The position numbers and the translations under genes are program-made. From positions 1-33,284 of the forward strand of contig JAJPEP010000025.1 of the NCBI GenBank assembly GCA_021166845.1: a DNA stretch of 33,284 bases, read 5' to 3'. Numbering within the stretch: position 1 is the first letter of the stretch; every line of letters starts with the position of its first letter. Shown piece after piece: positions 1 through 33,284 of the stretch. This stretch comes from Thiobacillus sp. (lineage in GTDB: Bacteria; Pseudomonadota; Gammaproteobacteria; Burkholderiales; Thiobacillaceae). Under the pieces are notes generated by a model. The model did no database searches, was not told where the DNA came from, and saw only the letters and a program-made list of their open reading frames with translations.

Positions 1-138
1 GGATCCTCATGTCTGGCTGAAGGGTACTTTGGAAAAGTTGCCCACCTGGCCCAATAGCCGGATTGATGAGTTGCTGCCGCTGAAGGCGGTATTACCGTAA
101 ATCTTGTTGCTGTGGGGGTGGTGCGGCTGGACGCTTAC
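1..138 (+). mobile_element. Right end of an IS66-family insertion sequence (cut by window edge)
   Basis: The window opens inside an IS66-type element. It contains the last codons of a transposase (2-100) and then a short tail ending in CGCTTAC at 132-138. IS66-family ends start with GTAAGCG, so CGCTTAC is the expected outer edge of the right inverted repeat. The element therefore probably ends at 138. The left end and the 8-bp target duplication typical of the family cannot be checked, because the other boundary is outside the window. Confidence 0.75.
2..100 (+). CDS. IS66-family transposase, C-terminal fragment
   Basis: An open frame entering from the left edge encodes 32 residues ending at TAA (98-100). 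It begins DPHVWLKGTLEKLPTW and ends with SRIDELLPLKAV. This matches the short C-terminal domain (IS66_C type) of IS66 transposases, in which a DP.xxL...LP segment precedes an IxxLLP motif. Only the tail is visible, so nothing can be said about the catalytic DDE residues or whether the gene is intact. The correct spacing to a canonical IS66 terminus at 138 supports the call. Confidence 0.75.
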   Translation, partial: DPHVWLKGTLEKLPTWPNSRIDELLPLKAVLP

Positions 139-181
139 AATGCCCCGGCGGCTGCATCGTTTATATATACAGGAGGCGCTC

Positions 182-619
182 ATGCGTTACATGATCATCG
201 TCAAGGCCAGCACGGAAACGGAAGCCGAAACCACCCCGGTGAACGCCGATTCCGAGATGCTGGCCGAAATGGCCGGCTACCATGGCCAGTTGAGGAAAGC
301 CGGCGTGCTGCTCGACTACGCGGGGCTGAAGCCCAGCTCGCAGGGCTGGCGCATCCGCTACGACGGCGATGCGCGTACCGTGATCGACGGCCCGTTTGCC
401 GAAACGAAGGAACTGGTCGCCGGCTATACGCTGATCGATGTGAAGTCGCGCGCGGAGGCGATGGAGTGGACGCGGCGTTACCCCAATCCCCAACCCGCCG
501 GACGCGGCAAGCCAGCGGAAATCGAGGTGCGGCCGCTGTACGAGCCGGATGATTTCGGGCCGTCGCCGGAGGTCGGGAGGCTGAAGCGGACGGCGCCGAG
601 TGGCGGGAATGCCGCGTGA
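182..619 (+). CDS. YCII / DGPF-domain protein
   Basis: This 145-residue protein belongs to the YCII-related (DGPF) family. It shows the family signature DGPFAETKELVAGY in its centre, preceded by an MRYMIIVKAS beta strand. Members adopt a ferredoxin-like dimeric fold, and most have no proven reaction. The ATG at 182 was chosen over an upstream in-frame start because AGGAGG lies at 171-176 with correct spacing. The stop (617-619) overlaps the region just before the VOC gene, so the two are probably co-transcribed. In many genomes such proteins travel with ECF sigma factors (ECF41/42 groups), but no sigma factor is visible here. The IS66 end lies only 43 bases upstream. The family is clear; the function is unknown. 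Confidence 0.85.
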   Translation: MRYMIIVKASTETEAETTPVNADSEMLAEMAGYHGQLRKAGVLLDYAGLKPSSQGWRIRYDGDARTVIDGPFAETKELVAGYTLIDVKSRAEAMEWTRRYPNPQPAGRGKPAEIEVRPLYEPDDFGPSPEVGRLKRTAPSGGNAA

Positions 620-645
620 ACCAGGATCACACAAGGCGAGACACC

Positions 646-1026
646 ATGAACAACCCCGTCATCTGGTTTGAAATTTATGTGGAAGACATGCCGCGTGCGC
701 GCGCCTTCTATGAGCACCTGCTCGGGCTGAAGCTGGAGCGGATGAACAGCCCGGCCAGCCTCGACGGTATCGAGCTCTGGGCTTTTCCCATGGAAATGGA
801 TCGCGTCGGTGCCGGCGGCGCGCTGGTGAAGATGGAAGGCGTGCGCCCGGGCGGCGGCGGCACGCTGGTGTATTTCGTCTGCGCAGATTGCGCGGTCGAG
901 GCGCAGCGCGCCGTCGAAGCCGGCGGGACGGTCTTCAAGGCGAAAATGCCCATCGGCGAGTACGGCCACATCGCGCTGGTTCACGACACCGAGGGCAATC
1001 TCGTCGGCCTGCATTCGATGCAATAA
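646..1026 (+). CDS. VOC-family (glyoxalase-like) protein
   Basis: This 126-residue protein has the vicinal oxygen chelate fold. It opens with VIWFEIYVEDMPRARAFYEHLLG, the usual first beta-alpha unit, and ends with YGHIALVHDTEGNLVGLHS, the typical last strands carrying the family's HDTEGN turn. Family members include glyoxalases, dioxygenases and antibiotic-binding proteins; substrate and metal dependence cannot be read from sequence. The start is the ATG at 646, because AAGGCGAG at 633-640 is a good ribosome site; an in-frame GTG at 616 overlapping the upstream stop is less likely. It sits 26 bases after the first YCII gene and about 50 before the second, within the same-strand train. Confidence 0.85.
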   Translation: MNNPVIWFEIYVEDMPRARAFYEHLLGLKLERMNSPASLDGIELWAFPMEMDRVGAGGALVKMEGVRPGGGGTLVYFVCADCAVEAQRAVEAGGTVFKAKMPIGEYGHIALVHDTEGNLVGLHSMQ

Positions 1027-1076
1027 GCCGGGCCATGTGGTGGAAATCCCTGCCAAACCCTGGAGAGGATGCTGCA

Positions 1077-1433
1077 ATGAAATATTTGTTGTTGATCGTC
1101 GAGCCGCGCGGCCAGCGCGACACCCGCAGCGAGGACGAGGGCCGCGCGCTCTACGCCGAGATGGTCGAATTCGGCCAGGGGCTCGCGGCGCGCGGCCAGC
1201 TTGTCGCCAGCGAATCGCTGCGGCCGGACAGCCACGGCGTGCGGGTGCAGCGGCGCGGCGAGCAGGCCAGCCTGGTCGACGGCCCCTTCGCCGAGGCGCG
1301 CGAAGTGGTCGGCGGCTTTTTCCTGATCGAATGCGCCGGCCGCGACGAGGCGGTACGGCTGGCGCAAGCGTGTCCGGCCGCGCGCTTCGCCACGGTCGAG
1401 GTGCGCGAGTGCGCGCCGTGCTACGTGAAATGA
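1077..1433 (+). CDS. YCII / DGPF-domain protein
   Basis: A second YCII/DGPF protein of 118 residues. It starts MKYLLLIVEPRG and contains VDGPFAEAREVVGGFFLIE, the family core. The ATG at 1077 follows a GAGAGGAT ribosome site. The frame stays open upstream into the VOC gene, but that part has no family similarity and overlaps coding sequence. It is about as long as a minimal YCII domain, lacking the C-terminal tail of the copy at 182-619. The two are clearly diverged paralogues rather than a recent duplication. The biochemical role is unknown. Confidence 0.83.
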   Translation: MKYLLLIVEPRGQRDTRSEDEGRALYAEMVEFGQGLAARGQLVASESLRPDSHGVRVQRRGEQASLVDGPFAEAREVVGGFFLIECAGRDEAVRLAQACPAARFATVEVRECAPCYVK

Positions 1434-1496
1434 AACGCGGGAAAGCAGGGCAATGACCGCGGCTCTCGCAGACCTCAGCTTGAAAGGAGAAACATC

Positions 1497-1982
1497 ATGA
1501 CAAAGATCGCCAAGAACACGATTTGCCTCTGGTTCGACGGAACCGCCGAGGACGCGGCGCGGTTTTACGCCGCAACCTTTCCAGACTCTTCGGTCGGCGC
1601 GGTGTATCGCGCACCGGGGGATTTCCCCTCCGGGAAGCAGGGAGATGTGTTGACGGTCAGTTTCACCGTGATGGGCATTCCGTGCCTCGGGCTCAACGGC
1701 GGCCCCGCGTTCCGCCACAGCGAAGCGTTCTCGTTTCAGGTCGCAACCGATGACCAGGCCGAAACGGACCGCTACTGGAACGCGATCGTCGGCAATGGCG
1801 GCGAGGAGAGCGCGTGCGGCTGGTGCAAGGACAAATGGGGGTTGTCCTGGCAGATCACGCCGCGGGCGCTGACGGAAGCGATCTCCGACCCCGATCCCGC
1901 TGCCGCCAAGCGCGCATTCGATTCGATGATGACGATGCGAAAGATCGACATCGCCACGATCGAGGCCGCGCGGCGTGGCTGA
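1497..1982 (+). CDS. PhnB-like VOC protein (3-dmu-9_3-mt domain)
   Basis: This 161-residue protein belongs to the PhnB-like branch of the VOC superfamily. Databases often label it 3-demethylubiquinone-9 3-methyltransferase domain, although the branch is not a proven methyltransferase. Diagnostic segments are ICLWFDGTAEDAARFYAATF at residues 9-28, a central PCLGLNGGPAFRHSEAFSF, and GWCKDKWGLSWQITP with its WG.SWQ.TP motif near the C-terminus. The start is supported by GAAAGGAG about ten bases upstream (around 1481-1488). It continues the train of small VOC/YCII genes. Substrate unknown. Confidence 0.85.
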   Translation: MTKIAKNTICLWFDGTAEDAARFYAATFPDSSVGAVYRAPGDFPSGKQGDVLTVSFTVMGIPCLGLNGGPAFRHSEAFSFQVATDDQAETDRYWNAIVGNGGEESACGWCKDKWGLSWQITPRALTEAISDPDPAAAKRAFDSMMTMRKIDIATIEAARRG

Positions 1983-2006
1983 GTGTCACATCGGGGTAAT
2001 CAGAAT

Positions 2007-2348
2007 ATGACGAAGTACCTGATTTCCTTCCCCGGACCTGCGATGGACGTCCCGGAGGAAGACTGGGCGGAAGTCGGCGAAGCGGCGCACGCGGTTATAC
2101 GCGAGGCGAAGCGCCTCGGGGTCTATGTGTTCGGTGGCGGGATCAACGAGAAGGTCGCGCCACAAATGGTGGCTTCCGACGGCACCGTCACGGACGAGAC
2201 CTACCCACAGACCAGGGAATTCAATGGCGGCTTCTGCGTTCTGGAGCTTGCGTCGCGCGAAGCGGCCATCGAATGGGCCGCGAAGATCGCCAGAGCGTGC
2301 CGCTGCGCGCAGGAACTCCGCGAGTTCCAGTATGACCCCGAAAGCTGA
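2007..2348 (+). CDS. YCII-family protein
   Basis: A third, more divergent YCII-family protein of 113 residues, beginning MTKYLISFPGPAMDVPEEDW. The DGPF signature is replaced by a TREFNGGFCVLELASREAAIEWA segment, the usual divergence for the branch that acts on unknown small molecules. The ATG at 2007 is preferred; a GTG at 1983 would add eight residues overlapping the PhnB-like stop. The ribosome site (GGGGTAA around 1994) is only fair, suggesting translational coupling to the gene 24 bases upstream. It is followed by 134 bases without a gene before the SRPBCC protein; I see no structure there. Confidence 0.75.
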   Translation: MTKYLISFPGPAMDVPEEDWAEVGEAAHAVIREAKRLGVYVFGGGINEKVAPQMVASDGTVTDETYPQTREFNGGFCVLELASREAAIEWAAKIARACRCAQELREFQYDPES

Positions 2349-2482
2349 ACCGACAGGCCGTAGCCCCTGGCCCCGCGCAGCCCGATTCTCATGCCGCCGC
2401 GGCGTGCCCAGTCAGGCAAGCCGGCGAGGGGCCAAGCGGGTCGGCGCGAGCGTACATTCATGACTTACGAAAAGGAGCCTGC

Positions 2483-2887
2483 ATGAAAGTGACCGTTGAA
2501 ACCAACGTCGCCGCGCCGGTCGATGCCGTCTGGCGCGCCTACACCACCCTCGAGGCCATCGTTCAGTGGAACGCCGCCTCGGACGACTGGCACACCACCG
2601 CTGCCAGCGTGGACCTGCGCGAAGGCGGCGCCTTCTCCTCGCGCATGGAAGCGAAGGACGGCAGCGAAGGCTTCGATTTCGCCGGCATCTACACCCGCAT
2701 CGTGCCCGAGCGCCTGATCGAATATGCCTTCGGCGATCGCAACGCACGGGTCGAGTTCGACCCGGTCGGCGAGGCCGTGCGCGTGCGCGTCACCTTCGAT
2801 GCCGAGACCACGTACCCGGTCGAATACCAGCGTGCAGGCTGGCAGGCCATCCTCGACAACTTTGCGCGCCACGTGATGGCGCGCTGA
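2483..2887 (+). CDS. SRPBCC / AHSA1-like protein
   Basis: This 134-residue protein belongs to the START/SRPBCC (activator of Hsp90 homologue 1-like) family. It opens [20 protein letters not shown], the first strand and helix of the fold, followed by [14 protein letters not shown] and [14 protein letters not shown]. It ends with [13 protein letters not shown], the long C-terminal helix that closes the hydrophobic pocket. The ribosome site AAAAGGAG precedes the ATG by 7 bases. Such proteins bind small hydrophobic ligands and often occur with YCII and VOC proteins in stress clusters. The next gene starts 20 bases downstream on the same strand, so co-transcription is likely. Ligand unknown. Confidence 0.85.
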
Positions 2888-2907
2888 CGCAACAAGGAGC
2901 GCGACTC

Positions 2908-4020
2908 ATGAGCCGTATCCGTGTGCTGGTGGGAACGCGCAAGGGCGCGTTCATCCTGACGTCCGACGCGGCGCGCCGCGACTGGCAGGTGAGCGGGCCG
3001 CATTTCGACGGCTGGGAGATCTTTCACGTCGCCGGCTCGCCGGCCAACCCCGACCGGCTCTATGCCTCGCAGACCAGCGGCTGGTTCGGCCAGGTGATCC
3101 AGCGCTCCGACGACGGCGGCGCGACCTGGAACCCGGTCGGCAACGATTTCAGCTATGCAGGCGACCCGGGCACGCACCTCTATTACGACGGCACGCCGAA
3201 ACCGTGGACGTTCAAGCGCGTGTGGCATCTGGAACCCTCGCCGACCGACCCGGACACGGTCTACGCCGGGGTCGAGGACGCCGCGCTGTTCCGTTCGGCC
3301 GACGGCGGACAGAGCTGGCAGGAGCTGCCCGGCCTGCGCGAGCAGCAGGGCGCGAAATGGATGCCGGGCGCCGGCGGCATGTGCCTGCACACCATCCTGC
3401 TCGATCCCGCGAACCCGGCGAGGATGTACGTGGCGATCTCGGCGGCCGGCGCGTTCCGCAGCGACGACGGCGGCGTTTCGTGGAAGCCGGTCAACCGCGG
3501 CCTGCATTCGCAATACATCCCCGAGCCGGAAGCCGAGGTCGGCCACTGCGTGCACCGCATCGCGATGCATCCGGCGCGGCCCGGGACGCTCTTCATGCAG
3601 AAGCACTGGGACGTGATGCGCAGCGACGATGCCGGCGATTCGTGGTTCGAGGTCAGCGGCAACCTGCCCAGCGATTTCGGTTTCGCCATGGCGGTGCATG
3701 CGCACGATCCGGATACGGTCTACGTCGTGCCGATCAAGAGCGACTCGGAGCACTACCCGCCCGAGGGCAGGCTGCGCGTATACCGCAGCAAGGCAGGCGG
3801 CAACGACTGGGAAGCGCTGACCGACGGCCTGCCGCAGCAACATTGCTACGTGAACGTGCTGCGCGACGCCATGGCGGTCGACGCGCTCGATCCCTGCGGC
3901 GTGTATTTCGGCACCACCGGCGGCCAGGTCTACGTCTCGCCCGACGCGGGCGACCACTGGCAGGCCATCGTGCGCGACCTGCCGGCCGTGCTCTCGGTCA
4001 GCGTGCAGACGCTGTCCTGA
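2908..4020 (+). CDS. Cytoplasmic Asp-box beta-propeller (BNR/sialidase-like)
   Basis: This 370-residue protein is built of BNR/Asp-box repeats. Six Asp-box motifs are visible in order: [40 protein letters not shown] and SPDAGDHW. Annotation pipelines call such proteins exo-alpha-sialidase or glycosyl hydrolase. However, I see none of the sialidase arginine-triad context and no signal peptide (it starts [19 protein letters not shown]), so it is probably a cytoplasmic propeller of another function. The ATG at 2908 has AAGGAG nine bases upstream. The stop is separated by one base from the MoaD-like gene, implying tight translational coupling and a functional partnership. Confidence 0.8.
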
Positions 4021-4021
4021 C

Positions 4022-4327
4022 ATGGCCACGGTGCGAGTCGTGCTGCCGTATCACCTGTACACGCTGGCGCGGTGCAGCACTACCGAGGTGGAGCTCGATC
4101 TGACCGGCCCGGTCACGCTCGGCGCGGTACTCGATGCGCTCGAGGCGGCCTATCCTGCGCTCACCGGCACCGTGCGCGACCGTGTCACGGGCCGGCGCCG
4201 CCCGCTGGTGCGTTTCTACGCCTGCCAGGACGATCTCTCGAACACCGCGCCCGACGCGCCGTTGCCCGACGCCGTCGCTGCCGGGCGCGAGCCGCTGATC
4301 ATCGTCGGTGCGATTGCGGGCGGCTGA
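4022..4327 (+). CDS. MoaD/ThiS-like ubiquitin-fold protein
   Basis: This 101-residue protein looks like a beta-grasp sulfur-carrier or modifier. It starts [15 protein letters not shown], has [14 protein letters not shown] (the helix typical of MoaD) and ends GAIAGG, so the terminal Gly-Gly needed for adenylation and thiocarboxylation is present. It is somewhat longer than MoaD (about 80 residues), with an insert around [20 protein letters not shown]. No moaE, moeB/thiF-type E1 or molybdenum-cofactor gene is nearby, so a role in molybdopterin synthesis is not supported by context. Its start codon lies one base after the propeller stop. It could be a sulfur carrier or a protein modifier dedicated to the propeller. 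Confidence 0.75.
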
Positions 4328-4389
4328 ACTGCAAGCAAATCGCTGCGCCGACGGCCAGCAAATAAATTCAAGGACGCGTCCGTCTCGAC

Positions 4390-5187
4390 TCAGGCGGCTT
4401 CCTTCGGACGCATCTGCCGGCTGTAGAGGAACTCCAGGACCTTGCTGCGCAGCTCGTGGTATTTCGGTTCGTGCGCCAGTTGCAGGCGGTCGCGCGGACG
4501 CGGCAGGTCCACGTGCAGGATGTCGCCGATGGTCGCCGCGGGGCCGTTGGTCATCATCACGATGCGGTCGGACAGCAGCACCGCCTCGTCGACGTCGTGG
4601 GTGACCATGATGACCGTGCTCTTGGTCGCGGCGACGATCTTCATCAGTTCGTCCTGCAGGTGGGCGCGGGTCAAGGCGTCGAGTGCGCCGAAGGGCTCGT
4701 CCATCAGCAGCACCTTGGGCTCCATCGCCAGTGCGCGGGCGATGCCGACGCGCTGCTTCATGCCGCCGGAGATTTCGCCCGGCAGCCTGGCCGCTGCGTG
4801 GGTCAGCCCCACCAGTTCCAGCGCGACGCTGGTGCGCGCCTTCAGCTTTTTTCCGGATTCCGTGCGGCCAAACACCTTTTCCACCGCGAGGTGGACGTTC
4901 TCGAACGCGCTGAGCCAGGGCAGGAGCGAATGATTCTGGAACACCACCCCGCGTTCCGGCCCCGGCCCCTTGATCTCCTTGTTGGCGAGCAGCAGCACGC
5001 CATCGGTGGCGTCGAGCAGGCCCGCCACCAGGTTGAGCAGCGTCGACTTGCCGCAGCCGGAGTGGCCGATCAGCGCGATGAACTCGCCCTGATTGACGTG
5101 GAGGTCGATGCCGGTGAGGGCGGTGAACTTGCCTTTCCTGGTGTCGAACACCATCGAGGCGTTTTCGATCTGGACGTAGCTTTGCAT
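4390..5187 (-). CDS. nrtD: Nitrate ABC transporter ATP-binding protein
   Basis: This 265-residue ATPase energises nitrate/nitrite import. It has Walker A GHSGCGKST at 41-49, Q-loop Q84, signature ISGGMKQR at 139-146, Walker B VLLMDEP at 159-165 and a VTHDVDEA switch region near 195. Its length fits the stand-alone NrtD/TauB/SsuB type rather than the NrtC fusion with a binding-protein domain. Substrate is assigned from nrtA, nrtB and nasT on the same strand upstream. A Shine-Dalgarno (AAAGGAAAA) precedes the ATG. The 162 bases separating it from nrtB are almost filled by a palindromic repeat. It converges with the MoaD-like gene; 62 bases lie between the two stops and no clear terminator is visible. 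Confidence 0.9.
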   Translation of the reverse strand: MQSYVQIENASMVFDTRKGKFTALTGIDLHVNQGEFIALIGHSGCGKSTLLNLVAGLLDATDGVLLLANKEIKGPGPERGVVFQNHSLLPWLSAFENVHLAVEKVFGRTESGKKLKARTSVALELVGLTHAAARLPGEISGGMKQRVGIARALAMEPKVLLMDEPFGALDALTRAHLQDELMKIVAATKSTVIMVTHDVDEAVLLSDRIVMMTNGPAATIGDILHVDLPRPRDRLQLAHEPKYHELRSKVLEFLYSRQMRPKEAA

Positions 5188-5200
5188 CGTTTTTCCTTTC

Positions 5201-5349
5201 GAGGGGTGAGGCCTAGGGAGGGGTCAGGATTCAGGGATCAGGGGTCAGGGGTGGAGCGGCCTTCGGCCGCGCTTATTTGAGAAGGCGCGAAGCGACATCC
5301 CCTGACCCCTGAATCCTGACCCCTAGTCCCTTAGTGGCCCCCTGATCCC
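5201..5349. repeat. GGGGTCA palindromic element, copy A (nrtB-nrtD gap)
   Basis: The nrtB-nrtD spacer is filled by an imperfect palindrome. The outer arms are AGGGGTCAGGATTCAGG (5219-5235) and its complement CCTGAATCCTGACCCCT (5307-5323). The centre is a GCGGCC-TTC-GGCCGC hairpin (5256-5270) followed by GCTTATTTGAGAAGGCGCGA. Extra GGGGTCA and GGGGTGA units flank it. Related copies occur at 18681-18803 and 19495-19612. Being inside an operon, it is transcribed and may act as an mRNA stabiliser or processing site between the permease and ATPase genes. Confidence 0.85.
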
Positions 5350-6255
5350 TCAGTCATACGAGAACCGTTTCGCGATCAGCATCAGCATCTGTTCGAGCAA
5401 GAGCCCGACGATGCCGACGACGAAGATGGCGATGATGATGTGGGCGACGTTGAGGTTGTTCCATTCGTCCCACACCCAGAAGCCGATGCCGACGCCGCCG
5501 GTGAGCATTTCGGCGGCGACGATCACCAGCCAGGCAACGCCGATCGCGAGGCGCACGCCGGTGAGCACATACGGCAGCACCGCCGGGAACAGGATCTTGG
5601 TGAAGACCTTGAGCTCGGACAGGTTGAGCACGCGTGCGACGTTCGTGTAGTCCTGCGGGATGCGCTGCACGCCGGCGGCGGTGTTGAGCACCATCGGCCA
5701 GATGCTGGAGATGAAGATCACCCAGATCGACGCCGGTTCGGCCTTCTGCAGCACCAGCAGGCCGATCGGCAGCCAGGCCAGCGGCGACACCGGGCGCAGG
5801 ATGCTGATCACCGGCGAGAGCATGCGGTTGAGGAAGTCGAAGCGGCCGATCATGAAGCCGAGCGGGATGCCGACGGCGGCGGCAAGGCTGAAACCGATGC
5901 CGACCCGGCCCAGCGAGTTGAGGATGTTCCAGCCGATACCCTGGTCGTTGGGGCCGTTGTCATAGAACGGGTCGGAAAACAGTTCCACCGCGGCATCCCA
6001 GGTTTCGCCGGGGCCCGGAATCTGACCGCCGCTGTTGGCCACCAGCGCCCACAGCGCCACGAACAGCAGCATGCCGAGCAGCGGCGGGATGGCATTTCTG
6101 AACAGGGTCCGCGTGCCTTCGAGAAAGCGCTTGCCCGATTCGGTTTCGAAACAGGGCGTGCGCCGGGACGGCGCTGCGGGAGCGGGGAGGGCTTGGGTTT
6201 CCGGCGCCTCCAGCACCTCGGACAGACTTCGGTCATTCAATGTGATCGCATTCAT
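5350..6255 (-). CDS. nrtB: Nitrate ABC transporter permease
   Basis: This 301-residue inner-membrane permease has a hydrophilic N-terminus of about 80 residues, then PPLLGMLLFVALWALVA as the first membrane helix and roughly five more, ending in AHIIIAIFVVGIVGLLLEQ. The cytoplasmic EAA-like loop that contacts NrtD is around ARVLNLSELKVFTKILFPAVLPYVLTG. These features fit the NrtB/CmpB/SsuC class. The ATG at 6255 is chosen because CAAGGAG lies just upstream; the frame extends 17 codons further into a repeat that is unlikely to be translated. It is downstream of nrtA, separated by about 120 bases holding a palindromic repeat. Confidence 0.9.
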   Translation of the reverse strand: MNAITLNDRSLSEVLEAPETQALPAPAAPSRRTPCFETESGKRFLEGTRTLFRNAIPPLLGMLLFVALWALVANSGGQIPGPGETWDAAVELFSDPFYDNGPNDQGIGWNILNSLGRVGIGFSLAAAVGIPLGFMIGRFDFLNRMLSPVISILRPVSPLAWLPIGLLVLQKAEPASIWVIFISSIWPMVLNTAAGVQRIPQDYTNVARVLNLSELKVFTKILFPAVLPYVLTGVRLAIGVAWLVIVAAEMLTGGVGIGFWVWDEWNNLNVAHIIIAIFVVGIVGLLLEQMLMLIAKRFSYD

Positions 6256-6282
6256 GTGCGTACTCCTTGTACGGTGTGTTCC

Positions 6283-6365
6283 GTCATTGCGAGCGAAGCG
6301 CGGCAATCCAGTCTATAAGCCAGTCAGCCGCCTGGATTGCCGCGTCGCTTTGCTCCTCGCAATGA
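6283..6365. repeat. GTCATTGCGAG palindromic repeat between nrtA and nrtB
   Basis: The left arm GTCATTGCGAGCGAAGCG (6283-6300), continuing to CGGCAATCCAG, is complementary to the right arm CTGGATTGCCGCG...CTCGCAATGAC (6332-6365). About 20 unrelated bases lie between. This sequence type is a widespread bacterial interspersed palindrome. Inside the nrt transcript it would fold into a long stable hairpin, which could protect the upstream nrtA message and make the binding protein more abundant than the permease. Confidence 0.85.
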
Positions 6366-6376
6366 CACGTCCCTAA

Positions 6377-7648
6377 TCAGGCCTTGATCTTGAAGCCGTC
6401 GGCGTACTTGGCCGGATCCTTGCCGTCCCACACCACGCCGTCGATCAGCTTTGACGTGCGCATGTCGAACTTCGGCAGCGGCGTCTTGGTCATCGCGGCG
6501 GCGGCCTTGTACACATCGATGCGGTTGACCTTCTTCGCCACCGCCAGATAGTCGGGATGATCCTTCAACAGGCCCCAGCGCTTGTGCTGGGTGAGGAACC
6601 ACATGCCGTCCGACAGGTAGGGGAAGCCCACCGTGCCGCCGTTGTAGAACTTCATGTAGTTGGGGTCTTTCCATTTCCTGCCGTTGCCGTTGTCGTACTC
6701 GCCGTGCATGCGGCCCTCGATCGAGTCGAAGTCGGTGTTGACGTAGGACTTGGCCGAGATCACCTTGGCGACTTCGGAGCGGTTCTTCATGTCGTCGATG
6801 TACTTCGACGCGTCGAGAATGGCCGCCACCATGGCGCGCGCGGTGTTGGGATACTTCTCGACGAATTCGGCGGTGGCGCCGAGCACCTTCTCCGGGTGGT
6901 CCTTCCAGATTTCCTGCGTGGTCACCGCGGTGAAGCCGATGTTGTCGCGGATCGCGCGCGCGCCCCACGGCTCGCCCACGCAGAAGCCGTCCATGTTGCC
7001 CACCCGCATGTTGGCGACCATCTGCGGCGGCGGCACCACGATATTTTTGACGTCGCGGAACGGATCGATGCCGTACGTGGCGAGCCAGTAATACAGCCAC
7101 ATCGCGTGGGTGCCGGTGGGGAAGGTCTGGGCGAAGGTGTATTCGCGGGGTTCGGCCTTCACCAGCTTGGCGAGCGAGGCGCCGTCGGTCACGCCCTTGG
7201 CCTTGAGCTGGTTCGACAGCGAGATCGCCTGCCCGTTATGGTTGATGCTCGCCAGCACCGCCATGTCCTTCTTCGGCCCGCCGATGCCGAGCTGCACGCC
7301 GTAGATCAGGCCGTACAGCACGTGCGCCGCGTCGAGTTCGCCGTTGACCAGCTTGTCGCGCACCGCCGCCCACGAGGCTTCCTTGCTCGGCGTGATGGTG
7401 AGGCCGTACTTCTTGTCGAAGCCCTTCACAGAGGCCATCACCACCGACGCGCAGTCGGTCAGCGGAATGAAGCCGATGCTGAGATTGGGTTTTTCCGGCG
7501 CGTCGGAGCCGGCGGCCCAGGCGCCCTGGCGCACGCCCGGAGGCACCAGCGCCATCAGGGCGGCGGCGACGGAAATTCTCGTGGTTTTTCTCATGAAGTC
7601 ACGCTTGCTCGGATCCTGCACGAGGGGTTTGTCCTGGGTGTCGCTCAC
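6377..7648 (-). CDS. nrtA: Nitrate ABC transporter substrate-binding protein
   Basis: This 423-residue protein is the nitrate-binding component of the NrtA/CmpA family. It carries a Tat-like leader (SKRDFMRKTTRISVAAALMALVPP) in which the usual twin arginine reads Lys-Arg, then the mature domain from NLSIGFIPLTDCASVVMA. Family segments include GPKKDMAVLASINHNGQAI, TFPTGTHAMWLYYWLA and DGFCVGEPWGARAI. The GTG at 7648 is preceded by TTTGGAG with good spacing, directly after the U-tract of a leader terminator. It heads nrtA-nrtB-nrtD. The promoter at 7764-7780 is sigma54-type, and nasT lies upstream on the same strand, so nitrogen and nitrate control are both expected. Confidence 0.92.
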   Translation of the reverse strand: MSDTQDKPLVQDPSKRDFMRKTTRISVAAALMALVPPGVRQGAWAAGSDAPEKPNLSIGFIPLTDCASVVMASVKGFDKKYGLTITPSKEASWAAVRDKLVNGELDAAHVLYGLIYGVQLGIGGPKKDMAVLASINHNGQAISLSNQLKAKGVTDGASLAKLVKAEPREYTFAQTFPTGTHAMWLYYWLATYGIDPFRDVKNIVVPPPQMVANMRVGNMDGFCVGEPWGARAIRDNIGFTAVTTQEIWKDHPEKVLGATAEFVEKYPNTARAMVAAILDASKYIDDMKNRSEVAKVISAKSYVNTDFDSIEGRMHGEYDNGNGRKWKDPNYMKFYNGGTVGFPYLSDGMWFLTQHKRWGLLKDHPDYLAVAKKVNRIDVYKAAAAMTKTPLPKFDMRTSKLIDGVVWDGKDPAKYADGFKIKA

Positions 7649-7663
7649 GGTGGTTCTCCAAAT

Positions 7664-7696
7664 AAAAAAGGCGTCGCCTTGAGGGCGGACGCCTTT
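7664..7696 (-). terminator. Leader terminator (attenuator) before nrtA
   Basis: On the minus strand, AAAGGCGTC-cGCC-ctcaa-GGC-GACGCCTTTTTT forms a stem with a U-rich tail. It ends about 15 bases before the nrtA GTG. An intrinsic terminator between promoter and first gene is the standard arrangement for NasT/NasR-type antitermination. Upstream in the leader, GUCGC-AACGAU-GUGGC (about 7727-7745) can form a stem with a six-base loop that has A at position 1 and G at position 4, the hallmark of ANTAR-binding hairpins. A second such hairpin was not clearly found. Confidence 0.8.
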
Positions 7697-7763
7697 GTCC
7701 AGTTGCGAAAGAGTTGACGGTTACGCTGAAAGCCACATCGTTGCGACTGTTCAGTTGAGGATT

Positions 7764-7780
7764 AGCAACCGCCGTGCCAG
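7764..7780 (-). promoter_or_regulatory. Sigma54 promoter of nrtABD
   Basis: The minus strand reads CTGGCACGGCGGTTGCT, matching the sigma54 consensus YTGGCACGNNNNTTGCW at every fixed position. The -24 GG (7778-7777) and -12 GC (7766-7765) have the required spacing. Transcription should start near 7753, giving a leader of about 105 bases that holds the ANTAR-type hairpin and the terminator. Confidence 0.88.
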
Positions 7781-7856
7781 ATGCTTGATTGCCTTGCAGC
7801 GCAAGGCTTGGCGTGGAATCTGTCTTGCGGTGCGCACGTCTGGAAGCCTGCGCTGC

Positions 7857-7871
7857 GCACTCGTGCGGTGC
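7857..7871. promoter_or_regulatory. Candidate NtrC-type enhancer site upstream of nrtA
   Basis: GCACT-CGTGC-GGTGC matches the minimal NtrC pattern GCACY-N5-RGTGC (GC-N11-GC). Its centre is about 110 bases upstream of the predicted sigma54 start site, a usual enhancer distance. The flanking T and A of the full consensus are missing, so this is only a candidate. Confidence 0.45.
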
Positions 7872-7902
7872 GTATTCGGGGTGCCATGCACCCCCGTGCA
7901 GC

Positions 7903-8469
7903 TCAGACCAGAGGCTTTTGCAGAATCTGCCGCGCGATGTCCGCCAGCTTCAGGCCGCGATCCATCGCCGCGCGCCGCATCTCGCGATATGCCTCGGGTT
8001 CCGATGCGCCTGTCTGCCTGATGAGCAAGGCCTTGGCCTGATCGAGCAGCTTACGTTCCGACAGCTCAAGGCGCGTCTGCTCCATCTGGTCGTGCAACGC
8101 CTGGAACGCCGCGAAGCGCGACACCGCCACGTCGAGGATCGGGCGGATGCGCGCCGGGTCGAGGCCGTCGACCACATAGGAGGTCACCCCCGCCTGCGTC
8201 GCCGCGCGGATCGACTCCGCGCTGCCGTCGCCGGTGAACATCACGATCGGGCGCGGGCAGTCCTGGTTCGCCACGCAGATGTGTTCCAGCGTGTCGCGGT
8301 CGGGCGAGTCCTGGGCAATGATCACCACGTCCGGGCGAAGGGCCGGAATCTGCGCGTCCAGACTGCGTGCGGAGTTCAACGTGGCCGCGACCACGCAGTC
8401 CGCTGCCTCCAGCGCGCACACCAGCATCGCCAGCCGTTCAGGCTGATTTTCGACAATCAATACACGCAT
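7903..8469 (-). CDS. nasT: NasT-like ANTAR antitermination regulator
   Basis: This 188-residue protein has an N-terminal receiver-like domain (about 1-120) and a C-terminal ANTAR RNA-binding domain (about 125-182, with LSERKLLDQAKALLI and EAYREMRRAAMDRG). It resembles NasT, which binds paired hexaloop hairpins in leader RNA and prevents termination when nitrate is present. The usual phosphoacceptor aspartate appears to be alanine: the segment DVVIIAQDSPDRD has Ala52 where NasT proteins usually have Asp. Phosphorylation-independent action, with release from a NasS sensor, is therefore likely. No nasS is in this window. It lies upstream of nrtA on the same strand, with its own sigma54 promoter and leader terminator. 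Confidence 0.88.
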   Translation of the reverse strand: MRVLIVENQPERLAMLVCALEAADCVVAATLNSARSLDAQIPALRPDVVIIAQDSPDRDTLEHICVANQDCPRPIVMFTGDGSAESIRAATQAGVTSYVVDGLDPARIRPILDVAVSRFAAFQALHDQMEQTRLELSERKLLDQAKALLIRQTGASEPEAYREMRRAAMDRGLKLADIARQILQKPLV

Positions 8470-8496
8470 GTTCGTCTCAATGTTTTTACCCGACTG

Positions 8497-8524
8497 AAAA
8501 AAAGCGGCCTTCGGAGAGGCCGCC
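8497..8524 (-). terminator. Leader terminator (attenuator) before nasT
   Basis: On the minus strand, GCGGCC-TCTCCGAA-GGCCGC is followed by seven T residues and ends about 28 bases before the nasT ATG. It lies between the sigma54 promoter and the gene, so it is a leader attenuator rather than an end-of-operon terminator. Upstream, CCGAGCA/TGCTCGG and CCAGGT/ACCTGG can form mutually exclusive stems, consistent with regulated read-through. Confidence 0.75.
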
Positions 8525-8580
8525 AGGTCGGAGACTGCCGAGCAACCTGGCCTTGCGGTTTGGATGCTCGGTTGGGATGT

Positions 8581-8597
8581 AGCAGGGGGCGTGCCAG
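8581..8597 (-). promoter_or_regulatory. Sigma54 promoter of nasT
   Basis: The minus strand reads CTGGCACGCCCCCTGCT, with GG (8595-8594) and GC (8583-8582) twelve bases apart. There is one departure from the consensus, CTGC for TTGC. The predicted start is near 8570, giving a leader of about 100 bases. The region 8600-8740 between this promoter and the fccB terminator holds no gene; one NtrC-like half-site (TGGTGCA near 8670) is visible. Confidence 0.8.
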
Positions 8598-8740
8598 ATT
8601 CTGGAATGGTTGATTATCAAATGCTTAGCTTGTTTCCAGCCTGCGGCGCGTCGGGTTGGCCCGAATGGTTGTGGTGCATTGGGTGGAGAAATGGAATCAA
8701 AACGGGGCGTGTTCTTGCAGGCTCTGACCTGACCTCGGAC

Positions 8741-8776
8741 AAAAAAACGGCCGAACCGGAAGCCCGGACGACCGTA
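8741..8776 (-). terminator. Terminator downstream of fccB
   Basis: On the minus strand, a GC-rich stem CGGTCGTCCGG / CCGGTTCGGCCG with a small loop and one internal mismatch is followed by seven T residues. It lies about 55 bases after the fccB stop and would end the fccAB transcript. Confidence 0.75.
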
Positions 8777-8830
8777 ATCGGCGACGGTGACCTCACGGTC
8801 AACGCGCCTTGGGGGAGAGAAACCAGAAGG

Positions 8831-10135
8831 TCAGATGAAGCTGTCGGCGAACATTGCCTCTGCCCATGTGAACATATCATGGTAGCTGTCGCCATCGACC
8901 ATGTCTGCTGCCGCTTCGCCAATGTCCACCCGGTGCATGCCTTTTCCCTTCACGTTGCCGTTGGCGTCGAAGATGTCACCGTAGATGAAATTGGCGGACA
9001 GCCAGGACGACTTCTTGTTGGTGATCGGGCTGTAGCAGGCGGAACTGGTTGCGATGATCTCATCCGGCGCCTCTCCGTTGAAAGAACGGATGATCGCATC
9101 GGCACAGATCTTGGCTTCCGAGTTGGCCATGTGGCCGGACTTGGGCACCGCCTTGCCGTCGGAGGCTGGAACGGCGCAGGAATCCCCGATGACATGGATG
9201 TTGGGATAGCTGGCGGCGCCATACGTCAGTGGATTCACCGGTACGAACCCAGTGCTGTTGAGGGGCAATCCCGCAGCGATCGCGCCGGCGCGCTGGTCGG
9301 GGATGTAGTTCAGCACCTTGGCATTGTTGACCGTCATGGCGCTTGTCACGATGGAACGCGTGCTGGAATCCACCGACAGCACCGTCGCATTGGGGTAGTA
9401 CTCGATGATGCCGGCATGGGTCACGTTGAAGGCATGGTCGAAGGCTTCCGGCTCGGCGGTGATGTCGGCGTTGGCGTCCAGCACGATGACCCTGGCGCCG
9501 GTGCGGCGCTTGCGCTTCAGGTAATCCGCCACCACGCAGGCCCGTTCGTAGGGTCCGGGCGGGCAGCGATAGGGCGCCTTCGGTACCGTCATGACAAAGG
9601 TCTCATTGCTGCGCATCGCAGCCAGTTGATTCTTGAGCAGAGTGGTCTGGGGGCCGGACTGCCAGGCATGGGGCGTCAGGTTCGGGTCCCAATTGCCTGC
9701 TGCCGGCACGAAATCGATGCCCGGCGACAGCACCAGATGGTCGTAGGGCAGGACCTGATTTCCGCTGCTCGTGCTGACCGTCAGCGCGTTGCCCGGCGCA
9801 TCGATGGCAACCGCGCGGCCTTGCATCACGGTCACGCCGTGGTTGGCCTCCAGGGAATCGAACCCCAGGGTGATCCGGCTCATCGACAGCGCGCCGGTAA
9901 CCACCAGGTTGGAGAGGATGCAGGAAACATGGTTGGGATTGGCGTCGACCAGGGTGACCTCGACGTTGCCGCCCCACATGCGCACGTACTTGGCCAGGGT
10001 GGCGCCGCCGAAGCCGCCGCCAACCACGACCACGCGTGGCGCCGTTGTTGTTGCGCCGACTGCACGGGGAAAAGCAGCCAAGGCGGAAATCGCGCCGGCC
10101 AGCTTGAGGAACTGCCTTCTGTTCAGGGTATTCAT
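8831..10135 (-). CDS. fccB: Flavocytochrome c sulfide dehydrogenase, flavoprotein subunit
   Basis: This 434-residue periplasmic flavoprotein oxidises sulfide and passes electrons to the FccA cytochrome. It has a Tat signal (NRRQFLKLAG, residues 5-14) and an FAD-binding VVVVGGGFGGATLAKY at 35-50. Cys72 lies in HVSCILSN; after removing a 30-residue leader it corresponds to Cys42 of the Allochromatium enzyme, which bonds FAD covalently. Cys191 and Cys367 fall on the redox-active pair Cys161/Cys337. All key residues are therefore present. It is the second gene after fccA, 18 bases downstream, with a terminator after it. Together they should donate electrons to the cytochrome c pool. Confidence 0.95.
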   Translation of the reverse strand: MNTLNRRQFLKLAGAISALAAFPRAVGATTTAPRVVVVGGGFGGATLAKYVRMWGGNVEVTLVDANPNHVSCILSNLVVTGALSMSRITLGFDSLEANHGVTVMQGRAVAIDAPGNALTVSTSSGNQVLPYDHLVLSPGIDFVPAAGNWDPNLTPHAWQSGPQTTLLKNQLAAMRSNETFVMTVPKAPYRCPPGPYERACVVADYLKRKRRTGARVIVLDANADITAEPEAFDHAFNVTHAGIIEYYPNATVLSVDSSTRSIVTSAMTVNNAKVLNYIPDQRAGAIAAGLPLNSTGFVPVNPLTYGAASYPNIHVIGDSCAVPASDGKAVPKSGHMANSEAKICADAIIRSFNGEAPDEIIATSSACYSPITNKKSSWLSANFIYGDIFDANGNVKGKGMHRVDIGEAAADMVDGDSYHDMFTWAEAMFADSFI

Positions 10136-10153
10136 CGTGTTTTCCTCCCGGAA

Positions 10154-10480
10154 TTAATCGTCGCCGTTGCCGGGCAGCGTGGACAGGTAATCGGAAATCA
10201 GCCGCAACTGCTCATCGGTATAACCACGGGCCTGACGGTCCATGATGCCTTCGATGCGGCGGTATTTCATATCGAGCAGTTCATGAAAGAGGTCGTACGA
10301 GCTTTTGCCGGCCAGTTCGTCGAAGCCGGGTCCGGCTCCGTTGGTGCCGTGGCACTGGGCGCACTGGGACGCCAGCAGACGACCTGGCTCGGCGCCAGCC
10401 GGCGCAGCAGCGGCCAGAAGCGCAATGCCGGCCAACAAGGCGCGCGAAAAAAGAAGAGAAGTATCCAGAGAAATATCCAT
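10154..10480 (-). CDS. fccA: Flavocytochrome c sulfide dehydrogenase, monoheme cytochrome subunit
   Basis: This 108-residue cytochrome c has a signal peptide (LLFSRALLAGIALLAAAAPAGA, cleaved near residue 30) and one heme site, CAQCH at 40-44. Met80 in GIMDRQARGYTDEQL is the likely sixth ligand. It is the single-heme type of FccA, not the two-heme 21-kDa form of Allochromatium. It accepts electrons from the FccB flavin in the periplasm. The ATG at 10480 gives a normal signal peptide; longer in-frame starts would place about 50 unrelated residues before it. The Shine-Dalgarno is weak. It is transcribed before fccB from a candidate sigma54 promoter at 10640-10656. Confidence 0.93.
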   Translation of the reverse strand: MDISLDTSLLFSRALLAGIALLAAAAPAGAEPGRLLASQCAQCHGTNGAGPGFDELAGKSSYDLFHELLDMKYRRIEGIMDRQARGYTDEQLRLISDYLSTLPGNGDD

Positions 10481-10639
10481 AGTGTTTGCTCGCTTGAGAG
10501 TGAACGACGACGGCAGGGGACCTGCCATGCTTGCCATTGCGGCACAGCTCGCAATGCCTGCGCCATTGGACTTACCTTTGATCTGACTCGGGCCAGGTCT
10601 TGCAGAGTGGGGACGGCCTGAGGCACTCAAGGCGCATAT

Positions 10640-10656
10640 AGCGATGACTGTGCCAG
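10640..10656 (-). promoter_or_regulatory. Candidate sigma54 promoter of fccAB
   Basis: The minus strand reads CTGGCACAGTCATCGCT, with GG (10654-10653) and GC (10642-10641) in the correct phase. The -12 box is TCGC instead of TTGC. Start is expected near 10629, leaving about 150 untranslated bases before fccA. The match is weaker than the other sigma54 promoters here, but the two dyads upstream fit enhancer-dependent control. Confidence 0.6.
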
Positions 10657-10735
10657 GTATTTTTTTGATAATGAAATCAGATGGATGGCCTGATTAACAT
10701 GGGTTGGGCGGCCGGGTTGGCTGGCATCGCACAGA

Positions 10736-10813
10736 TCAATTTGTCGCCCGATGGAGACGGGTTCAGGCACGGACACCGGCCCCTCGCGGGTCAATTTGTC
10801 GCCTGGTGGAGAC
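10736..10813. repeat. Two 23-bp direct repeats with dyad symmetry upstream of fccAB
   Basis: TCAATTTGTCGCC-cGa-TGGAGAC (10736-10758) recurs as TCAATTTGTCGCC-tGg-TGGAGAC (10791-10813), differing at two positions. Each contains the imperfect inverted repeat GTCGCC-N4-GGAGAC. They lie about 120 and 175 bases upstream of the predicted fccA start, as expected for sigma54 enhancer sites. The rest of 10481-10990 holds no convincing gene. Confidence 0.65.
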
Positions 10814-10990
10814 AGCGACGGACGGATTTAAATATGTCTTTGTATTGATTGTGTTATTTTGTCCGCTTTCGGCGACAGAGGTTCGTTGTATACGGTGAAG
10901 TAAAAGAACGCAGGAATGGTAGGCACGGCAAATTTCGACAATTGTGGGCGCAGTGAGGAGACAATCAGCAGAGGCCTCAGCAGCCACTAT

Positions 10991-11785
10991 TTATTGGCAC
11001 CGCATCTCCGGCGTCAACTTCATCCACTGCACCAACCAGTTCTTCGCCCGCTCCCGCGCATGCCGCGTGGCAACCTTCTCCTCCGGCGTCTGGTCGGGGC
11101 GGAAGTCGAACGCACGCCGCGCCATCGGGTATTCCTGCCATTCCACCGGCACCCCGCGCTCCCACAGCGCATAGAAGGCGCGCCCGCCGTTCATGCGGCG
11201 CAGTTCAAAATCGGCATCCCCAATCAGATAAAGCATCGGCGTGGTGATCTGCATGATCTCCGGGGCGACCCGGAACAGCTGATCCGGTTCGGGCGCGTTG
11301 GGGTTCTGCATGTGGCCGTAGTAGCTGACGATGGCGGCGATGTCGCCGCCGCGCTTGGCGGCCAGCCGAATCGCGTAATAGGGACCGCGCGAGAGGCCGA
11401 CGATGCCGACCGGCTGCCTGCACGCGTTGGGCAGTGACTTCAGGTAATCAAGGCCGGCTTCCACGTCCAGCTCGGTTTCGGGGTCGTGTGCCGAAGGCCA
11501 GCGTTCGATGAAGCGGCCGCTCTGCCAGTCGGGGGCGACGACGAGAAAGCCCTGGGCGGCAAGTTCCCGCACGTGCGCGCGTTCGTCGCCTTCGTAGCCG
11601 CGCTTGGCGTGGATGAACAGCACCGGCGGGAAGGGGCCCTTGCCCGTCGGCGCGGCGATTTCGACCGGCACGTCGGAGCCGTCGGCGGCCTTGATGGCGG
11701 CCTTGACGAGTTCGATGTCGTCGGCCAACGCCGGCGCGACAAGCGCCGATGCTAAGATGGCGCCCGCAATGGCGAGTCTTCTCAT
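10991..11785 (-). CDS. Secreted dienelactone-hydrolase-like alpha/beta hydrolase lacking the catalytic His
   Basis: This 264-residue protein has a signal peptide (RLAIAGAILASALVAPALA, cut near residue 21), so it is periplasmic. The mature part has the DLH alpha/beta-hydrolase pattern: PPVLFIHAKRGYEGDERAHVRELAAQGFLVVAPDW, nucleophile elbow GLSRG with Ser132, and LIGDADFE with an acid at 190/192. The usual final motif, YPGAxHAF, reads YPMARRAF here, so the catalytic histidine is replaced by arginine (Arg224). Activity is therefore doubtful, or another histidine serves. ACAGGAGTAGATC precedes the ATG. It is divergent from the TonB gene with an 87-base gap. Substrate unknown. Confidence 0.8.
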   Translation of the reverse strand: MRRLAIAGAILASALVAPALADDIELVKAAIKAADGSDVPVEIAAPTGKGPFPPVLFIHAKRGYEGDERAHVRELAAQGFLVVAPDWQSGRFIERWPSAHDPETELDVEAGLDYLKSLPNACRQPVGIVGLSRGPYYAIRLAAKRGGDIAAIVSYYGHMQNPNAPEPDQLFRVAPEIMQITTPMLYLIGDADFELRRMNGGRAFYALWERGVPVEWQEYPMARRAFDFRPDQTPEEKVATRHARERAKNWLVQWMKLTPEMRCQ

Positions 11786-11872
11786 GATCTACTCCTGTCG
11801 TTTTTCCGGCTCTCATTCTAGGCCGGCACCCCCGGTTTCCTGCGCAGTCAAAAAGTACCCTGAAGGGCATCG

Positions 11873-12619
11873 ATGCTGGTGAATGCTTCCATTGAGGAAC
11901 CGACGATTCCGCCCCGGATGCGGCGGCCATTGGCTGCTGCGTGGATTTCGCTGGGCTTGCATGCGGCGCTGATTGCGCTGGTGCAGGTGGTGCCGCCGGC
12001 GTCGTTGAGCCTAAGCGCGCCGGCGATCGAGGCGCGGCTGGTGTCGGCGCCCGTCGCGCCGCCGGCTGCAAAGACGCCCCCGGCGCCCGAAGTGAAAGTG
12101 CCTGAAAAGCCTCCCGAAGCCGTGCCGCTGCTCGCGCCGAGCGAGACGCCCGAGGCGCTGCCGGTGACCGAGCCGCCTGCTTCGCCGCCCGCCGAGCCTG
12201 AGCCGCCCGCCGCCGAAGCGCCGCCTGCCGCCCCAGCGGACCCCCTGCCTGCGCCCGTTGCCGCCTCACCGGCTGCGCCGGCGCCGGTCGCGACGATCAC
12301 CAGTTCGGTCGACCTCACCTTTTACAGCGCGCGCGACCTTGATGTGCAGCCGCGCGCGCTGCGCGAAATCGTGCCGGACTATCCTTCCGATGCCGATCGC
12401 CGACGGCTGTCGGGCAAGGTGCGCCTGCAGCTGAAACTGGAAGCCGACGGCCGCGTCAGCGACATCGGAATCGTCAGCGCCAGCCCCCCCGGCGTATTCG
12501 ACGAATCGGCGATCAAGGCATTTCGCGCTGCGCATTTTGCGCCGGCGCAAAAGGGCGGCCGCCCGGTGCGTGCGCTGGTGGTGATCGAGGTGATGTACGA
12601 CTGGGAAGGGCGGCGGTAA
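11873..12619 (+). CDS. tonB: TonB-family energy transducer
   Basis: This 248-residue TonB-type protein couples the inner-membrane proton gradient to outer-membrane receptors. It has a single N-terminal membrane anchor (AAAWISLGLHAALIALVQVV, about 21-40, with the functionally important Ser and His). A proline- and alanine-rich periplasmic spacer follows to about residue 155. The C-terminal TonB fold contains IVPDYPSDADRRRLSGKVRLQLKLEADGRVSDIGIVSASPPGVFDESAIKAF in short conserved blocks. No exbB, exbD or receptor gene is adjacent, so it may use complexes encoded elsewhere. GAAGGG lies ten bases before the ATG. It converges with copA; the 81 bases between hold only a GAGGCGAGGGGTGAGGG repeat fragment. 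Confidence 0.88.
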   Translation: MLVNASIEEPTIPPRMRRPLAAAWISLGLHAALIALVQVVPPASLSLSAPAIEARLVSAPVAPPAAKTPPAPEVKVPEKPPEAVPLLAPSETPEALPVTEPPASPPAEPEPPAAEAPPAAPADPLPAPVAASPAAPAPVATITSSVDLTFYSARDLDVQPRALREIVPDYPSDADRRRLSGKVRLQLKLEADGRVSDIGIVSASPPGVFDESAIKAFRAAHFAPAQKGGRPVRALVVIEVMYDWEGRR

Positions 12620-12700
12620 TTGAGGCGAGGGGTGAGGGCGCCGGTGCGTGGTTGTTGACGCTTCAGCGGACTTGCAATCCAGAAGCCGCCACGCCGGCGC

Positions 12701-15085
12701 TCATTCGGCGCGGCGGGCCGGCCGCCAGCGTTTGAGGGTGAGCGCGTTGGTCACCACGCTGACGCTGGAGAATGCCATTGCGGCGCCGGCGATCACCGGG
12801 TTCAGGAAGCCTGCCGCCGCGAGCGGAATCCCCACCACGTTGTAGATGAACGCCCAGAACAGGTTCTGCCGGATCTTGGCGTAGGTGCGTTTGGAAATAT
12901 CGATGGCGTCGGCCACCAGCGCCGGATCGCCGCGCATCAGGGTGATGCCGGCGGTGTGCATGGCGACGTCGCTGCCGCTGCTCATGGCGATGCCGACGTC
13001 GGCGGCGGCCAAAGCGGGCGCGTCGTTGATGCCGTCGCCGACCATCGCCACCGTCTGGCCCGTGGTCTTCAGCTGGCTGACCTGGGCTTCCTTGTCCGCC
13101 GGCAGCACCTCGGCCAGCACGCGGTCGATGCCGAGCGTCGTGGCCGCGGCCTGCGCCGCGCCGCGGTTGTCGCCGGTGAGCATGACGGTGGCGATGCCGC
13201 GCGCCTTGAGGTTCGCCACCCCGGCGGCGGCCGTGGCCTTGACCGCATCGCCGAACGCCAGCACGCCGAGCGCGCGGCGGTCGCGCGCCCGCGCCAGCCA
13301 CGACACGCTGCGGCCCGCGGCTTCCTGTTCCGCCGCCACGGCGTCGAGGGCGGCGGTGTCGACGCCGTTATCGGCCATCAGCCGGCGGTTGCCCAGCCAA
13401 TATTGTTCGTCCGCCGTCTCGCCGGCGAGGCCGCGCCCCGGCAGCGCTTGCTGCGCCCGCGCGGCAACGGGCGCGATTCCTGCCGCGGCCGCCTCGGCCA
13501 GCACCGCGCGCGCCAGCGGGTGCTCGCTGCCCGCCTGCAGGCCGGCCGCGATCGCCAGGATTTCATTCCGCTCGACGCCATCGGCCGCCACGCAGGCCGC
13601 CACATGCGGCGTGCCGTCGGTCAGCGTGCCGGTCTTGTCGAACACCACGGTGGTGATCTTGTACGCCAGTTCCAGTGCCTCCGCGTCCTTGATCAGGATG
13701 CCGTGGCGCGCGGCCACCCCGGTGCCGGCCATGATCGCAGTGGGGGTGGCCAGCCCGAGCGCGCACGGGCAGGCGATCACCAGCACCGCCACCGCGTTGA
13801 GGATGGCGACTTCGGCGTCGCCGCCGAGCGTCCACCAGGCGATGAAGGTCACCAGCGCGATGCCCATCACCACCGGCACGAATACCGCGCTCACCTTGTC
13901 CACCAACCGCTGGATCGGCGCCTTGGCGGCCTGCGCGTTCTCCACCAGGCGGATGATGCGTGCCAGCGTGGTCTCGGCGCCCACCGCCGTGGTGCGCGCG
14001 ACCAGCACGCCGTGGGCGTTGATCGCGCCGCCGGTGACCGCATCGCCCGCCTGCTTGTCGACCGGCATGGATTCGCCGGTGAGCATGGATTCGTCGATCT
14101 GGCTTTCGCCTTCGATCACTTCGCCGTCCACCGGCACCCGCTCGCCGGGGCGGATCACCACCAGGTCGCCGACGCGGATGGCGTCGATAGGCAGGTCGCG
14201 GTCGACGCCGTCGAGGCGCACGCGGGCGGTGAGCGGACGCAAGGCCTGCAGCGCGCGGATGGCTTCGGTGGTCTGGCGCTTGGCGCGCGCTTCCAGCCAC
14301 TTGCCGAGCAGCACCAGGCTGATCACCACCGCCGAGGCTTCGAAATAAAGATGCATGGCGTCGGCGCGGGTGAGCAGCAGGTACACGGAGAGGCCGTACG
14401 CCGCGCTGGTGCCCACCGCCACCAGCAGGTCCATGTTGCCGCTGCCGGCGGCGAGCGCCTTCCAGCCGGCGCGATAAAAGCGCGCGCCGAGCCAGAACTG
14501 CACCGGCGTCGCCAGTGCCATCTGCAGCCAGCCCGGCAGCATCCAGTGCACGTCGAACAGGCTGCCGAACATGGGGACAACCAGCGGCAGCGACAGCGCG
14601 ATGGCCAGCGCCACCGGCCACCAGTCGGGCAGCGCGCGCGCCGGTGCGGTTGCACCCTCGCTTGCCGCCTGCGGCAGCTGCGCGCCATAGCCGGCACGTT
14701 CCACCGCCGCGATCAGCGCGGCCGCCGGGATGCCCCGCGCCACCTTGATCGTGGCCTGTTCGGTCGCCAGGTTGACGCTGGCCTCGAGCACGCCGGCCGC
14801 CTTGGCGAGCGCCTTTTCCACCCGCGCCGAACAGCTTGCGCAGGTCATGCCGGTGATGTCGAAGACAAAGGAATCGGTCGGCATGCTGAAGCCGGCTTTC
14901 TCGATGGCGCGCTGCACCGACACCACGTCGGTCTCGCCGGAAACCGCCACGGTCTCGGTCGCAAGGTTCACCGTGGCGTCGGTGACGCCCGGCAGTTGCT
15001 TCAGCACATTTTCAACCCGCGCCGAGCAGCTGGCGCAGGTCATGCCAGCTATGCCGACAGCGAGTGGGGAGGGAGTGGGGGGCAT
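12701..15085 (-). CDS. copA: Copper-exporting P1B-type ATPase
   Basis: This 794-residue inner-membrane ATPase exports Cu(I). Two N-terminal heavy-metal domains carry GMTCASC at residues 14-20 and 79-85. The membrane metal site CPC is near residue 439 in [13 protein letters not shown]. The actuator TGES is near 335, the phosphorylated Asp in DKTGTLT near 482, the HP motif in SEHPLARAV, and [10 protein letters not shown] near 682. It ends with [11 protein letters not shown] and [15 protein letters not shown], the last two helices. The CPC, YN and M..SS signatures mark the Cu+ subtype. The ATG at 15085 follows CAGGAA; an upstream extension has no domain similarity. No chaperone copZ is adjacent. 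A CueR-like box lies upstream. Confidence 0.93.
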
Positions 15086-15114
15086 CGTGAATTCCTGATT
15101 GGTGCGGGGATTGC

Positions 15115-15145
15115 ACCATAGACCTGGACTTGATGGGAAGGTTTG
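15115..15145 (-). promoter_or_regulatory. Candidate CueR/MerR-type promoter of copA
   Basis: On the minus strand ACCTTCC...AGGT (15142-15122) sits between a weak -35 (CAAACC, 15145-15140) and -10 (TATGGT, 15120-15115) spaced by 19 bases, the geometry used by CueR-type regulators. Only the outer ACCT/AGGT of the dyad is symmetric. No cueR is adjacent. Confidence 0.4.
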
Positions 15146-15277
15146 TTGCCGGAGTTTTTTGTTTGGCTGCGGCACGTTGGCCGGGCTACCCTTCCCCGGT
15201 CAGTCGTCCTGCGAAGGGCGGATATAAGTCGTAACGATCAATTCCCGAAATCCCCGTCGCCGTCTCCGAGCTTGCCC

Positions 15278-15784
15278 TTACCCCTTTTCCATCAAAATGG
15301 CTCGCACGGTTTCGGTTGTCATCATCAAAGTCATAGGCTGCAAGGGCGATGCCACGAAGCCGCGCGACAGGTAGAACTGTTTGGCTTGTTCCGTCAGGGC
15401 ATGAACCAATAGGGCAAAAACTCTGGCATTGCTGGAGATGCTGACGGATCGCAGCATGGCATCCCGCAACAGCGCCTGGCCTATCCCCTGGTTATGGTGA
15501 TGCCGATCAATGGCGAGCCGACCCAGGAGCAGCACCGGCAGCGGATTGGGCATGTTGCGGCGCATGGCTTTGGGTGCGGCCTCGTGGCTGATTGCGCCGG
15601 CTGACAGGCAGTAATAGCCGATGACGGTCTTGCCATTGCGGATGGCAAAGCAGCGCGAGGCGCCGCCGCCATGATTTTTGAGGGCGCGCTTTTTCAGCCA
15701 TTCATTCAGCGAAGGCTCGCCGCAGTCAAAATCAGCCAGTGCGTGATCGGCTGTGATGGGCTCCGGCGGGGTCAGCGCCAGCAC
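15278..15784 (-). CDS. tacT: GNAT toxin of a DUF1778/GNAT toxin-antitoxin pair (TacT/AtaT type)
   Basis: This 168-residue GNAT acetyltransferase is of the type that acetylates aminoacyl-tRNA and stops translation. Features are FDCGEPSLNEWLKKRALKNH near the N-terminus, VIGYYCLSAGAI as the central strands, LLLGRLAIDRHHHNQGIGQALL as the acetyl-CoA-binding strand and pyrophosphate loop, and QFYLSRGF with the catalytic Tyr near the end. A GTG at 15784 is chosen; it lies two bases after the antitoxin stop and restores the family start (LALTPPEPITADHALADFDCG). The longer frame overlaps the antitoxin gene. It is the second gene of a two-gene operon. The exact tRNA target cannot be predicted. Confidence 0.85.
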   Translation of the reverse strand: MLALTPPEPITADHALADFDCGEPSLNEWLKKRALKNHGGGASRCFAIRNGKTVIGYYCLSAGAISHEAAPKAMRRNMPNPLPVLLLGRLAIDRHHHNQGIGQALLRDAMLRSVSISSNARVFALLVHALTEQAKQFYLSRGFVASPLQPMTLMMTTETVRAILMEKG

Positions 15785-15786
15785 CG

Positions 15787-16062
15787 TTACTTTTCCCAGG
15801 GCGCTTTTGTTTTCAGAAGTCGGCGAAGTTTGTCGCTGGGCGGCAGCGGGGTGTCCAGCAGCGCCTGAAACCTGGCGAAGGTGCCCGCATCGACCGTAAA
15901 AAAGGCCTGGTCGAGCAGTACGTCTTCTGCTTCCCGGCAAGCCGCATCCAGCATGAATTCAGACCGGCTGCGCCCCAGTCTGCTGGCGGCCTGGTCGATC
16001 AGGTCACGCTGGCGGGCCTTGGCGCGAATGTTGATGGATACGGCTTCCTGGGGTTGGGGCAT
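15787..16062 (-). CDS. tacA: DUF1778 ribbon-helix-helix antitoxin (TacA type)
   Basis: This 91-residue antitoxin starts MPQPQEAVSINIRAKARQRDLIDQAA, the ribbon strand and first helix of the DUF1778 DNA-binding fold. It continues with SRSEFMLDAACREAEDVLLDQAFF and ends with a flexible toxin-binding tail containing FARFQALLDTPLPPSDKLRRLL. The ATG at 16062 has AAGGAGG upstream with ideal spacing; the frame continues 20 codons further into the promoter and those are not expected to be translated. It precedes the GNAT toxin, as usual, and would repress its own promoter through the palindrome at 16091-16106. Confidence 0.9.
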   Translation of the reverse strand: MPQPQEAVSINIRAKARQRDLIDQAASRLGRSRSEFMLDAACREAEDVLLDQAFFTVDAGTFARFQALLDTPLPPSDKLRRLLKTKAPWEK

Positions 16063-16088
16063 GGCGACGCCTCCTTGTATTGTTTTTG

Positions 16089-16117
16089 AATATACATTTG
16101 TGTATAGCATAGTGCAA
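16089..16117 (-). promoter_or_regulatory. Sigma70 promoter with nested operator for the tacAT pair
   Basis: On the minus strand TTGCAC (16117-16112) and TATATT (16094-16089) are 17 bases apart. The perfect palindrome TATACA-TTTG-TGTATA (16091-16106, plus strand) covers most of the spacer and part of the -10 box, so a bound RHH antitoxin would block polymerase. Confidence 0.8.
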
Positions 16118-16148
16118 CACATCTACGCTTCATTTATTGGCTTGCCGG

Positions 16149-17417
16149 TTAGCGCCTGGCGCTACTTGGTGGATAGTCCTTCGGCAGCAGCACCCACATG
16201 CGGCCGCGCTGCTTCATGCGGCCGGCGAGCTCGCCGGCCTTGTCGCCGAAGCCCCAGAAGAAGTCGGCGCGCACGCCGCCGCGAATGGCGCTGCCGGTAT
16301 CCTGCGCCATCACCAGCCGGTTCAGCGGCAGCGCCGAATTGGGCTGGGCGGTGGCGAGGAAGACGGGCGCGCCGAGCGGAATGAAGCGCGGGTCGACGGC
16401 GATCGAGCGGCCGCCGGTCAGCGGCACGCCGAGCGCGCCCAGCGGGCCGGGCAGGCTGTCGGGCAGTTCGCGGAAGAACACGAAGCTGGGATTGCTGGCG
16501 AGCAGATCCGGCAGCTTGTCGGGGTTCTTCACGCCCCAGTTCTTGATCCCCTGCATCGAGGCCTGTTCGAGTTTCAGCTCGCCGCGCTCGACCAGCAGCT
16601 TGCCGATCGACTGGTAAGGATGGCCGTTCTGGTCCGCGTAGCCGACCCGCATATGCGAGCCGTCCGGCAGCTCGATGCGTCCCGAGCCCTGGATCTGCAG
16701 GAAAAAGAGATCGACCGGGTCTTCGGCCCAGGCGATGGGTTTTCCCTTGAAGCCGTCGCCAGCCATCCCGATTTCCTTGCGTGTGGGGTAGGGCACCAGT
16801 TTGTTGCCGAGCAGCCGCCCGCGCAGGCGCAGGTTTTTCAGTTCAGGATAGACGCTCGCCAACTCCACCGAGACGAGGTCGTCGGGGACGGCGTAAAGCG
16901 GAAAGCGCGCCCGCTCGGTGCGCACGCGGTCGCCTTTCAGCAGGGGCTCGTAATAGCCGGTCACCATGCCTTCGGCGCTGCCGTCCTCCTGCGTGGCCTG
17001 GTAGGGCCGGAAGCGCCGTTCGAAAAAGGCGCGCGTCGTCGCGTCGTCGGGCGTCCCCATCGCCGCCGCTTCGCTGCAGACCGCCTGCCACGCGGTGCGC
17101 CTGGCCAGTGTGGAACAGCTGTGCAGGAAAGCGCTCCAGGTTTCGCTGATGGCGTCGTCCTGCCAGAAGGCCACTGCCGTCCAGTCCACCGGTTTGAGCG
17201 TGGGGTAGGTCGTCGCCGGCGTGGGAATGAGCGCCGGCGGCGCAGCGGGCGGCTCGGGCGCCGGTTGCGGCAGCGGCGCAGGCATTGGTGCGGGCATTGG
17301 TGCGGGCATTGGTGCGGGCGTCGGGGCGGGGAGGGGGGCGGGCGGTTCCGCGGGCGGGTGCACCGCGCAAGCTGACAACAACAGGGCGAACAGCCACGGG
17401 CTTGCGTGTAACAGCAT
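16149..17417 (-). CDS. mltA: Membrane-bound lytic murein transglycosylase A
   Basis: This 422-residue lipoprotein cleaves peptidoglycan with anhydromuropeptide formation. A lipobox LSAC places the lipidated cysteine at residue 17. A proline-rich linker with repeated PAPM units spans about 20-60. Then come the MltA core (GMVTGYYEPLLKG...RFPLYAVPDDLV) and the 3D domain (RSIAVDPRFIPLG...NRLVMAQDTGSAIRGGVRADFFWG), whose AQDTGSAI aspartate is the likely catalytic acid. Oddly, the start codon directly abuts an array of CCCCTGA units, so there is no Shine-Dalgarno. Translation may depend on coupling to apaG, 94 bases upstream on the same strand. Confidence 0.9.
   Translation of the reverse strand: MLLHASPWLFALLLSACAVHPPAEPPAPLPAPTPAPMPAPMPAPMPAPLPQPAPEPPAAPPALIPTPATTYPTLKPVDWTAVAFWQDDAISETWSAFLHSCSTLARRTAWQAVCSEAAAMGTPDDATTRAFFERRFRPYQATQEDGSAEGMVTGYYEPLLKGDRVRTERARFPLYAVPDDLVSVELASVYPELKNLRLRGRLLGNKLVPYPTRKEIGMAGDGFKGKPIAWAEDPVDLFFLQIQGSGRIELPDGSHMRVGYADQNGHPYQSIGKLLVERGELKLEQASMQGIKNWGVKNPDKLPDLLASNPSFVFFRELPDSLPGPLGALGVPLTGGRSIAVDPRFIPLGAPVFLATAQPNSALPLNRLVMAQDTGSAIRGGVRADFFWGFGDKAGELAGRMKQRGRMWVLLPKDYPPSSARR
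17281..17328. repeat. mltA: 12-bp in-frame tandem repeat in mltA
   Basis: GGCATTGGTGCG occurs three times in perfect tandem (17281-17316), followed by a decayed fourth copy. On the minus strand it encodes the PAPM units of the lipoprotein linker. Being a multiple of three, copy-number change would alter linker length without a frameshift. Confidence 0.9.
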
Positions 17418-17507
17418 CAGGGGTCAGGGGTCAGGGGTCAGGGGTCAGGGGTCAGGGGTCAGGGGCCAGGGGCCAGGGGTCAGGGGTCAGGGGCGAGCCA
17501 TCGCCCC
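17418..17507. repeat. Telomere-like (CAGGGGT)11 array between apaG and mltA
   Basis: Eleven uninterrupted heptamers fill 17418-17494, eight of them CAGGGGT and three CAGGGGC. A hairpin GGGGCGA-GCCA-TCGCCCC (17490-17507) follows. The array starts at the base after the mltA start codon and ends just before the apaG stop, so it occupies the whole gap. The plus strand has G4 runs with three-base loops, which favours G-quadruplex formation on the template strand for mltA. Confidence 0.95.
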
Positions 17508-17511
17508 CTGA

Positions 17512-17895
17512 TCAATGCAGAACTCTGGGCATCGACAGCGTGAACTGGGGGATCTCGGCGTCGAACTTGTTGCCGTCTTCCGCCACCATCTGATAGGCGC
17601 CGCGCATGGTGCCGACCGGGGTGGCCAGCGCGGTGCCGCTGGTGTATTCGAAGTGCTCGCCCGGCCGCAGCAGGGGCTGTTCGCCGACCACGCCGAGGCC
17701 CTTGACTTCCTGGGTGACGTCCTCGGCGTCGGTGATGATCCAGTGGCGCGAAATCAGCTGCGCAGCCACGGTGCCGCTGTTGGTGATGGTGATGGTGTAG
17801 GTGAACACGTAACGGTCCGCCGAGGGATCGCTCTGCTCGGCCAGATAGGTCGTGTCGACATTGATGCTGATCTGATATTTCTTGCCTTCGGCCAC
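17512..17895 (-). CDS. apaG: ApaG protein
   Basis: This 127-residue protein is ApaG, a fibronectin-III-like fold. It shows the family blocks RYVFTYTITITNSGTVAAQLISRHWIITDA, GVVGEQPLLRPGEHFEYTSGTAL and GTMRGAYQMVAEDGNKFDAEIPQF. The length is normal. ApaG was named for its link to diadenosine tetraphosphatase; its molecular role is still unclear, though it binds nucleotides and occurs as a domain in F-box and polymerase-interacting proteins of eukaryotes. It is divergent from rpe (95-base gap) and followed on the same strand by mltA after the repeat array. Confidence 0.93.
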   Translation of the reverse strand: MAEGKKYQISINVDTTYLAEQSDPSADRYVFTYTITITNSGTVAAQLISRHWIITDAEDVTQEVKGLGVVGEQPLLRPGEHFEYTSGTALATPVGTMRGAYQMVAEDGNKFDAEIPQFTLSMPRVLH

Positions 17896-17949
17896 GGTTT
17901 TGCTCGATGGGATGGGATGCTTGAAGTGTAACGCAATGCCACGGCGGAC

Positions 17950-17958
17950 TGCTAAAAT
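17950..17958 (+). promoter_or_regulatory. Candidate extended -10 promoter of rpe
   Basis: TG-C-TAAAAT (17950-17958) is an extended -10 element, about 33 bases before the rpe ATG. No good -35 box is visible at the usual distance, which is tolerated in extended -10 promoters. Confidence 0.5.
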
Positions 17959-17990
17959 GCCCGGGTTTCCAAAATCTCCCGGAGTTTCCC

Positions 17991-18674
17991 ATGACTTACC
18001 GCATCGCCCCGTCCATCCTGTCCGCCAACTTCGCCAGGCTGGGCGAGGAAGTCGACAACGTGCTCGCCGCCGGCGCCGACATCGTCCACTTCGACGTGAT
18101 GGACAACCACTACGTGCCCAACCTCACCATCGGTCCGCTGGTGTGCGAGGCGCTGCGCAAGCACGGCGTCACCGCGCCGATCGACGTCCACCTGATGGTG
18201 AAGCCGGTCGACCGCATCATTCCCGATTTCGCCAAGGCGGGCGCGACCTACATCACCTTCCACCCGGAAGCCTCCGAGCACGTCGACCGCACCATCGGCC
18301 TGATCAAGGAAAACGGCTGCAAGGCCGGCCTGGTGTTCAACCCGGCGACCCCGCTCGACGTGCTGGAATACACGCTCGACAAGCTCGACATGGTTCTCCT
18401 GATGTCGGTCAACCCCGGCTTCGGCGGTCAGAAATTCATCCCCTACGTGCTCGACAAGGCGCGCGCCGTGCGCAAGATGATCGACGACCGCGGTCTTAAC
18501 GTGAACATCGAGATCGACGGCGGCGTCGGCCCGGCCAACATCGCCGAAGTCGCGCGCGCAGGCGTCGACACCTTCGTCGCCGGCTCCGCCATTTTCGGCG
18601 CCGCCAAGGACAGCGACCCGCAGCGCTACAACAGCGTCATCGCCGCCATGCGCGCGGAGCTGGCGAAGATCTAA
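17991..18674 (+). CDS. rpe: Ribulose-phosphate 3-epimerase
   Basis: This 227-residue TIM-barrel enzyme interconverts ribulose 5-phosphate and xylulose 5-phosphate in the pentose phosphate and Calvin cycles. It starts [17 protein letters not shown]. The metal-site block [18 protein letters not shown] contains the catalytic Asp. Later blocks are [10 protein letters not shown] with the metal-binding His, [14 protein letters not shown], and [11 protein letters not shown] with the second catalytic Asp. GGAG precedes the ATG by about eight bases. It begins the rpe-gph-trpE series, an order common in betaproteobacteria, and pairs naturally with gph in a CO2-fixing cell. Confidence 0.95.
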
Positions 18675-18680
18675 GAGCGG

Positions 18681-18803
18681 AGGGGTCAGGATTCAGGAGT
18701 CAGGATTCAGGGAAGGTGCGGCCTGCGGCCGCGCTTATTCAAGAAACCGCGAAGCACAAAGCCTCCTGACCCCTGAATCCTGGCCCCTGACCCCTGACCC
18801 CTA
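18681..18803. repeat. GGGGTCA palindromic element, copy B (rpe-gph gap)
   Basis: The left arm AGGGGTCAGGATTCAGG is at 18681-18697 and the right arm CCTGAATCCTGGCCCCT at 18772-18788. The central hairpin is GCGGCC-TGC-GGCCGC (18718-18732), followed by GCTTATTCAAGAAACCGCGA. Extra CTGACCC units run to within six bases of the gph ATG. It is the same element as copies A (5201-5349) and C (19495-19612). Confidence 0.88.
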
Positions 18804-18808
18804 ACAAA

Positions 18809-19489
18809 ATGAACTTCCCCCTCCCCATCAAGGCCGTCGTCATCGATCTCGACGGCACCCTTCTCGATACCGCGCCGGACCTGGCGCACGCCGCAGAGCT
18901 GATGATGGCCGACCTCGGGCGGCCTTGTCCGTCGCTGGCAACGATTTCCACCTACATCGGAAACGGCGTGTCGCGGCTGGTCAAGCGCGTGCTCACCGGC
19001 GAGATGGATGCCGAGCCCGAAGCGGCGCTGTTCGAACAGGCCATCGCCGCGTACCAGAAGCATTACGGCGAACACGTATCGCTGCATTCGCGCCCGTTCG
19101 ACGGCGTGGTCGAGGGCCTCGACGCCTTCAGGGCGATGGGCGTGCATATCGCCTGCATCACCAACAAGGCCGAACAGTTCACCCATCCGCTGCTGAAGGA
19201 CACCGGCCTGTTCGACTACTTCGAACTGATCCTGTCCGGCGACACGCTGCCCCGCCGCAAGCCCGATCCGCTGCCGTTGCTGCATGCCTGCGAAGTGTTC
19301 AAGGCGGCGCCTGCCGAACTGCTGCTGATCGGCGATTCGCTCAACGACACCCAGGCCGCGCGCGCCGCCGGCTGCCCGGTGTTCTGCGTGCCCTACGGCT
19401 ACAACCGCGGGCGCCCGGTCGCCGAGCTCGACCTGGACGCGGTGGTGCCGACGTTGGCCGAGGCGGCGAAGTTGGTGGTGAAGGCGTGA
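18809..19489 (+). CDS. gph: Phosphoglycolate phosphatase
   Basis: This 226-residue HAD hydrolase has motif I DLDGTLLDTAPDL at residues 14-26 with both catalytic aspartates, a helical cap domain (about 30-95), motif II CITNKA, motif III lysine around RRKPDPLPLL, and motif IV GDSLNDTQAARAAG. It matches Gph in length and in the YIGNGVSRLVKR cap segment. It removes 2-phosphoglycolate made by RuBisCO oxygenation or DNA repair. The ATG follows CTGACCCCTAACAAA with no Shine-Dalgarno, because a repeat element occupies the leader. It lies between rpe and trpE. Confidence 0.93.
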   Translation: MNFPLPIKAVVIDLDGTLLDTAPDLAHAAELMMADLGRPCPSLATISTYIGNGVSRLVKRVLTGEMDAEPEAALFEQAIAAYQKHYGEHVSLHSRPFDGVVEGLDAFRAMGVHIACITNKAEQFTHPLLKDTGLFDYFELILSGDTLPRRKPDPLPLLHACEVFKAAPAELLLIGDSLNDTQAARAAGCPVFCVPYGYNRGRPVAELDLDAVVPTLAEAAKLVVKA

Positions 19490-19494
19490 GTTTC

Positions 19495-19612
19495 AGGGGT
19501 CAGGATTCAGGGGTCAGGGGCCAGGGAAGGTGTGGCCGATGGCCACGCTTTTCTTGAATAAGGCGCGCAGCGACTAACCCTGACCCCTGAATCCTGATCC
19601 CTGACCCCTGAC
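19495..19612. repeat. GGGGTCA palindromic element, copy C (gph-trpE gap)
   Basis: The left arm AGGGGTCAGGATTCAGG is at 19495-19511 and the right arm CCTGAATCCTGATCCCT at 19586-19602. The central hairpin is GTGGCC-GAT-GGCCAC (19532-19546). The stem differs from copies A and B by a paired change (C to T on one side, G to A on the other), keeping the helix. It begins just after the gph stop and ends two bases before the trpE ATG. Confidence 0.88.
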
Positions 19613-19613
19613 C

Positions 19614-21089
19614 ATGACCGAACAAGACTTCTTCGACCTCGCCCGCCAGGGCTACAACCGCATCCCCCTGGTGCGGGAAATGCCCGGCGACCTGGAAACG
19701 CCGTTGTCGGTGTACCTCAAGCTGGCCAACGCGCCCTACACCTATCTTCTTGAATCGGTGGTGGGGGGCGAGCGCTTCGGCCGCTATTCCTTCATCGGCT
19801 TGCCGGCGCGCACCGTCATTCGCGTGCGCGCGCACCGGCTGACGGTGGAAACCGACGGCGAGGTGGTGGAAGAGCACAGCCTGCCCGATCCGCTGGCCTT
19901 CATCGCCGGGTTCCAGGCGCGCTTCAAGGCCGCGCCGGTGGCGGGCTTGCCGCGTTTCACCGGCGGGCTGGCGGGCTATTTCGGCTACGACACCATCCGC
20001 TACATCGAGAAGCGGCTGTCGGCCACGCGCAAGGGCGACGTGCTGCACACGCCGGACATTCTCCTGATGCTGACCGAGGAGCTGGCGGTGTTCGACAACC
20101 TGGCCGGCAAGCTCTATCTCATCACCCACGCCGATCCGATGCAGCCGGATGCCTACGCGCAGGGCCACCTGCGCCTGCGGGCGCTGGCCGGGCAGCTGCG
20201 CGCGCCGGTGCAGCTGCCGGCCGAGCCGGTGATGGCGGCGGACGAGCCGCAGTCGGAATTCGGCGAAGCCGAGTTCAAGGCGGCGGTGCAAAAGGCCAAG
20301 GACTACATCGCGGCCGGCGACGTCATGCAGGTGGTGCTCTCCCAGCGCATGTCGCGGCCGTTCAACGCCTCGCCGCTGTCGTTGTACCGCGCGTTGCGCG
20401 GCCTCAATCCGTCGCCCTACATGTTCTATTACGATTTCGGCGGTTTCCACGTGGTGGGTTCGTCGCCCGAGATCCTGGTGCGGCTGGAGGGCGACACCGT
20501 CACCCTGCGGCCCATCGCCGGCACCCGTCCGCGCGGACTCACGCGCGAGGACGACCAGCGCCTGGCCGAGGAATTGCTGGCCGACCCCAAGGAATGCGCC
20601 GAGCATCTGCAGCTGCTGGATCTGGGACGCAACGACACCGGGCGCATTGCCGTGACCGGCAGCGTCAAGGTCACCGAGCGCATGCAGATCGAGCGCTACT
20701 CGCACGTGATGCACATCGTTTCAAACGTCGAGGGCACGCTGAAGCCGGGGCTGTCCGCGCTCGACGTGCTGCGCGCCAGCTTCCCGGCCGGCACCGTGTC
20801 GGGCGCGCCCAAGGTGCGCGCGATGGAGATCATCGACGAGCTCGAGCCGAGCAAGCGCGGCATCTACGCCGGCGCGGTGGGCTATCTCGGCTTCAACGGC
20901 GACATGGACCTGGCGATTGCCATCCGCACCGCGGTGGTCAAGGACGGCATGCTGTACGCGCAGGCCGGCGCCGGCATCGTCGCCGATTCGGTGGCCGCCA
21001 GCGAATGGCTGGAGACGCTGAATAAGGCGCGCGCCGTCATCCGCGCGGCCGAACTGGCGCAGGCGCAGTTCGGCACCCTGACGGAATGA
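19614..21089 (+). CDS. trpE: Anthranilate synthase component I
   Basis: This 491-residue enzyme makes anthranilate from chorismate with the TrpG glutaminase. It has the tryptophan feedback motif LLES in [22 protein letters not shown] near residue 45. The C-terminal chorismate-binding domain shows [64 protein letters not shown] and [15 protein letters not shown] in short blocks. Length is normal. The ATG follows CTGACCCCTGACC, with no ribosome site. It is separated from trpG by about 3.1 kb holding fisR, a small ORF and sqr, so the usual trpEGDC continuity is broken. Confidence 0.95.
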
Positions 21090-21102
21090 CCCGGAACTAT
21101 CG

Positions 21103-22398
21103 CTAGCTCAGGCCATAGCGCTTGAGTTTGCGGTACAGCGTGCGCTCGGTGATGCCGAGCGCGGCGGCCACCCGGCTGCGGTGGCCGGCGTGCACGTCGA
21201 GCAGGGCGCGGATGTGGGTGCGCTCGACCTCGGCGAGCGGTTGGGCGCCCGGCAACGCTGTCGTCGTTGCCGTTGCCGTGGGCAGGTGCAGGTCGGCGGC
21301 GCGGATCACGCCGTCGCGGCAGGTCAGCACCGCACGCTGCAGCAGGTTGCGCAGTTCACGCACATTGCCGGGGAAGTCGTACGCCTGCAGCATCGCCAGC
21401 GCAGCGGAATCCAGCCGGCAGGCGCGGCGAGCGCCGGCCAGGCGCTTGAGCAGAAACGCCGCCAGCCCGGGGATGTCGTCGCGCCGCTCGCGTAGCGGCG
21501 GCAGGTCGACGTCGATGCCCGCCAGCCGGTAATACAGGTCGAGCCGGAAGCGTTTTTCATCCACTTCGTCCAGCAGCCGGCGATTGGTGGCCGATACCAG
21601 CCGCACGTCGGCCTTCAGCGTGTGGGTGCCGCCGACGCGCCTGAATTCGCCGCTTTCCAGCACGCGCAACAGCTTGGCCTGCAAGCCCAGTGGAATCTCG
21701 GCGACTTCGTCCAGGAATAGGGTGCCGCCGTCCGCCAGTTCGAACAGTCCTTTCTTCAGGCCGCTGCTGCCCGAGAACGCGCCGCGTTCATGGCCGAACA
21801 ACTCGCTTTCGAACAGGTTTTCCGGCACCGCGGCACAGTTGATCACGATGAAGGCGCCGCCGGCGCGCGGCGAGCGGGCATGAATGAAACGCGCGGCGAG
21901 TTCCTTGCCGACGCCGCTCTCGCCGAACAGCAGGATCGGCGCCTCGCAGTCGGCCACGCGCGCGAGATTGTCCACGCAGGCCAGAAACGCCGGAGATTTC
22001 CCCACCATCCGCATGGAGTCGCAATCCGTCCCGGCGTCGGCTTCCAGCGGATAGAGCTGTTCTCCCAGGTAGCGCTCGCCATTCGTGCCGCGCAACGCAT
22101 GGCCGCGGATACGGGTGCGCTCGGGCTGGTCGTCGGCGTGGAAATGCGTGTGCAGCACCTCGACCGCTTCACCGTGCTCGAACAGGGCCTGGTGCGGACA
22201 CTGCTCGCCATTTTTGTGGCAGGGGCGCGGCGAGTGATGCGACACCACATGGCAGAGCTGGCCGACGATGGCGTCGGTGGTGACCCCGTAGGTGGCACTG
22301 TAGCGCCGGTTGGCCGCCACGATGCGGTATTCGCGATCGATCACCACAAAAGGCTGGTCGTTGGCGTCGATGAGTTCCTGCAATTCAAGCTGGGGCAT
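21103..22398 (-). CDS. fisR: FisR-type sulfide/persulfide-responsive sigma54 activator
   Basis: This 431-residue regulator has a PAS-like sensor (1-115), an AAA+ domain with Walker A GESGVGKE at 159-166 and Walker B LFLDEV ending at 232, and a C-terminal Fis-type helix-turn-helix (RVAAALGITERTLYRKL). The sensor contains Cys49, Cys60 and Cys67. Their 11- and 7-residue spacing equals that of Cys53/64/71 in Cupriavidus FisR, which reacts with sulfane sulfur and switches on sqr. The sigma54-contact loop reads GAFSGS instead of GAFTGA. The ATG at 22398 follows GGAG. It is divergent from sqr; twin GTCATGAC sites lie between them, implying sqr activation and self-control. Confidence 0.9.
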   Translation of the reverse strand: MPQLELQELIDANDQPFVVIDREYRIVAANRRYSATYGVTTDAIVGQLCHVVSHHSPRPCHKNGEQCPHQALFEHGEAVEVLHTHFHADDQPERTRIRGHALRGTNGERYLGEQLYPLEADAGTDCDSMRMVGKSPAFLACVDNLARVADCEAPILLFGESGVGKELAARFIHARSPRAGGAFIVINCAAVPENLFESELFGHERGAFSGSSGLKKGLFELADGGTLFLDEVAEIPLGLQAKLLRVLESGEFRRVGGTHTLKADVRLVSATNRRLLDEVDEKRFRLDLYYRLAGIDVDLPPLRERRDDIPGLAAFLLKRLAGARRACRLDSAALAMLQAYDFPGNVRELRNLLQRAVLTCRDGVIRAADLHLPTATATTTALPGAQPLAEVERTHIRALLDVHAGHRSRVAAALGITERTLYRKLKRYGLS

Positions 22399-22414
22399 GG
22401 CAATCTCCGTACTT

Positions 22415-22443
22415 GTCATGACGCATGGTAAATCAGTCATGAC
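22415..22443. promoter_or_regulatory. Twin GTCATGAC sites, likely FisR enhancer
   Basis: The perfect palindrome GTCATGAC occurs at 22415-22422 and 22436-22443, 21 bases apart (two helical turns). They lie about 100-125 bases upstream of the predicted sigma54 start of the sqr operon and 17-45 bases upstream of the fisR ATG, so one bound complex could act on both. Confidence 0.75.
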
Positions 22444-22513
22444 ATGAATGCCATGTCCGCGCCAACCAATTTTCCTGATGCCCTGAAACCCAATGATTAC
22501 AAGGATTGGCGGG

Positions 22514-22530
22514 CTGGCACGCCTGTTGCT
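22514..22530 (+). promoter_or_regulatory. Sigma54 promoter of the sqr operon
   Basis: CTGGCACGCCTGTTGCT matches the sigma54 consensus at all fixed positions, with GG at 22516-22517 and GC at 22528-22529. Start near 22541, about 42 bases before the first gene of the operon. Confidence 0.9.
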
Positions 22531-22582
22531 TTTGTTATCGTGGTCGTGCATTCCCCCAACACACAACAGGATGGAGAGAAAC

Positions 22583-22786
22583 ATGTCTGAAAAAATGAAC
22601 TGGAAGCTGCAACCCGGCGTGAACATCGCTCCGGAGATGGTCGACGAGGTGGCCAGGATTGCCTGCGCCCTCAAGAGCCTGTCCGCCTACACCACCTTCG
22701 CCCTGGAACGCGAGGACTGTCCGGAGGATCTGCGGCGGATCGTGGAGGAAGGCCTGGAAGCCATGAGCCGTATTTTTAAGTGGTGA
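22583..22786 (+). CDS. Small protein of unknown function, first gene of the sqr operon
   Basis: This gene encodes 67 residues: MSEKMNWKLQPGVNIAPEMV, then a largely helical acidic part containing DEVARIACALKSLSAY, REDCPEDLRRIVEEGLEAM and a C-terminal FKW. It has two cysteines (in IACAL and EDCPED), no signal peptide and no membrane segment, so it is probably cytoplasmic. GGATGGAGAG provides a good ribosome site. It sits directly behind a consensus sigma54 promoter and 40 bases before sqr, so it must be co-induced with sulfide oxidation. I do not recognise the family. Possible roles are a partner or stabiliser of SQR at the membrane, or a sulfane-sulfur acceptor; neither is shown by the sequence. 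Confidence 0.8.
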   Translation: MSEKMNWKLQPGVNIAPEMVDEVARIACALKSLSAYTTFALEREDCPEDLRRIVEEGLEAMSRIFKW

Positions 22787-22826
22787 TCACCACGCCAACT
22801 CAACACAGCACAAGGAGCAAAAACTA

Positions 22827-24095
22827 ATGGCACACATCATCATTCTGGGCGCAGGCGTAGGCGGCATGACCATGGCGTATGAAATGCGCGAACAGGCGCG
22901 GGCCGAAGACAAGGTCACCGTCATTTCCAACAATTCATATTTCCAGTTCACCCCGTCCAACCCCTGGGTGGGGGTGAACTGGCGCAAGCGCGACGACGTC
23001 ACCATCCCGGCCGCGCCGTATCTGAACAAGAAGAACATCGATTTCATCGGGGTCGGCGCGGCGCGCGTGCACCCCGAGCGCAACCAGGTCGAGCTTACCG
23101 ACGGCCAGGTGATGGACTATGACTTCCTCGTCATCGCGACCGGTCCCAAACTGGCGTTCGACGAGGTGCCAGGGCTGGGGCCGGAAGGCCATACCCAGTC
23201 GGTCTGCACGGTCGATCATGCGGTGAACTCGGGCCGCGCGTGGGACGGTTTCGTGAAAAATCCGGGCCCCATCGTGGTGGGCGCGGTGCAGGGCGCTTCC
23301 TGCTACGGCCCGGCCTATGAATTCGCAATGATCATGGACACCGATCTGCGGCGGCGCAAAATCCGTGACCGCGTGCCGATGACCTACGTCACCGCCGAGC
23401 CGTATATCGGCCATCTGGGTCTGGGCGGCGTCGGCGATTCCAAGGGCATGCTCGAATCGGCGATGCGCGAACGCCATATCAAGTGGATCTGCAACGCAAA
23501 GGTCACCAAGGTCGAAGCCGGCAAAATGTTCGTCGCCGAGCATAACGACAAGGGCGAAGTCATCAAGGAGCACGAACTGCCGTTTGCCTATTCGATGATG
23601 CTGCCGGCATTCAAGGGCATCGACGCGGTGTTCGGTATCGAAGGACTGACCAACCCGCGCGGCTTCATCGCCATCGATGCCTTCCAGCGCAACCCGAAAT
23701 TCCCCAATGTCTATGGAGTGGGCGTATGCGTCGCCATTCCGCCGGTCGAAGCCACCCCGGTGCCGACCGGAACGCCCAAGACCGGCTACATGATCGAATC
23801 CATGGTCACCGCCACCTCGCACAATATTCGCGCCGTGCTCGACGGCCGTGAACCCGTCGAGAAGGCCACCTGGAACGCCATCTGCCTGGCCGATTTCGGC
23901 GACACCGGCGCGGCTTTCGTAGCGTTGCCGCAGATTCCGCCGCGCAACGTCAACTGGTTCAAGGAAGGCAAGTGGGTGCACCTGGCCAAGGTCGGGTTCG
24001 AGAAATACTTCATGCGGAAAATGAAAAAGGGTTCGACCGAGCCGCTGTATGAAAAATACGTGCTCAGCCTGCTGGGTGTGAAAAAGCTTAAATAG
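22827..24095 (+). CDS. sqr: Sulfide:quinone oxidoreductase (type I-like)
   Basis: This 422-residue flavoprotein oxidises sulfide to sulfane sulfur and reduces quinone at the inner face of the membrane. It has the FAD motif IIILGAGVGGMTMAYEM at 4-20, and FTPSNPWVGVNWRKRDDV and ATGPKLAFDEVPG as in the Acidithiobacillus ferrooxidans enzyme. Cys127, Cys159 (GASCYGPAYE) and Cys353 match that enzyme's Cys128, Cys160 and Cys356, the redox and FAD-linked cysteines. The C-terminal amphipathic part (WVHLAKVGFEKYFMRKMKKG) fits membrane anchoring. CAAGGAG precedes the ATG. It follows the 67-codon gene, ends at a terminator, and is opposite fisR. Confidence 0.95.
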   Translation: MAHIIILGAGVGGMTMAYEMREQARAEDKVTVISNNSYFQFTPSNPWVGVNWRKRDDVTIPAAPYLNKKNIDFIGVGAARVHPERNQVELTDGQVMDYDFLVIATGPKLAFDEVPGLGPEGHTQSVCTVDHAVNSGRAWDGFVKNPGPIVVGAVQGASCYGPAYEFAMIMDTDLRRRKIRDRVPMTYVTAEPYIGHLGLGGVGDSKGMLESAMRERHIKWICNAKVTKVEAGKMFVAEHNDKGEVIKEHELPFAYSMMLPAFKGIDAVFGIEGLTNPRGFIAIDAFQRNPKFPNVYGVGVCVAIPPVEATPVPTGTPKTGYMIESMVTATSHNIRAVLDGREPVEKATWNAICLADFGDTGAAFVALPQIPPRNVNWFKEGKWVHLAKVGFEKYFMRKMKKGSTEPLYEKYVLSLLGVKKLK

Positions 24096-24116
24096 CGCCT
24101 CGTGGCATCAGCCATT

Positions 24117-24141
24117 AAGCGCCTTCGGGCGCTTTTTTTTT
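24117..24141 (+). terminator. Intrinsic terminator after sqr
   Basis: AAGCGCC-TTCG-GGCGCTT is followed by a run of nine T residues. The UUCG tetraloop and perfect stem make it a strong terminator that isolates the sqr operon from trpGDC. Confidence 0.92.
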
Positions 24142-24171
24142 GGCCTGCGGCGCCGGCCGCACGGCTATAAT
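24140..24171 (+). promoter_or_regulatory. Candidate promoter of trpGDC
   Basis: TATAAT at 24166-24171 is a perfect -10 box. The best -35-like hexamer, TTGGCC at 24140, is 20 bases away and so poorly spaced. A fresh promoter is needed here because the terminator just upstream blocks read-through. No trp leader peptide or attenuator was seen in the 60 bases before trpG. Confidence 0.5.
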
Positions 24172-24232
24172 TCTCCGCTCTTGGCGTAGACGCGCATCTC
24201 GCCCCGATGGCGGGACGCCGAAGGACACCCCC

Positions 24233-24802
24233 ATGCTTTTGATGATCGACAACTACGACAGCTTCACCTACAACCTCGTGCAGTATTTCGGCGAGCTGGG
24301 CGAGGACGTCCGGGTCGTTCGCAACGATGAAATCGACCTCGCCGGCATAGCCGACATGCACCCCGGCCACATCGTCGTCTCGCCCGGCCCCTGCACGCCC
24401 AACGAGGCGGGCGTGTCGGTGCCGCTGATCCGGGAATTCGCCGGCAGGATTCCCATCCTCGGCGTCTGCCTCGGCCACCAGAGCATCGGCCAGGCCTTCG
24501 GCGGCAAAATCGTGCGCGCGAAAGAACTGATGCACGGCAAGACTTCGATGATCCATCACCTGGACAAGGGGGTCTTCGAAGGTCTGCCCAACCCGTTTCG
24601 CGCCACCCGCTACCATTCGCTGGTGATCGAGCGGGCGTCGCTGCCGGACTGCCTGGAAATCACCGCGTGGACCGACGACGGCGAGATCATGGGCGTGCGC
24701 CACAAGACCCTCGCGGTGGAGGGTGTGCAGTTCCATCCTGAATCCATCCTCACCGAACACGGTCATGCCATGCTGGCGAACTTCCTGAAGGGCACGCGAT
24801 GA
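24233..24802 (+). CDS. trpG: Anthranilate synthase component II (glutamine amidotransferase)
   Basis: This 189-residue class I glutaminase supplies ammonia to TrpE. It starts [20 protein letters not shown]. It has the oxyanion block [13 protein letters not shown], the nucleophile Cys79 in [16 protein letters not shown], and the His168/Glu170 pair in QFHPESIL. It could also serve folate synthesis (PabA), as many single-copy versions do. AAGGA lies eight bases before the ATG at 24233, which gives the family start; an in-frame upstream start would add unrelated residues. Its stop overlaps the trpD ATG by four bases. Confidence 0.94.
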
Positions 24803-25830
24803 TCACGCCGCAGCAGGCGCTCGCCCGGCTGGTCGAGCAGCGCGAAATTTTCCACGACGAGATGCTGTCGCTGATGCGCCAGATCATGAGCGGCGAACTC
24901 ACGCCGGTGCAGATCGCCGGCATCGTCACCGGCCTCAGGGTCAAGAAGGAGACCGTCGGCGAGATCGCGGCGGCGGCGCAGGTGATGCGCGAGTTCGCCG
25001 CCAAGGTGCCGGCGCAGAACAACGCGAACCTGGTCGATACCTGCGGCACCGGCGGCGACGCAGCGCACACCTTCAACATCTCGACCACCGCGGCCTTCGT
25101 CGCCGCCGCCGCCGGCGCGCGCGTCGCCAAGCACGGCGGGCGTTCGGTGTCGTCGACCAGCGGCAGCGCCGACGTGCTCGAGGCGCTTGGCGTCAACCTT
25201 GATCTTACGCCCGAGCAAGTGGCGGCGAGCATCGACGCCATCGGCATCGGCTTCATGTTCGCGCCCAAGTTCCACGGCGCGATGAAGCACGCCGCGCCGG
25301 TGCGCCGCGAGCTCGGCGTGCGCACGATCTTCAACATCCTCGGCCCGCTGACCAACCCGGCCGGCGCGCCGCACCAGCTGCTCGGCGTGTTCCACCCCGA
25401 CCTCGTCGGCATCCTGGTGCGCGTGCTGCAGCGCCTCGGCAGCCGCCACGTCATGGTGGTGCACGGCGCCGACGGCATGGACGAAATCACGCTTTCCGGC
25501 GAGACCATGATCGGCGAGCTGAAGGACGGTGAAGTGACCGAATACACCATCCATCCGCGCGAGTTCGGGCTCGAGACCTGCGACAGCGACGTGCTCAAGG
25601 TATGGGACGCGACGCAGGCGAAGGACATGCTGCTCGCCGTGCTCGACGGACTGCCGGGGCCGGCGCGCGACATCGTGCTGTTCAATGCCGGCGCCGCGAT
25701 CTATGTGGCCGATTGCGCCGCCACGCTCGGCGAGGGCATCGCAACGGCACGTGCCGTCATCGATAGTGGCGCGGCGCGCGCCAGGCTCGCGCAGCTGGTC
25801 GAGTTCTCCAACCGCGGCGCGGGGGCCTGA
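24799..25830 (+). CDS. trpD: Anthranilate phosphoribosyltransferase
   Basis: This 343-residue enzyme joins anthranilate to PRPP. It shows the PRPP-binding loop [17 protein letters not shown] near residues 75-90, [21 protein letters not shown], the anthranilate tunnel block [33 protein letters not shown] and the DGMDEIT metal-binding block in short stretches. Length is normal. Its ATG overlaps the trpG stop (ATGA), so the two are translationally coupled, and trpC starts three bases after its stop. Confidence 0.95.
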
Positions 25831-25833
25831 GCG

Positions 25834-26622
25834 ATGTCCGACATCCTCGAAAAGATCCTCGCCACCAAGCGCGCCGAGATCGCCGCCGGCCTCGCAGACG
25901 TGCCGCTCGCCGAGATGCGGCAGCGCGCGGTGGCCGCATCCGCGCCGCGCGACTTCGTCGGCGCGCTGCGCGCGAAGATCGCCGCATCCAGGCCCGCGGT
26001 GATCGCTGAAATCAAGAAGGCCAGCCCGTCCAGGGGCGTGATCCGCCCCGACTTCCGCCCGGCCGAGATCGCCGCAAGCTACGAGGCGGGCGGCGCCGCG
26101 TGCCTGTCGGTGCTGACCGATCGCGATTATTTCCAGGGCGGCGCTGAATACTTGAGAGAGGCGCGTGCCGCATGCGCGCTGCCGGTGCTGCGCAAGGATT
26201 TCATCGTCGACCCTTACCAGATCTATGAAGCGCGTGCGATGGGGGCGGACTGCATCCTGCTGATCGTCGCCGCGCTGGAACTGCCCGCCATGCAGGCGCT
26301 GGAGGCGCTGGCGCACGAGCTTGGCATGGCGGTGCTGGTTGAGTCGCACAACGCCGGGGAACTCGACGCCGCGCTGCAATTGAAGACCCCGCTGCAGGGC
26401 ATCAACAACCGCAACCTGCGCAGCTTCGAGGTGAGCCTCGACACCACGCTGGCGCTGTTGCCGAAAATCGGCAAGGAGCGCATCGTCATTACCGAGTCGG
26501 GCATCCTCGCGCCGGCGGACGTCGCTAGGATGCGAGCGCATCAGGTCAACGCATTTCTGGTCGGCGAGGCGTTCATGCGCGCCGCCGATCCCGGCGCCGA
26601 AATGGCACGGCTTTTCGCTTAA
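25834..26622 (+). CDS. trpC: Indole-3-glycerol phosphate synthase
   Basis: This 262-residue TIM-barrel enzyme closes the indole ring. Conserved blocks are [17 protein letters not shown] near residue 58 with the catalytic Lys, [53 protein letters not shown], and [12 protein letters not shown]. It is a stand-alone TrpC, not the TrpC-TrpF fusion. It is the last gene of trpGDC; trpF, trpB and trpA are not in the window. No terminator is visible before the AT-richer segment that begins about 50 bases later. Confidence 0.95.
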
Positions 26623-26684
26623 GAACGGATGCACATTACCCCCACATCCAAGTAAGTCCCCCTTGGCCGCAATGTTTGGCGATC

Positions 26685-26885
26685 TTATCTTGAGCATGCT
26701 GATTCATCTTTGAATCCGAGCTTCTTCCAGAGCCAAAGGTTTACGCAAAATCCTGTTATGCCAGCAAAGCCTGCGAAGATAATTGGTACATAAAGAAGCC
26801 AATGCACAACCCCGAATCCTGTCAGCCAAACACCCGCGAGCATGATTAAAGAGAAGGACAGATAAAGCATCCGGTTGGCGGTCAT
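26685..26885 (-). CDS. Small membrane protein (DUF2892/YgaP-like)
   Basis: This 66-residue protein has two likely membrane helices, MLYLSFSLIMLAGVWLTGF and HWLLYVPIIFAGFAGITGF, and a single cysteine in GITGFCVNLWLWKKLGF. The pattern fits the DUF2892 family, the membrane domain found in YgaP-type rhodanese proteins, in which the GFC segment is conserved. The ATG at 26885 overlaps the stop of the MerR-like gene by four bases, so it is translated with it. It is the last gene of the operon. A role in sulfur or metal transport is plausible but unproven. Confidence 0.7.
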   Translation of the reverse strand: MTANRMLYLSFSLIMLAGVWLTGFGVVHWLLYVPIIFAGFAGITGFCVNLWLWKKLGFKDESACSR

Positions 26886-27397
26886 AGTGATTTTCTCTCT
26901 GGTCGATTTGTTTGATCTTGGCAGTCCTGCTGTTCCCAAATCAGGTTAAGAAGCTCTGATATTTGCAGGTTTTGATTTACGGGACACTGTGGGCATCCCT
27001 TTCTTGTGGGCGGATTGGCGCAATGGAAACAGCCCTCGACGGTAACCGCAGCGAATGACAAGTCCGACTCTAAATTGGCAAGTGTCGTGATTTGATTCTT
27101 CACTTGCGAGATCAATCGATGCAGAACAGTACGGACCTTGTGGCTGCTCTCATCGCCCGTGGCGCATTCGCTTCTGATTAAGGCCAGTTCCTTGATGAGG
27201 CTAATTGGCAGACCCGAATGAGCTAAACGCAGCACAGCCTGGAACCGGGCAATGTCATCCTTCGAGTAGAGGCGCGTGCCACCGGGTGTGCGGCACGCCG
27301 CGACCAACCCTTCTTCTTCGTAATAACGTAAAGCTCTTGGTGTGGTGCCTAGCAGATCGGCGACCGCCCCAATTTTTTTTAGACTTGCCGCATCCAT
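26882..27397 (-). CDS. MerR-family regulator with C-terminal cysteine cluster
   Basis: This 171-residue regulator starts with a MerR winged helix (KIGAVADLLGTTPRALRYYEEEGLV, residues 8-32, then GGTRLYSKDDIARF). A coiled dimerisation helix follows at about 85-115. The C-terminal part has Cys123, Cys126, Cys135 and Cys138 (CFHC and CPQC) plus Cys159, unlike the Cys pair of CueR or the three cysteines of MerR. The arrangement suits a bound metal ion or an iron-sulfur cluster. It likely binds the 22-bp palindrome at 27672-27693 and controls its own operon. It begins five bases after the upstream stop. The inducer is unknown. Confidence 0.83.
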   Translation of the reverse strand: MDAASLKKIGAVADLLGTTPRALRYYEEEGLVAACRTPGGTRLYSKDDIARFQAVLRLAHSGLPISLIKELALIRSECATGDESSHKVRTVLHRLISQVKNQITTLANLESDLSFAAVTVEGCFHCANPPTRKGCPQCPVNQNLQISELLNLIWEQQDCQDQTNRPERKSL

Positions 27398-27402
27398 GTT
27401 GG

Positions 27403-27630
27403 CTAGCCGCCGATTAGTTGTGCGTGGTAGCCGTAGGACTGAACTTTAGTCAGTAGTTCGGCTGCGCTGGCAATATCGGGGTTGTAAGCGACAAGTAACA
27501 GGTGTTCTCTTCCTGGATTAAATCGAGGCGCAACGACCCCTTCGATTTTACGAACGGCTTCTTCCAAAGCGCTTCGCTGTTGTTCGTTAAGGGATTCGTT
27601 GACGTGAATCAAAATATCGCTGACGTCCAT
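27403..27630 (-). CDS. HMA-fold-like small protein lacking the CxxC metal site
   Basis: This 75-residue protein looks like a heavy-metal-associated (ferredoxin-like) fold: ILIHVNESLNEQQRSALEEAV, then EGVVAPRFNPGREHLLLVAYNP, then AAELLTKVQSYGYHAQLIGG. The strand-helix-strand-strand-helix order and the final GYxAQL are typical of MerP/CopZ proteins. It contains no cysteine at all, so it cannot bind metal by the usual CxxC. AAAGGAGC is a strong ribosome site. It is the first gene behind the palindrome and is followed by the MerR-like gene. Function unknown; it may be a regulator or protein-binding variant. Confidence 0.75.
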   Translation of the reverse strand: MDVSDILIHVNESLNEQQRSALEEAVRKIEGVVAPRFNPGREHLLLVAYNPDIASAAELLTKVQSYGYHAQLIGG

Positions 27631-27671
27631 GATATTGCTCCTTTGTTGGCGTATCGCAGGATTGCGGTATG

Positions 27672-27693
27672 TATCTTACGTAAACGTAAGATA
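27672..27693. promoter_or_regulatory. Perfect 22-bp operator palindrome of the MerR-like operon
   Basis: The arms TATCTTACGT and ACGTAAGATA are exactly complementary around a central AA. The site lies about 40 bases before the first gene. A minus-strand TGTACT / TACATA pair spaced by 19 bases straddles it, the MerR spacing, though both hexamers are weak. Confidence 0.8.
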
Positions 27694-27731
27694 GTACATG
27701 GGCACCTGATTTGCAACTTGATGTTTGGCGA

Positions 27732-29231
27732 TTAACGTTTACCGCCAAATAAACTCCCCAGCACCCCGCGCACGATGGCGCGGCCGACCTGGCTGCCGAT
27801 GGAACGCGCGGCGGATTTCGCCATTGCCTCGACCGCGCCTTCGCGGCGTCCGCCACGCCCGCCCAGGATGTCCCCCAGCACGCCGCCTGTGGGTTGTGCG
27901 GCGGCCTTGGCCTGCTGCTTCGCTTCGGCTTCTGCCGCCGCCGCTTGGGTTGCCTGCTCGGCGCGTGCCCTGAGGATTTCGTGGGCGGACTCGCGGTCGA
28001 CGGTTTTGTCGTAGACGCCGGCCACCAGCGAGGTCTGCATCAGCTGCCGGCGCTGGGCGTCGGTAATGGGACCGATCTGCCCCTGCGGCGGCACGATGAA
28101 GGCGCGCTCGACCACACCGGGGCGGCCTTTCTCGTCGAGGAAGGACACCAACGCCTCGCCGACGCCGAGTTCGGTGATGACCGAGGCTTCGTCCAGGCTG
28201 GGGTTGTCACGCATGGTCTCGGCCGCTGCCTTGACGGCCTTCTGGTCGCGCGGCGAGAACGCGCGCAGCGCGTGCTGCACCCGGTTGCCGAGCTGTGACA
28301 GGATCTTGTCCGGCACGTCGGCCGGATTCTGGGTGACGAAATACACGCCGACGCCCTTGGAGCGGATCAGCCGCACCACCTGCTCGATTTTTTCCACCAG
28401 CGCGTCGGGCGCGTCGGTAAACAGAAGGTGCGCCTCGTCGAAGAAGAACACCAGCTTCGGCTTGTCGAGGTCGCCCGCCTCGGGCAGGTTTTCGTACAGC
28501 TCGGCCAGCAGCCACAACAGCAGCGTGGCGTACAGTTTGGGCGACTGCATCAGCCGGTCGGCCGAGAGGATGTTGATGACGCCGCGACCGCGATCGGTCT
28601 GGATGAGGTCGGCGATGTTGAGCATCGGCTCGCCGAAAATCCGTTCGCCGCCCTGCGATTCCAGCGCCAAGAGGCCGCGCTGGATGGCGCCGATGGACGC
28701 GGTCGAGACGTTGCCGTATTCGGTGGTGAATGTCTTGGCGTTGTCGCCGACGAAGGCCAGCATGGTGCGCAGGTCCTTCAGGTCGAGCAGCAACAGGCCG
28801 TTGTCGTCGGCCACCTTGAACACCAGATTGAGCACTCCGTTCTGGGTATCGTTGAGGTCGAGCATGCGCCCCAGCAGCAGCGGCCCCATATCGGAGACGG
28901 TGGCGCGTACCGGATGCCCGGCCTCGCCGAATGGATCCCATAAAGTGACCGGATAGCCCTGGTGCTCAAAGCCTTCGAGCTTCAGCATTTCGACCCGCTC
29001 GGCCACCTTGGCGTTGCCGCCGCCCGGCTGCGAAATGCCCGACAGGTCGCCCTTCACGTCCGACATGAAGCACGGCACGCCGATGCGGGAAAAATGCTCG
29101 GCCAGCGTCTGCAGGGTGACCGTCTTGCCGGTGCCGGTGGCGCCGGTGATGAGGCCGTGGCGGTTGGCCATCTGCGGCAGCAAATAAAGGTCGGTGGCGG
29201 TGTTGCGGGCGACGAGCAGCGGTTCGGTCAT
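27732..29231 (-). CDS. HerA-like ATPase (DUF853/YjgR family)
   Basis: This 499-residue P-loop ATPase has Walker A GATGTGKT at residues 30-37, a Walker [12 protein letters not shown] near residue 264, and the family blocks [39 protein letters not shown] and [16 protein letters not shown]. It matches the YjgR/DUF853 family, related to the HerA DNA translocases and FtsK, whose role in bacteria is not settled. The C-terminus is an Ala/Gln-rich linker and a Gly/Arg-rich basic tail ([17 protein letters not shown]). No nurA-like nuclease is adjacent, so a HerA-NurA repair unit is not indicated. No strong ribosome site is visible upstream. Confidence 0.88.
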
Positions 29232-29345
29232 ATCGGTTCCCGTGGGCGTGATGCCGGAATTCTAGCGAGTTAGGACGGGCAGGGCATCGGACGATCAACG
29301 GCGGCTTCAGGATAATGGTGAGAGGACGCGTGCCAACCATGATAC

Positions 29346-29375
29346 TTGACGTTGTATAACGCCGAGCGTTATGGT
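29346..29375 (+). promoter_or_regulatory. higBA promoter with nested operator
   Basis: TTGACG (29346-29351) is a good -35 box. TATGGT (29370-29375) lies 18 bases on. The perfect palindrome ATAACGC-CGA-GCGTTAT (29356-29372) covers the spacer and the -10. With this promoter transcription would begin at or next to the higB ATG at 29381, giving a leaderless message. TATAAC at 29355 is an alternative -10. Confidence 0.65.
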
Positions 29376-29380
29376 TCGGC

Positions 29381-29662
29381 ATGATCCTCGACTTTGCCGA
29401 CAAGGAAACCGAATCGATATGGCGTGGTGTGCGTTCGCGCCGTTTTCCCGCCGGGATTCAGGAGATCGCGCGACGAAAACTGCGGATGTTGAATAACGCA
29501 CATCGGCTCGATGACTTGCGCATTCCCCCGGCCAACCGGCTGGAAAGGCTGAAGGGAAACCGCAAGGGCCATCACAGCATCCGCATCAACGATCAATGGC
29601 GGATTTGTTTTGTTTGGCAGGACGGCCAATGCCGCCAGGTCGGGATTGTCGATTACCACTGA
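29381..29662 (+). CDS. higB: HigB-type toxin (RelE superfamily)
   Basis: This 93-residue protein is a HigB/RelE-fold mRNA interferase, which would cleave ribosome-bound mRNA. It has SIWRGVRSRRFPAGIQEIARRKLRMLNNA, DLRIPPANRLERLKGNRKGHHSIRINDQWRICFVW in short family blocks, and a final QVGIVDYH. The basic residues and the late His are the usual active-site groups. No Shine-Dalgarno precedes the ATG. The antitoxin gene follows 16 bases later, the reversed toxin-first order typical of higBA. The preceding 149 bases hold only the promoter and operator. Confidence 0.93.
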   Translation: MILDFADKETESIWRGVRSRRFPAGIQEIARRKLRMLNNAHRLDDLRIPPANRLERLKGNRKGHHSIRINDQWRICFVWQDGQCRQVGIVDYH

Positions 29663-29678
29663 GATTTGGAGATACGTC

Positions 29679-29969
29679 ATGGCCGTGCTCAAAAATATTC
29701 ACCCTGGCGAAGTGCTGCTGGAGGAGTTCCTGCTTCCCATGGGGATCAGCCAGAATGCGCTGGCCCGCGCAGTCGGCGTGCCGCCGCGCCGCATCAATGA
29801 AATCGTGCTGGGCAAGCGCGGTATCTCGGCCGACACCGCCTTGCGCCTGGCGCGCGCGTTCGGTACCAGCGAAGCCTTCTGGATGGGCTTGCAAGCAGAT
29901 TACGATCTGGAAGAAACGCGCAAGCGGATCGATGCGGACTTGCGGCAGGTGGAAAAACTCGCAGCCTGA
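29679..29969 (+). CDS. higA: HigA-type antitoxin (XRE family)
   Basis: This 96-residue antitoxin starts MAVLKNIHPGEVLLEEFLLP, the standard HigA opening. Its helix-turn-helix (ISQNALARAVGVPPRRINEIVLGKRGISADTALRLARAF, residues about 23-61) is followed by TSEAFWMGLQADYDLEE. TTTGGAG lies nine bases before the ATG. It neutralises HigB and should repress the operon through the ATAACGC palindrome. Its stop is three bases from the end of the convergent ROK gene, so the two genes leave no room for a terminator. Confidence 0.95.
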   Translation: MAVLKNIHPGEVLLEEFLLPMGISQNALARAVGVPPRRINEIVLGKRGISADTALRLARAFGTSEAFWMGLQADYDLEETRKRIDADLRQVEKLAA

Positions 29970-29972
29970 AGA

Positions 29973-30971
29973 TCAGGGCGTGTCGTTCCATAGCCAGGCT
30001 GCCCCGCGCACGCCGCTGGAATCGCCGAATGTCGGCGGCACCAGCCTGGTGTCGACGCGGTCGGAGAACACGTAGCGCGGCCACAGCCGGGGCGCCGTGT
30101 CGTACAGGCGGGCGATGTTGGACAGGCCGCCGCCCAGCACGATGACGTCGGGGTCGAGCAGGTTGATGACGCCGGCCAGCGCGCGCGCCAGCCGCTCCTC
30201 GTAGCGCGCAAGCGTGGCGCTGCAGGGGCCGTAGCCGGCGTTCGCCAGCTGCACGATTTCGTGCGCGGGCAAGTCCTCGCCGCCGTAGCGCACGTGGTCG
30301 GCGGCCAGCGCAGGGCCGGAGAGCCAGGTTTCGATGCAGCCTTTCTTGCCGCAGTAGCAGGCGGGCGCGGCGTCGAGTTCGCGCGGACTCGGCCACGGGT
30401 GCAGGATGGCTTCGCCGGTGGCGGGATGCTGCCCGGTGGAGGCGCGGTCGGCCTGGGCGTGGGCGAACTGGAAATAGGGCAGGGGGCTATGCCCCCATTC
30501 GCCGGCGATGGCGTTGGCGCCATTCAGTACGTGGCCGCGCACCACCACGCCGCCGCCGACGCCGGTGCCGATGATCACGCCGAACACGGTTTCGGCGCCG
30601 GCGGCCGAGCCGTCGACAGCTTCCGACAGCGCCAGGCAGTTGGCGTCGTTGGCGAGCCGCACGTTTCGATTCAGCGCGCGTTCGAGGTCCTGCTGCAACG
30701 GCTGGCCGTTGAGGCAGGTCGAGTTGCAGTTTTTCATCCGCCCGGACGCAGGCGAGATGGCGCCGGGGGTGCCGATGCCGATGCTGGCGGTTTGTCCCAA
30801 CTCGAATTCGGCCTGGTGGATGAGCGCGGCGACCGCGGCCACCGTGGCGAGGTAATCGTCCTGCGGGGTCGGCACGCGGCGGCGCAGGATTTCCTGCCCG
30901 CCGGCGTCGAGCGCGATGAGTTCGATTTTGCTGCCGCCGAGGTCGATGCCGAAACGTAGAGTGGGAGCCAC
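29973..30971 (-). CDS. ROK-family sugar kinase (fructokinase/glucokinase/NagK type)
   Basis: This 332-residue kinase belongs to the ROK family. It has the phosphate loop [15 protein letters not shown] at the N-terminus, [21 protein letters not shown] with the catalytic Asp, [14 protein letters not shown] for the second phosphate loop, [10 protein letters not shown], and the zinc site [10 protein letters not shown]. It phosphorylates a hexose; the NANC and EWGH blocks resemble N-acetylglucosamine kinase and Mak-type fructokinase, but the exact sugar cannot be told. A GTG at 30971 gives the family start ([12 protein letters not shown]), with GGAG ten bases upstream. It is divergent from yebC (42-base gap) and convergent with higA. 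Confidence 0.88.
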
Positions 30972-30975
30972 GGTG

Positions 30976-30981
30976 TAAAAT
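30976..30981 (+). promoter_or_regulatory. Candidate -10 box of yebC
   Basis: TAAAAT, preceded by TG, lies 33 bases before the yebC ATG and overlaps the 5' end of the divergent ROK gene. No convincing -35 was found. Confidence 0.4.
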
Positions 30982-31013
30982 CTCCGGCTATTCAAATTTG
31001 CGTTGGAATCGAC

Positions 31014-31745
31014 ATGGCAGGACATTCGAAGTGGGCCAACATCCAGCACCGCAAGGGACGCCAGGATGCCAAGCGCGGCAAGATCTTCACCAAGCTTATC
31101 AAGGAAATCACCGTGGCGGCCAAAATGGGCGGCGGCGACACGGGCATGAACCCGCGCCTGCGCCTGGCGATCGAGAAGGCCAAGGCCGAGTCGATGCCGA
31201 AGGACAACATCGAGAGCGCGGTCAAGCGCGGCACCGGCCAGCTCGAAGGCGTCAACTACGAGGAAGTGCGCTACGAGGGCTACGGCATCGGCGGCGTCGC
31301 GGTGATGGTCGACTGTCTCACCGACAACAAGGTGCGCACCGTCGCCGACGTGCGCCATGCCTTCGTCAAGCACGGCGGCAACATGGGCACCGACGGCTGC
31401 GTGGCATTCCAGTTCAAGCACTGCGGTCAGATCGTCCTGGAGCCGGGCGCCAGCGAGGAGGCGGTGATGGAAGCCGCGCTCGACGCCGGCGCCGAGGACG
31501 TCATCCCCAACGAGGACGGTTCGATCGAGGTGCTGACCTCGCCCGATCCCAAGGCCTTCGAGGCGGTGAAGGAGGCGCTGGAAAAGGCCGGGTTCAAGCC
31601 GGCGGTCGCCGAGATCACCATGCGCCCGGAAGCCGAGACTGAACTCGTGGGAGACGACGCGGCGAAGATGCAGAAAATCCTCGACGCGCTCGAATCGCTG
31701 GACGACGTGCAGGAGGTCTACACCAACGCCGTGCTTCCTGAGTGA
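31014..31745 (+). CDS. yebC: YebC/TACO1-family protein
   Basis: This 243-residue protein starts [28 protein letters not shown], the invariant YebC opening. It shows [56 protein letters not shown] and [15 protein letters not shown] in short conserved blocks. Older annotation treats YebC as a transcription factor; recent work on the family supports a role in translation of proline-rich stretches. It stands first in the yebC-ruvC-ruvA series. An S23-type gene is inserted between it and ruvC, and the left inverted repeat of that insert begins at its stop codon. Confidence 0.95.
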
Positions 31746-32170
31746 GGCGTAAGGGGTAAGACGTGAAGCGGGTTCACCATGAGCTGGCGGCTTGGCAGCA
31801 AGTCATGCTTCTGGTGAGACAGGTGTACGAATTGACGGCGGGGTTTCCTGCTGACGAGCGATTCGGACTGGTGGCGCAAATGCGGCGCGCGGCTGTGTCG
31901 ATCCCCAGCAATATTGCGGAAGGCGCAGCACGCCAGTCCAAACGTGAGTTTGCACAGTTTCTGATCGTGGCGCGCGGTTCGCTGAGCGAATTGGATACGC
32001 AATTCAGAATCGCCCAGGATTTGGTTTTTTATCCACCGCAGAGCGAACTTGAAATGCAGATAGACCGTCTGCTTGGTTTATTGGGTGGGCTGCTCAAATC
32101 CCAGCGGGAGTCAGAAAAGACATGACAGCCCCCAACCGTGCTCCCTCACCTCTCACCCCTCACCCCTCAC
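31742..32170. mobile_element. Putative S23 cassette flanked by 24-bp inverted repeats
   Basis: The left repeat (31742-31765) starts GTGAGGCGTAAGGGGTAAGA. The complement of the right repeat (32147-32170) starts GTGAGGGGTGAGGGGTGAGA. They agree at 20 of 24 positions. The 429-base unit encloses the four-helix-bundle gene; its left end overlaps the yebC stop and its right end lies inside the ruvC reading frame. No transposase is encoded, so mobility would need help in trans. The repeats resemble other GGGGTGA/GGGGTCA sequences in this window, so an alternative is recombination between resident repeats. Confidence 0.6.
31763..32125 (+). CDS. Four-helix-bundle protein (S23/IVP, Avd-like)
   Basis: This 120-residue protein matches the family first seen in 23S rRNA intervening sequences. 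Typical blocks are [45 protein letters not shown], and [27 protein letters not shown], followed by a final helix. The fold is related to Avd of diversity-generating retroelements, but no reverse transcriptase or template repeat is seen here. A GTG at 31763 follows AAGGGGTAAG, which is both ribosome site and part of the left inverted repeat. Its stop overlaps the ruvC ATG. It interrupts the usual yebC-ruvC neighbourhood. Function unknown. Confidence 0.88.
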
Positions 32171-32682
32171 GCATACTGGGCATTGATCCCGGCCTGCGCC
32201 TCACCGGCTTCGGCGTGATCGAGCAGACCGGCCAGAAGCTGGCCTATGTCGCCAGCGGCGTCGTCAGGAGCGGCGAAGGCAGCCTGCCGCAGCGGCTGGG
32301 CGTGCTGTTCGCCGGGCTGAACGAAGTGATCGCCACCTGGCAGCCCGATACCTGCGCGGTGGAAATCGTTTTCGTCAACGTCAATCCGCAATCCACGCTG
32401 CTGCTCGGGCAGGCGCGCGGGGCGGCGATCTGCGCCGCGGTGTCGAATGAGTTGCTGGTGGCGGAATACACAGCGCTGCAAATCAAGCAGGCGGTGGTCG
32501 GCCATGGCAAGGCTGCCAAGGAACAGGTGCAGGAAATGGTCAAGCGCCTGCTGAGTTTGCCCGTCGCCCCGACGGCGGACGCCGCCGACGCGCTCGCCTG
32601 CGCCATCGCCCATGCCCACGGCAGCCGGCTCGGCGCGCATTCCACTGCGGGCTATCGCGTCAAGGGCGGACGCCTCGTATGA
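32122..32682 (+). CDS. ruvC: Holliday junction resolvase RuvC with altered N-terminus
   Basis: This 186-residue endonuclease resolves Holliday junctions with RuvAB. The catalytic acids Asp22 (GIDPG), Glu81 (CAVEIVF), Asp153 and Asp156 (TADAADALA) are in place, each 15 residues later than in E. coli (7, 66, 138, 141). The first 16 residues, [15 protein letters not shown] after Met, come from a C-rich repeat and have no counterpart in normal RuvC, which starts at the RILGIDPG segment. There is no other in-frame start codon between 32122 and that segment, so the extension must be translated. Its ATG overlaps the S23 stop, implying coupling. Confidence 0.93.
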
Positions 32683-32698
32683 ACAAGGACTTCTCCAA

Positions 32699-33274
32699 AT
32701 GATAGGCAGAATCACCGGCACGCTTGCCGCCAAGCAACCGCCGCAGGTGCTGGTGGATTGTAACGGCGTCGGCTACGAAATTGACGTGCCGATGAGCACC
32801 TTCTACAACCTGCCGGCGCTGGGTGAAAAAATCAGCCTGCTGACGCATCTGGCGATCCGCGAGGACGCACACCTGCTGTATGGCTTCTGCAGCGAAATCG
32901 AGCGCATGGCGTTTCGCGAGCTGCTGAAAGTCTCCGGCATCGGCGCCAAGACCGCTCTGTCGGTGCTGTCCGGGCTGTCGGTCAACGACTTGTCGGCGGC
33001 GATTGCCGCGCAGGAAATCGGCCGCATCGTCAAGGTGCCCGGAATCGGCAAGAAAACCGCCGAGCGCCTGCTGCTCGAACTGAAGGGCCGGCCGGTGTTC
33101 GCGGGCGCGATTGCCGATACGGCAGCCGGTGGCGTGTCGGACGACGTGCGCCAGGCGCTGCTGGCGCTGGGGTACAACGAGCGCGAGACCACCGACGCCG
33201 TGCGCCAGTTGCCGCCCGATCTTACAGTGGGCGAGGCGATCCGCCTGGCGCTCAAACTGTTGTCCAAGGCATAG
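32699..33274 (+). CDS. ruvA: Holliday junction branch migration protein RuvA
   Basis: This 191-residue protein binds four-way junctions and loads RuvB. It starts [20 protein letters not shown], the OB-fold domain I. Two helix-hairpin-helix motifs follow, [18 protein letters not shown] and [20 protein letters not shown] flexible linker then leads to domain III ([26 protein letters not shown]), which contacts RuvB. AAGGA lies eight bases before the ATG. It is 16 bases after ruvC. The stop is at 33272-33274, ten bases before the window edge; ruvB is expected next but is not visible. Confidence 0.95.
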
Positions 33275-33284
33275 TCGTCCGTGA

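Follow-up and report, generated by a model that had tools for sequence, protein, structure and literature searches.

The S23 gene between yebC and ruvC in the window (the whole analysed stretch of 33,284 nucleotides), together with the inverted arms enclosing it, probably represents a free-standing, site-loyal member of the class of intervening sequences (IVSs) known from 23S rRNA, with arms that pair in operon transcripts. At the level of sequence, our comparisons establish the arms, their period of seven, their pairing with compensatory change, their concerted change, the patchy presence of the element at a fixed site and purifying selection on S23. In the yebC-ruvC transcript, the paired arms would form a stem of about 24-30 bp that encloses the S23 message, and RNase III could cut this stem, as in rRNA IVSs. 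Such an insert would be harmless only where the transcript may be cut, either between operon genes or at tolerant rRNA helices; tolerance of transcript cutting would explain both kinds of site. S23, with an Avd-like fold and solved relatives that have five chains per entry, would probably bind the arms via the AG recurring every 7 nt, and the element would keep its own site and reach other strains either through a homing-like gain or when a filled allele is transferred. The features concerned are as follows.

31014..31745, plus strand: yebC, with its stop codon TGA (31743-31745) inside the left arm
31742..31765, plus strand: left arm, imperfect heptads GTGAGGC, GTAAGGG and GTAAGAC followed by GTG, its 3' end being the S23 GTG start; 20/24 inverted match
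31763..32125, plus strand: S23 gene, GTG start at 31763-31765, 120-residue four-helix bundle (PF05635, TIGR02436)
32122..32682, plus strand: ruvC, ATG at 32122; the right arm encodes the second half of its N-terminal extension
32143..32170 (24-base core 32147-32170), minus strand: right arm, CCCTCAC heptads (TRF period 7, 4.0 copies)

The window element is about 440 bp long and contains a single gene, S23, between two arms, each made up of a few degenerate heptads. The period is 7 in both; TRF called the right arm, the left one being too imperfect for it. Positions 31742-31765 (GTGAGGCGTAAGGGGTAAGACGTG) and the reverse complement of 32147-32170 agree at 20 of 24 positions, which makes them the best 24-mer inverted pair; none of 600 random 24-mer positions in the window without its heptad regions reached 20 (maximum 18), bearing out the original prediction that 24-bp inverted repeats with 20 matches bound the S23 gene. 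A repeat search of the window with an exact 9-base seed reported no inverted pair, because mismatches break up the seeds, and the arms become visible once mismatches are allowed. The RNA fold of the element has a z-score of -2.9, with the arms closing the stem. The left repeat had also been said to overlap the yebC stop and to contain the S23 GTG, and the right one to lie in ruvC and encode part of a 15-residue N-terminal extension, both of which agree with the coordinates above: a 16-letter protein stretch from the in-frame ATG at 32122 comes before RILGID, and the right arm is within the ruvC frame.

Arms of this kind were sought around S23 loci from three sets: (i) the same family, in which 57/117 genomes had a PF05635 hit (92 loci used from 95 places, leaving out G038:C136, the second piece at G081:C25 and G113:C10); (ii) a phylum sample, with 62/398 genomes (69 loci used, leaving out repeats, fragmentary and weak rows); and (iii) named genomes, the best 80 of 588, from a profile scan built on alignment A1, with record titles naming Planctomycetes, Clostridia, Bacteroidetes, Acidobacteria, Chloroflexi, Verrucomicrobia, candidate phyla and others. 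The last is an uneven sample, because only loci with a conserved 13-residue stretch were kept. Near-duplicates also occur, as L170 repeats L041 and L221 shares its arms with L010. The upstream flank was compared with the reverse-complemented downstream flank at a threshold score of at least 14, for which 238 of the 241 loci were usable and three had too short flanks. Inverted arms were found at 173/238 loci (the named ones being the best 80 of 588), compared with 1/654 in a shifted control and 28/714 in cross-locus pairings. The figures were 75/91 for the family (shifted 1/251, cross-locus 17/273), 41/67 for the phylum (0/193 and 6/201) and 57/80 for the named loci, again the best 80 of 588 (0/210 and 5/240). 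The low cross-locus rate indicates that the two ends match one another, beyond mere likeness to a common repeat. The expectation that other S23 genes have the same ends therefore holds for the kind of end, although the repeat sequence differs and the arm score is below 14 in 65/238 loci. The best period of the 153 pairs scoring at least 16 was 7 in 143, 8 in seven and another value in three; a best period of 8 was seen at L032, L155, L172, L176, L230, L269 and L270, and of 9 at L278. Over 138 elements, the medians were 31 bp for the arm, 383 bp for the inside and 443 bp for the whole element.

The ends had been envisaged as a single conserved terminal repeat; they are instead degenerate heptad arrays changing in concert. 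The 122 ungapped period-7 elements contained 76 distinct heptads, which, when aligned by rotation, gave a common NNNNNAG pattern (A 0.83, G 0.92) with five other, variable positions and an information content of 3.48 bits, where permuted heptads gave 2.97 (sd 0.05). Left arms contained four or five AG-phased heptads in 81/138 elements, and none or one in 15/138. Pairing was examined at the largest site cluster, flanked by genes encoding E1 beta of pyruvate dehydrogenase and an E2 subunit (PDH site), using 17 of the 20 rows of alignment A2 and leaving out the near-duplicates L010 and L221 and the weak L083. The 28-pair stem, which was defined from the same sequences it was tested on, showed standard pairs in 93.4% of cells over the 17 elements, vs at most 56.7% in slid versions. 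Both sides had changed in 32 cells, where shuffles gave 11.7 (0/500 as high), and the covariation score was 0.223 vs 0.140 shuffled (0/500). The pairs with both-sided change numbered eight, not above shuffles (250/500 as high), and further pair types were fewer than in shuffles (500/500 as high). The compensatory change possibly reflects few events, because most of it, in one sequence group, is TC replaced repeatedly by CT in the left arm and GA by AG in the right. The similarity of left and right arms within an element holds at 18.6-24.4 over 30%-100% S23 identity, a value kept above 14 by selection since only elements scoring at least 14 were compared, and in these elements the similarity of the same arm between elements drops from about 25 to about 6 as S23 diverges. 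As judged from these comparisons, both arms of one element change in concert, and the unit differs between elements.

S23 genes were also found within two 23S rRNA genes of one genome (G046; loci L073 and L074), with heptad arms of the same kind as those of free-standing copies (TCAGGAATCAGAGTTCAGG...). When all 241 S23 loci were scanned for 23S motifs, these two alone had them, and among the loci returned by a query of 398 genomes with the L073 S23, L322, at the same G046 place, was the only one with such motifs, so that no further rRNA case was added. Rfam applied to 20 phylum or named S23 loci with weak inverted matches (all <10.5) detected an FMN riboswitch in L247 and 23S rRNA in none of them, which indicates that those 20 weak-arm loci are not rRNA inserts. 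A broken S23 copy with a frame break (L323, region of G167:C1:98160) lies outside rRNA, with an arm-like match of 18.5.

According to the part of PMC4990558 available to us, the 23S rRNA IVS of Coxiella burnetii, with an S23 open reading frame, is 428 nt long, has a 28-bp terminal stem and is excised by RNase III, and earlier authors cited there proposed that IVSs are mobile. It shares with the window element the S23 family (by name) and terminal inverted repeats forming a stem, and its 428 nt and 28-bp stem compare with our median element of 443 bp and median arm of 31 bp (PMC4990558, in part). Complementary ends able to form a stem, as expected of an IVS, are present in the window element and also in the 17 PDH-site elements; the other mark of an IVS, a location inside a 23S rRNA gene, is absent, as the window element lies between yebC and ruvC, between protein genes, whereas the Coxiella IVS lies in rRNA. 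Period-7 arms and concerted arm change are absent from the available part of PMC4990558 on the Coxiella IVS. A literature search that left most subscription journals outside its coverage found no link between S23 genes and heptad arms, a weak negative, and so far as this literature shows, the heptad-arm architecture around S23 across phyla is the new part. This common architecture (heptad arms, AG every 7 nt and matched ends) ties free-standing S23 copies to rRNA intervening sequences, and raises the questions of S23 binding to heptads, of transcript cutting at the arms and of the matching of arms about 380 bp apart.

The empty yebC-ruvC sites proposed as a comparison do exist. ruvC was found in 52/56 genus genomes, and 50 of 54 places were readable as junctions, leaving out G091 (partial), the second G086 copy and two G071 pieces; 11 had the S23 element, 27 were empty and 12 had other cassettes. 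GGGGTGA repeats at yebC-ruvC in genomes without S23 had been named as evidence against a cassette; this objection fails, since period-7 arrays were present at 11/11 S23-filled, 0/27 empty and 0/12 other-cassette junctions. Empty junctions had a spacer of 14 bases in 22/27, and the codon directly before RILGID, the ruvC start, was TTG in 23 and GTG in four; the 15 extra RuvC residues thus accompany the element, since empty junctions start directly before RILGID. As predicted, the element goes with a changed ruvC start: in 10/11 filled junctions the reading frame of ruvC extends across the right arm as far as an in-frame ATG that, on inspection by eye, overlaps the S23 stop codon, and L122 has no start in that frame. 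The yebC stop was TGA in 11/11 filled, 1/27 empty and 4/12 other-cassette junctions. When filled and empty junctions were compared by eye, the short empty-site spacer was replaced in the filled ones, and no target-site duplication of the kind expected of a MITE or non-autonomous transposon was visible. On the host tree of yebC plus ruvC, the S23 state requires nine changes, at least seven of them forced by well-supported branches, so that its presence is patchy rather than clustered (106/500 shuffles as low); well-supported sister pairs of a filled and an empty genome are L104/L106, L118/L116 and L119/L135. This patchiness may come from the transfer of filled alleles by homologous recombination, because CTTCCTGAG precedes the arm in 5/11 filled junctions and is also shared by L123, which holds another cassette. 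By length and ends, the 12 other-cassette junctions contain two kinds of small toxin-antitoxin-like modules, six each: one, translated in L100, is a Phd-like plus PIN-like pair by eye, and the other was translated from L096 and L120, of which L096 has a confirmed DUF5615. The presence of such modules in 12/50 genomes suggests that the yebC-ruvC junction tolerates insertions.

In the S23 tree, proteins group by insertion site. The tree was built from 93 proteins, with few columns and many unresolved forks; L003, L010, L170, L177 and L221 were excluded, as were proteins that were weak or interrupted and, from L093 onwards, all loci not belonging to one of the six largest site clusters. With seven labels (six sites and "other"), it requires 18 changes vs 60.7 with shuffled labels (0/200), a signal to which host relatedness adds because sites were defined by shared flanking DNA; the changes per site are two for yebC-ruvC, three for the PDH site and seven, three, two and three for sites 3 to 6. 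Copies from one genome separate in the tree: each of the two S23 elements of the window's genome lies among copies that other species have at the same site, and G046 has its yebC-ruvC copy among the other yebC-ruvC copies, apart from its rRNA copies. Both yebC and ruvC were present in 17/17 rows (16 places) of the yebC-ruvC cluster, from five genera (g1, g7, g10, g11 and g12). Near-identical copies at many sites, as expected of a MITE, were not seen among S23 elements, which cluster by site instead, and a freely transposing S23 cassette was rejected on this ground. Pfam neighbours at other sites (one or two representatives each) were GDP_Man_Dehyd|Epimerase, GDP_Man_Dehyd|dTDP_sugar_isom, IMPDH|GATase and PAPS_reduct|GTP_EFTU, and Complex1_30kDa was upstream of S23 in one case. 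Over 157 loci, both neighbours were on the S23 strand in 42, one was on the same strand and the other uncalled in 46, both were uncalled in 55 and at least one was opposite in 14. Median dN/dS at four sites was 0.073 (82 pairs), 0.148 (39), 0.05 (11) and 0.058 (3), with single pairs up to 0.67; the low medians indicate that S23 is kept as a protein under purifying selection.

Heptad repeats also occur apart from S23. In the window they form three short hairpins, with a related core and each in the gap between neighbouring genes, and one lone array:

5219..5324: S23-less heptad hairpin between BPD_transp_1 and ABC_tran genes (ABC transporter pair), RNA fold z -5.8
17417..17493: lone (TCAGGGG)11 array (TRF), no inverted partner called
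18681..18804: S23-less heptad hairpin between Ribul_P_3_epim (rpe) and HAD_2 (gph-like) genes, z -9.8
19493..19613: S23-less heptad hairpin between HAD_2 and Chorismate_bind (trpE) genes, z -9.9

A blended query of the hairpin core, which included some heptad letters, gave nine places in the window's genome, and the literal core query matched in 26/56 genus genomes. TCAGG arrays had a median of 55 in the 14 genomes with a TCAGG-type S23 element vs 7 in the other 42 (p 1.1e-5), and GTGAGG arrays a median of 10 in the 11 genomes with the yebC-ruvC element vs 1 in the other 45 (p 2.8e-5), with p 0.03 and 0.13 for the cross pairings; these statistics ignore the kinship of genomes, and G066 (PDH-side element at a contig end) was counted as without and G081 (interrupted copy) as with. 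A requirement of the arrays for a resident S23 was rejected, because G006, G007 and G008 have many heptad arrays and no PF05635 hit (32 TCAGG plus 37 GTGAGG arrays in G007, and 65 plus 59 in G008).

These repeats bear on two other accounts of the arms. It is very improbable that the arms are incidental simple repeats, produced by heptad slippage in intergenic gaps with S23 nearby by chance. Arrays are common in these genomes, and heptanucleotide repeats were the most abundant long-repeat class in most genomes surveyed (Mrazek 2007, as cited in the available part of PMC4679880), but inverted pairs stand at both S23 ends with narrow spacing (median 383 bp inside), and the shifted controls (1/654) and the 39 junctions without S23, none of which has an array, already contradict this account. 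A DNA-level transposable element seems rather improbable: the arms would be terminal repeats bound as double-stranded DNA, and S23 elements and short hairpins alike would be moved by an unlinked transposase or recombinase, with S23 as helper or regulator. It would accommodate the short S23-less hairpins, three in the window and with a core in 26/56 genus genomes, and the array counts that follow the heptad of the resident S23 element (p 1.1e-5 and 2.8e-5). Against this, each S23 lineage keeps to its site in different genera, the junctions show no target duplication, heptad arrays are present without S23, and the array association ignores kinship, with one cross pairing also at p 0.03. The suggestion of a small non-autonomous mobile cassette fits the patchy presence at the site, and finds no support in that close S23 relatives share one site in several genera, with no movement between sites, and no target duplication was seen by eye.

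A further possibility is that S23 serves the host, as a useful small operon protein with arms that act as an RNA processing or attenuation signal setting the ratio of upstream to downstream product. Strong purifying selection on S23, site loyalty and the position between co-oriented genes (in 42 of 157 loci both neighbours share the S23 strand, and in 46 one does and the other is uncalled) would fit such a role. We consider it unlikely nonetheless, as presence is patchy with filled and empty sister genomes, unrelated gene pairs carry the S23 element, and the toxin-antitoxin-like cassettes at yebC-ruvC point to a place that tolerates insertions. The preferred reading of a site-loyal IVS relative could be extended to a broader one, which is possible though doubtful: S23 elements would be bacteria-wide elements homing at the RNA level, with an S23 ring that reads one AG per heptad and arms that are rewritten together into any matching heptad, the rRNA IVS being only the best-known site. 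When the element is copied, one arm would serve as the template for the other, possibly through a reverse transcriptase, a role suggested because the S23 fold is Avd-like.

Repeats with some likeness to the arms are the TAACTGA heptamers described from marine Beggiatoaceae, some cyanobacteria and Bacteroidetes (PMC4679880, in part). Like the heptad arms, they are tandem heptamers, mostly intergenic and often directly before a start codon; unlike the inverted arms, they are described in the available part of PMC4679880 as direct repeats of a single heptamer. The words "intervening", "IVP", "four helix" and "S23" have no occurrence in the main text of PMC4679880. The S23 elements may bear on the abundance of heptamer repeats in some bacterial genomes. 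A heptanucleotide stem of inverted degenerate heptamers, as in the S23 arms, also forms P6b of the cyanobacterial tRNA-Leu intron, which, unlike the S23 elements, is a group I intron without an S23 gene.

To our knowledge, S23 or four-helix-bundle genes are widespread and have no established function. The window S23 matches PF05635 with E 6.4e-32 (110.4 bits vs a cut-off of 33.8) and TIGR02436 with E 2.5e-31 (108.1 bits vs 24). Its predicted model has a pLDDT of 96.3, and the nearest structure is 2gsc (TM 0.91); against the solved four-helix-bundle members, TM was 0.77-0.91 for 2gsc (Xcc0516) and 0.70-0.80 for 2rld (BT_0352). These two proteins share family and fold with the window S23 and have five chains per entry; their function is not established, and the entries name no link to repeats. 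The fold also resembles that of Avd of diversity-generating retroelements (DGRs), with TM 0.64-0.77 and E 0.1-0.6 to the structures 8ube, 8ub7 and 4dwl. The window S23 was rejected as a DGR Avd, as its match to the Avd profile is weak (E 5e-4) and far below the cut-off (20.3 vs 80 bits) and it adjoins yebC and ruvC, whereas DGR Avd adjoins a reverse transcriptase. Elsewhere in the window's genome, a weak S23 match (L003, G000:C91:6887-7123) lies beside a region that looks DGR-like by eye, with the Avd position, a repeat and a reverse-transcriptase-like frame.
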